From positions 38,426,821-38,490,820 of the forward strand of contig OX344750.2 in the NCBI GenBank assembly GCA_947034885.2: a stretch of DNA of 64,000 nt, given 5' to 3'. This DNA is from Thuidium tamariscinum. Its lineage: Eukaryota > Streptophyta > Bryopsida > Hypnales > Thuidiaceae. Under the pieces are notes generated by a model. That model was not told the origin of the DNA and searched no databases. It was given only the letters and a program-made list of their open reading frames with translations. The position numbers and the translations under genes were made by a program. Position 1 is the stretch's first letter, and every line of letters begins with the position of its first letter. This document shows positions 1 through 64,000 of the stretch, one piece after another.

Positions 1-480
1 TTTTTAAATATATAAAAATACAAAACTTGAAAAAACTTTTTGGTGATGATATTTGACCAAAAAACTCACCAAAATAATGTTTTATACCTTTAGAAAATAA
101 TGCAAAATGAAGCTCTCTTTGTGGACTTCTACAACACTTAAAAATAATTATTTTTAAAATTACTTTGTACAATAGGTATAAGTCTACTAGGAGACCATGC
201 TCTCCAAATTTTAGGACAAAATTTGTTTTTTTGGAGATAAATGGTGCTAAAAACCCCCTAAATTGATTACTGTGAGAAATTTTGGGGGCTATTTAAAAAT
301 AATAAATTATTTTTAAGAAATCTCCAAAATTCATTTTAGATACATAATAGCTATGAGTAGCTTTCCTATAAATTTTGAATCATTTGGAGCTAAAACACAA
401 AAGTTATGGCTAAAAGAAAAAGAAAAAAATAGGGTGTGACGAAACGCAACAAATAGTATAAGTGTTTCTTGCATTCACCC
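1..480 (-). mobile_element. TIR element family B, copy B1, cut by the left window edge
   Basis: The right terminus (about 437-480) matches the ends of three other copies in this window (B2, B3, B4). Its inverted form begins GGGTGAATGCAAGAAACACT. The stretch at 345-420 matches, in inverted orientation, 10455-10545 of B3. Full-length copies are about 730-860 bp, so roughly 400 bp lie left of the window. No coding capacity is visible. The terminus abuts the gypsy fossil, which suggests insertion into it. Confidence 0.55.
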
Positions 481-1400
481 ATGGTTCCTTGATGTTGTAC
501 AATGATCAATTAGAGCTTTAGTACAAAGCTCTTCAAATGCCCCAAGAAACTTTCTTCCTCGGTTTGTTAATACCTCACCTAGAGCCCCAAATCTAGCCAA
601 TACTCAACTAAAGAAGGCCATTGTTGCTAATGCCAAAGAATTTTGTGGTAGTGCTACCAACTCAATCCATTTGCTGAAATGTTCTACCATTACAAGTACA
701 TACTTAGCTCCACGTGATATAATCGTCAATGGTCCGGCAAAATCAAGACTCCACCTATAATCTAATTTCATAATTGGTAAAGATCGTAGTTGAGGTATTA
801 AAGTGTTGAAGCTTGATCTCACTCGATCACAAACTTTACACCTTCCGACATAGATAGCTACCTTTTGTCTTATGCCCATCCACCAATACAATCCACGTAA
901 CATAGAATATATATGACGTACACCAAAATGACCCAACTCTTCATGAATTTGACATATCAATTGAAGACGTTGATTAGGCCTAGGAACAACTCTTCTAGTT
1001 CCATCTGGCCATCTTCAAAATATAAGGCCCCCCTCCCAATGAAACCAAGCCAAACAATGGCCTATTTGGTCTTTTTCTTTAGATGTAATATTCAGTAGAA
1101 ATTCTCCACGTTGAAGACCATATAGAATACTTTGATCCTTCCACATATCAATGGTAATTTGAAATCCTCTTTCATCTAGATCCTTGTCAACAACATCCAA
1201 TTGTATCTCTCCTAAATCTTAGCTAGAATTTCCTTCATCCATGCCAAATAAGATGAAGCATGCCATCCTAGCACTACTTCTTGATCACATGTGCCATACC
1301 ATCGAGCACCAGTCAAATCCTCTTCGAAAGGACTTGGATTGAGATTCAAGCCATTTGCATCCAAGTTCTATAATCCCGCCTTGTGGACTATGTCAAAAAT
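481..1400 (-). mobile_element. Ty3/gypsy LTR retrotransposon fossil (pol fragment)
   Basis: On the minus strand the translation resembles the 3' half of a Ty3/gypsy pol gene. The parts, in order, are the RNase H-integrase linker (about 1230-1390), the integrase zinc-binding H2C2 region (about 820-1000, with GHFGV and CKVCDR), and the integrase core (about 481-800, with WSLDFAGPL and HFSKW). No LTRs, gag, protease or reverse transcriptase are seen. The copy is broken, with a few interruptions, and is truncated at both ends. It looks old, and element B1 adjoins its end. Confidence 0.85.
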
Positions 1401-1785
1401 CATACTCTTGTAATAATTACAATTTATTAGGATCAAATTTTGAAGATTTTACTTTGCAAATATTCTATGATTCAAGGGAGATTGGTATGTCTTGACCTCA
1501 AAAAGTAACCTTTCAGTTCAAAAATGACCCTTCAAAACACGTCTTGAATAAAGAAGTAGAATATACATCTTCAAAAATCACAATTATTAGGATCAAATTA
1601 AATGAAACTTAAATTTTTTTTTGTGATAATCACAAATATTCGATTTTCAATTGATTACAACAAAAATTCAATTTCTGAGATTTTATTGAAATTGAAATTT
1701 AAAAAAAGGGTTTATGACTAGTTGATCTACCACATGGAGATGTGCAACAGCCCTGTTCACATTTGAGTCCGCGGAAACAAGGATT
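1401..1785. other. AT-rich intergenic stretch
   Basis: No gene is visible. A short phrase containing ATTAGGATCAAATT occurs twice (about 1427 and 1586), suggesting a small old duplication. The GC content rises sharply after about 1740, at the presumed promoter and leader of the next gene. Confidence 0.4.
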
Positions 1786-2670
1786 GATTCCAACTCTTGT
1801 AAAGCCCTAGTTCTCCGAAACCCCAGTCCTGCTCATTCCTCCCTCCTTAGACTTGGCCTGCATGAGATTGCGCACCATCGCCCGCGCTCGACGGATCTGC
1901 GCTTCGCCAACACTTCCTTCAGCTCCACCTCTCGATTCCCGTTTCATCGCGCTTTTCCGTGTCGGATTTGGTGCCATCTTGCAACCTCTCCAGCTTTCGC
2001 ATTCTTGCATTGCTGCTGTCTCTGTGATCTCGCATAGTTTACGGTACGGTAGGGTTACCCTTTGCCAAATGCAATGTCTACAGTTGATTTGTTGCAGGGA
2101 TTATTTTCTTTTGATTGAGAATTGCTTCCTTGGAGGTTGTAGGAATTTTCTTTGGAGATTTGAATGAAATTCGCTAAATTTGTTGGTACTGGAGTTAGAT
2201 GTGTGGCGGTGACTCGTGTTTTCAATTCTTATTAGTTCATTGTGGATTCGTATGCCCTGTCTTCTGCGGACTTTATCTGACAATGACGAATTTATTGATC
2301 AAGAAATTCGAATGGGATCAAATTTTGATACCACCTGAATCAGTGGCTAATGTTTCATTTGTCGGTGAAAATATAATTGAAGATGTCCCCGACTTTCCGT
2401 ATGACTTACTGAGACTGCTAAGTTCTTTTTCTGACGAAAGCTTTTATTGGATCCGATTCCGGCCATTAGTCGTAATCTTTTTATTAGCATTCAGTGTGTA
2501 GAAGGGAGGTCTCAATTGTATTAAAGAGTCATTCCTCAACTTCTTTCTGCAATTTTCGAATGCTAGAACTGTTGCGTTTTTTTCTGCTACTTCAATTGAA
2601 TATTAAGAAGCTCCTAACGGTTTGTGATAATGTGCAGCTGTGAAAGAGCTGTGTAATACCCTTGGGAGTC
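1786..2670 (+). promoter_or_regulatory. Probable promoter, 5' UTR exon and 5' UTR intron of the 2671-3743 gene
   Basis: A GC-rich stretch (about 1786-2043) with a CCCTAG/AAACCCC telo-box-like leader resembles a plant 5' UTR. A donor-like GTACGG lies near 2043. A clear acceptor (TTTGTGATAATGTGCAG) ends at about 2638, only 32 bases before the ATG at 2671. This suggests a leader intron of about 600 bp. An upstream ORF from an ATG at 1862 has an Arg-rich, mitochondrial-presequence-like composition, but after splicing it would probably meet a stop. I infer the transcript; nothing here proves it. Confidence 0.45.
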
Positions 2671-3743
2671 ATGTCTGGAGTTCTTATTCGTGAACTTGGA
2701 GGCCACGGTCGTCTCCAACTTCGCCTCTTTGCCTTCTCTCGTTCCCTTACTACTGTGGTAAGGATCTTAACGGCATGTTTGATATTAGGTGTTGGTCTGA
2801 GACACCATGTAATGTAAGGTAGAGGATGCTAAGATCATCATGGACCCGATCCCGTCTATTATACTGACCCAGCAACTCATCTAGTTATGCACTTGAATGG
2901 CCTTCAATTAGCAAGTTGAGTGTAAGCATGACTCGGCTTAGCGTCTACAGCAAGTGTTCTGTGAATGAAAACGGGGTTGCCTACTGCCTCTTTAGTGATT
3001 TACAACCTCCCTCTTTCAATGGACATTGTATAAGATTCATACTTTGTGATAAGGATTCGAATATTTTTCGGCTCTTGCACCCAGAGATCTCTCAAACACC
3101 ATAGTCGTAAATATGTTAGAATGCTTAAGTGATGCAAATGGTATCGTCCACCTTACGGCTATCTTAAAGCTAGTACTGCTCGAGAGTACTTTCTGACTCC
3201 TTTGTAGGTCTAGTTGTTTAATTACTGCAAGTCTGCAACTATTTTCTTGAGAGTTACGATTGGTTTTCAGATGTTGAGCCATACGCTTGACTTATTTTCA
3301 GCCTAAAAGAAAGTCTATATATCATCTAACAGAGCCTTTTTTTTACGATGTTACTGTCGCAGGCCCAGGATGCCCAGGATGCCGGCGTTCAAAAGAAAGG
3401 TCGGGGAGGGTTGATTGGCGCCACTGCTGTTTTGGCTGGAGCTTCAATAGTAGGAGGATCTTACTACGCCATGACAAGGGAACCTACACCAAGAGTTCTT
3501 CCTCCTGTGACTGTGCAGAGCTTGCCTTCAGCTGCTCCCGCTCCTCCCGTTCCAACCCCATTCGCTCCTCCAGCCATTTCTGCTCGTGATGAATTACTTC
3601 AGAGGGTGGAGAGTCTGAAATCGGAGTTGGAAGATCTACGGAAGCAAAAACGCGACAAACTCGTTGATATGAAGAAGAAAGCAATCAAGGACGAGATTCA
3701 CACCATCCATACTGGCCTTGCTGCTCTGGACAAAAAGCCATAA
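2671..3743 (+). CDS. Small predicted mitochondrial membrane protein with C-terminal coiled coil (155 aa)
   Basis: Two exons: 2671-2757 (29 codons, donor GTAAGG) and 3363-3743 (126 codons plus TAA, acceptor TTACTGTCGCAG), joined in phase 0. Residues 1-28 are rich in Arg, Leu and Ser with one acidic residue, as in a mitochondrial presequence. Residues 46-66 form a Gly/Ala-rich hydrophobic segment (start GGLIGATAVLAG), probably one membrane span. Residues 70-105 are Pro/Ala-rich. Residues 108-150 are highly charged heptad-like sequence (ELLQRVESLKSELEDL), probably a coiled coil. I infer an inner- or outer-membrane-anchored protein whose coiled coil makes protein contacts. I do not recognise the family and give no function. 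The start is chosen because the ATG follows an apparent 5' UTR acceptor and the reading frame carries across the intron. Confidence 0.7.
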
Positions 3744-5259
3744 AATGTAATGCTTTTGTCTGCCTGTAGTGGAGGAACCCTTGAAACAATGACAAGTTGC
3801 TCATCTGGTTATGGCCATGAATCTTCTTTGATACAGTGATTCGCAGGTGTGAGGTTGACAACAACCCCTAATCATGCTCGATGATCAAAAGTTGACTGAA
3901 GGACGATTGGGCATGACATAACAGAGTTGAATGTACATAGAACTCTATTGTATCCGTCAGAATTGCTGTAGCATTGCCTTACCATTTAAATGTCTCCTAC
4001 TTTCGAATTTTATGTGCGCAAGGTGATCACTCACTGAAGTGCTTTGGAATCGAATTGATCAGGACAGCCTTTTTCGAACCTGTGAACGTCAATTTGTGGA
4101 ATGCATGACGACTCTGGTTTTCATTCTCATAAACTGAGGCATGGTTTTGCAACTTTCTTCTCCATTTTGTAGCTCACAACTTCACAAGTCTTTAGATTGT
4201 CTTTCAACAAGAGTGTCTTCAATAAGTTTTTATTGTTTGAAGAACTTTTGGACAATAAAAGTATCCTTGAAGTCATCTCTTGTTTATCACATTGTATGTT
4301 TATTTCACATCCTAAGAACATGTGTATGTGAAAAATTTAAGGAGATAATTAAATCACATATGTATCCTTGTGAGATAATTGCATCCCTCCAAATTCAAAT
4401 CTTCAATCAAATCGATCATTGGAGTTTCACAACAAGAGGTAGCTTGAGATACAGAGGTTATTTAATAGATGAAGTCTATTGATGGTTTTTAACATCTTTA
4501 GTCTACTCATTTTGCCCTAAGAAATGAATTACCATCAAAAACTCAACAAACTAAATCTTAATTTTCAAATCAAAGCAACCATTGGAGTTATAGGACAAAA
4601 GATATGAATGTTGAATGTTGAAACATGTGTTGAAGACTTCTTTTAAATAAAAAATATAACACCTTTCTTAATAGAAACTATAATAAGTTCCCTATTCACT
4701 TACATTTAGGTGCACTTACTCAAACCAATTTCATACTTAGAACATGAATCAAGAATGCATTTAGAGTACTCCACTAGGGGACACATTAATTAGAATTCTT
4801 GACTAATTCATAAATTGCCCAAATAAGACATAAAAAGGACTATATGACGTTGAAATCTTCTTATCAGCACTAATAAAATACGATAAAAATTAAGCATTCT
4901 AAGAATCATGATCCCCAAATCAGATATTGACAAGGAAGAAACAACACTGTCTTTGAACATGAAAGCCTAGGACAATTTTAGGTACACTTCAAAAATTCAG
5001 TAGTGAAGGAATAAATCATAGAATTTACACAAATCCTCTTTCCATTGCTCACCAGATCCCAAATTTTTTTTGTCAATTTCATAGAAAAAGAAGCCATGAG
5101 ATATCCTGAGAATGTATTTGATAGCATTTCAGCACGAACTTGAACAAATTCTGTTTTCAAAGTAACTACCACAAAGAAGAAATCGATGCAAATATTGTAA
5201 ATCTTGCTCCTACCTCACTAGATATGTTGTGCATTTTGCTGAGGGCTTGAACAAACAAA
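3744..5259. other. 3' flank and AT-rich intergenic stretch
   Basis: The first 250-300 bases are probably the 3' UTR of the gene ending at 3743. The rest has only short, low-complexity open frames without recognisable motifs. No RNA gene or transposon end was found. Confidence 0.4.
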
Positions 5260-5876
5260 CAAACACTTGATTCAAGGAAGCTGAATTCGATTTCGTTGAA
5301 GGTGCGGGTGTCTGAGAGTCGACCAATGGCGTTGCAAAACACTTGATTCAAGCCTGTTGAGTTCGACTGATTTCGTTGAAGGCGCCGGTGTCTAAGCATC
5401 AAATGGAGTTGCAAAATTAAATACATGATTCAAGACAGCTGAGTTCGATTGATTTCGTTGAGGTGCGGGTGTCTGGGCATCAAATGAATGGCGTTGCAAG
5501 CACTTGATTCAAGGCAGCTAGCTGAGTGAGTTCGATTGATTTCGTTGAAGGCGCGGGTGTCGTCTGAGCATCAAATGAATGGCGTTGCAAAATTGAACAC
5601 ATGATTCAAGGCAGCTGAGTTCGATTGATTTCGTTGAGGTGCGGGTGTCTGAGCATCAGATAAATGGCGTTGCAAACACTTGATTCAAGCCAGCTAGCTG
5701 AGTGGGTTCGATTGATTTCGTTGAAGATCGATGCGGGTGTCGTCTGAGCATCAAATGAATGGCGTTGCAAAATTGAACCCATGGTTCAAGGCAGCTGAGT
5801 TCGATTGATCGATTTCGTACGTTGAAGGAGCAAGTGTCTTGAGCCTCGATCTATCGATCAATGGCGTTGGATGGGG
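5260..5876 (+). repeat. Minisatellite of about seven 77-103-bp units, each carrying ATG-GCG-TTG or a close variant
   Basis: About seven degenerate units begin near 5260, 5341, 5424, 5501, 5600, 5677 and 5780. Each has the order ATTCAAG, then GTTCGATTGATTTCGTTGA, then GCGGGTGTCTGAGCATC, then ATGGCGTTGC. Short units (start CATGATTC) and longer units with an added GCTAGCTGAG alternate, giving a dimer period near 180 bp. The last unit runs into the ATG of the ORF at 5861, so the repeated segment contains a copy of that ORF's start-codon context. Confidence 0.85.
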
Positions 5877-6271
5877 CAAAGAGGGTCATGACAGGAGCCA
5901 GCAGCTGGCCCAGCGGGCTTCCCTTGCCCCGCCATGGGACAACCAGGCTCGTGGTCGCTACTTCCACCCCAGGACTGCGTCGGCGTTGGCTTCCCTCCGG
6001 ATCCACAGCGTTGCGGTCCAGGCTCGGCATCTCCCGCCGCGCACTTGGGGGCTTGAATGTGAGGCTCACTTCCACACGAGCTCGAAGCATAACTCTCCGT
6101 CGGGGAATTGTTGGGGTTCTCCATCTACAGGTGCCAGCAGCTGTCATGAAATTCCGTTTAACCCCCCAAGTGTCCAGACTCATCTCCAGAATTAACAACT
6201 TTGGGAAAATGGCATCAAAAAGGACTGTTTGGAAGAAAATTTTGGAATTGAGATACAAGGCAAAGCTGTAG
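5861..6271 (+). CDS. Unassigned GC-rich ORF (136 aa), possibly a targeting-peptide exon
   Basis: This open frame starts at the ATG created or preserved by the last minisatellite unit. The first 90 residues are rich in Arg, Ser, Leu and Gly with almost no acidic residues, as in organelle transit peptides. A donor-like CTACAG/GTGCCAG lies near 6129, so the real exon may end there. The stretch is also open in other frames on both strands, as expected for a GC-rich island, so strand and frame are uncertain. I recognise no domain and no downstream exons. It may be a decayed gene fragment. Confidence 0.25.
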   Translation: MALDGAKRVMTGASSWPSGLPLPRHGTTRLVVATSTPGLRRRWLPSGSTALRSRLGISRRALGGLNVRLTSTRARSITLRRGIVGVLHLQVPAAVMKFRLTPQVSRLISRINNFGKMASKRTVWKKILELRYKAKL

Positions 6272-6810
6272 AATTTCAATTGCAGATTCTATCCATATAG
6301 TTAGATTCACCAATGCTATCACTAATTTTTTTCTATAAATTTTGGAAGGAAAAATTCATAATTTCTTCTAAATTCAATCACAAGCAAAATATTGTCATTT
6401 TTTGAGTGAGTTTTGTTGGAATGGATTTGAAAGGAGGTTCTCTAAACAAGGTGATTTTTCCAAATTTTTGTGTTCTTTAAATCTATGACCTTAGTTTTGC
6501 AATTCCAAGTTTGAACTAGAGTCAATTCAAGTCAACCACTTGACATACTTCCACATTTGTAATTTTAGAAAAATATGTATTCTACTAACACCAAATCCAA
6601 CCCTTAGATAGGACCACAACTTCATAAAGTATCTCTAAAAATTAGGATGATTTTCATCCAAGCTGTCTAGAAATTGAACATGGGAGCGCTCTAGAGTTAA
6701 GTGTAGTGTAAAAGTTTAGTGTGTTGTAAACAAGAAATAACCCAAAACTACATAGGGGTCTTTAGGGTTTGAAAAGGTAAAAAAATTGCAAAATCTGTTA
6801 TAACACCATA
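6272..6810. other. AT-rich intergenic stretch
   Basis: No coding sequence, RNA gene or repeat end was recognised between the GC-rich ORF and element B2. Confidence 0.35.
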
Positions 6811-7668
6811 GAGTGATTGCAAGAAATCCTTGTCCTATTTTTAGTCACACATTCATTTGGAAGTTGTTAAATTGTACTATAAGCATTGCAAAATTGATTG
6901 AATGAAGATAAAATTCAAAAATTAAGCTTTCTATAGCAATTAAAAATGTACTTGAATTATTTCAGTTTTTTCAAAATTAATTCATTAGGTGAAATTAAAT
7001 TTTGAATACATGTCACACATATGGTTTTGGTGGGTTTATAGTAGTATCGAGTATCTTTCTTTTTGAAGAGTTACATTGTCAAATTTGGTATGTTAGCTGT
7101 TCCAATAAAAATACACCTTTCTAGGAAAGGAATTTTCAAAAACATGTTTCAAGTGTGTTTTCATTAGCCTAAAGTATGCTATATTTAGGTTGAATCTTAT
7201 TTTGAATTAAAAATGGGTTTTTAGTTCTAGCTTTCATTCTTTCTTTGTTCTTAGTTGGCAACAATGGCCATTTTTAATATAATTTTTTCAAAAAAAATTT
7301 CTAATTCCAAAAATAGAAATGTAAGAGTCTCATTTTCTATCATAAATTGTAGCCTATGGGTCAAAATAGTAGTTGAAGGTATACTGAAAGAGACAATAGT
7401 AATACTTAGGGCCCCATAGAGCCTCCAATCCATCAATGTAAATTATTTTTATATGGTAAATTAAGTTATACCTTCCATCCTAGCCTTCTAATGATGAACA
7501 TTACAAACTGCCAAAGTAGTAGATTTAAAATCCAATTGACCATCTAGATTTCATGTTTGATGCCTTCTACTACTCTACTAGTACTAAAAATGACTTGTAG
7601 TACACAAAGCACTAAAATGTTGAAAGTAAGAAATGCAACAAATAGTAGAAGTGTTTCTTGCAATCACC
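6811..7668. mobile_element. TIR element family B, copy B2 (858 bp)
   Basis: The left terminus GAGTGATTGCAAGAAATCCT and the right terminus (inverted: GGTGATTGCAAGAAACACTT) form imperfect TIRs of about 30 bp. The 5-bp sequence CCATA flanks both sides (6806-6810 and 7669-7673) and is a probable target duplication. The interior is AT-rich and non-coding and is similar to B3. This is a non-autonomous DNA transposon; the superfamily is not assigned. Confidence 0.65.
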
Positions 7669-8034
7669 CCATACTAAACTTTGGAAGTGCACAATCCTAG
7701 TAATAAAGAAAGAATCAATGTTGTATAGGTATTCAATTTATTCATATTTGATTAACATAGGAATTCATTTTTTTGTCTACATCTCATTTTGGCTATAGCC
7801 ATAGAAAAAGATTGGGCTAGAATCAACACACTTTGTTGCTTTGGACAACTTGACATAGACATTTTGTAATATAATTGTCTAAAATTTGGACATTTGTTGA
7901 TGCTTCAAATTTATTCCTTTGGATGACTTGATTTGGATGTGTTTTAAATATATTTGTGTTGATTTGGACAATTGTTGTTGCTTTAGACATACTTATTTGG
8001 GCCCTCTCTTTCCTACTAGTGTATTAGAAAATTT
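7669..8034. other. 3' flank of the phosphofructokinase gene
   Basis: AT-rich sequence without recognisable genes lies between element B2 and the stop codon of the minus-strand PFK gene. It probably includes that gene's 3' UTR. Confidence 0.35.
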
Positions 8035-11000
8035 TCATGTTAATCCATGGATTGATGGCCTTACCTTCTCTAAGCGTAAGTTGAAGCTCTTTTGCCTTTC
8101 TGGAGGAGGGTGTGGTGGTACACCACCACTACCCTTCCTACCTTCGCCGGGCTTCCAACTTGCTCCTATTCCACTACCACCTTGTTTGTTGTAGGTTGGC
8201 GTCATGAACTCTGGTTGCCCGGTGGAAGTGACACAACGTTGATACATGTTGCTTCTAGGATCGACCATGCGAGGCTTTTTTATCACCTCGGGAATGGGCA
8301 AGAAGCAATAGTGTGTATTTACCACCCCTACTGTAATGTTGGTGTATCCCGCAAAGGCACCATGAACCTGTATAGAACCGACATTCATTAGCTTCTAAAG
8401 CATGTTAGCTTGGAAAGTTGGAATTACTAACTTATTGGCTCTAGATATTGCATCAACTTTTGAAAAATAACATTTAACCCCTAACTACCCAGTTGACCAT
8501 ATATGGATGATTTTGAAATTTCAAGCCTATTTCTATATAGGCAGTTAAATTTCTTTGATTACTAAAAAAAATTCGAGCAGTTTTAAGAGTTAACTATTGA
8601 AAACTTTCATTTTTCACTTATAAAAGGACATTTGTTTATTAAGAGGTCTTCAAAGGCATACATGTACCATAAGTGAAGAATAAAGCTTGCCAATTTTACT
8701 TCATTTCCTAACTCTACACAACGTTTAGCAATTTCACTTGATTTGAGATCTAAGAAATTGTTCATATCCATTTGCTTTGAGAATGGTTCCAATGAAGAGA
8801 ATAAAATGTTTCATGATATTCACCATTGAAAATTTAAACATGCAACTATTGATTTGGAGGTATTTGCAATTTCTATTTATAAAAAATAATTGCATTTCAA
8901 CAATTGCAAGGTGGATTGTGTAATGAATTTAATAGCTTTTCATGTGACATTAACTCTTTTAGAAGTGAATTTTTTGTGTGCTAACACTCTTTTTAGTTGT
9001 TCATGTCAGCTCCAATTCAAAAAAAAATTATACGCAAATTAGAGAAACATTGAGCAAAAAGGTAACAACTAAATATAGAAAATATATTGCTCTCTTGTTA
9101 AAATCTCACAACCCCTATGCAATTTTGCACTCAGAATTTGTGTACTTACTAAAAGACAAGCTCTTTAAACATCTATACACTCGGTTAGATTTTGGAAAAA
9201 AATCAATTTGCTTTATTAGAGATGATTACAAGCCAATGCACTTTTTTCTTAGTCAAAACACACTGGGAAAAGCTTGGGCATTTACAAGTGACATCCATAG
9301 TTCCATATGGATAAATATTAAGAAAATTTGTACAAAAAGTTTAATCATATATTAGTTGTAAGAAAAGATAGGAATACTAATTAATATAGATGGAGGATGA
9401 TTACTGCATTTTGACCCAAGATGCTGCAAAAAATGTGGTCAGAAGCGTTACAAGCCCTAGCTCTGATCATGTACGTGGGATCAATGTATTTCACATCCAC
9501 GGGAAATTTTATGTTTCCAAAATGGGACTTCACCTGAAAGTGCCAATTGTAAGGATCTTCACACATCCTTCATCCACCATCAATTAGAATATTTTGATAT
9601 GAAAATACATTTGAAACACCCAAAACCGTCCAAATAAGGAATTCAGCATAGTTGGAGGCAACGTTTTCTAAAAATGGTATTTTTCTAGTATTAGCGAGTG
9701 AAAATCATGAATATTAAAAAAAAATTAGATTTTTCGGATACAATATGTAATTTCTACAAATTTTCAAAGTGTTGGCTCCCTAGACCTATGGAACCGTCTT
9801 GTAGGAGTGTAGGTGCCCCCCAAAATTGAACTGTGCAAAAATCAGTACTTAGCCAACCAAATTTTCTTATGTGTCCTTCAGTTCTGTCAGCAAATTACTA
9901 TCATACATGTGGCGAATACATTAAGGGAAGTCTACTGACGCATTTGGCTGAAGCTACAGTCCACTACAAGAAATAGGTGCGGGAATGGGTGTTTTGCCCT
10001 TACTTTGAAGCCCACTTTGAAGAAATTTGAAAGAATTATAGAAAAAAACATAGAAGGATTTATACTTTACTTCTCGAGGAATTGAACAATTTTATAGCAT
10101 TATGTAGCCTCTTTGGTCCTACCTTGTCGTAGAAAAACTTTCCAACGTCTCCAAGTATAGGATTTCCAGAAGCATCGGAGCCTCCCACCCCTTCCATCAT
10201 GTTCTGCACCATTGAAATGGAGACACCAATTGGATTTTATGATCTATTATTTAAATTTCAATTATTGACACTATTCTATCATTCTCAAATGGGTTGGGTT
10301 GGACACAAGAACACGTTTCCAAAGGTCTTCTTTGCATTGGACTAAATAGAACTTGTTATTCAATGCTTCCTACAAGTTCTAAAACATTGCTTGAGCTTCA
10401 AAGAGTATTAGCATGTGAATGCAAGTAGCACTTGTACTATTCTTTGCCACAACTTAAGTGCTGATCTATTTTTTGGCCATAACTTTTGTGTTTCAGCTCT
10501 AAATGACTTAATATTTATAGAGAAGGTACTCATGACTATTATATACTTTTCCTAATTTTTTCCTAATTTTCAAAAATATTTTAATATAAAAAAAATACTA
10601 GTGATTGAATGTCACAAAATAATGACAATTTGGAGGGTTTTAGTACTATGGAGTACCTTTGTTGAAAAGTTGCCTTATGAAATTTTGCAAAGTACTTCCT
10701 ACTATAGAAATACAACTTTCTAGGAGAGGGATTTTTGATTGCCTATTGCAATAAAGTTCTGCATAGGCCTAAAATGAGAAACATTCCCAATGAATTTTTG
10801 AATAATAAAAAATAAAATTTTGCTTTTTATTTCAATATTTAAAAAGGGATCCAATCTAGGAACAATGTCCATTTTTTATATAAATATTTTGAATGGCTTA
10901 AGTAATTTCCAAAAATAAAAATGTGAAACTATGATTTTCTAGCATAAATATGGGCTTCTATCTTTGAGTAGGACTCTAGGGTACACAATAGGACTATACA

Positions 11001-14000
11001 ATCCTAGTGAGGGCACACATTTTGTGCAAAGTAGACTTCTTTCTATAATTTGTGACTATGAATTACTTTTATGGCGACTTTATGGTCCTTGACCTGAGAT
11101 CCATGTGTCATTAGAACCGTAGATCTAAATTTCAATAGATGATCCACATTTCTTCTTCTAAACCCCATATAATACTCACAGTACTTGTAGTACTCATAGT
11201 ACTAAATTAGAAAAAATAAAAAATGCAACAAATAGTACAAGTGTTTCTTGCATTTACCCTAGCAGAGAAATGCTCTCCAATCCATCCAATGTAATAAATG
11301 GCTTTCACAAATCTAGAAATTGGACCTAGAAACCCTTATTTCCCCTCCATTGAAGCTTTGCAATTGAAAACATGCTCTATTTAATATTCTTCTAATGCAA
11401 TGTGAACTCTCTAATCAACCAAAAAAATGTAAGTGTAAACATTTTTTTCATTCAATTGGATAATATTGAATGTTTGATTATCATATCAAGCTTCCAAAAT
11501 CTTAATCTATTCTATAACCACAATCAATTTTTTTGTCCAAAATTGCACAAGACAATCCTTATATAAAAGATTTTATATATAAAGAGGTCATTATATTTAT
11601 TTATAGGATTCAAAGAGGTCCACCTGGCCAGCCCCCTCTGCAATGACCACAACACAAATCCCATTCCTCTTCAATCGATGATGCATAAAATCCAAAACCC
11701 CAAATTCTCCTTCTAATTCAAAAGGTACCTGCAATACATGAAAATTTACATCCTTGATCACCACCTTCAATAAAAAAAACCCAGAGGAGTTTGCTTCTTT
11801 TTCTATCTAGACTACAAAAGATCCATCACATGTAGATTGTTTCATTAGATTTTTAATACAAATATAATATTGATCAATATGTTGGAGTACCTCTGGAATC
11901 AATACAACATCTACTTGACCACTTGCAATTGTTGCATACATTGTAATGTATCCACTTTGTCGTCCCATCAACTTCACAATTCCAACTCCATTAAATGCAC
12001 TGCTTGCCTAAAATCAGTTTGACATACCTCAATGAAAGATTGAGTCCCTTAAAAATCCAATAGGAAATTATGTTTACTAATGATGGTTATCAATTTTGAT
12101 GTTATGATCTTCAAAGGGAGTAGAGTTGTCAAACTAGTTAAACATCAATGAAGTCCATTCTACAAAGGTAGAATATGCATTGATTATGATGAGAACAACT
12201 ATAATTTATGACCTTATCCTTTAGTACTAAAGAGAAATTTTTACAATTTTATTCTTATTAAAATTTGATTGTGCATGATTGAAGAAGACACAAACCATTG
12301 AGGTTATTTCGGTATTTCCAATCACATCAAATTACAACCAAATAACTTGACCTTGCTACTCTTATGGATTTGCATCTTCAATATTTTTCATAGTGAGGCT
12401 CTACTTTCACATAGTCTAGTCCATTATGTGACCCAATTTCCATTACCTCTACATAGGCTGCATTAATTGCTCGTTGGGCCTCTTCAACAGCTGTATCAAA
12501 ACCAAATGTCTTGTCTAAAATTTGAATATCATTGTCAATGGTTTTGGGAATTCCAACTACAACAAGTTTACACTTTTGTTTCTCAACCTAATTTATAGAT
12601 CAAACAATTAGAAAAAATCTTATTTGGTTAGATACAAGTGAAGTAATGCCTCTCAAGTTGATTATAATGCATTTAATTTACCAAAGGAGCCATTTTATGT
12701 ACAACTATGACTATGACTAATGGAATGATTGAAGTTGCATACATGGTGGTAGATAGCATTAGCACCCGCATGTGATCCATTTCCTCCTATTACAAAAAAC
12801 ATGTTGATTTTCCATTCCTAGGATAAAACAAAGTAAATGAGTTTAAATTGAAAATCACACTATACAAGCTTCTATGGCAAGAAAAGAAAGCAATAATTCT
12901 TAAATTCAATGGTCTATGATATCATTGTAGAAGGGACCACAATGGAAGGTTCAAGAATGTTGTATTATCAAACACAAGTTTCACAACACAAGGATAAGAT
13001 TGATTTACACTAAATCATGAAAGTAGAGGAAGCTCAAAATTTTAGTTTAAACCTCTAGTTTATTCACAATATCTTCGAGTGGGGGGCAACCACGAGACAC
13101 ACCTAAGAAGCTGCCTCCTACCATATTGATACGTTGTACAACCTTTCGAGTGAGCTGAACATTACCATTTCAAAGTCAACATTGATGAGGAATTGAATGG
13201 CATTTTAAATACACAACTAGACCTTTCTAATTTTACACCTAATGTCCCACTTTGTATTCTTTCACTTATCTTGCAGAACAAAATACCAAATTTAAAGCTC
13301 ACTATTGTTATCACAACATCTTACTTAATAATTAAGGAAATCAAATGTAATTGTAATAATACAGAATGTGAAAAAGCTTGAAATTTTTTTTAAACCACCT
13401 TCTTTCTAGCAATCCAAATACTCCATTTAAATCACTTTTACATGCAACAATATTAGGTAAGGTCACAATAATATAGTACTACATATTATCATTTAAATTT
13501 TAAGCTATGACTTTGAAGAGGTCTTGGTCTACACTCAACTCTCTCATTATAGTTGCACACTCCTTGAAGATGTTGAGAATTGCTTATCTTTTGTGCAAAT
13601 TTAAATGGGCAACTTCCACATGTCAATTGTGAACACATGTGTGAGAAAAGCTAGAGTCCATTTTGGCAATGTCATTAGAAAAGGTTGATTGTATGCATAC
13701 TAGCCAAAGAGAGGGATGACTAAGTATGTACCATGATGGGTGGGTATCTCTTGTCTACAAAACCTTTAAAACCATATTGAATTCCTAAAATTTCTTTGAC
13801 TCCATACACTTCCAATGTAAGGACAATCTGTCAATTTGATAAAGTTATCAAAATGAAGCATGAGATTAGAAAGTCTTGTATTACTTTGGAGAAACAATAA
13901 TTAAAATTGATAACTTTTAAGAAATAAATTAAAATTTTTAAAAACTATAATTACTTGACGAACAACATCATTAAGTCCAGGACATAATCCACCACATGTT

Positions 14001-15944
14001 ACAATAGCAGCCCTCACCTACAAAAATGAAGAAGAAAAAGTCAACTCAAGACAATTTCAACTTCATAGTGGACTAAAGAATAATATATAATTTACAAATT
14101 TATAAGTTGAAAAAAATACAATAGACATACGATATAGTACAAAAAAATTCTCTTGAAATTGAATTAAATATTCAATACAACAAAGATTATTTAAAGCATA
14201 CAGTAGGCGGATCAAAATAGATCCAAGCACGAGGTCCTGCACGACGAACCCTAAGAGATTCATTTCTACAAATAGGTTAGAATCATGGCGCATTCAAAGT
14301 AGTGATTAACAAATATCAACTCAAAGATAGTCCATGGTAGTTACAAAATAGTTATACTGCAAAATCTATCTTATACAATGCTTCTTAGAAATACTAACCA
14401 TCAACAACAATGATATTGGTTCTACTATAAATTAAAATGGCATTCTATATAAGGTCAAATTCAAATTTGAAGCAACATTGATACAAGAAAAATCTAATCT
14501 ATTAGACTTTAGCCCAATGTGAGCCCCCTAAGCAATTGAAAAGAACAAATTTTGACATTCTTGATTTGATGGAGAGAATTTAGTTTTATGTTAGCAACAA
14601 CCTCCCTTCTATAAAATTTTAATGTAGCACTTATACTATTTGCATTAGCAAACACCATATTGTATTTAGTGTGTTGCAACTTGTCAAGGGTATATGTCAC
14701 TACTTTGTTCTTTTGCATTGTGGTGTACACATTGTTGTATTAAATAGTATCTTGTAGTGTGCTATAACCTATAGAAGACTCTCAAAGGTTACCAAGTCCA
14801 TATGAACTAAGACTTGGTAACTCTTACCACAAAGGCTTGAATTGCCACTCGCCATCCTCTTCAAGCTCAATTCCAACAGATGAAGGATGACCAAAATGAA
14901 CAACCTACAACCATAAGTATTCAATAGCTAATGTATAAGAATTCTACTCTTCACATGATGGTAGGGCATAAACCAAAGCAAAAAATTAGAGAAGCAATTC
15001 TAAGTCAATCTCTAGTATCAGGTAGGAGGATCTAATTCCAACACTCTACTAATTCTCTAAGCTTTTGAGTTGATGTTTTCTTAGAAAATTCAATAAAGTA
15101 TGGAAGCCAATGTTCAAAACAAAGTCCTAGTATATTGAAATTAGATAATTGAATGGATTACTAATTGATAAATTGCCACCAATTACAACCAAAGTGTTTT
15201 ATTTTATTTTAAAGGACAAGTTCTAGGATATTGCAGTGTTTAAAGTTTGACGCATGCTACAACGCACCTTTATGAGAACACGGTCATCATCGTGAACATA
15301 AATTTGTTTCATGTCATCTTGATCTTGGGCTGGAGTGTCACAAATGGCTTCAGCTCTACCAACCAATTTTCATGCATATTTTAGAGTTTGAAGGCAAATT
15401 TTTGCTATTGCTATTGTAGCTCAAATTCAATCATGATTCTTAAATAAATTCTTGTAGTTAGGCAACACTAATTCGTCTACTCCTAAACTTTTTTGGGCTT
15501 TGAATTAGGTGAATTAGCTTGACTTTGCTTAAAGTCTATAGCTAGTGATGTTTGAATGAACATGATTTTCTCTATTGTCATGCATAGTGATCTACATCCT
15601 CCCACTTTAAAATAGTGTAAGAAATTACATATAGTCATAGATATTTGATTAAAAAAATAGATTTGATTCTTGCAACTATCAACATATCATAAATTTTCAA
15701 AATTGTTGTAGTGTACATTTCTTGTTTAGAGATAGTTTGTAATTGGAGGGTTTTAGGTTTTTGAAAAGCTCATAGATGCAAAGTGCACTCACCCACTCAT
15801 AGTGCGATAGGTGGTTTCCATTGGAGGCAAATTGATAAGGTCACCCAAATGTGGCAATGCAAACAAGTCGTTCCCTTCATCTTTATATGCAAATGTTTTG
15901 GCCCTCAAGTTGATACTTACATTCTCTCTTCCTTGACATGCCAT
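8035..15944 (-). CDS. PFK: ATP-dependent 6-phosphofructokinase, plastid PFK4/5-like, 14 coding exons (535 aa)
   Basis: Phosphorylates fructose 6-phosphate with ATP in glycolysis. Exons in transcript order: 15944-15793, 15355-15268, 14904-14828, 14250-14202, 14017-13955, 13827-13732, 13154-13053, 12817-12743, 12587-12447, 12007-11891, 11728-11624, 10203-10123, 9533-9405, 8367-8035. Every junction keeps phase with GT-AG borders. Landmarks: [11 protein letters not shown] (from residue 129), [10 protein letters not shown] (220-229), PKTIDND (248-254, catalytic Asp 252), [13 protein letters not shown] in the same exon, LMGRQSGY (294-301), AEGAGQ (350-355), [11 protein letters not shown] and STGQPEF near the end. 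From memory, the N in GGNG is normal in plastid PFK4/5, where cytosolic forms have GGDG. The ATG has an in-frame stop 30 bases upstream. No obvious transit peptide follows it, so a further 5' exon is possible. The C-terminus runs about 50 Gly/Pro/Lys-rich residues past the usual end. Confidence 0.9.
9631..10003 (+). repeat. Dispersed repeat R, copy R1, in a PFK intron
   Basis: About 370 bp match 43618-43981 in inverted orientation. Shared landmarks are CATAGTTGGAGGCAACG, TTTCAAAGTGTTGGCTCCCT and GGGAATGGGTGTTTTGCCCT. It lies in the intron between the exons at 9405-9533 and 10123-10203. No TIR or target duplication was identified, so the repeat type is unknown. Confidence 0.7.
10414..11259. 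mobile_element. TIR element family B, copy B3 (846 bp), inside a PFK intron
   Basis: The left end TGTGAATGCAAG and the right end (inverted: GGGTAAATGCAAGAAACACT) form the family B TIR. TAGCA flanks both ends (10409-10413 and 11260-11264), a 5-bp target duplication. It sits in the 1.4-kb intron between the PFK exons at 10123-10203 and 11624-11728 without touching a splice site. The interior is non-coding. Confidence 0.7.
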
Positions 15945-17490
15945 TTTTTCACTCTTATATCTAGCAAAAATCTAAACTTGTTGATAATTCAATCTCTCGT
16001 GTCATTTTGTCTTCTTTTATGCACACCATCGGGCATTTTTTCCAATAGCCAGGATTTGCCAAAATCTTCCTTGAAGTTTTCACATGCTCTTAGTAGGATG
16101 CACACAACAACCAACCTAATCACTCCAAGAACTAAGCTTTAAGCCTCCAACCCTGTTGTTGTTGATGGAATTTGAGTCCATCAAAAAAATCTTTCATTCT
16201 CTTGTGTTTGACCCATACAACCCTAATCTTGTTAGTAAAACAATTGTAGCAATATTGCTAATGGCAATAGCTAAACTTGTGCAATAATTGGCTTGACTAT
16301 CAACCCTATCATCCTTAAAATGTCAAAGATGTATGCAAAAGCAAGAAAATGTCAAAAAATTAGGACATCTTGGATAATTTGATTCTTTTTCAAATTTAAT
16401 GGAACCAAAGGTGTTAGAAATTTCAAGTTTGATTGTAATGATTGTAATGGAAATCATGGAGATCATTTCACCAAATTTGAGACATTCTCAAAACATTGAA
16501 ATTGAAGTCTTAGGAATTTGATTACAACAATCAAAGTAAAACTCCAATTGAGTAACATTGTGAGAATTTGGAGCATTGACAAAAAAAGAGATACGAGGAG
16601 TTCAAGCAAAGTGACTCAATTATATCACAACCTTAACCAAAGAAGTGCAAAACTTACTATCCTATGAATTATTGTTCATGCACTTTTTTGAATGTCACCT
16701 TTGGCCCCCTAGCTATTAGTTTTTCTTTGATTCCCATATTCAATCGTTTTTTAAGTCTTGAGTCCATTTATTTTTTATATTTTTTATTCCAAATAGAAAA
16801 GTTATAGAATTTTCCTCTAATTTTTTGCCAAAGTTTTCAAATTGCAAACAAATGTTTTGCAAAGTTGAAGTAGTTGTCAATTTTTCTTGAACACTAAATG
16901 TGAGACAAATTTACATTATTCTAGAGTGAATTAAATTTTTTTAAATAATGGTAAAAAACATTCAAAATTTGAACAAAAATCAAATTATGAAGCACCTTTG
17001 GCATCAAATTTTCCAATAAGAGTATACCAATTTAATTTTAATTAAAAAATTCTCCGATTTTATGTATTAAATTATTTTTTGAAAGTGTGAAAATGTTGAA
17101 AAATTTACCATTTTCTGCATTTTTCAATGCTACTTGGACATCTTTTATTTTGCAATAGAATAAAATGCCTATATTGTTTCAAATAAAGAAATTATATATA
17201 TATATGTAAATGTATGTCCTATTTGGATAATCAAGTGTGAAGTTCAGTAGAAGAGAGAGTTGAAGTTGTATTCAAATTCATTCCAATTCTCTCCCACATA
17301 TTCTTGTTGAAGAAAGAGTTACAAGCCTATGTGAATTTTTACAATGTCATGTTTTTCAACAAATTTTTGTGCACAATTGATCATAGCAAACTCTTGTAGG
17401 GTGAAACTTTTTCAATTAAACAAAGTTCACAATCCAAAGTCTTCTTTCATCCCATAAATAATTTGTGATTTGAAGTTTTCATGCTTAACA
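15945..17490. other. 5' flank of PFK and intergenic AT-rich stretch
   Basis: The first few hundred bases should hold the PFK promoter and leader, and possibly an unrecognised first exon. No clear transit-peptide exon was found. The remainder holds low-complexity sequence only. Confidence 0.35.
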
Positions 17491-18896
17491 TGTACAGTGG
17501 GGTACCAATCAAAATGTCGTTTTTGAATCCGCAATGAGAAAAATTTCAACACTGCCAACTTTGAAAGGCTCGCGAGAGCTCAAAAATTGGTATTTTACCA
17601 CAAAATTTTTACCACAGCATCATCTTTAAGTTGATTATATGTATGCCAAATTTCAAGGCCAAAAAATTCACCAAAAAAAAGTTATTCAAAATCTACCAAC
17701 ATTGGTAGTTGTGGAAATTTTTTCACTGCTGCCAACTTTGACAGCCTCCCAAAGATTGAATTATTTTTTTTTTGCCATGAAATTTTTGTCATGAAACAAT
17801 ATCTATGTTTTTAATATGTATAAAAAATTTCAAGGTAAAATTTTCTTTTCTTAAGAAGATATTTGAAATCTCCCAACAAGTGTAGTTTTGAGAAATTTTT
17901 CACAATTGCCAACTTTGACACCCTTCCAAGAGCTGAAAAATTGGTTTCTTACTATGAATTTTTTTTTGTGAAGTCATCTCTATGTTGATAATATGTGCTC
18001 CAAATTTCAAGTTCAAATGAATTAACAAAAAAAAGATATACAAAATCTCCCAACATGCGTAGTTGTGAGAAAATTTTCACTATTGCCAACTTTGACACCC
18101 TCCCAAGGGCTGAAAATTTGTCTATTTAACATGAATTCTTTTTGAATAAGATCAACTTTATGTTGATAATATATGTTCCAAATTTCAAGTTCAAAACACT
18201 TACCCAAAAAAAGATATTCAAAATCTCTCAACATGTGTAGTTGTGCAGTTGAGTTTTTACATTTGTGTCAAACTTTGCTCCACAAAATAACATTATACTA
18301 AGGGCTCAAAAACTCCTCCTCACAACTACACATGTTGGGAGATTTTGTATATCTTTTTTTGTTAATTCATTTGAACTTGAAATTTGGAGCACATATTATC
18401 AACATAGAGATGACTTCACAAAAAAAAATTCATAGTAAGAAACCAATTTTTCAGCTCTTGGAAGGGTGTCAAAGTTGGCAATTGTGAAAAATTTCTCAAA
18501 ACTACACTTGTTGGGAGATTTCAAATATCTTCTTAAGAAAAGAAAATTTTACCTTGAAATTTTTTATACATATTAAAAACATAGATATTGTTTCATGACA
18601 AAAATTTCATGGCAAAAAAAAAATAATTCAATCTTTGGGAGGCTGTCAAAGTTGGCAGCAGTGAAAAAATTTCCACAACTACCAATGTTGGTAGATTTTG
18701 AATAACTTTTTTTTGGTGAATTTTTTGGCCTTGAAATTTGGCATACATATAATCAACTTAAAGATGATGCTGTGGTAAAAATTTTGTGGTAAAATACCAA
18801 TTTTTGAGCTCTCGGGAGCCTTTCAAAGTTGGCAGTGTTGAAATTTTTCTCACTGCGGATTCAAAAACGACATTTTGATTGGTACCCCACTGTACA
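17491..18896. repeat. Long near-perfect inverted repeat (579-bp and 578-bp arms, 249-bp loop)
   Basis: The left arm 17491-18069 and the right arm 18319-18896 are reverse complements with few mismatches from TGTACAGTGGGGTACC to CTCCCAACATG. Both arms consist of about three tandem units of 175-190 bp. Each unit contains TTGCCAACTTTGACA, then a CAAATTTCAAG phrase, then AAAATCTCCCAACA. The loop holds about one further, more diverged unit. A transcript would fold into a roughly 580-bp hairpin. No target duplication or protein was found. It could be a foldback transposon or a hairpin-RNA (siRNA) locus. Confidence 0.9.
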
Positions 18897-19092
18897 AAAG
18901 ATTTGGTGAAGTTGTGAAAAATGAAGATTATTGTAGCCATTGGGAGAGTTGGGAGATAATAAATATTTTCAAGGATGACGAAAAGTAAATAAAATGAAAA
19001 AAAAATTTTAAACTTAGAAAACATCAAATCACTAAGTTGTAAAAAAAGAAAATGTCCAATGTTAGTTGGAAAGTTCAAAGTAAAGTCAAAAG

Positions 19093-20297
19093 TGAGACGT
19101 TAAATCGGTCCCACAAAACTGCACCCTAAGGACCTTGCACCCGCTATCAAGCACGGGCCTGCTATCGACCTAGCCTCTCTCGGTCGCGCAACGTCATCCT
19201 AGTGGCGCATGACAGTGGCTCCGCAGGACATTGTTGTGTAATGCTGCAGGACATCAACCTTGTAATTTCTTAAACTATGAACTAATTTACTTATCCCACA
19301 TTGTTTGTCTTCCCTTCTACCGCCTATTTGTATATAGAGAGTTGTCTTCTCAATGCAGAATACAAATCACAAAACACAAAATGCAAATTACAAAATAGAA
19401 AATACAAATCACAACTAAGTTTTTATAATTATTTTAAGTTCTAATACAACAATGGAAAATGTCATTAAAATGACAACATTCCATATGCTAATTTTAGGAT
19501 TATGCAATCTGAATTAAAAATTGACATCTAAGATAAGTATAGATCTTCAAACATTTAAGAGTCTTACAGATCTCAAGAAATCTATGACATATATAGATCT
19601 CACTATGTGTTGTCTTAAACATTTAGATAGGTATAGATTTCAAACATCTACATAAATATATAGATTTCAAAAATCTATGATAGATTTAGAATTCAAATTG
19701 CATAGGGTGAAGTGTAAAAAGTGTCAAAAAAATCTATGACATATAAAGATTTCAAACTATATTGCCTAAAACATCTTGGACATGTATAGATTTCAAACAT
19801 CTACAAAATATATAAATTTCAGAAATCTATGACAGATTTAGAATTCAGATTGCATAGGGTGAAGTGTAAAAAGGGCCAAAGTAATGGAATGTTGTCATTT
19901 TAATGAGATTTTCCATTGTTGTGTTAGAACTTAAAATAATTATAAAAACTTATTTGTGATTTGTGTTTTCTATTTTGTAATTTGCATTTTTTGTTTTGTA
20001 ATTTGTATTTGTGTTTTGTGATTTGTGTTCTACATTGAGAAGACAACTCTATATATACATATAGGCGGTAGAAGGGAAGACAAACAATGTGGGATAAGTA
20101 AATTAGTTCATAGTTTAAAAAATTACAAGGTTAATGTCCTGGAGCATTACATAATGATGTCCTGCAAAGCCATTGTCCTGCGCCACTGGGACAACGTTAT
20201 GCGACCATGAGAGGCTGGGTCGACATTGGGCCTGTGCCTAACAGCAAGTGTAGGGTCCTCGGGGTGCGTTTTTGTGGGACCAATTTAACATCCTGCA
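19093..20297. mobile_element. Mutator-like non-autonomous element with long TIRs (1205 bp)
   Basis: The arms, about 19093-19486 and 19884-20297, are inverted copies sharing GTTAAAT.GGTCCCACAAAA, then CCCACATTGTTTGTCTTCCC, then a TATATA motif. The 9-bp sequence AGTCAAAAG lies directly outside both ends (19084-19092 and 20298-20306). A 9-bp duplication and roughly 400-bp TIRs fit Mutator-like elements. The 0.4-kb centre has degenerate repeats of an ATCTATGACA and TAGATTTCAAACATC phrase. No transposase is present. The ends also read TG...CA, and the arms have a TATA box, so an inverted pair of LTR-like sequences is an alternative. Confidence 0.65.
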
Positions 20298-21454
20298 AGT
20301 CAAAAGACTATGTATTGTCCAAAAAAAATTGATGACAAAGTGGAGGAATTTTTACATTGACAATTAATGAGAATGAAGGATGGAGAGGTCATTTTATAAT
20401 GAAAATCCATTGTCTTTCATGAACACTAAAAGGAGATGGGATAATTGGAAGATGGGAGCTTGACTACTCATTGTCAAATTAAACATAAGAATTTTATTTA
20501 ACTATCAAATTTTTCAACCATTTTCAAGGTGTTTTGAATTTTGGTTTTGTAAGTTAGAAGCTCAAAGTAGGATGAGTCATTTCAAAAATTAACCATAGGA
20601 TCTTGTAAAAAGTCAAGTCCTTACCATCTCTAAAAGGTTTGGTTTAAATTCATGTTTTGGAGAAGTTAAAATTGTGCTTTGACTAGCTCTTTTGGACACA
20701 TGACATTTTAGAAAAATGGAATCATATGCTCATTCTCGATACAACCATGTTTCACATACGTAAAAACAAGTCTTGTATTTTAGGACCAAAAATGAATGAA
20801 AAAATGGTTGTGCAATTGTGGATGTTTCATTGTTAATCCATTAACCCTTGAAGGGCAAGGAAACATAATGGGTCCTCTTCAAATTTTCAATGGCAAATTT
20901 TCAATATAGTGAAACAAATCTCAATATTTTGTAAACTAGGATCTTGTAGAGCAACAAGTTTACATACTTGTTGCATTGTCTGTTTTTCAAAATTTGAATG
21001 TGTGAAGTATTTACAATTTTATTTAGAAAATGTAGTCTAGTAGAAAAAGGGAGCAAATATAATGTTTTTTTTTAATGAAAGTAGTAGTAGAGATGGAAAA
21101 AAATATTTTCTTGGATATTTTCAGCCTTTATTCTTTACAGTCAAAGAAGATTCAAAGAATTTTTTTTCAAATTTTTATTTTTAGCAATTTAAAAAATAAA
21201 ATGTTCAATCATAAATTTTTTTTTCAAATAATTAAAATGATTCCAATTTTTTATTAAGATGTTCCAAATATTTTAATAATAATAATAGTAATAATAATTT
21301 TTAAAATTTCAAAAATTTATACATATCTTTTAAAAAAAATTTAGGATCCAATTTGGTCCCAAATCTGCTTCTTTTACTTATAAAGTTGATCATCTATAAT
21401 TGTTATAATCTAAAAATCCAATGGTAAGAATTTCTACAATTAATTCCATACATA
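20298..21454. other. AT-rich stretch with a possible outer TTAA element end
   Basis: No gene is visible. TTAACCCTTGAAGGGCAAGG at about 20835 resembles the left end of a TTAA-flanked element. A possible right partner, CCTTGAGGGGTTAA, lies at about 25172-25185, which would enclose the 21459-24104 element. The pairing is weak. Confidence 0.25.
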
Positions 21455-22515
21455 TTAACCCTTAAGCGCACACAATCATGGCAAAGCTGGGAAGTGAGCT
21501 GAAACACGGATTTGAAAGACTCCGTCACCAGGGAGTCTGAGTACAACGGAGGCTTACTTAGCCGTTTGATCTTCACTGTTATTATGAGAGGTTCAAAGAG
21601 AAGGCAGGTATGTAGGCATTAGCTCTAGCGATGCAAAGATTATAACGTTTGACTGACAGGAAGGAGGCGTTGACCAGTGCGGGTAGCACTGTTCTCATGC
21701 ACACAAGTCTGATTTCCAGACACATGCGGGCTTCTAAAAAATCATGAAAAATTCTAAATACCTAGGTCTTGTAGTCATCATCATTTCGGAATTCAATGAC
21801 ATATTCAATTGTAATGCAATTGTGACTTGTGAAGCTTGCAATGCATGCCTGTGGAGAGAAGAAGTAAGTGAAGCTTCTGTTGGGCAGTAGAAAGCGTCCC
21901 TATGACGATAGCCACGGTTACTAAGGCTAATAATGAAGTGCTTGCCCTACTGACCGTGCAATTGAGGATGAGCTGCCCACTGCAAAGAAGACAACGAAGT
22001 AAACGTCACCTACCAAAGCAATGATGTCACACATAAACATTTTTTAATGGTCTTCTGGAAGGAGAATGCCATGCACACGTCCTGACCGGCCATCCTCGTC
22101 CATTGCATTAGAATGTTGGTGTTTCAAAAAAGGAATGTGCGTACCAAAGTGCCTCCATTAGGTTGCGCTTTTGAAATGGAAGTACTACAAATAACGCAAA
22201 CAAACATGACAAACCCACTAAATCAAAACGAGCATGCATAATAGGTCCTTCACATACAAAAATTGAGCTTCTATTCTATCTATTCGCAAATCAGCAACTG
22301 CGGCTGCACTTCTCAAAATAACAGACAATCCCTAAGACGAAGACGGAAAAGCTAGCCTCATAAGGTATGAACAGTCCTACCGGCAACTTTAGAACGACTA
22401 CGGCGCTTACGTAGTAACGTTGAGGATCCTAACATGCCCACACTACCGTGCCTTTACAACCGCAAAATCTTGCACCGCGAAAGGACACTCGTATACTACA
22501 TTCCCAACTTGCATA

Positions 22516-23247
22516 GGGTCGTTGCAAGAAACACCTACCAAAAAGCGTAGCGTTTTGCAACGTAGTCTTTTTTTTTCGGGAGTACTTTAAAATTAGAAAA
22601 ACAAGTTTTAAAAAAAGTGAAAAATATGTTTCATGTATAAACCTTTAAGAAGAATATACCCTAGAAAGGAAAAGCATAGGAAAAATCTCTAAGTAGGAAA
22701 TCCAAGAAAAGTGCAAAATCTCATGAAAATTAGTACTTCAACATTTTAATTTGTAAAAAATAAGAAAATCAATTTTAAGAAAAAATAAAAATTGGCCATT
22801 TGAGGAAAGCTGATTTTGATGAGATTTGACCAAAAGAACAATCTTAGAACCATCATCAATGTTCAAAAATTGTGTGCCACTGGAAAAAATTTGTACTCAT
22901 GTGGAGGATATAAAAAAACATATTTTTAGATTTTTATTTGAAATTTATAGGTTTTACACCTATGCAAATAGACCATGAAAGTTTTGTCTTGAAATCATTA
23001 AATTTAGACACTGCGAACGTAATGATAACCATAAACGTAATTTTGTGACGCTCAACAAAAATGTTTTTTAAATATAAAATGATTTTTTTTAATTTCTGAA
23101 AAATAAGGGATCTAATAAACTTCAAGTTAGGTATGTTCAATAAAAATTTCATTTTCATTGGACTTAATCTCCAAAAGTTATTGTAGACAACAAAAAAGTG
23201 GTTCTCATTGTGACATGAAATAGGACAAGTGTTTCTTGCAATGACCC
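22516..23247. mobile_element. TIR element family B, copy B4 (732 bp), nested in the TTAA element
   Basis: The ends GGGTCGTTGCAAGAAACAC and (inverted) GGGTCATTGCAAGAAACACT form a clean TIR differing at one early position. CATA flanks both sides (22512-22515 and 23248-23251). This is the best-defined copy for setting the family termini. It lies inside 21459-24104 and is therefore younger than that insertion. Confidence 0.7.
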
Positions 23248-23417
23248 CATATCTGTACATGTCAAAACTGATTCCCTATATATGTAGGAATTTTAGCACC
23301 TGCTGTAACCGCCACGAAGCCAAGCCTCCATATTCACAGCATATATCAATATGCCCAAAACGCAATTTCACTTCACAGAGGACACAGTCATACTTCTAGT
23401 GATGGACGCTCAAGTTC

Positions 23418-23891
23418 TCAGAACGAAGTGACTCTGTTGGAAGCATTCACCCATTTGAAAAAAAAAACTCCGCATTGAGGACAGTGCAAATTCGTTCTCC
23501 TCACACCCATACAAAATCTGCACTTACAACGTACGAGAACAACTCCGCACGAGTCTATGCACTCCTGGTGCAAACAATCTGAACTGAGACACCGAGCCCC
23601 TTTGCGATGACCATGGCCTATTGAGCTCAACTTGGCAGTGATCTCCCATTTTGAATTCCTCCGCACAAGACACATTGTATGGAATTGAAATTCACAGCAG
23701 GCTTGGGGCGCACTCATACTCCAGTGAGACATGCAGCACCTCGTACATTTAGGATTTTTTAATATTAGAGTACGGTTTACCATGTCGATAGCAGTGCAGT
23801 GATGTCTACTCACGCAGTGGGCAACTGCAGCCCTGCTCGCACGGGAAACCCCTAAATTTTTGCTGACATCATCACTCTCAAAATAGGGCAC
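23418..23891 (-). CDS. Cys-rich ORF (about 157 codons) inside the TTAA element, unidentified
   Basis: The translation carries many paired cysteines and histidines (CTRCC, CCEFQFHTMC, CKCRFC, CPQCG), a pattern typical of zinc-binding modules. piggyBac transposases often end in a Cys-rich zinc-binding domain, so this may be a remnant of one or a captured zinc-finger exon. The spacing does not match the canonical piggyBac motif as I know it. The nominal start is not a clear ATG, so splicing or truncation is likely. No function is assigned. Confidence 0.35.
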   Translation of the reverse strand: MPYFESDDVSKNLGVSRASRAAVAHCVSRHHCTAIDMVNRTLILKNPKCTRCCMSHWSMSAPQACCEFQFHTMCLVRRNSKWEITAKLSSIGHGHRKGARCLSSDCLHQECIDSCGVVLVRCKCRFCMGVRRTNLHCPQCGVFFFKWVNASNRVTSF

Positions 23892-24108
23892 GCAAAATTT
23901 TGGCCAATTCCTAACACCTCAGCACTTCACAATTTCTGCAAAATTATAGGAGACACTTAGAGCTCCACTCATTTGCTCTCCAGGTTGCCAACAACGGCAC
24001 TTCTCTCCCAAAAAAAGAGCGCATGGAAATAGTTTACAACTCTCTTTCTGCACCGTATTTCCTATGTCCATCGTCCAGAAAGTGGACGATGGAGCGCTTA
24101 AGGGTTAA

Positions 24109-27100
24109 ACAAATTAGTCTTCACTTTTGTATGGTTGACACTCGGGTAGGTCACTTCCCGCATTTTAAAAACCACGTGCGGCATAATATAGCATGGATTT
24201 TATTGTTTCAAGGTAAAATTTATAAAAAGATTTTTACAAATAAAGTAGGGGACTTTCAAAGTCAAAGATGCATTATAAGTAAAATAGGTAGCTAAAAAAT
24301 CTCAAGTATTAAAAGTTTTTATATATAATTTAAAGACTAGAGATTAAGATCTTGAAAATTGTATTTAGTAGGGTTAGTTTTATTTAGAGTTGGTTACAAA
24401 AGAGTTACAGTATAAAGGTAGTACATGATGTTTGTGTAGCTAGTTGTTGTGTTGTACTAAGTAATAGACCTTGGATGGATGAAAATTGGGATGATAGAGA
24501 TGTAGTTGAAGCTGTGTGGATGGACTTTGAGCTTCAAGTTAGGGTTACGTGAACTTTCCATTGCAATCTATGTCTCACTTTTCAAAGCATTACAATTTCT
24601 ATAAACCATGATTCTATTGTTTTCCTTTCATGCATTATCAAATTATATTTTTCATACATTGTAGAAGTTCTTGTACATTCAATTTTGGGATTTTTGTGTA
24701 TTGCAAGTGGTAAAATTGTCATACTAGTTCACTTGACGAAATTCTATATACAAAAAGGGTGTGACAACGGAAAATAATATTGAGTAAAGTAAACATCTCA
24801 ACTTTTAATGCAAATTTCCTTTATCTTCTCTCTAATCTTCTTGCTTTTAAATTTTTCTTCAATTCACTTTTTCTCCTTATAAAGAAAATACCCTACAAAA
24901 AAATACTTTCACCTACGTAACACAAGTAAGTATAGGATGCCATAATACAGGACATTTTCACAAATTATGTAATTATAGGGGACCATTTATTTGAGCCTTT
25001 GAGGTAAATAACCCCTCCAAAAATATCCCCTTGCCGCACGGGGGGTATGAAACATACAAAGAGTGACCCACCCAAGGTTTGACATCAAAAATTATAAGTA
25101 CATCTATGTACAAAAAAAATATCAAAGTGGCACAAATTCATTGAAAAACTTCATTGTCAAGAAGCCATTGGACCTTGAGGGGTTAACGACCATGGTCAAT
25201 TTTTGGTGTGGGCAACTTGTTTTTTGTCTCAAATAAAATAAAAAGATTAGTAGGAAATTTGATTTTCGAAGATCTGATTGTACAAATGCATTTGGGGCAT
25301 TGTGTTTTGGGTGAATTGTGACTTTTTATGCACATCTCTAGTCCAAAATGGGATTTTTCAATGGATTCATGTGTAAGTAAATGCTAAACTTAGAGATGTA
25401 TACATGCTCTACATCTTTGAAGTATATTTTGTTCTAAGGACTTCTTTTTCGCTCTCACAACAATACTTGCGTCATTTTTTTGGTGATCCTAGCTTGAATG
25501 GAACACTTGGATGGAGTTACCTAAGAAAAACAAGTGGACAATGAATTTGTACATCATGACGTGTATGGATTCAATTGAACTTTAGTGGTTGCCAAATGCA
25601 ATTGCAAAGTGAGTCAATAATCTCAAATGCACAAAAACTACAAGTACAATACAACCATGAGAATTCAACACAAAGCACATTCTAAAAACCACAGGAGTCA
25701 CTACAAAGCCATATATGAATTTAGGGCTACCACAATGGCCAAAGACAATCAAGAACCATCTACTACAATAGTCTCAAATACTAGTTTCTTCTACTACAGA
25801 TCAACATGCACAAAGCTCAAGTGACTATAACAATGTACATTTGTAAACATTGATTCTAATGACAAAATCGTTTGCCAATTTGAGTGAAGACTACAACAAC
25901 GGTACCAACTTCCATGCTGAAATACACAAAGTTTTTCAATGACACTATTACCATCTCAATATTAGTTTTACACTCAGAGAACCATATGTGAGTCATCTAC
26001 TTTACATACAAACTCCATCATTCAAGATACAAAATGAGAATGAAAACAAAAAATTGTTTGATGATGACAATCTACTTAGTTCTCTTGAAATGTATTCATT
26101 GCGTATGCTAATCACAGGATGAGACATTTTGCAATGACCTATACAATGATAAGATTTAGAAGTTGTCATATTTGAATGCCAATACAAAAATGACATTATG
26201 CCACAATGCCACCAATATTCTCACTAACCATGATCTTCTCAAAATCTCAAGCATACCCCTTACTATCCTTCAATTATGATTATTCCCTTAGTGTAACAAT
26301 TGTCATACATCTTTTATAACCAAAAACATTACAAGCAATCATGTTATAAATCAAAGGCTATAAACAATATCGAATCCTAAAGTGTCAAATGCAATTTCTT
26401 GGTTACAATTGCCAACTACAAACCCAACTTCCACTCAAACAATAAAACAAAGAAAAATGTGTAGCGCACAATCAAAATGAAAAGCCCAAATCCCACACTA
26501 TCTGTAATTGAATCCATGTACAATCTATAAATAGAATATACACAAAGCACAAACACATCTATACTAGTAAATCAAATTTGAGCATAAAAACAACAAATAC
26601 ACCAATGGCAATATTGGGGGCACAACTTCACTACAATATTGCTTCTTGCCCACAACTCTCAAAGGTGAACCTTCCAATTGATTTACAAAAACTCTCTACA
26701 CATGATTCACTACATTCAAAAAAATTGTAGTGCCAGCCCAACTACATTGCCGAACTTGTATAAGCACAACTCACTTTAAGAAGGGCACCTATAACAATTA
26801 GACAACCTAAATGAATAAGTGTTGCAAGGCTTAGATATTGAAAATGACATGGCTTAGAAGCTCACAAACAACACACAAAATCATATACCAAGGCCAAGGG
26901 AAAAAATGTGGTGACCTAATTAAAGATGAATGCATTGAGTATGAATGAACTTCTTCAAACACCTTGAATGATTCTCATACCCTTCTCTAGCCTCTCATCT
27001 CTCCAAGATAACCTATAATTCTCTTCACCAATATGCCTTCGTGACACTCTTACAGCACAAGATCCATTCACCCAAATTCATTGATAGTTGACTTCTAGGT

Positions 27101-28782
27101 ATGTGTAGAGGAAGTAGACAACTTCTTCAAAAATGGGTTCTAGGAACAATATGACAAGGTTTCAAAATAGAAATTGTACCGCAAAAATGTTTTTTGGGGC
27201 ATGTGCTTTGACAATTACTAAGCTTCATGCAAGACTTTATGATGACGCCGTAGAGATCCTTAGATCCATCTTTCCCATGTCTACGTCATTTTCCAACTTA
27301 GTAGACATCCAACAACTCTTTCATCATTCCTAGAACATGTTTATCATTGAGCTAGGCAAAGGTCATTACTCTCCTTGTCAGTACATATATGATATGTACT
27401 GCTTCTTTTTCCTTTATAACCTTCTTTCAACAATCATTGGCATATTTATACCCACCATTGCATTGGTTTTTTTTGGAAAAATTGATTAAACCCGTACGAC
27501 AAAGTAGAACTAGTAGGTTGGATTTACCCTAGGGATAAATGTTGAATTTTTTATTTTTTTCACAAATTGTATTTGCAAATTCTGAATTCATATTTGCAAT
27601 TAGAGATTCCAAATTAGAAGGGGGGGGATCTAGAACATACCCCAAAACATGGCACAAAAATAGTTTTTTTTTTCACTTTTACCTCCGGGTACCTAACATG
27701 AATTTTACCCTATTGGACCTACTTTGTGGAACGGATTTAACATCTTGCATTTCTTTGATCTCATTTCCATATGCCAGTTCAAATTCTTCTGAAACTTAGC
27801 CCAATAAATGAGATCTCAAGCTTTCTACAACTATTTCATTTGACCTTTCTCCCAATTCTACTTAGAACTTTATCTAGTCTCTAAATACTACCAATTTTGA
27901 CTAAAAAATGGTCAACTAGTCTTCAATAGGTTAAATTTTAAAAATTATGGGATAAATGGAAGATTTGTCACAAATTTAGAGCCAAAATTCAAGATCAAAC
28001 ATGGTAGGATGAAAGAATATGGTAAAAGACACACAATAGGAAAACAAACTAAAAAATGGCTCAAAACTAAATACAAGATGTGTATTCTATTGAGTTGTTG
28101 CTAAATACAAACCAAGAAGAGGGAAAAAACTCAAGCCTTTACCTCATTGGCTAGAGTTTCCTATCTAATGATTCTTTAATTCTTTATAGTAAGGGAGATT
28201 TGAGGGCATTAGAAGACCACAAGTTACCTTGAGTATTTGGACTATGGGAACATGCCACATCAACAACCTAATATAGTTAAGAAATTGCCAATTTCACAAA
28301 ATAGTTATTTTTTATTTTTTATAAATTGAAAAAAAAATTGAATTTTTTTAACATCAATGTCAAGTTTTTTAAAAAATTTTGAAAATTTTGAAATAAAAAA
28401 TAAATAAAAAATTTGTTTCAAAAATTCAAACATTATAGGCTGATTTATTGTTTCAAGATAGCACAAGGAACAAGCAAAAGAATAGCTCTCCCTTGCCCTC
28501 AAATCTCCCCTAATGCCCTATGCCACCTATGTTTTCAAATTTTTTGTAGATTCAATGGTGAATCTTTTTTTAAATTTGAATATAGCACTTTACAAATAAC
28601 TTTATTTTCTAGAAAATGAGACCAAATTCAACTAATTCTTTACATTCTTAGGTCTGAAATTGGCCATTCTAAAAATGGATCGACAAATTTTGGATTGCCA
28701 AAAAATTAAGGATTAAAGTGGAATTTCAAACTTTATTTTTGCATAGTAAAATAATTTTTTCAAAATATTTTGAGCTAAGTAA
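24109..28782. other. Long AT-rich intergenic region
   Basis: About 4.7 kb without a supportable gene. Open frames are short and lack motifs. A TTAA-type end (CCTTGAGGGGTTAA) lies at about 25172-25185. The stretch 26900-27400 is slightly less AT-rich and may be a decayed repeat, but no family was recognised. Confidence 0.35.
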
Positions 28783-28795
28783 GTTGGAAAATCAA

Positions 28796-29651
28796 CGACG
28801 CTAGTTTGTGAGCCTAAAAGCATGAGCTTGCGAGTAGTGAGCATAGGTTTTGTGAGCCCATAGAATTAACCAAAAAAAATTGTGAATTTTTTAAGTCAAG
28901 AGAAAAAAAAGGTGAAGTCATTTTAAAAAAAATCTATTTATAGTAAAATTTCAGCTTTATGACCATGGACCTATGACTGTGTACCTATGACCGTGGAAAT
29001 GTGGTTAATGTATTTTCAAATTTCAAATTCTACTATCTCTAAAGGGCTCTCAATACCTTCCAAAAAAAATTTGAATTTTTGAATTTTTTTTTGAAAATCT
29101 AGAATCTAACAAGGGGTTTTTGAGGGTGATGGAGTCATGAATAAAATAAATAAATAAATAAAGTTTTTTTTTTGTTTTTTTTTCCGACTTTATCACCCTG
29201 AAATTGATCTCTCGGTACCAAGAGAAGGTTTTCGAGGGTGAAAAGTCACAACAAAAATGAACTAGTAACATAGTTGGAAAAAAAGAAAAAAAAGTTGAAA
29301 AAAAAAGAAAAAAAAAGTTTTGAGAGCTTCAAAGCCCTCTACCTCCACACCCCTTTCAATATCAAGAGGGATTTTGGAGGGTGATGGAGTTGCAAAAAAA
29401 TTTTGAAAAATAAAAAAAGGACTGAAAAAAAAATTGAAAAAAATTGAAAATTTTTTTTTTGAAAAAAAAAGTTTTGAAAGTCACAAATTTCAAATCTCAT
29501 GAGGGGATACTAGATATAAAAATCCGAAATTCTTAAATCACGGTAATAGGTCTATGCCCTAAAAATCACTAAAAATTTCATCAAAATTCTAGGCTCACAA
29601 GCTCACAGGCTCATAGGCTCATGCTCGCAGGCTCACAAAATAGCATCCCCG
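28796..29651. mobile_element. TIR element with perfect 13-bp flanking duplication (856 bp)
   Basis: GTTGGAAAATCAA lies directly at both ends (28783-28795 and 29652-29664). The ends are inverted and imperfect: left GCTAGTTTGTGAGCC, right (inverted) GCTATTTTGTGAGCC, each followed by GCATGAGC. The interior is purine-rich, with poly-A and AAATAAATAAATAAAT runs and repeated GAGGGTGATGGAGT or GAGGGTGAAAAGTC phrases. No coding sequence is present. Thirteen bases is long for a DNA-transposon duplication; Mutator-like elements usually make 8-11. Confidence 0.6.
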
Positions 29652-29664
29652 GTTGGAAAATCAA

Positions 29665-30936
29665 TCCAACTTTTATTTCCAAAACTTAATTGTGATTTTG
29701 AGTTTCCATAAAAGGTTTTGGACAAAATTCTAAGGTGCTTGAAAATGTAATAAAAGAAGTTCCTTCTAACTCGTCTCTTAAATTTGTCTATAAGTTTTGA
29801 TTAGAGTGTTAAAATTTCAAACAAATTTTTGTAAATGAAATTTAAGTTGATTTTCCCAATTCAAATAGTTCAAAAAAAATTTTAACTTTTATTCTACATA
29901 GCCTAAATGAGGTTTAAAATTCTACTTTGAACATAGTTCTTGCTTTTGACTTAACTATAAGAGGTAAGCTTCTACTAATTCACACCATTTACATATCCCT
30001 CTTAGGTTGTTCTACCTCCCACCACCCCATTTGTATAAAGAGCTTGTCTTTCACCTTTTTTACACATTTATTCATATATTTATTGAAGTAGACTACCAAA
30101 TGTCTTGAATTCAATGTAATTGGCCCTACAGTTATGGTACTTTAATGATAAAAAATTGTATTGGGATAAGAATTTCAAGGCTCAATTGTGCATAGTAAAA
30201 TAGTATACTAACTTGCTTCGAGTCTTATCAATTTAAAATACTCTTGTTTTTAAAGACCGTTCACCAAAAAATAATTTTTCAAATTCTAGATATTGCCATT
30301 TCTAATCCCTAAGATATAATTTTATTTTCTTAATATTTTTTTAACAATCCAACCTTAGAGACTTGTCCTTCAATATCAAAAGAATGTGCACAAAAGTGTT
30401 CACTATCTTTGACTGCATAGATTAAAAGATACTTGCATTCAAAATGAAAAAGTGTGAAAAAAAAAATTATCCGTAATTTTTAGCTACAATTTCATTCTAT
30501 TTTATAACTAATCTACTATAAAGACTAGCCACTTTTTACTTTTCACATTTACAATCTACAATATGTTGGTTACTTGTATAAAAAAATTATAATATATTAT
30601 CTCTAAAATGTTGACTATATTATACAATACAATGAATTTTTTTTTAAGAATTACTATTATTTTATACCAAGTTTCATTCTTAAATCAAGCACATGTGAAC
30701 TAGAAAGACCTTAATAATGATTTCTCAAAATCTTAGTACATTCATTTTAGAAATTCCAAGTCATTTAGATAACACTTAATAGTGCACTAACATTATTCTA
30801 AATTCATTGCAAAAAATAATAAATTAAAAAATTGATAATGTAGGATTTGTAATCAAACTTGTAAAAATCCCTTACAATTCTTTTTAATTATCATTAATTG
30901 AAGATGTCATAAATCCAATTGTACAAATTTCATCCA
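29665..30936. other. AT-rich intergenic stretch
   Basis: No gene, RNA or transposon terminus was recognised between the 13-bp-duplication element and MITE C1. Confidence 0.35.
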
Positions 30937-30938
30937 TA

Positions 30939-31565
30939 AGAGGATTTTTGGGTCCCCAGAAGACCGTTTCAGGGGTGTTCATTAGATGTTTTTTGACCCC
31001 TGCAGAAGACTGTTCCAGTGCTGTTCCCCCGCAGCTGTTCCCCGCAGCGAGGGGAGCGGCCTGCTGTCAGATTTTTTTTTTTCAAAAAAAATAAAAAATA
31101 AAAAAAAATTTTAGTCTTCAAATACAAAATTTTTTTTTTTTTTTTTTTTTTTTTTGGTCGATGACGTGGCAGTCTCTCGGCCACGTCAGACCGCCTTGCC
31201 GAACCTCGCCGAACCTGTTCCCTGCTGTGATAACTCGCAGTCTTCTTGACCCCTCAAAAAACATCTAATGCCCCGAAATTGTTCGCACTACTGCAGTCCA
31301 GCCCCCTGCTGGTCTGAATTTTTGAATTTTGAAAAAAAAAAAAAAAAAAAAAAATTCAAAAAACTTCAGAATTTATTAAAGAGAAAAAAAAATATTTAAA
31401 AAAAAAATATTTTTAAAATATTTAATATTTAATTAAAAATAATTAAAAATAATAATTTTCAGACGTGGCAGTCGCTCGACCACATCAGCATCGTGTTCCT
31501 AGCATTCCCAATGCATTCCCAGCATTTGGGAACTCGCAGTCTTGTAGAGCAGCTGAAAATCCTCT
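30939..31565. mobile_element. MITE family C, copy C1 (627 bp, contains a nested relative)
   Basis: The ends AGAGGATTTTTGG and (inverted) AGAGGATTTTC sit between TA dinucleotides (30937-30938 and 31566-31567). It shares modules with C2 and C3: AGAAGACCGTTTCAGGGGTG, CCAGCCCCCTGCTGGTCTG, ACGTGGCAGTCGCTCGACCA and AACTCGCAGTCTTGTA. A related element (30981-31269) has split it. Long poly-A and poly-T tracts are present. It is non-coding. A TA target suggests a Tc1/mariner-like origin, but the superfamily is uncertain. Confidence 0.75.
30981..31269. mobile_element. MITE nested inside C1 (289 bp)
   Basis: The perfect 16-bp TIR ATTAGATGTTTTTTGA is found at both ends in inverted form. C2 and C3 lack this segment at the corresponding place (GTGTTC followed by CCCGAAATT in C2). 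The interior shares the family C modules (GCAG...CTGTTCCCC and the ACGTGGCAGTC...CCACGTCA block), so it is a related element that jumped into C1. A TGACGTGG/CCACGTCA inverted pair lies at 31162-31188. Confidence 0.7.
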
Positions 31566-31567
31566 TA

Positions 31568-33095
31568 TGTACACATTAGCCTTTAATATTTTTCATTTGG
31601 ATATCAACTCTATTTTTATTATTTATCAAATCGGGCATTGATCAAATATTATTTAAATTAACTTTGAACTCAATGTATAATCTAGACATCAAAAGGATAA
31701 ATTTATTCATCATTTTGGAAATGGAATTCAACAATAAATGGATAAATTATACTAATTTCCAATTTTAAGTGAACATAGAAAAAAATTGTACAACTTGAGG
31801 GGTGTCTTAAAAAATGGTAAAAATTTGGCCAAAATATACAAAATTGCATGGCAATGTGCCAATTCTTTCATTATATATCTATATTGTGCAAATACAATAT
31901 TTGTTTCAAATTACTTGCAAAGTGAAAACTCCCTTAAGTACTCAAAAGGCACAATTACATTGTGATATAAAATATTATTTTATTCCCTCCAATTTATACT
32001 TGTTAGAATGGTTAATGGATAAAACTACAATTTATATTGATATTAATTTACATGATTTACTATTGAGTATAATAATTATTTTATTTCAAACTTGCTTATT
32101 ATATATTAAGATTGCTTAAAATGTTAATTATTACAATAATAATGTTGCCACTTCCTTCATCATATAAGCCTATTGCTTAAATATCCTACCATGTAATTCT
32201 ATTACACATTCATGTTTTGTTCTATTGCACACTTTATAAGCAACTCTTCCCTTCTAGTGCCATCATGGATAACACCAATCTTCATGAAATTAAGTTGTAA
32301 AAAATTCAAATGCCTAGAACAATTTTCATCAAATAAATTCATTTGGGCAAAGTATACAAAATGCATCTTCACAATGGGGTCTATATGATTTATCCCCTTG
32401 CAAACTATTATTTTTCATTATATCCTTTAGCCATTTGTAGCCATTATTTCATAGAGGTAGTAACAAGTGGCATAGAAAAGCACATACATTTATCCCCTAT
32501 AGTAGTCAATACACACCTTTGGATTCAAAATTTAGAGTTCAAGCTAAAGAAACACCAACAATATCTAAGATGTAAGAGCATCCTTTGTCCTACCATAACA
32601 TTGGCCTTCTAATTGTATTTCTAACTTTTGAACAATATTTAATCCATTAAAGAATGGTTGACCACTTTCTGGTCAATTTTAGGACTTTTTGTCTCTTATA
32701 ATTTGTAAAATATTTTATTTCAAAAAATTTAGAGAAGAACACATTTAAAGCATTTCAAAATGCTTTTAACAAAACCAATTTAAAGAGAATGTGTGCAAAA
32801 ATGAATGAATTGTGCTTGTCCAAACTTGAAATGGCTTGGCCTTTCACAATGGAATTTTCAATGAGAAATGTATATTTAATGTAAAGGAAAACTATGTAAT
32901 ATGTATATGTGTGAAAGAATTAGTCCAAAATTTTTTGGTCAATTTTTAGACCACATATTCAAATTTACAACCAATTGTAGCAAACCCTATTTAGCACTAC
33001 TATCAAAGGGTGTTTATAACACATCAATCTTTGAAGAGGAATTACAAAGATGTCAACTCTTGGATCACTTTCATTCTTTGTAAGGTTCAAAGACC
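31568..33095. other. AT-rich intergenic stretch
   Basis: Only very AT-rich open frames without motifs are present. No gene is supported. Confidence 0.35.
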
Positions 33096-33097
33096 TA

Positions 33098-33371
33098 AGG
33101 TAGGTACACCCAAAATGGCACCTAACCTTAAAGCACTCTGTACAATGTGCATACATTTTCAAAATCAGTCATGTACCCAGACTATAGATGGCGCTTTCAG
33201 AAACACACTTTGACTATTAATAACTTTTGCATACGGTATTCAAATCCACTGCTCTTTGGTGCGTTGGAACATGCTTTCACTCACCAACAAGACTGTAAAA
33301 AAATCTGAACAACAAAAATAACAGGAACTAGGCACAATATGAGAAACTGGCGTTTTGGGGTGTACCTACCT
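33098..33371. mobile_element. TA-flanked MITE (274 bp)
   Basis: The ends AGGTAGGTACACCC.AAA and (inverted) AGGTAGGTACACCCCAAAA form a TIR of about 22 bp. TA lies at both borders (33096-33097 and 33372-33373). The interior is non-coding and GC-richer than the flanks. Size and TA target fit a Tc1/mariner-type MITE. Confidence 0.7.
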
Positions 33372-33480
33372 TACCAAAATTACATCTTTTGAGAGGGCAC
33401 AAAATGGCACACTTTTATAATTGTATACAAAAACTACAACTGCCCTTTGAATTGACCACGGATGTTAATGGGTTAATTCA

Positions 33481-33838
33481 AACTTGAAATTTGTCTCATT
33501 GAAAACACATCCAAAAGAACTTTGAAAAGGTACATAAAAAAATTCAAATTTTGACATTAAACAAGTACCACAAGGTAAAAATCAGATGATATAGAGGTCT
33601 TTAGTTAGCAAATCACAGTTACCTTGAAAGCAAAATTTGGCCATTGACAATTTACAATTGGTCACATTTAGAGTGTCAATGGCCAAATTTAGCTCTAGTA
33701 ACTATGATTTGCTAAGACCTTTATAATTTTAGATTTTTACCTCATTTTTCACATACTCATCCAATGTCTAAATTTGTATTCTCTTGAACCTTCTTGCAAT
33801 TCTTTTGGATGTGCTTCCAATGATACAAATTTCAAGTT
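33481..33838. repeat. Inverted repeat about 200 bp downstream of UGT-A (arms about 170 bp)
   Basis: The arms share AACTTGAAATTTGT, CACATCCAAAAGAA, AGGTAAAAATC, TAGCAAATCA and AATTTGGCCATTGAC in mirrored order around a short loop near 33660. The match is imperfect (estimated 75-85%). This looks like an old foldback MITE. The UGT-A transcript could include it only if its 3' UTR is long. Confidence 0.7.
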
Positions 33839-34043
33839 CTCAGTATATACGGTTCAACAGTTAGAAATACAGTGAGAGGGTCAATATTCCAGTGATGCTT
33901 GAAGGTCCTCAAAGATTACAGTACAAGGGTAAGGGAAGTCTGCATGCAACTCTCTAAATTGCAAGCTGCAAGAAAACTCAAATTATCGCATTAGAGTCAC
34001 AATTGACTCAAGATTCATAAAAATATTGTAGGAGAATAACGTT

Positions 34044-36691
34044 TCATGATCGAAGTTCCTCCAGGAAAGTTTCCAAATTCTTCTGAACTGAGCCGCCCTC
34101 CTGAACCGCAGCCCTTGCTAACTCTTGCAGTTTTCGGACGTTATTTTTGGCCTTCACCCCTTGAGGTTCAGTCATCAGACGCCTTACCGCTGTAGAAATC
34201 CGCTCCTTCGTAACGAAATTGTCTGTCACTCTCGATATTTCGATGGCCGCCTTCACATCGTCTACAAAAAACCTGCAATTTCATTGGTGTCAGGTCAATT
34301 CTATGTCGCTCAAATTCAATGAAAGCAACACATTTGTCTTGCCAAACAAACCAACAGTCGTGAAGTCCAATAAGTTATGTTGGACACAAGGTCGAACAGA
34401 GCGGACGTTACAACCAGTTTCTGCACATAAAGTAATTCGAACATAAATTCCCTATTTTTTAGCTGCCACATAATATGTTGCCAAAGGATGGGAGCGTTAC
34501 TACACCCTATGTGGCCATTTCAAAACTGACGACTAAGGTCTAAGACTAACTGTAACGAACAAGAAACACAAATTACTTCAAGAGGTTGTCTTACATACTC
34601 AACAACAATCGAAGAAGGCATCAAACATCCGATGCCAGAAGCATGACATCAAAAACGTCGAACATGTCTCAGAAGAATTCAACCCAGAACAGTGAGAAAA
34701 CGATGCAATTCAATGCTTTCGTACAGTTCGGAAGCACGTTTGGTCCAAGAAGATACTCATGAGGGAGAAATTCGAGATCATCACCTGGCATTCATAGCCT
34801 GCTCGGCTTGAATTGGCCATGCAAGCATGGGCACGCCTCGACAGATACTCTCCAACGTGGAGTTCCAACCACAATGCGTCAAGAAACCAGCAACAGCGCG
34901 GTGCGAGAGCACATGAAGCTGCGGCGACCAACCAATGTACACATAACCTCGTCCCTCCATGCGTTCTTCAAAGCGTTCAGGGAGCAATGGCAAATTATCT
35001 GGGTTGTGTGGAGGACGAAGCACCAGCAGAAACCTTTGCCCGCTCTCTTCTAATCCCAGAACCAACTCTTGTATTTGACCAATAGAGAGAACTGCTACGC
35101 TGCCGTAGGAGACGTACACAACTGAAGACTCGGGCTGGGTGTCTAACCATTCTAAGCATGGATGGCGCCTTTCCATGTTCGCCGTTGTCTCAGCTCCACC
35201 GGTGCTGAAGTATGCCTTGGGTAACATTGGTCCAACTGGGAGAATACTCAACAGATGCCCTGCCTGCGCAGATCATACATAAGGTAACCATACTTTGAGC
35301 AGTGAGTATGTTAATTATTATCAGACTGACCAATATTGATACTCCCTCTGTTTCTGAATATTACGAGTGTTTCTTTTGTAAAATACAAAGCAAACCCTAG
35401 TATTATTCAGAAACAGAGGGAGTATTTGTTAGTAATTCAGGATATTTCAATGCACCTAAGTATGCCTTACTTAGATACTGGATGAAAGCCCAATAGTGAA
35501 GTTGACCTAAAACCGACACAAGTCCTGAAGTGAAGTTGATATACATTCTCAAAATCAATTTATGCTTCTCCAGCAAGATTTGAGAGTGTCGCATTGAGGT
35601 TTGCACTTCAAGAAAGATAGTGCTTTCGAAACACACCCGGCCATGGACATTTCCATAAATGGTTTTGCGAAGAACATCGATGTAGGCTGGCTCCAACTCG
35701 TAAAAAGAGTTGATAAGAACGCCCGTGGCTTCGTGCATATCCTCGCAGTTCTTGGCATAGAGAGTGTAAAAGCAGTCATTTGGATCCTGCATCGGCGATG
35801 GCAGATCGGCCAGACGCGTTGGTGGAACGCCGGGAATATCGTAAACGAGCTCCTCCTTCTTCGACGGATCAATCGGGAGTCGTCCCTGCCTCACAAGCTC
35901 CGGCATGTGCAGCATCGTTGCTAATGCAGAGGTTGGGGACGCAAACAAGACATACCTCGGAATCTTGAACTTGTTCGCAACAACCTGCACATACAATCAA
36001 GAGACGCCATGGCTCTTATCCTACCTACAATAGCTGCTACAGGATAGAAACGCCATTTGCAACATTGCTTTCCTGCATAGATTTGCTACGGTTTCCGCAA
36101 TTTGTTACAGAAAACCGTTTTTCAACAAATTGAAATAACTAGTACACGCAACACTGCTACAAGAACTTTTTCACGATGTAAGTTGCAACAGTCTTTCAAC
36201 GATTAGTTACCTAGCTGAATATTCCGCCATGTAGTTGTCACAGCACAACCAGTGCCAAATGACGAAGAGAAGCTACTCACCTGCGTCCATCCTAAGAACA
36301 TATCACTGACAATGCAAGCGGGAGGAGCGTCTTCGTTCTTTGCAAAAAGCTCTGCAACCATAACCTCGAAAGCACCGACAAGCTCATTCACGTGCTTCAC
36401 GTACGGCAATGCCGATCCAAGGCCCTCCCCCTCCGCTGGCGGCTCCCCGAGCGGCAGCACGCTCATACTACTCCCATCCAGACCATCCAGCGTCCTGAAA
36501 TGCTCCTTCGACAGATGACTGAACGTGTTGACGTAAGTGACTACCATGTCCATGGAGTGAAGTCGCTTGGCAAAGTGAAGCAACGGAATGCTGTGCCCCT
36601 TGGCTGGATATGGCAGCACCACTGCATGGAGCTTCCGTTTGCTCCGTGACTCCTTCGTTTGCTGCTGCAGCTCCGCAAGCAATATCGTCAT
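34044..36691 (-). CDS. UDP-glycosyltransferase (UGT-A), four exons, 488 aa
   Basis: Transfers sugar from a UDP-sugar to a small acceptor in the cytosol (family 1 plant UGT); the acceptor is unknown. Exons: 36691-36281, 35984-35637, 35263-34785, 34272-34044. All introns are GT-AG, in phases 0, 0 and 2. Catalytic His33 lies in KGHSIPLLH, and its partner Asp130 in [10 protein letters not shown]. The 44-residue donor-binding PSPG box is intact at 365-408 (starts WSPQ, contains HCGWNS, ends AEQ). The final Gln usually favours UDP-glucose. Length is normal for the family. This is the minus-strand partner of UGT-B, with exon sizes 411/348/479/229 against 408/348/479/229. Intron 2 contains a Stowaway-like MITE that UGT-B lacks. 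34478-35082 shows no difference from UGT-B over 605 bases. Confidence 0.93.
35342..35422. mobile_element. Stowaway-like MITE in UGT-A intron 2 (81 bp)
   Basis: TA flanks both sides (35340-35341 and 35423-35424). The ends are CTCCCTCTGTTTCTGAATA and its inverse, matching the Stowaway CTCCCTC TIR consensus. The element is almost entirely palindromic. UGT-B intron 2 lacks it at the corresponding position: after subtracting it and the TA, the introns are 290 and 282 bp. It therefore inserted after the genes diverged, or was lost from UGT-B. Confidence 0.9.
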
Positions 36692-37250
36692 CTCGCTCGT
36701 CTCAAACAGAAGCTGCTATATTCCGATCACGAGAAATCACCAATACTCCTTCAAATTGCACGCAGTAAGCTCCACCTCGGCAGAAGAAACGATCGAAAAC
36801 AATGCAAATTCGAAAGAGAATGATGTCCTTGGACTAGTTGATGCCGTGATTGACCTACCATGAACAACTCATTCGCGCGAGTGCCATCTTCTCACAGTTG
36901 CTGAAGTTAAGGACCGCTGTACGAAGGACCGCTGTATGCAATGATGGGAGGTCACTGCAGTACTTCAGAGCTACGTACAGTCAGGCAGACACATGCCGCA
37001 AGACAACTTCGAATGGTATCAAATTCCGAATGAAAGCAAACTAGAAGTCGTTCAACTGAGAATCGAGAATCTGTCTACTCAACCGGCTTTGAGAAAATTT
37101 TGCACAAGCACTTCAGCGGAGGACGACGACGAGAACGTGCGCGGCCTCGTGCGCGGCTTGGAGGCACCCCTACGAAAGGGCCGGCCTGTGAAAGTGGGCA
37201 AATGTATCAGGGCTCTGTAATAGCTGGAATTTTGAAATTTTCTTCAGGGA
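36692..37250 (-). promoter_or_regulatory. UGT-A 5' flank, homologous to the UGT-B 5' flank
   Basis: The region aligns in inverted orientation with about 51180-51794 upstream of UGT-B. Conserved blocks include ATTTGCCCACTTTCACAG, TGAAGAAAATTTCAAA and the last 100 bases before the ATG. The homology stops near 37250, where repeat E1 begins, marking the outer edge of the duplication. No clear TATA box was placed. Confidence 0.6.
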
Positions 37251-37259
37251 TTTGAAATC

Positions 37260-37980
37260 AAGCTTTCTCAAACAGTGCAAATCATCTACTTTACAAAACT
37301 CAAAAGTATTTATTGGAGACTAAACTACTATTCATAATCTCCCCTTTTTGCACAACATTTCAAGGATGAACAATTGCATTTATGTCTTACATGCAAGAAA
37401 TCAATTCTCTGTCATCCATCGGACCATTCTAGTCCTTAGCGCAGCATCCTTACAAGGTTAAATTAGAAGTTGGTTTTCAAATGTGAACTATGCCAAATCT
37501 TGTATGATGGATACCTCTAAACCAACACTTTTTGGTTTTGTGCCTACTTACTATGGTTAGAATGGTCAAATTTTCATATATTCTTGTTGGCACTTGAAAG
37601 GACGTTGCAATACATCTAAAGATGTGACATTTGGATAGTATTTGCAAAAGTAATGAAGAAATGAAGTTTGGTTCTAAAATAGTTTCTTCTACATAGGTAC
37701 ATAATTCATTTTGGAGATGTACATCGACTGAAGATCATTGTGGTTTAGGGTCAGTGGTGCATCTAGGGCACACACTTTAACGCTAGATAGTGAATCCTGC
37801 ATGTCCTACCAATACATCAATTTCCACTATATTCAATTTATAAGATAGGATGTCCTAAAACAAATTAAGCTTTGAAAGTGTCTTCTAACTTAAAGGTACA
37901 TTTTACTTTCTTTAGTACTCTATCAATGTACTATTACTATACATTTCAAGAAGTGAACGCTTTTAGCACCCACTACCAAT
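37260..37980 (+). repeat. Dispersed repeat E, copy E1
   Basis: Similar in direct orientation to about 45290-45680. Shared phrases include AATCATCTACTTTA, ATTGGAGAC, CACCTTTTTGCA/CCCCTTTTTGCA, TTGGCACTTGA and TATGACATTTGG. No ends, TIR or coding region were recognised. It abuts the UGT-A duplication border. Confidence 0.55.
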
Positions 37981-38160
37981 TTCAGCTTTGAATTTTTAAC
38001 AACTAGTTATATAAAGATCCCAAAAATTTGTAAATAGCTTGGATGAGATGCCATTTTGATTTTTTTCAATGAAAACAAACTTAAAATATTTCAAAGAATT
38101 TGCTTCCTCCAAATGTCATGAACTCTATAATGTGCACCATTTATGGTCTTTCTACCTTAA

Positions 38161-39070
38161 CCCCTAAAGGACCAGCTTGATAAATTTGGCATCATAGAAA
38201 TTTAGGGTAGATATATGTGAGTAGAAATTTCCATATTTGGGGCCCAAATTTTAATAGAATGTGGGGATGAGGATTATCTTTCAAATCTACTAAAAATCAA
38301 AACATTTGGAAATATGTGTCAAAAGTTATGACCTATCATGTTACTTTTTTTGTAAATGGGCAATTCAAACAGATTTGGAAAAACAACTTCTTTCAAAAAC
38401 AAAAATTTGAAATTGGTTTTCTACATTTGCGTATGAGTGGAAAACTTTGAATTGAATCATTTCATCTAGATCGATTGGTCAGAAGTTATGAGGGTTTTTT
38501 GTTTGTGGGCAATTATGGATTCTTTACACTAAAATAAACTTTGAAGTCTTTAATTTATTCAATTTTCATTATTTTTCAAAAAAAATAAAATCATAGAATG
38601 TAAATCGTTTATTACAACATTGGAACTCCATTGGGATTAGCATTTTTAATTCTATAAATAAGTTATTAACAATTTTGTACTTTGAATCATTTGCTACTTC
38701 TTTATACTTACTATTTTTTCCTATATGCTGTACAATTCAAAATAGTTTGAAATTTTTTAGGCAAGTACTCTACTTGGCCTTGACAATGAATCCAAAGAAG
38801 CACAACCATTTTTCATATGATTGTCGCCTTCTGAAGAACAACAGCCCTGTTTACCATAGGATAAAAAAACATTACTTTAGAGCATTCAAATGTTGATATA
38901 TTGCAATCTACATGGTGAAAAACTCTAAAATTTGTTCTATGTATTCTCAAACCAATTTACTAAAAGATCCTACAATTACAAATCTCAATTTCCTTTCCTT
39001 TTTTAAATTTGATTTTGGTACTACAAATGGCAATTTTTGACCATTTTTGGAATAAATATAGTCAACGAAT
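38161..39070 (+). mobile_element. TTAA element family T, copy T1 (decayed)
   Basis: The left end TTAA/CCCCTAAAGG is clear at 38157-38160/38161. The right end is eroded but aligns with T2 up to about 39070, next to another TTAA. Shared interior phrases include CAAAAGTTATG, TTTATTACAACATT, TTTTTTCCTATATG and GTACAATTC. It is non-coding and about 910 bp long. Confidence 0.6.
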
Positions 39071-39074
39071 TTAA

Positions 39075-42000
39075 AAGATAAATTTTTAAAGGATGGAGCC
39101 TATGATTGAGTAAAGAATTAGAATATCCTTTGAAATGAACTTTCTACATTAAACCAATAAATAACAATAATTGAGTAGAGATTATTTATTTGTTTTATTT
39201 TTTATTGATGAATTTACATGTCTTCTATAAAGGAGACTTTTCAAATAAATTTGGAGAAAAATTGAAATTCCTAGGATTTTTGAAGTGAAGTGAAGAAAAA
39301 TCTTATCATTTACAATGTGACAATGTGACGAAAAGAGGCAATAGGCCTGGTTTTCAATTTCCATGGTCCCCCTACCTCATCGAAAAATGATCAACCATCA
39401 GATTTGAAATTAAGAAAATCCCACCCACCCGTAAGGGAAAATCAGAAGCCGTTGATATACGTACTGAATACGAGTACGAGTATGGGGTACAAGATACGAA
39501 TACGTGGTATAGATATGAGTATGAATATTGAACGCAGATATGGGATACGAATACATATGTGGATATGAATATTGAGTACAAATACGAAATACAAGTATGT
39601 ATATGGGATATGAGAATTATCCCATATGCATTGTAAGAATGCCCACCCTCTTACAATTATAAGAGGAGGTGGGGGGAGGGCAAATTCAAAAAAATTTAAA
39701 TTTAATACTTAAATCAAATCACTACAAGAAATGTGGGTATTTTAAGGAAGAGAGATTAGTAAGAAATTACTTAAAAGTACTTCATATTGTTGAAAGTTCA
39801 CTCTGAAAAGTGAGAATAAGTAAATTAATTGATGAGACGGGAAGGGGCACAAAATAATTTAAATTTTAAATTTTTTTAGTTTTTGAACTCATTGTGACAC
39901 AGTTTGTCACACAATGACAATGAGCTCAAAAGAGGCAGTGACTGCCTCAATATGAGCTTAAGAAAATGTTAAATTTCACCATAGGTATACATTATTGTGT
40001 TGAACATCATGTTGTAAATCAAATTTCTATATTTCTCTATAATTAAAAATTATTAGACTAATTTATAAATCTAAAGTGTAGACTACAATAAAATATTTAG
40101 TTTTACTAATTTTTCAAATTATCAAAGTAGACTAGAATGTAGATAAACATCATTTCATTGACTCACCTCAAATTCAAAAAACTCTTTTTTTGGGCTAAAA
40201 TTCAATTTTGATCTAGTTGTACAAATTGTTAATATACATTGACATTGAAGAGACATCCTAATAATTCATTTTTTTAAATATCTTCTTGTGAAATAGGCCA
40301 TTGATATTACAATGTAAGAATTTCCACCAACATTCCAAGTTTAATATTGAACAAATACATTCAAAGAACCAAAAAAATTAGATGAAAATTATAGTTCTAT
40401 ATCTTATACAATTCATTTGAAACTACCCAAATGTCCACTTTGTAGCATTGTTAAAGGACAAAATGTATAATCACAAAGTTCAAAACTTTGCTATGGCATC
40501 ATATACCTTTAGCCCCATGCTTTGGATCTACTCATACTATTGTTTTGCATTCATGTTAATCTTATATAAATCTCTACTTTTTTAAAAAATCAACTTCTAA
40601 AAAACTTATTGTCAAGTAAAAACTTGTTTTACTCTAATTTTGAAATGCTTCAAATGAATGGAATATATATATAATAGTTATTATATGGGTGGCATGTGAT
40701 TTAGAAAAAGTCATTTTTCAAAGGTTGAATAGATTATGTATATATAGGTTGAATAGATTGAATACCATTGTTATTCATTTAATCAATTGGTTTCTAATTT
40801 TAGACTTTCTATTTATTGATGGAATTTTGAAGCAACATGAAAATTCTACTAAAAAATTAAAGAGAATTTGATACAATGCTATTGGTACAAAAGGGTTAAT
40901 GAATGACTGCCAAACTTATACATACTTTTATGAAAAAACGCATTCTTGCTTTACATTTTGTCATATAGCTACTATTAGGAAAAGTTTCAATTCTATAGAG
41001 AGCTTATGAGGAGTATTGAAAGGCACCTACAATTATATTTATTCAACAAGTAGAAGAACATTGTTGTTGCTCATTCTTGATACATCCAAGGGGCAATACT
41101 TTTGTGGTACAAACAAGTATTACATCAATGGTATGTGAATATTAGTATTCAAGTGGAAGAAGGTTGTCACAATTATTTATTTTTATTCAAATAGAGAATA
41201 GAAAGTTGAGATATACTTTGTATCATTTTCAATATTCACAAAAGGAGAACTTGTCTTTTCATAGAGAATCAATCATGTAAGTAGCTCAATAGGGTTGTAG
41301 AAATAAATTGACTTGTCACAACCTAGCACCCTTTTAGAGAGTTCAAATTCTTTTTAATGAAAGTCAACTTGGAGGTTTAGTCCTATTGTAAGAATATCAT
41401 CAATGGATTTTGGCAAGCAAACCAAAAATTTCAATACCTTTTGAATGACTAATTCAAAATTAAAATTCTTATACACTTTGGTATAGGATATGGAATAAAT
41501 GAAAAATTTCCTATGCCAAACCACTTAGACCAAAGTTCTTTATGATTTGCCATGGCTCTCTATGACTTTTGTCTTCTAGCTTCTATTTAATGGGTTCTAT
41601 TTCTATCATTTGAAGTCAAAATTTGGACAATGTTGTATTATTATGTGTTATTTTTGGTAAATTTTCAATGATAGTAATGTCAAGTTTTGAATCCTTATCA
41701 ATCCAAAGATAGAAATATATTTGCTTGGCCATTTTCTACTATCCATTGATGGAGAATTTTACATATTAGAAAGGAAATTATGTTCACTAATTCATCATAA
41801 ATATTTGAATTATATAAAAAGAATGTTATGCTTCTTTTCAACATTTAAAGAAAACTAAGGTAGTGTTCTCTTAAAGTGACTTTTTAAGATTTGATTGTAT
41901 TTAGAGAAAGATGAACTCCTTGAAAAACATATTAGTAAATTTTTCTTGGAAAAAAATGGAAGTTGCAACTAACCAAAGTTGTTACATATTTTCTAGACCT

Positions 42001-42844
42001 TTGTGGAACTAGTTACAAATTTTTAAAGCTCAATTATTAAAGTAATCAATAAAAACAATCTCTTCTTGCAATATACACTACTGGTGCATTGAAAAAGCAT
42101 AATGTAGCTTTGTATTAGTGATTGCTTTTTTGAGTACCCTACCTTGTCCATCACACATGTGTCTTTTTAGGAAAATAGAGAGAGAAATATATTCTAAAGT
42201 GAACTATTTACAAAAATAAAAACACCCAAAGGCAAGTACACACCCAAAGGTATTTGAAAATGAAGAAAGAAAATAGGCTATAGAAGGTTAGGAAAAGCAA
42301 TGAGAGTCAATTAGAAAAGACTAGTACCATACATTTAGGTCTAATTTGTCACATTGGTACCAAAATCATTTAATTATAGAATTCAACAATTCAACAAGTC
42401 AATTTCAATTTCTTGGCTTTCAGGGGGCATAAAGGGGATATAACTTACTCCAAATTTACTCATCAGCTAAGTCTTTGTAAATCAAGATAATGTCATCATG
42501 TGATTCTAGACTTGTGAGAGCTTTTTAGACAAACAAGCCTCTAAACAAATTGTTCAGTGACACTTGTGTGTGCTTTTTAGAAAAATTAGAGGAACAATAC
42601 TCTAAAAAAATTGTTCAATCACACTCAATCCTTTCCAAAATTGAAATGTACACCACTAGAATATTTTTGTCTATAATAGGATGGTTTTCATACCATATAT
42701 GAAGGCTTGATTCAACAACTCATTAGGAAAAATATGAATCCTTCAAAGTGTTGTTAACTGCAATCTGCTTTTTGGCAACACAACATCTATAGAAAAAATG
42801 AAATATACATACACACATATATATATATATATACATATATACAT

Positions 42845-42900
<56 letters not shown>

Positions 42901-43150
42901 TTCTTAAATTAAAATTAAAAATTTGGAAATCACAAATCAGATCTAGCACTAGTCTTGCCTTGCCATTTCCAATTTTTTTTCTTAAATTTTGTAATTGCAC
43001 TGCTATAATAGTAATATCAAAGCATTGTTCAAGGTTTAGATTTTCCCTAATGAAGTGCCAAATTTGAATTTCCACGTCAAATTTTGAGCAACCCATGTCA
43101 CTTTAGACTAATCACAAGATGACATGTGTTTCTGTTTTTTACAAAATGAC
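39075..43150. other. AT-rich intergenic region with simple repeats
   Basis: No gene is supported. 39455-39610 is a degenerate run of (G/T)ATACGA-like units. 42805-42895 is a (TA)n/(CA)n microsatellite. CACTACAAGAAA at 39721 resembles a CACTA-type terminus, but no partner end was found. Confidence 0.4.
42805..42895. repeat. TA/CA microsatellite
   Basis: Mostly uninterrupted TA dinucleotides with short CA stretches, about 90 bp. Likely polymorphic in length. Confidence 0.9.
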
Positions 43151-43154
43151 TTAG

Positions 43155-43616
43155 CCCCTTAAGTTTCTGGACTATGTTTTCACCAAAACTACCATTTTGA
43201 GTACAAGTACCAAATTTCTTCCGTACAGATTGCAAGATATTAGCATTTGAATTGACAAAAAAGAATTAGGGGTCTAATAAAAGACAAGGTGCTACATTTT
43301 GCAAGGGCAAATTGGTATGAAAAAATGCTCATGTTGGTGGGGCTTCTTTGGATTCATTCTTTAAAGCAAGTTGGCTACATGCTTGAAAATTTTGAGATCA
43401 CTTGGAATTGTACAACATATAGGAAAAAACTACAAATCATACAATAACTTTTTAACCATGTAGTCAAAAAATTATGAAAATTGTTGGGCTTTAAAGATAT
43501 TCCTTATCTACATGTTCTGTGAAAATTTCAAAGCAAAAAAAAATATATAACTCTTTTCATACTGAACTACTGATAATTTCTACGTTGCCAAAAGACAAAG
43601 CTTGGTCTTATAGGAA
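43155..43616 (-). mobile_element. TTAA element family T, copy T4 (internally deleted, 462 bp)
   Basis: The left border TTAG/CCCCTTAAG (43151-43154/43155) corresponds to the T2 right end in inverted form, including GACTATGTTTTCACCAAAA. The right border is TTAA at 43617-43620. Interior phrases match T2 in inverted orientation. Roughly half the family length is missing. Repeat R2 begins immediately to its right. Confidence 0.55.
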
Positions 43617-43617
43617 T

Positions 43618-43981
43618 TAAGGGCAAAACACCCATTCCCACACCTGTTCCTTGCAATGGACAATAGATTCATCTAAATGTATTAGTAGAATTCCCTTAAT
43701 GTATTTGCCACACATGTGATTGTAATTTGTTGACACAATTGAAGGACACATAGGAAAATCTGGTTGGCTGAGTGTTGATTTTCACAGGGTTTAGTTTTGG
43801 GGGCACCTATAGGACGGTTTCATAGGTCTAGGGAGCCAACACTTTGAAATTTGGTAGAAATTACATACTATATCCAAAAAATCTATTTTTTTTTTAAATT
43901 CATGATTTTCACTCGCTAATACTAGAAAAATATCATTTTTAGAAAACGTTGCCTCCAACTATGTTAAATTCCTTATTTTGA
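43618..43981 (-). repeat. Dispersed repeat R, copy R2
   Basis: Inverted copy of R1 (9631-10003), about 34 kb away, with an estimated 80-85% match. It directly abuts T4. No element ends were recognised. Confidence 0.7.
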
Positions 43982-44072
43982 CATTTTTGGTGCTTCCACT
44001 GTAGTTTTTGTTGAGTTGATCTTCACGTATGCATTAGATAACCAATGAGCTCCACTAGCAATGAATAGTATA

Positions 44073-44407
44073 AGAAGATTGCTAGCTGGTTTACAAGACT
44101 GCGAGTTCCCAAACGCTGGGAATGCATTGGGAACACTGGGAACGCGATGCTGATGTGGTTGAGCGACTACCACGTCAAAAAATACTAATTTTATTATTAT
44201 TTTAAAATAATTATTAAATATTTTTAAATTATTTTTTTGAATCATTTTTTTGCTCTTTAGTACATTCTAAAGTTTTTTGGAAAAAAGCATTTTAATTTTT
44301 TTTTTCAAAATTAAAAAATTCAGACCAGCAGGGGGCTGGTCTGCAGCAGTGGGAACAATTTCGGGGAACACCCCTGAAATGGTCTTCTGGGGGCCCAAAA
44401 ATCCTCT
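44073..44407 (-). mobile_element. MITE family C, copy C2 (335 bp)
   Basis: Bordered by TA (44071-44072 and 44408-44409). The ends are AGAAGATTGCTAG and (inverted) AGAGGATTTTTGGG. Its orientation is opposite to C1 and C3. It carries the ACCACGTC, CCAGCAGGGGGCTGGTCTG and CCTGAAATGGTCTTCTGG modules. It lacks the nested element found in C1 and so shows the empty site. Confidence 0.75.
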
Positions 44408-44409
44408 TA

Positions 44410-45289
44410 TGGGTTCTTGGACATAACTGGTTGTATATTTTTCAAACACAACCTTTAATCTATCGTCTATACGGCCTATAGGTGTCAGAAATAAGTTGAA
44501 ATAAAATAAAATAATGAACCGCAATTTGTTATGGTAATGGTGACAGGTTGCCAATGAAATGGTGCCACATTAGTGTTGAAAAGTCCACAACCAGTTATGG
44601 TATCGAAAAGAAGATTGCTGTTCCAAAAAGAAGAACTGCAGAAGGCTGCTGTACAGTACAGTACTGGAGAACCAGCTCCTCTGAATCTCACTTTCCCGGC
44701 CTCCCGGGTCACGAAATACAGGAGGACAGGCGGTTGGATTCCCCAGGGACATGGTACCCAATCAACGTCCAGAATGGACCTCATAAGGCGGATACCCAAA
44801 ACCGCCACTTTTTTCTTCTGTGCCTAGGCACCCATAGTCAATCACTTAAGCAATTTTTATGCAAATTTTGAATAGTATAACAAAAGTAGAATTTTTGTCA
44901 TGTAGGAAGATAGGAAATATTGGGACTGCAAATTTTTCAGAATATTATTCTTAACATTGAAATTGCTGTGGTTTTTGGAAGTCAAAAAGTTGTCAAGACT
45001 AATAGTCAATGTCTGGACTCTTCCAATTTTGATCATAGACTAAGTACTTTTCCACTCACTACTTTTTATTTTCTTCCTCACTACTTTGGGACATGTGTCA
45101 TCATCTTATTGGGCCCAATCTTGCAATAGAAGAAAAAACAAATTCTAAGTTTCAGTTGGAAATATATTTCAATCTTGGATGGAAGTAGATGCACTCTGTA
45201 GGTTGGGCATGAGTTCGTGGTCAAGAATGGGTGCTTCGACCTTAACCTTGTAAGGATGGGCTAGTCTTCGTGGAAACCATGCTTTTTGA
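44410..45289. other. Intergenic stretch with a GC-richer island (44540-44830)
   Basis: The island is open in several frames on both strands, and none has recognisable motifs. The frames overlap antisense, so the openness probably reflects composition. A decayed gene fragment is possible but not supported. Confidence 0.3.
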
Positions 45290-45680
45290 AACTATAGGAA
45301 TCATCTACTTTAAGAAAATTCAAAAATATTCATTGGAGACCAAATTATTCATTATAACCTCACCTTTTTGCATAATATTCCAAAGATGAATAATTGCAGT
45401 TCTATCTTATGTTGTCCACAAGAACATTGTAGAATTAAGCTACTACTATATTTTTATTAAACTACTCAAATTTCCATATTTTCATATTGGCACTTGATAG
45501 GAGGTCCCAAATACACCAAAAAATATGACATTTGGGTATCATATACAAAACTTATGTAGGAATAAGGTTTGGTCTTAAAACAATTTTTTCCACATAATTA
45601 AGTACAAAATTGACTTTGGAGATATAATCTCCATAAAGGGAAGAGTGGTGGTCTACGTTCGATGGTGATTGGGATACCTA
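45290..45680 (+). repeat. Dispersed repeat E, copy E2
   Basis: Direct-orientation relative of E1 (37260 onward) with the phrases listed there. It is non-coding and its borders are unclear. Confidence 0.55.
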
Positions 45681-46902
45681 CCTTACAACACATTTTAGGG
45701 TGAGGGTCAATTTCATTTCTTTGTGCAAATTAACAAAATGCAATTAGACTTGACCCCTAGTTTTGTGGTTGTATAGACCTCATTTTGCAAATTATGTTGA
45801 ATTCCTTTACTAAAATACACATAGAAAGTATAAATGTTGTTGTATAACATTATTCATGAAGGAAAAAAATCTTGAAAAAATACTTAAGGTTAAAATATAA
45901 TGTAGTTCTGCCTTTGGGGGTTACACCTTCCTAAGTTTGGTAACCATGTGTGATAACATGGTATTTAATAAAGAGGTGTATTTACCTTTGTCCATTCTTT
46001 TTTCCCCTCCCTATTTGTAGATAAAAAGCTTTAGGCATGCGTTTTTTTGTACCCTATTCATTTAGAAATGGATATGTAGACTAATTTTTGGCACCCTATT
46101 TTTTTTGTATATTTTAAAACTATGGAATGTCAAGAGGAATTTAAAGACCTTGTAAAAATAAGGATGTGAGCAACAAATTTTTCATAGCATTTGAACTAAC
46201 ATTGTGCACAACACACAATACCAATAGTATACCATGAAAAGGGCCATAGACAAAAGTATACTATAGAGTATGGACTACAAAATAAAACCCTCTAAAATAC
46301 ATAATTCATGAGCTACATCATGCATCCAATAGTAGTACACAATCAATGAATGAAGAATACTCTAAAATTATACAAGAAAGTTGAAAATATAATAATTTAA
46401 TATACCAAATGTATTTGTAAGCACATGTATGATCGAGTAGTCCTAACCCACCAAGGAACCTAATATGTTTACAACTTGAAGATTTATAGACAAAGGTCAT
46501 GTACAAACTACAGTTGTCAATTATGATAGCGAATATATTTTCACAATGCAATCATGGCCCTATGAGCATTTCCCAACAATCCAAAGCCTCACTTAATTCA
46601 AATTCAATTCAACAATTACAACCACCTTCCTAAACTATTCATTAATAAACTAAACCTACTAAGCATTTTTCAAAAGATTTAATGTATGATACCCTAAATA
46701 TATAATTGTCTCACTAATCTTTAGTAAAATAGACTATTGTCAAATTACTTGAAATTTTATCAAATGATTTGCCTTTATACTTCTTAAGACAATTATCAAT
46801 CGTGAAATGAAATGGTGCCATTTGATACTACTAGCATTCAAGATTAAATGTTGAAAGAATGGACTTTCAAAATTTATGAAAGCATTACGAAAGCAAACAT
46901 GT
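45681..46902. other. AT-rich intergenic stretch
   Basis: No gene or element end was recognised. GATACCTACCTTAC at about 45675 resembles part of the 33098-33371 MITE terminus but has no partner. Confidence 0.35.
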
Positions 46903-46906
46903 TTAA

Positions 46907-47853
46907 CCCCTAAAGCCCTGAACAACGTTTTTTGAGATTATAAATTTTTTGGGCAGCTCACTACGGATGGAGTTTTTATTTATTTTCTTTTAAATTTTGA
47001 TACAATGTGTGACCAAGGAGTAGCTTTAAGGCCCAACAATTTTCATAGCTTTTGACTTCACAGTTAAAAAGTTATGGCAGGATATGTTGTTTTCTTTACT
47101 CAGCGGGCAGACTAGGCAGCTGAAAAAACTTCTTCAAATTTATTTTTTTTAAAAGTGAAATTTCAAATTGGTTCTTTAGGTTTATACAGATATGTGAAGC
47201 TTTGAATCAATCCATTCTGATCAATGAGTCAAAAGTTATGAAGATTTTGAGTTTGGGGTAGTTTGCGGCTAGTTATAGAATCTCTACAGTACAAAAAAAG
47301 TTTGGAATTCTTCATTTAATTCAAATTTTCATATTTTTGGAAAAAAATTTTAAAAAAAGTTGTAGATTGTTTATTACAACATTTTAACCATTGGGATTGA
47401 AAATTTTCAATTCCATGAATGAAACGTTCACAATTTAGTATTTTGGCTCATTTTTTACTTCTTTCTACTTACTTATTTTTTCCTATATGTTGTACAATTC
47501 CAAATGGTTTGAATTTTTTTGAGAATGCAGCCAACTTGCATTGAAGTATGAATTCAAAGAGTAACCACCATTTTGAATTTTTTTTCACACAAATGTGACC
47601 TTGTGAAGTGCAACTGCCCGGATTTTTGCAGGGATAAAAAAACAATTTTTGTCAATTCAAAATAAATGCTTACATCTTGCAATCTACAGGGTGGAAATTT
47701 CTGAAATTTTTTCCACATGTTTAAAAACCACCTTAATACAAGATCCTATGGTTACATGAGTCAAAAATGTGTTTTAAGAAAAAAACTCACTTGTATTAGA
47801 AATGGCAGTTTTGGAGCATTTTTGGTGAAAACATAGTCAAAAACCTTTAGGGG
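46907..47853 (+). mobile_element. TTAA element family T, copy T2 (947 bp, best preserved)
   Basis: TTAA lies on both sides (46903-46906 and 47854-47857). The ends are CCCCTAAAG and CTTTAGGGG. The interior is non-coding and shared with T1, T3 and T4. The TTAA target and CCC/GGG ends fit a non-autonomous piggyBac-like family. Confidence 0.75.
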
Positions 47854-47857
47854 TTAA

Positions 47858-50760
47858 AGAGTAAATTTTTTTTGTTTTCATCCATTTAAATATTTGTAGA
47901 ACCTTGAGTTAGTTCTCTCTCTATATAATACATACATCCATTATGACCACAACCAAAGATATGGACCTATATTTGAACCAAATATATCACTTTTTCCTAA
48001 AAAATAGATAAAATATTTTGAAAATTCATAATTTATTTACAAGGTCTTCAAACAATGCATGCTAAAGTACATTGGAATCCTCTTTCAATTGCTAAAATTT
48101 TTGATAAGGTTTATTGAAAATGACTTGTTTATTAATAGTAAATTCCTATCATCCAATTTAATTAGTATTTTCAATATATGTGCATATTTTAGGTGCAATA
48201 CACTGTGTTATATTCAAGTTCTTATAGTAGATGGCATATGAATTTCATATACCAAAGATTCTTTGCCTTTTACTATTCTAAAATGAAAATACTTTGAAAT
48301 CACTTGTTTCCATTGGCGCACCTAATAAAGGTACTTTAATTTTTAAATAGACCATCATTGAAACCATCATTTGATGCTTGGATTTTATGAAAAGGTATTT
48401 GAAGCTATTCATGTGATTATCAAGTGAATTTGTTGATGTTCAAGATGATATCAAGGATAATTTAGTAGTTGTTACCATGTCATTTTGGTAATTAAGCCAA
48501 CATAGGTTGTTAGGTACCAACTTCTTTGATTAACTTAAAAACAAATTTTAATTGATTTTGGCCCAATTTAAAAGTTTAAGTATACTCCCAAGGTTGACAT
48601 TTTGTCTAAATGAGGTCAATAATAGGCATGTCTAGGGTGGTTTTCAAAGGCTTTACACTTTTTACTTTGAAAATTGTAGAACTTATATTGGTGGTCTAAT
48701 ATGTATGTATAATTTTTGAATACCATTTGCTAATATGATAAAAATATTCCCCACATTAAAGTCAATTTGTAACTAAGTATCCTAAATTCATGATTCTAAC
48801 ATTTTTACATGTTAGTTTCATCTTACAATTCTACATGAGCCAACCCATTCTTGATCACCCCTTGCATATGGGCACTATAGATAGGTATATTGTTTTTAGA
48901 CCTATCTATTTTGATTAGTTATAAGATGAGTAAGTGATCAAGAATGGCACATTATTATGGGACAAACATAATCTTCACTTAAAAAATTCATGGTAATTTT
49001 GTTTTGGGAAATAAAATTGTGAAAAAATGGAATCCTATTGAAATCTATTAATGCATATTGGAAATATTTTCCTCTCAATATATTTGTGCTCCATATATAC
49101 TCAATTGTTTAAGTGGGTGGAAATAGGTTGGTTCCTTTAACTTTATAGTGTTGCTACAAACACTAATTGTCCTATTAATAAATTCACTTGGCATTGTAGG
49201 ATGGAAAAAATATTTTTTAACTCAATTTATTTATTTGGAGGATATTTGAGTAAATCTTGATTGAATGTATTGCAAAGCCCTTCATTATTGTCTTATTGAC
49301 TTTTAAAAAAGAAGAAGATGCTCAATCCATAAATCACCCTTATAGTGTATTTTGGCCATTTTTATTTTCTCTTGATATGAATATTAGCCATAAAAATGAT
49401 GTTTTTCCAAAATTTGAGTTCAATTGAGGTAATGAAGTTTGTCAAGTGTAGTTTCTACATTGATTGGAAATTATTGAAAATTTGTAAACATCTATATTTT
49501 ATAGCAATATATTCACTATATTATAGACCTATAGTAAAAGTTTTTAAAAAAAATTTGAGAATTCTTTGTATTTAATGTGAATTTTCCTCATTTTTTTCTT
49601 GAGAAATCATAGTGATTTCAAATCTCTCCAAAATAATTTGAAAATTTTACAACTTGTAGCAGACGTTTAATTTCATCTCTTAAAAATACACATAAATTTT
49701 TCTCATTCATATCCAGTTGCAAAATGGAAGCAAATAGAATAATGGACAAGGAGGCTAAAACTCAATCATCAAGAAAATAATCCCCCCAATTAGAAGATTT
49801 TTGAACCTTCAAAGAAGCCCTTAGGAATTGACATGCAAAGCTATTTATTCAAGGTTAGAGATGATAGTCTAAGTACATAATATGTGTTGCTACCTTGTAT
49901 GATTTTCATCAAGTGCCTATGAATTTGTCAAAATAAAGAATTCACTTATAGTACCAAGGACTTGAATGACTAAAACTACCTAATGTCTTATTGTCCAATA
50001 AGATGCATTTCATTGTACAAACATCATGAGCATGAAGTACCCATGATTTTTAAAAAATATAAAGGTTCATTCATAGTACTAAAGACTCAAGAGCCATTAG
50101 TACTTAGTTGCACTACATTTGTCCTTTTCCATATAAAATAATTCCTCAATGTACTTAAGATTTAAATGACAAGAGGTACCTAGTGTCTCATTGTCCAATA
50201 AAAGGCATGTACTTTTGAAAACATCATGATGTCAAAAATGGGTGGAAATAGGGGAAAAGAATTGTACTTTCCTTGACAAGTACACATTTAAATCCAATTA
50301 AGGTCCTTAATTGAGACCATCCTAGAGGCCTCTTTGAAGGTTCAAAAATCCTCTAACATTGATTAAAATAGTATCATTTTAATGTTTACATAGTATAGTA
50401 TTGATTGTATATTGTTGCAATACAAAAGCAACACTGCAACAACATTGTTTTGATAAAACAAAACACTGTTCCCAATTTCCCATTGAAACAGATCTGTTGC
50501 AGTATTGCTTTTGTTTTGCAGTAGTATACTTTCAACTAGTTTTTTTTTTTCATTTCTTGTGAAGTGTCAAAGTGTCAATATTTCATTTTATTGTGGAGCT
50601 CCAAATCTCAACATTCATCCATATATTACATAGAAAGTATCATATTAGCACATAATACATATCTATCATTCTATTGTCATCCATTATTTGGCGATTTCAT
50701 CCACTATTTAAATTTTTTTTGAAGTTTATTGAGGATTTCATCCAAAATTTCACTGTTTTT
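47858..50760. other. AT-rich intergenic region
   Basis: No gene is supported. A short inverted phrase around 50410-50520 (GCAATACAAAAGCAACACTG against CAGTATTGCTTTTGTTTTGC) may be a small hairpin element. Confidence 0.35.
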
Positions 50761-51794
50761 TTCCTATAGGCTTGGTGCCAGGCCAACAAATTTGGTGCAA
50801 TTTTGCACCAAATCGCCAGAAAAAAAAACCTTGCTTTGAAGCAGTACTGACGCAGTTTGCGGGGTGCCTCCCGACGGGGTGGCCATGGCGCCCGTCGTTA
50901 CAGGGTCAAGATATCGCTGCCTGACTTTCTATCCGGAGGACAATGTATGTAAGCATTGCGTGTTGAAGCTAGCGTCCGACTCATAAATTGACTGAGAATC
51001 AGAAATCTGATAGAGAACACGCTCAGACATTTTCCCAAACTATTTGCAGTTTTAATTGGCACGCAGAGCTCGGGCCTCTTCTGCGGTGTTTGTCTCTGAA
51101 ATTCTTCCTCGAACTCAGACGGTCGGGTTCACTGGCGTTACACGATTTTGCACAGTTTCGCATTCGGAAACCGACTTCCAATTTGGAGTCGCTGAAGAAA
51201 ATTTCAAAGTTCAAGCTGTTTTGAGTGCACACCGACAGAGTACTTTTACATTTGCCCACTTTCACAGAAGTGCTTTACCACTCAGTTTCGACCTTAATTT
51301 GTGTAGAGCTGCCTCCAAGCCACGCGGGCTGTTCTCGTTGTCGCCCTCCGCTAAACTGCGTGTGTAAATTTCTCAAAGCCGCTAAGATAGGTGGATTCAC
51401 CGTTGCAATTCTTAGTTGGACGACTTCTAATTTGCTTACATTCGAACTTTGATACCATTCGAAGTTCTCTTCCGATCTGTGTCTGCCTGCAGCAATTTTA
51501 GCAGATTGCTTACAGGTAGAGTCCTGCTGTGATCACCAATCGTTATATACACCGGTTCTTGGTACAGCGGTCCTTTGTGCATATTAACTTCAGCAACTGT
51601 GGAGATGATGGCAGTCGCGCGAACAAGTTGTTCGTGGTAGGTCAATCACGGCAACTGTTAGTCCGTGGACATCATTCTGTTTCGAATTTGCATTGTTTTT
51701 CGTTTCTTCTGCCAAGGTGGAGCCTACTGCGTGCAATTTGAAGGAGTATTGGTGATATCTCGTGATCGGATTAGAGACCCCTGTTTGAGACAAG
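50760..51794 (+). promoter_or_regulatory. UGT-B 5' flank (GC-rich outer part, inner part shared with UGT-A)
   Basis: 51180-51794 aligns in inverted orientation with the UGT-A 5' flank. The outer part, 50760-51180, has no counterpart at UGT-A, where repeat E1 lies instead. It is GC-rich and includes a 33-codon ATG ORF at 50885-50986 containing CKHC. That ORF may be an unrelated small gene, a leader ORF or chance. Confidence 0.5.
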
Positions 51795-54403
51795 ATGACG
51801 AAAGCACTTGCGGAGCTGCAGCAGCAAACGAAGGAGTCACGGAGCAAACGAAAGCTCCATGTAGTGTTGATGCCATACCCGTCCAAGGGGCACAGCATTC
51901 CGTTGCTTCACTTCGCCAAGCGTCTGCACTCCATGGACGTGGTGGTCACTTACGTCAATGCGTTCAGTCATCTGTCGAAGGAGCATTTCAGGACGCTGGA
52001 TGGCGTGGATGGGAGTAGTATGAGCGTGCTGCCGCTCGGGGAGCCGCCAGCGGATGGAGAGGGCCATGGATCGTTGCCGTATGTGATGCACGTGAATGAA
52101 CTTGTCAGTGCTTTCGAGGTTATGGTTGCAGAGCTTTTTGCAAAGAACGAAGACGCTCCTCCCGCTTGCATTGTCAGTGATATGTTCTTAGGATGGACGC
52201 AGGTGAGTAGCTTCTCTTTGTCATTTGGCACTGGTTGTGCTGTGACAACTACGTGGCGGAATATTTAGCTAGGTAACTAATGGTTGAAAGACTGTTGTAA
52301 CTTACAACGTCAAAAAGTCCTTGTAGCAGTGTTGTATGTACTAGTTATTTCAATTTGTTGAAAATCGGTGGCGTACTTTTTTGTAACAAATTGCGCAAAC
52401 CATATCGAAGTTATGGAGATGAGAATTGTCTAAATGCTCAACTGAAAGCAAGACCGTATTGCAAATGGCGTTTTCTATCCTGTAGCAGCTATTGTAGGGA
52501 GGGTTTCGAGAGTGTCTGGATAAGAGCCATAGCGTTTCTTGATTGTGTGTGCAGGTTGTTGCGAACAAGTTCAAGATTCCGAGGTATGCCTTGTTTCCGT
52601 CCACAGGGCATGGATTAGCAACGTTTCTGCACAGGCCGGAGCTTGTGAGGCAGGGACGACTCCCGATCGATCCGTCGAAGAAGGAGGAGCTCGTTTACGA
52701 CATTCCCGGCGTTCCGCCAACGCGTCTGGTCGATCTGCCATCGCCGATGCAGGATCCGAATGACATCATGTATTCTTTCTATGCCAAGAACTGCGAGGAT
52801 ATGCATGAAGCCACGGGCGTTTTTATCAACTCTTTTTACGAGTTGGAGCCAGCCTACATCGATGTTCTTCGCAAAACCATTTATGGAAATGTCCATGGCC
52901 AGGTGTGTTTCGCAAGCATTATCTATTTGAATTGCAAACCAAAATGCGACAAGTGTCAAATCTTGCTGATGGAGCACATATTGATTTGGAAAATGTACAT
53001 CAACTCGGTTTCAGGACTTGTGTCGGTTCTAGGTCAACTTTGACTATTGGGTTTTCATACAGTATTCAAAATCAGGCATGCTTAGGTGCATTGGAATTCC
53101 CTGATTTACTAAGTAACAAGTATCAGTCTGTCAGTAGTAAAAATACTGTTGAAAGAATGGTTACCTTACGTATGATCTTCACAGACAGGGCATCTGTTGA
53201 GCATTCTCCCAGTTGGACCAATTTTGCCCAAGGCATACTTCAGCACCGATGGAGCTGAGACAACGGCGAGCACGGAAAGGCGCCATCCATGCTTAGAATG
53301 GTTAGACACCCAGCCCGAGTCTTCAGTTGTTTACATCTCCTACGGCAGCATATCAGTTCTCTCTGTTGGTCAAATACAAGAGTTGGTTCTGGGATTAGAA
53401 GAGAGCGGGCAAAGGTTTCTGCTGGTGCTTCGTCCTCCACACAACCCAGATAATTTGCCATTGCTCCCTGAACGCTTTGAAGAACGCATGGAGGGACGAG
53501 GTTATGTGTACATTGGTTGGTCGCCGCAGCTTCATGTGCTCTCGCACCGCGCTGTTGCTGGTTTCTTGACGCATTGTGGTTGGAACTCCACGTTGGAGAG
53601 TATCTGTCGAGGCGTGCCCATGCTTGCATGGCCAATTCAAGCCGAGCAGGCTATGAATGCCAGGTGATGATCTCGAATTTCTCCCTCATGAGTATCTTCT
53701 TGGACCAAACGTGCTTCCGAACTGTACGAAAGCATTGAATTGCATCGTTTTCTCACTGTTCTGGGTTGAATTCTTCTGAGACATGTTCGACGTTTTTGAT
53801 GTCATGCTTCTGGCATCGGATGTTTGATGCCTTCTTCGATTGTTGTTGAGTATGTAAGACAACCTCTTGAAGTAATTTGTGTTTCTTGTTCGTTACAGTT
53901 AGTCTTAGACCTTAGTCGTCAGTTTTGAAATGGCCACATAGGGTGTAGTAACGCTCCCATCCTTTGGCAATATATTATGTGGCAGCTAAAAAATAGAGAA
54001 TTTATGTTCGAATTACTTCTTGTGCAGAAACTGATTGTAACGTCCGCTCTGTTCGACCTTGTGTCCAACATAACTTATTGGACTTCATGATTGTTGGTTT
54101 GTTTGGCAAGACAAATGTGTTGCTTTCATTGAATTTAGCGACATAGAATTGACCTGACACCAATGAAATTGCAGGTTTCTTGTAGACGATGTGAAGGCGG
54201 CCATCGAAATATCGAGAGTGACAGACAATTTCGTCACGAAGGAGCGGATTTCTACAGCCATGAGGCGTCTGATGACCGAACCTGAAGGGGTGATTGTTAG
54301 AAACAACGTCCGAAAACTGCAAGAGTTAGCAAGGGCTGCGGTTCAGGAGGGCGGCTCAGTTCAGAAGAATTTGGAAACTTTCCTGGAGGAACTTCGATCA
54401 TGA
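51795..54403 (+). CDS. UDP-glycosyltransferase (UGT-B), four exons, 487 aa
   Basis: Family 1 plant UGT; the acceptor is unknown. Exons: 51795-52202, 52555-52902, 53185-53663, 54175-54403, with GT-AG introns of 352, 282 and 511 bp in phases 0, 0 and 2. Catalytic His33 lies in KGHSIPLLH and Asp129 in [10 protein letters not shown]. The PSPG donor box is intact at 364-407, with HCGWNS and a terminal Gln that usually favours UDP-glucose. Length and domain order are normal. Its ATG faces that of UGT-A across 15.1 kb. N-terminal (acceptor-binding) exons 1-2 differ at scattered residues, for example ALFPSTGHG here against VLFASPTSA in UGT-A. 53366-53970 shows no difference from UGT-A. The two could therefore share donor use but differ in acceptor choice. 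Confidence 0.94.
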
Positions 54404-54579
54404 GACGCTATTCTCCTACAATATTTTTATGAATCTTGAATCAATTGTGATTCCGGAATACAATAATTTGAGTTTCCTTGTGGCTTTTCTAAGCCATTTT
54501 GAGAGTTGCGTGCAGACTTCCCATACTGTTGTTATCGAGAGGACTTCGCATCTTGAACTCTAAATTTTGAGTGCAAGTG
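54404..54579 (+). other. UGT-B 3' flank, end of the inverted duplication
   Basis: Similar in inverted orientation to about 33880-34043 downstream of UGT-A (CTCCTACAATATTTTTATGA is shared). It includes AATACAATAATT, a possible polyadenylation-signal context. Homology fades by about 54560. Confidence 0.5.
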
Positions 54580-54735
54580 AGTGTGTTACCTACTATCGGC
54601 TTATGGAGACTAATTTATAGTCGATGTTTTAGAGTGTTACCTATTATTGGCTGATGGAGATTAAATTGTAGTTATTGATTTTGAGTGTGTTACTATTGGC
54701 TAATGGAGACTAAATTATATTTGATGTTTTTGGAT
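54580..54735 (+). repeat. Three-unit tandem repeat (about 50-65 bp per unit)
   Basis: Three degenerate units carry GTGTGTTACCTA, then TATTGGCT.ATGGAGA, then TAAATTATA and GATGTTTT. They lie just outside the UGT duplication and have no counterpart at UGT-A. Confidence 0.7.
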
Positions 54736-56074
54736 TAATCTTTGTTGGTGTTCACATGATGATGACTAAGAGTGTTATCATAGAAGTTAGTGCATCTTCA
54801 TTGTGAAGCTATGTAAATGAAGCATTGCAATTGGGATAGCCAAAAAAGGAATCTATTTAAGGCAATGAAAGTCTAATTTAGATTCTTTGCATGTGGTAAG
54901 GTTTTTTTTGTAATATTGAAAATTTTAATCTTTCAATGGTAAGATATGGAACATCTCATTTATAACTTTTAGCAATTTTTTTTACTTGGTACATAGTTCT
55001 AAGACAGGAGCTAGTATATATTGTTTCCATATTCAAAAGTATGCCGTTCTCAAGGAATGAGTGGAAGAAGTTTCCATGTGTCATTCTTAAGCAATTGAGT
55101 GGGTGGGATGTGAACCAAAATGGAGTTAAACTATAGTGACCACATCTAAAGAAGACACATCCAATTATATCCTCATGTACAATGGAGTACATTCTAGGAA
55201 GCAAATCCACACTAGTAGAATATGAAGGAATAATCCTTATAGAGTTGGGAATGAGTGTTTCTTCCTTATATCTTACGTAATAAATTGTGGCTCTTTATTC
55301 ATCCAACAGAAAATCATGAATTTTTTTGTTGCATTCTAAAGAAGCAAATTGAAAGTAGTTATGCAATTTTATGGAGCTTAATGATATAGTTATTAATTTT
55401 CAAAGGGGAAGGTTGTAGGAAGCTACATGGTATTACACAATTTTCATTAAATGTAAAAATAGACCTTCATAGTATTGCAAACCCCTAATCTACAACGTGC
55501 ACATAAACTTTACTATCAATGTCAATATACTACTACACAATGTAACTATCCTTCCATGCAACAAACCAATTAAGGTTCTATTTCAACTTTGACAATTGCA
55601 GTTTAAATTGTTCATGCAATGCCTCTTCTATTCAATCAATTCTATAGATTCTAGGGGATATTTATTTGAATTTACAAGTGTTTAGCAAATGAATGCAATG
55701 TGATGCATCATCAATTGCACATCTAAAGTCCACTTTCTATCTCCAAACATTAGTTTAATGTTAATGATGCACAAGTTCAAATACAAATTTATAAATTCCT
55801 ATTGTCTATACTTATAGTTACAATTATTTCATTCCATTTGTATTCTCAAGTGTTGGAAAGACAATGCTAAAACAATTTCTCATTCATAACTACAAGGAAA
55901 AATAGGCACCACCACACAAGACAATAGTTGCTCAGTGTCAACACTTTCCCAAGGGTTGAAAATACTTTCCCAAATGGTTACATTTCATCTTTCAAAATTT
56001 TACTCAAAAATGTGTAATCTTACAATTTATAACTCTCCATAATGTCTTGAAGAAATACATTGGAAGTACATATA
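54736..56074. other. AT-rich intergenic stretch
   Basis: Nothing recognisable is present. Confidence 0.35.
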
Positions 56075-56586
56075 ATGCTTTTTTTTCTGTTCTCATCTTT
56101 ATGCTTGAAAATAAAGTAAGTAGAAAGATGAGATGCTGTAATAAATAATGTACATCCTATGATTTTATGGTTCTTGCTAATTATTGAAAATTGATTTAAA
56201 TAAAGGACTTTAAAGTTTATTTTAAAGTAGGGATACCATAAGTGCCTACAAACAAAAACTACTCATAATCATCAATCAAAATGGAATAATTCAAAAAAAT
56301 TTATTTATATATAAATGTAGGAAAATCAATTTCAAATACTTGTTTTTTGAAAAGGTGATTTTTTGGAGCTGCCTAGGCTACTTGGTTGAGAAAATGAACT
56401 CTATATTATACAATGACTTCTTAATCATGTGATCAAAAGTTATGAAAATTGTTGCACCTTAAAGCAACTATTCAACCACTTGTGTGAAAATTTCAAAGAA
56501 AAAATAATGAAAATCCTATTCTTAGTGAGTTGCCAAAAATTTGTATGTTACTAAAAATTGTTGTTAAAACCTTTTTCCTTTAGGGG
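56075..56586 (-). mobile_element. TTAA element family T, copy T3 (truncated)
   Basis: The right terminus CCTTTAGGGG ends at 56586, followed by TTGA, a likely mutated TTAA. In inverted orientation it aligns with the left half of T2 (GCTTTAAGG, CAACAATTTTCATA, TTTCTACTTACTT). The other end is missing beyond about 56075. Confidence 0.55.
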
Positions 56587-57102
56587 TTGATCAACACACT
56601 TTGAGTCTTTTTTCTTATTGTCCTATCATTGCAACATGGTGACTACTCAAAGGAAAAAGGTTTTAACCTCATTAGTATTGTTCAATACATTCAAGTTTAT
56701 ATTTAATCCTATGTTGACTTTTGTACAATCAACCATGTTTTTAAATTATTTATTAGTTCTTTTGATATTTGCCTTATCAAATATAGTCCCTATAAAGACA
56801 TAATAGACAGCAAGGATTCTACAAATAAATCTAATCATACAAATTGACTTCTTCATGAAATGGAATTTTTTTAAAATGAATGTTTTGGTATACATGGACA
56901 AGGTATTTTATTGTTAACTAATAATAGAGAGCAAAATTTGCAAACAATGTATTTAGTGCTAGCATACAGGTCACTTATTGTAGTCACTTTTATCATAATG
57001 CTTTATAAACATTTGGATTATTTGTTAGTGGCTTAGAAGGGGTGGCCTATTGAAATTGTATGGGGTCTTTTAATGCTCAATTCCAAAAAATATAAAACAC
57101 CA
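56587..57102. other. AT-rich intergenic stretch
   Basis: Nothing recognisable lies between T3 and C3. Confidence 0.35.
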
Positions 57103-57104
57103 TA

Positions 57105-57459
57105 AGAGGATTTCTGGGCCCCAGAAGACCGTTTCAGGGGTGTTCCCTGCAACTGTTCTCACTGCTGCAGACCAGCCCCCTGCTGGTCTGAATTTTGGAA
57201 TTTTGGAAAAAAAAAAAAAAAAAATCCCCAAAAAATTTCAGAATGTATTAAAAAGAAAAAAAATGATTTAAAAAAATATTTTTTTTTTCAAAAAAATATT
57301 TTAAAAATATTTAATAATTAATTATAAATAATAAATAATTAGTATTTTTTGATGTGGCAGTCACTCGACCACATCAACATTGCGTTCCCAATGTTCCCAA
57401 TGCATTCCCAATGTTTGGAAACTCGCAGTCTTATAAACTACAGTAGCTAGAAATCCTCT
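57105..57459 (+). mobile_element. MITE family C, copy C3 (355 bp)
   Basis: Bordered by TA (57103-57104 and 57460-57461). The ends AGAGGATTTCT and (inverted) AGAGGATTTCTAG form the clearest TIR of the family. It has the same modules as C1 and C2. It is uninterrupted, so it serves as the reference copy. Non-coding. Confidence 0.8.
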
Positions 57460-57461
57460 TA

Positions 57462-58351
57462 TAGTACAAAAAACTTGCAAACTACAAAGAGAATTTTTTT
57501 AATTTATTGTTAAAGAAAAAAGTCGTCCGATTCATCTTTATAACAATAATAGATATCTTCAATAAAATTAGTTCATATTAACTCTTGAGTACTACAACAT
57601 ATTTGTACACTTATACAAATCACCATCTAAACAATTAAGAGCTAAATTTTTGTGTTTGCTAGGATCCTAAACTATAGTGCAAAAGTCAAAAGTGAGGCTT
57701 TGTAGCATGAAACTAGTATATGAATGACTTCTATTATAATGCAATTTCTTATTGACAAGGGTTCCAAATGCTAAAACTTTTTAAAGTGTAAGAAGCCAAA
57801 GTCTCTACTCTACACTTTCTTTTTGAAATAAAATAGCTCAATATTAGGCCTAGTTACTATTATTAGACTAGTCTAATTTCAAATTTTTTTCTTGAGAAGT
57901 GAAAGGAGGTTCCAACACACTAGAGAACACTAGAGATGATGATAGAGGAGTTCAATTAGGCCCAAAATGGGACTTAGTGGAATCCTAAACTTCATCTCAA
58001 CTTTTTCTTTGGAGCCAAAAGGTTTAGGGCTAAAACTCAAGCAGATTTTTCATTTCTTATAAAGTGCCTAAGTGGCAATGTAAAATGCTATAACAATGCT
58101 CCAAATTTCAACATTCAGTCACATATTGCATAGAGAGTATTACATTAGTGCATACCAAATGTCCATAATTTTGTTTTCATCTACAACCTAACAATTTCAT
58201 CCAAGAAATTTTTCTAATTCAAAGTCAGTTTCTATCAAATAACGTTACTAGTTGTTGCCAAATTATTTTTTTCTAGTATAATCTGAAACCCAAGCAAAAG
58301 AAAGCCTGGCCAAAATTATGCCACCTAGGATGAGTTTCACTTAACCCTACC
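57462..58351. other. AT-rich intergenic stretch
   Basis: No gene or element end was recognised. Confidence 0.35.
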
Positions 58352-58491
58352 TTAACCCCCAAATGACCTTGAGGACATATCTGTCCTCAAGTCTTTTTTG
58401 AAGTTGAATTACACAAAATTAGCATCGAATTTGAGAAAAAGACAAACTACACATATGTGGGGCTTCAAATGAAGAAATAGGAAAACTAATC

Positions 58492-58707
58492 CACTAGTAG
58501 AAACCCCCGTTTAATGTGACAAGGCCTAATTTTTCTTGATGGATTTTGCTAGGCATAAAAAGTAACAACCCATGTTTTTATGGCAACAAAAACATTCAAC
58601 ACAACATCAATGCTAACATAGAAACATGGGTTGTTACTTTTGATACCTAGCAAAATCCGTCAAGAAAAATTAGGCCTTGTCACATTAAACGGGGGTTTCT
58701 ACTAGTG
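58492..58707. mobile_element. CACTA-type MITE (216 bp)
   Basis: Ends CACTAGTAGAAA / TTTCTACTAGTG with arms of about 90 bp and few mismatches. ATC lies on both sides (58489-58491 and 58708-58710), the 3-bp duplication typical of CACTA (En/Spm) elements. Almost the whole element is a hairpin. It is inside the 58356-60406 element and thus younger. High arm identity suggests a recent insertion. Confidence 0.88.
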
Positions 58708-58881
58708 ATCTAATCTGATTGATGAGGTGGCATGTATTATTGGTGATGTGAAAATTGAGGATAGGTTCTGGGACAAGGGACACGGGAAGGGTGCCAACGA
58801 GGGCTTCCAGGGACCGGCGATGAGGAGGAGACCCAGTGAATGGATGGGTTCCATCCTCCAAGACATGGTTGTTCCCGCCAT
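58702..58881 (-). pseudogene. Possible captured first-exon fragment (59 codons), ended by the CACTA MITE
   Basis: On the minus strand an AAACCCTAAACCC telo-box (about 58976-58990), common in plant 5' UTRs, lies about 100 bases upstream of an ATG at 58881. The ORF starts MAGTTMSWRMEP and is Ser/Pro-rich with few charges. It stops exactly in the CACTA terminus. This looks like the start of a gene cut by the insertion. The plus strand of the same stretch is also open for about 75 codons, so strand and coding nature are uncertain. Confidence 0.25.
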
Positions 58882-60130
58882 CAGAGTTTGGGGTGGTTCC
58901 TCTTGTTTTCCTGTTTGCAAACCCCCGCAGCGTAGAATTTAGAAACAATATTGGATTACTTTATTGCGAGAACAAGGGTTTAGGGTTTAATTTGGATTGC
59001 TTGTGGTTTGTGTAGATTAGCTTTGGATTCATGCAAAGACTACTCCAATGCAGGAGTGGAATTCTATGGGGAGAGAGAGGCATGGGGTGGTGATGGCGAC
59101 AATCAATGTGGAGCGCCTAGCATTTGCAACTTGGCAAAGTCACGCCTGTTCCTTTTGTAGTGATTCAGCAATTCAATGTAATGTTCCTTGTGTTTTCCAG
59201 AGGTGTGGGAGAGGACATTGAACTGCCAATTTTGTTTTTTCCTACAGAAGCCTAAGCAAATTTTAGTTTCACGGACTTTTGAAATTCATCTCAATTTCTT
59301 AAATTTTTTTTTGTAGGTTCTCGTAATTTTCTATGCAGAGTGTACTTGCATTTGTTTGTTACCACATTGTCATGAAGTTTCCGTAAATGGGCATGTTCAC
59401 TTAGAGGTTGTTGCTGTTCAAAGAAGGTATCGCGCGGTCGTGTGCAGCGCTAGTCTGATAAACGGTTTCAGGTCCTGCCTTATTGGAAGTAGATTCCCTC
59501 CAAAAAAAACGCCAATTGTATGCGCCAGCTAATTCTTCCTACGTGTTTGTTTTCCTACCACGGACTATCAACCTCTGTATCTCCGGGTTGAATTGTCAAA
59601 GGTTCAGTGAAGGTTTCCTTGTGCAAATGCACCGTCCGATTTCTATCAAAATTGGTTCGGTTGTTGTGCAAGCTTGAACATGGTGGATCCTTCAGCCGGA
59701 TCTTACATTCTCACTCTATATTTTTTTTCAAAATTAATTGATATTGGGGCAATCCAAAAGTTAGTAAAATACACCCCACTTTGAAGTTGTACTATGCCGA
59801 TTGAATAATGCTTTTTTTTTGCAGTGTGTGTGTGCCATTTGTTGTAGCACTTCTTACCTCACTGTCAAAAAAATTGCGACTCAATTGACCCTAAACCCAC
59901 TTCACAACACGCATCGAAGTAAATCAAGCATCTAAGAGACCTTAGTTTGGCACCAAAAACCTATGAACTCAAGGCCGACTTGTAGTAGAATTATTCACAA
60001 TTTACCAATACAAAAAATTGCAATGTGATCCTTTTTATTCTTACTTGCAATCGGAACGGTTACATTTTCTCTTGCTTTCTTTGGAAAATTACTAAAACCC
60101 TAAATTCACAAGCCTATCTGACGGATCCGG
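58882..60130. other. Interior of the TTAA element, no supported gene
   Basis: Moderate GC with short open frames on the plus strand (for example 59483-59677) that lack recognisable motifs. It may be decayed host-derived sequence carried by the element. Confidence 0.3.
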
Positions 60131-60137
60131 GTGTATT

Positions 60138-60345
60138 GGCCCCCTCGCTCAGCCTTACCATGTTATACTAGAGGTGCAATCAAAACAAAAAGCCCCCTAG
60201 TTTGGGCCGTGATCACTCCTACTTTCATCACCCTCTAGCTAATTTGGGTCTCTGATTGCAAATATGAATTCGAAATTTGCAAAAAATATTTGTGTGAAAA
60301 ATAAAAAATTACAGCACTTTACCCAAGTGGCCGAGCGAGGGGGTC
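60138..60345. repeat. Short TIR pair (208 bp), possible MITE
   Basis: GGCCCCCTCGCTCAGCC at the left and (inverted) GACCCCCTCGCTCGGCC at the right, 15 of 17 matching. No target duplication was found. It lies near the right end of the 58356-60406 element. Confidence 0.4.
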
Positions 60346-60410
60346 AGTTCTCCCTGCCCGACTGACGAGGGGTGCAGTTCTGAGAAGTTACAGGGTCATT
60401 TTGGGGTTAA

Positions 60411-61182
60411 AGCCCTTGGGCTGGATTTGGAAGAATCGAGCAATCCTATTGGTTCTTAGCGAATTCAAGCTGGCCTCCAATCCTGCCAACTATAAACCGA
60501 GTCTTCCAGGAGCTTCATGTGTCCAAATCACAATCTGTGTTTTGCATAGGTGTCCAAAACATCTGAAATTCAGAACAGAATCATCAGTTCCTCAGAGATT
60601 CCAAGTAAATCTGAATGACCACTGAGTATTCACCTGAAGTCCAGGACAACAAGACAAAAAGGTTAATAAACCAACAATTCAAGGGAATTATAGTTACTGC
60701 CCACCCACAGAGTCAACAAGTCCTGTAGAGCGTTCAGGTCACTCTTCCTTCGTTGGAAAGACAATTTGTCGTTCAAGAACAAGCAATAGGCGAAGTGTAC
60801 CAGGCCAGGGAAACAAGAATAGAGGTACTGGCACAAACCGAAAGCAAAATCCATACTTTATACAGCATGGACAACCGCAGGTGTTGCCAGTATTTCGAAC
60901 CTTCAGTATCTACCAAGATAAAATTAAAAAAAAGATCCTCCACTTTCAAGAGCACCACTGGACTACCCACTGTATCTTCGTCTTCCAGGATTTACATAAA
61001 CCCCACCAAGCATGTTGGAATTTTGAATCTGAACTCTTCATCAGTGGACTTGTCATCACATGACAAAACCTATAATTGCTGGAAGCGGAGACAGGTGATG
61101 TAAAGTGGAAGTAAACCAGTTGCCTCCAAAATTTGGTACTCGGCTCTAACTACTATCACTCAACGAAGTACTACAGACTCCT
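60411..61182 (-). other. 3' flank and probable 3' UTR of CCT7
   Basis: Moderate-GC sequence without recognisable protein motifs lies directly downstream of the CCT7 stop codon. Part of it is likely the 3' UTR. Open frames here are short and overlap on both strands. Confidence 0.4.
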
Positions 61183-63969
61183 CTACCGCCTCCGCATGCC
61201 ACGCCCGCCACGCATTCCTCCCATGCCCCGACCTCTGCCCATACCGCCCATGGCTGCTTCTCCTTGTGCAGATTCAGACTGCACAGGAAAACATAAGCAT
61301 TACAAAAATCAGAGAAGTGTGTCGAGCAATCTTTTCTCCTTGCATGTCCATGTATCTGTCTAATCTCATGCAGTAGTATGTTTTCCAGAGCATAGAATGA
61401 GGAAAAATATCATCCAAGTAAACTCACACTTTCCAGGTCTGAAGCAGAAATTAATCATGAGGATTCATCGTAGCCATAGGGTAATCTTTACCTTAGGGTT
61501 CTTGATCGTCTCATCTACGCTGAGGACGATGCAGGCAGCTTCAGTTGCTGCTGTAAGCGCATTGATCTGTGGGAAGCCAAAATCCAGCAAATTTATGTTA
61601 CAAATTGATGAACTAAAAACTAGGACAAAAGTTCTTCAATACCAATAAATTGGTGTAAGTAGTCTTGAATATGGCATTGGCAACAATCAGTGAGTAATAT
61701 CTGATTTTCAAAAATTTTAAAATTTAGAGCAGGTGAAAATCAAAACGCTGCAAGCAAGTGTGAGATCAATTGTTTGCAAATGCAGCTAAACAAGGCGAAC
61801 GCATTGGGGATGCCAGAGCTCACAGCTCATTCCTGTGTTCACCTAAAGCAGTACAACCTCAAAAAAAAAAGAATTTCATACTGGAGTAAACTCACCTTCA
61901 CAACGGATGGCTCCCAAACAAAGCTGCCAAATGTGTCAACGATTCCACCAGTATTGATATCTACACCATAGAGAGCGCCCTCACCTGCACATTGTGTATA
62001 AAAGCCTCGCATGAGAATACTCATCCCATGAGAATCACGTGGGTTTCAAAACGAAATTCACACCCCGTCGTCTAATCGGCACAAAGTTTTTCATTGAAAG
62101 TTAAATGAAGGTACCTGAAGCCAAAGCATGCTTCTGCCTTAGCTTATTCAGCACATCAGTTGCGTCAAATCCTGCATTGTCACACAATTGCCTAGGGATA
62201 ACCTGCAGAAACCCGGAACTCTCAAATTAGGAAAATGTTTTCGTCCAAAATGACACTACGATATACGTGAAAATAAAAAACCAAACCAACTGTTGCTTCA
62301 TTTTTATTTTGAAGTAGCTGAATTTGAATGATGTATACCTCAAGAGCCTTAGCATATGAGTTGATAAAGAGCTGTGATTTGCCAGCTATAGTTCGAGCAT
62401 GTTGTCGCAGATAACGACTAAGTTCCATCTGCACAAGATGAATACACAATCATGCAGATTCAAGTTACCGACAACAACATATGACACAACATGGACATAT
62501 GAATGGAATCCAAAGTTTCAACAGATACGCAGGCAAGGCAAATGAGAAGTCAACTCACATCAATAGCACCACCACCAGCAACAACGTTTGAGTTCTTCAA
62601 GGCTCTCCTCACGATCATAATTGCATCATGCAGACTGCGCTCAGCCTCCTCGATAAACTGCGATACAGAGATTTTTTACTTAGCAAAATCAGCTCCGAAA
62701 AGTATTGCAAAGGGTTATTGAGGATTCGATACTAGTCCTCTAGCTTGACGTCCCCAAGTCATCCTATTCCATAAAAAAAATCCGTAGTACTTCATCCTCT
62801 GCATGATCTTCACAAGCACAAGACTAATTTCTGACAAATGTAACATTAACATCCAGTTGGATCCACATGAGCGGCATAGTATTGAATCATGATACCGGCA
62901 GTTGACAGACGTAAAAACACCAATATGAAGTTTAATGGTCAAATATTAAACGGCTAAGGAAAATTGAGGCCAGTCTACTCCCTATATATCAAGATGGACG
63001 AATAGAACCTAACCTGGTCAGCACCACCACGCAAGACAATAGTTGCTGTTTCACCGCCTGGGCATCCTGTGAAGATGTTGAAGCGCTCATTGCCAACTTG
63101 CCTTTCTTCGAATAGCTCACATTGGCCAAGTACCTGAAAATAAGTTCCAGTTCGTTAAGAGACAGTAAAAGAACTTGATAAGGGTAAGTATAGCAAAACA
63201 ATATTTAGTCACTCAAGTATTTTGCAACCACTGCACCACGGGAATACCTTGGAGCTATTCAGAACAACGCAAAATAGAAAGAAAATAATATTGTTCACTA
63301 ACTTGAATAGATGATTCTAAGCAGAGGGAAAACGGGAGATCATTTTACTTACGTCTGGTATCACGTTGTTCACAGTTGTCTGCACTGATGCTCCCGTGGC
63401 TATAGCGACACGCTGCAAATCTTCTTCCATAACGCGGCCAGCACAAAAGACGTCTCGGTCAGCAAAATATTGAGTGGCTAAATCTCCAATTGCTAGCCGA
63501 GATAGAACAATCTTAGCACCACTCTTAACACACTTGTCAAGCTTCTCATAGATAATGTTCCATTCAGCATCCACAATGCTTTGGTACTGGGAGGGGTCGG
63601 AAAGCCTGCGAGGCAGAAAATAACACGGCTAGAGTTAGAATTCAGTATCCTCAGTGGACAAGATCAGAATTAAAGGCAAGCGACAGTACGTCTATACTTT
63701 TGCTATTACAGCCCGTTCAAAATCCCATTCAGGAATTCCAATCCCTAGCTGCAAGGGCACTTTAGAACCGCGCAAATGAAGCAGATATGCTAACTTTACC
63801 TGACTTCAGCGTTCTCTTTCTCAGATTTTAACTCTAGCTCAAGATTCAGCAAGAGAATCTTTGGGGCTTTGAAACTTTTAGGCTGCTGTTCAAATCCTGC
63901 ATACGAAAAGGTTTTCTTGAAGGCTACTCCATTCACCAAGAAGGAATCTCGCATCGTTCCACCTTGTAC
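61183..63969 (-). CDS. CCT7: T-complex chaperonin subunit eta (CCT7), 3' part, nine exons, about 359 aa
   Basis: Subunit of the cytosolic ATP-driven TRiC/CCT ring that folds actin and tubulin. Exons in transcript order: 63969-63800, 63605-63353, 63133-63014, 62657-62559, 62428-62339, 62202-62115, 61984-61896, 61566-61492, 61278-61183. All borders are GT-AG and phase is kept throughout. The sequence matches plant CCT7 closely: [110 protein letters not shown] and YGVDINTGG. It ends in a Gly/Arg-rich tail ([10 protein letters not shown]) diagnostic of eta. The roughly 200 N-terminal residues, with the nucleotide-binding P-loop region, lie beyond the right edge. No defect is seen in the visible part. 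Confidence 0.97.
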
Positions 63970-64000
63970 CTGCCAAATTCAAAAGTAGCACTCACTTTTA

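Follow-up and report, generated by a model that had tools for sequence, protein, structure and literature searches.

Recent interlocus (ectopic) gene conversion very probably copied at least 605 bp from one onto the other of two predicted UDP-glycosyltransferase (UGT) genes, inverted paralogs lying ~18 kb apart in the genome of Thuidium tamariscinum. The window analysed is a stretch of 64,000 nucleotides (assembly GCA_947034885.2, contig OX344750.2, positions 38,426,821 to 38,490,820 of the forward strand), and window coordinates are given throughout unless a contig is named. Conversion is favoured because the run of identity is statistically significant, ends abruptly, includes intronic and synonymous sites, lies in a segment showing no sign of long-term constraint, and has no third near-identical copy among the matches listed in a genome search.

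UGT-A and UGT-B, as the two genes are called here, are both predicted to be plant UDPGT genes with four exons and an open frame; they are mutually inverted, and their translations run to 489 and 488 letters, respectively, including the stop. Their introns have GT/AG borders and sit where those of a paralog on contig C5 do. Each gene lies within a duplicated unit, the units being separated by 13.9 kb:

33923..37258, minus strand: duplicated unit A, the gene with ~0.55 kb upstream and ~0.1 kb downstream, delimited by blastn homology
36281..36691, minus strand: UGT-A exon 1 (predicted), from the open frame, GT donor and alignment to UGT-B and the C5 paralog
35637..35984, minus strand: UGT-A exon 2 (predicted), from GT/AG junctions with the reading frame kept
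34786..35263, minus strand: UGT-A exon 3 (predicted), frame kept, the UGT-B counterpart matching Pfam UDPGT PF00201
34044..34273, minus strand: UGT-A exon 4 with stop (predicted), from alignment
51181..54532, plus strand: duplicated unit B, inverted relative to A, delimited by blastn homology
51795..52202, plus strand: UGT-B exon 1 (predicted), from alignment
52555..52902, plus strand: UGT-B exon 2 (predicted), from alignment
53185..53662, plus strand: UGT-B exon 3 (predicted), matching Pfam UDPGT PF00201 (E 5.6e-19)
54174..54403, plus strand: UGT-B exon 4 with stop (predicted), from alignment

Beside the UDPGT match of UGT-B exon 3, the Pfam searches returned 0 families for UGT-A exons 1-2 alone and no family for eight other ORFs of the window. 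The best solved-structure match of UGT-B was 2vce, hydroquinone glucosyltransferase (E 1.5e-72), which we take to be UGT72B1. The UDPGT profile, the similarity to a solved UGT and the 44-aa PSPG box point to UGT-A and UGT-B as predicted plant GT1 UDP-glycosyltransferases. The name UGT72B1 is applied to d2vcha1 in PMC4340967. Just past the 3′ end of unit A, a 358-bp element with imperfect inverted arms occupies 33481-33838.

Compared letter for letter, the reverse complement of UGT-A 34478-35082 and UGT-B 53366-53970 are identical at 605/605 bases, and the tract is maximal, the nearest A/B differences standing directly beyond its edges at A 35083 and A 34477. Its exonic share is the 3′ part of exon 3 (297 of 478 nt, 34786-35082) and its intronic share the first 308 of the 512 nt of intron 3 (60%); UGT-A codons 314-413 are covered, and the whole PSPG box lies inside, identical in A and B:

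34478..35082, minus strand: identical, putatively converted tract in UGT-A, edges at 35083/34477
53366..53970, plus strand: identical tract in UGT-B
34799..34930, minus strand: PSPG donor box of UGT-A (44 aa), wholly within the tract
53518..53649, plus strand: PSPG donor box of UGT-B, wholly within the tract

The sequence-only reading had described two stretches of equal length without visible mismatch, holding the 3′ part of exon 3 with the complete box and 60% of intron 3, in paralogs that differ by several percent on both sides; the A/B alignment, in which no mismatch occurs within the 605 bases, bears out this description. Outside the tract, differences at ungapped sites amount to 27/408 in exon 1 (6.6%), 27/348 in exon 2 (7.8%), 12/181 in the remaining, 5′ part of exon 3 (6.6%) and 13/230 in exon 4 (5.7%), so that exons range over 5.7-7.8%. 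Introns range over 3.5-18.6%, with 29/296 in intron 1 (9.8%), 52/279 in intron 2 (18.6%) and 7/203 in the remainder of intron 3 (3.45%), the lowest segment, and the 5′ flank and the 3′ end reach 17.6% and 13.2%, respectively. The A/B dS outside the tract is 0.113.

When the differences were shuffled under the assumption of one rate throughout the region, a run of 605 or more appeared in 0 of 20,000 shuffles for each of the whole unit, the 3′ block and the stretch from exon 3 to the 3′ end, the longest shuffled runs being 168, 283 and 310, respectively. Inside the tract, 0 of 308 intron sites and 0 of ~69 synonymous sites have changed; even if the lowest local neutral rate is applied (3.45%, from the intron 3 remainder), ~376 silent sites would all stay unchanged with a probability of only 1.8e-6. 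The 95% upper bound on divergence within the tract is ~0.5% for all sites and ~0.8% for silent sites, and since the latter compares with a dS of 0.113 outside, the event would date to at most roughly 7% of the pair's silent-divergence time.

It is barely credible that both gene parts were held identical by a mutation cold spot or by purifying selection. In favour of this explanation are the coding nature of exon 3 and the conserved character of the PSPG motif, yet the unchanged sites include the 308 intronic bases and the ~69 synonymous sites, and comparison of the same exon segment with the C5 paralog finds 48 of 70.5 synonymous sites changed (dS 1.79, near saturation) and 22 amino acid replacements across 99 tract codons. 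Over longer times the tract has not been evolving slowly, because its dS to C5 exceeds that of exons 1, 2 and 4 (0.77-0.98) and resembles that of the rest of exon 3 (1.71-2.29); constraint and a cold spot were rejected on the near-saturation of these synonymous sites. Highly unlikely, too, is an assembly or polishing artefact in which both copies were built from the reads of one and came out identical in the consensus. The copies are known from the assembly consensus alone (363 Mb, 19 contigs; window without N), which leaves room for such an error; against it stand the differences at the base beyond each edge and the 3.5-18.6% divergence per segment outside the tract, owing to which long reads should be placeable. 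Assembly collapse does not normally end at internal single-base differences, and a 983-bp island in another UGT cluster, described below, would require the same error twice. Gene conversion, as proposed in the sequence-only reading, is well supported by the shuffles, the sharp edges, the unchanged silent sites and the dS to C5.

Under conversion, the part copied from one UGT copy onto the other would comprise the 3′ part of exon 3 and the 5′ part of intron 3, at least 605 bp in all. A break in one copy may have been repaired on the inverted paralog as template, located on the same or the sister chromatid, probably without crossover. With the tract as query against the whole genome, the matches listed were the two copies and the C5 paralog (75% over 295 bp); a third, near-identical donor copy was sought and none was among them, in a search that scored the best candidates only and read withheld stretches as N, so exchange between A and B is the most likely route. 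Polarisation by C5 outside the tract assigned 26 nucleotide differences as derived on A and 44 on B, with 9 unresolved (two-sided binomial p 0.041 for 44 against 26), which shows more change on B and says nothing on the donor; inside the identical tract, C5, at 75% the nearest other paralog, cannot separate donor from recipient. For C. elegans, Semple and Wolfe, whose work is cited in PMC3966223, are reported to have found conversion favoured between paralogs that share an orientation and lie close together, at 1-8 kb. An inverted pair ~18 kb apart departs from this preference, which counts against conversion, though PMC3966223 cites inverted cases too.

The background around the tract is uneven. 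Intron 3 beyond the tract is less divergent than introns 1 and 2 together (7/203 vs 81/575, Fisher p 8.9e-6) and than intron 1 alone (p 0.008); as this remainder is already low, divergence reaches unequal levels on the two sides of the tract, and since it adjoins the tract while diverging less than the other introns, the similarity may be older in part. In an HMM segmentation, BIC favours two rate classes (1872.0) over three (1877.5). Under two classes the tract becomes part of a block of 1,066 sites with few differences (21, over 34192-35257), and the three-class model isolates 582 tract sites; BIC thus gives the tract no separate class, which counts against the conversion reading. The second-longest identical run is unusual too:

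36265..36375, minus strand: identical run of 111 bp, from the end of exon 1 into intron 1

Its P is 0.00035 with the 605-bp tract omitted and 0.0011 inside exon 1 and intron 1, and it is possibly an older or shorter conversion tract. The low remainder of intron 3 and the 111-bp run could reflect older conversion or local constraint.

The further claim that the two enzymes share a donor site and differ in their acceptor halves holds in one respect, the donor boxes being identical by sequence, and is otherwise overstated and weakly supported. Even without conversion the donor sites could well have been equal, given that the PSPG box is conserved as far out as the distant C5 paralog, in which only 6 of its 44 residues differ. 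A and B still differ at 6/75 residues in exon 4 and at 9/61 in the opening 61 codons of exon 3, and both of these segments should encode part of the C-terminal domain. The A/B pair has 43 amino acid differences in total, 28 of them in exons 1-2.

Within exon 2, a patch at A 35951-35906 has 8 of 16 codons differing between A and B, 0 of them synonymously (scan P 0.011; Fisher 8.6e-5, uncorrected for the choice of patch). Changes derived on B alone account for 6/16 (P 0.008), and A differs from C5 at 2/16 of these codons. In the same codon scans, A-derived changes (best 2/16, P 0.92) and synonymous changes (5/16, P 0.17) are unclustered, and A/C5 differences cluster elsewhere, in exon 3 (13/16, P 0.0016); the five clustering scans are uncorrected and their shuffles use uniform rates. 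The patch reads VLFASPTSALATMLHM within a 17-residue stretch in UGT-B and VLFASPAPALATMLHM in the outgroup. In the structure-match alignment, counted by hand with the catalytic Asp117 as anchor, UGT-B has its M-to-F change at the position of Phe148 of UGT72B1, an acceptor-pocket residue according to PMC3828253. A changed acceptor choice in UGT-B is our guess from these residues, and the B-specific patch makes it a testable one. A second patch of clustered A/B amino acid differences in exon 2 is seen at window 35762-35774 and its UGT-B counterpart. Micro-conversion from another paralog was considered as the source of the two exon 2 patches of UGT-B and rejected, the search for each having listed only B, A and C5.

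An extension of the preferred explanation, compatible with it, would make the 3′ homogenisation and the exon 2 patch one opsin-like process, in which conversion recurs and selection keeps the acceptor-site differences. Although the lower divergence of intron 3 outside the tract relative to introns 1 and 2, the second unusual run of 111 bp and the clustered amino acid differences of exon 2, one aligned with Phe148 of UGT72B1, all agree with it, we consider it unlikely: it is drawn from two copies and one outgroup only, the shuffles assume uniform rates, the five scans are uncorrected, and the exon 2 patch could be ordinary post-duplication divergence. Red and green opsins offer a precedent for divergence kept amid conversion (PMC3924837). 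Its more specific form, with repeated conversion of the donor half and selection holding apart the acceptor-pocket patch of UGT-B exon 2 as an opsin-like 'divergence peak within conversion', is a speculative and rather improbable one.

Identity islands of this kind occur beyond the A/B pair in UGTs of this genome. Another UGT cluster, on contig C8, was sampled as five stretches giving 10 pairs and 29 blastn segments (at most 4 per pair); in 8 of the 29 segments the longest identical run had a shuffle P of 0.0005 or less (2,000 shuffles), coding constraint being left uncorrected. The strongest case, a run of 983 bp, joins C8:17017302-17018284 and 17057617-17058599 (loci L067 and L068) and consists of the 3′ 687 bases of an open frame plus 296 bp of 3′ flank, with mismatch around it, per 200 columns, of ~4-8% on one side and ~0.5-4% on the other. 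As in A and B, the identical run lies on the 3′ coding part; unlike A and B, the two C8 loci are on the same strand, ~40 kb apart, and the run enters the 3′ flank, whereas that of A and B enters an intron. Conversion may be recurring among UGTs of the Thuidium tamariscinum genome, for which reason UGT trees and dN/dS would be better done segment by segment.

Taken by itself, the A/B tract is most probably gene conversion in a clean form, and nothing out of the ordinary. Conversion tracts of this sort make duplicates look younger than they are and blur trees built on the C-terminal half. Interlocus conversion of linked paralogs, as treated in PMC3966223 for Caenorhabditis and in PMC3924837 in theory, is alike in its tracts of several hundred bp, its chimeric products and the inverted pairs cited; nothing fundamental sets A and B apart, the particulars here being a plant UGT pair, inverted and ~18 kb apart. 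Among the titles and abstract openings of the open-access literature searched, no paper on gene conversion in plant UGTs was found. Vertebrate UGT1 genes owe their shared half to common constant exons, unlike A and B, which would be two separate full genes homogenised over part of their length. The vertebrate UGT1/UGT2 clusters are alike in consisting of UDPGT paralogs with greater variation in the acceptor halves than in the donor half, and no prevalent gene conversion is reported for the Ugt1, Gcnt2 and Ugt2 clusters, dog Ugt1 excepted (PMC1885805).

Repeats and gene fragments accompany the pair. Intron 2 of UGT-A carries an insertion absent from UGT-B:

35339..35425, no strand assigned: 87-bp palindromic MITE-like insertion

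Its inverted arms are 88% complementary, with CTCCCTCTGTTTC-type ends and TA flanks; it recurs at 34 or more other places in the genome, and we take it to be a Stowaway-like MITE. Elsewhere in the window, 17491-18896 is a complex of inverted and direct repeats whose arms are 99.3% identical over 579 bp. On contig C8, a 184-bp locus (L033, C8:23931807-23931990) corresponds to window 35460-35651, from the final ~15 bp of exon 2 into the beginning of intron 2, and matches UGT-A at 90% and UGT-B at 81%; by its similarity it would be a fragment that was captured or dispersed. Intron 2 also has weaker matches on contigs C10, C1 and C2.
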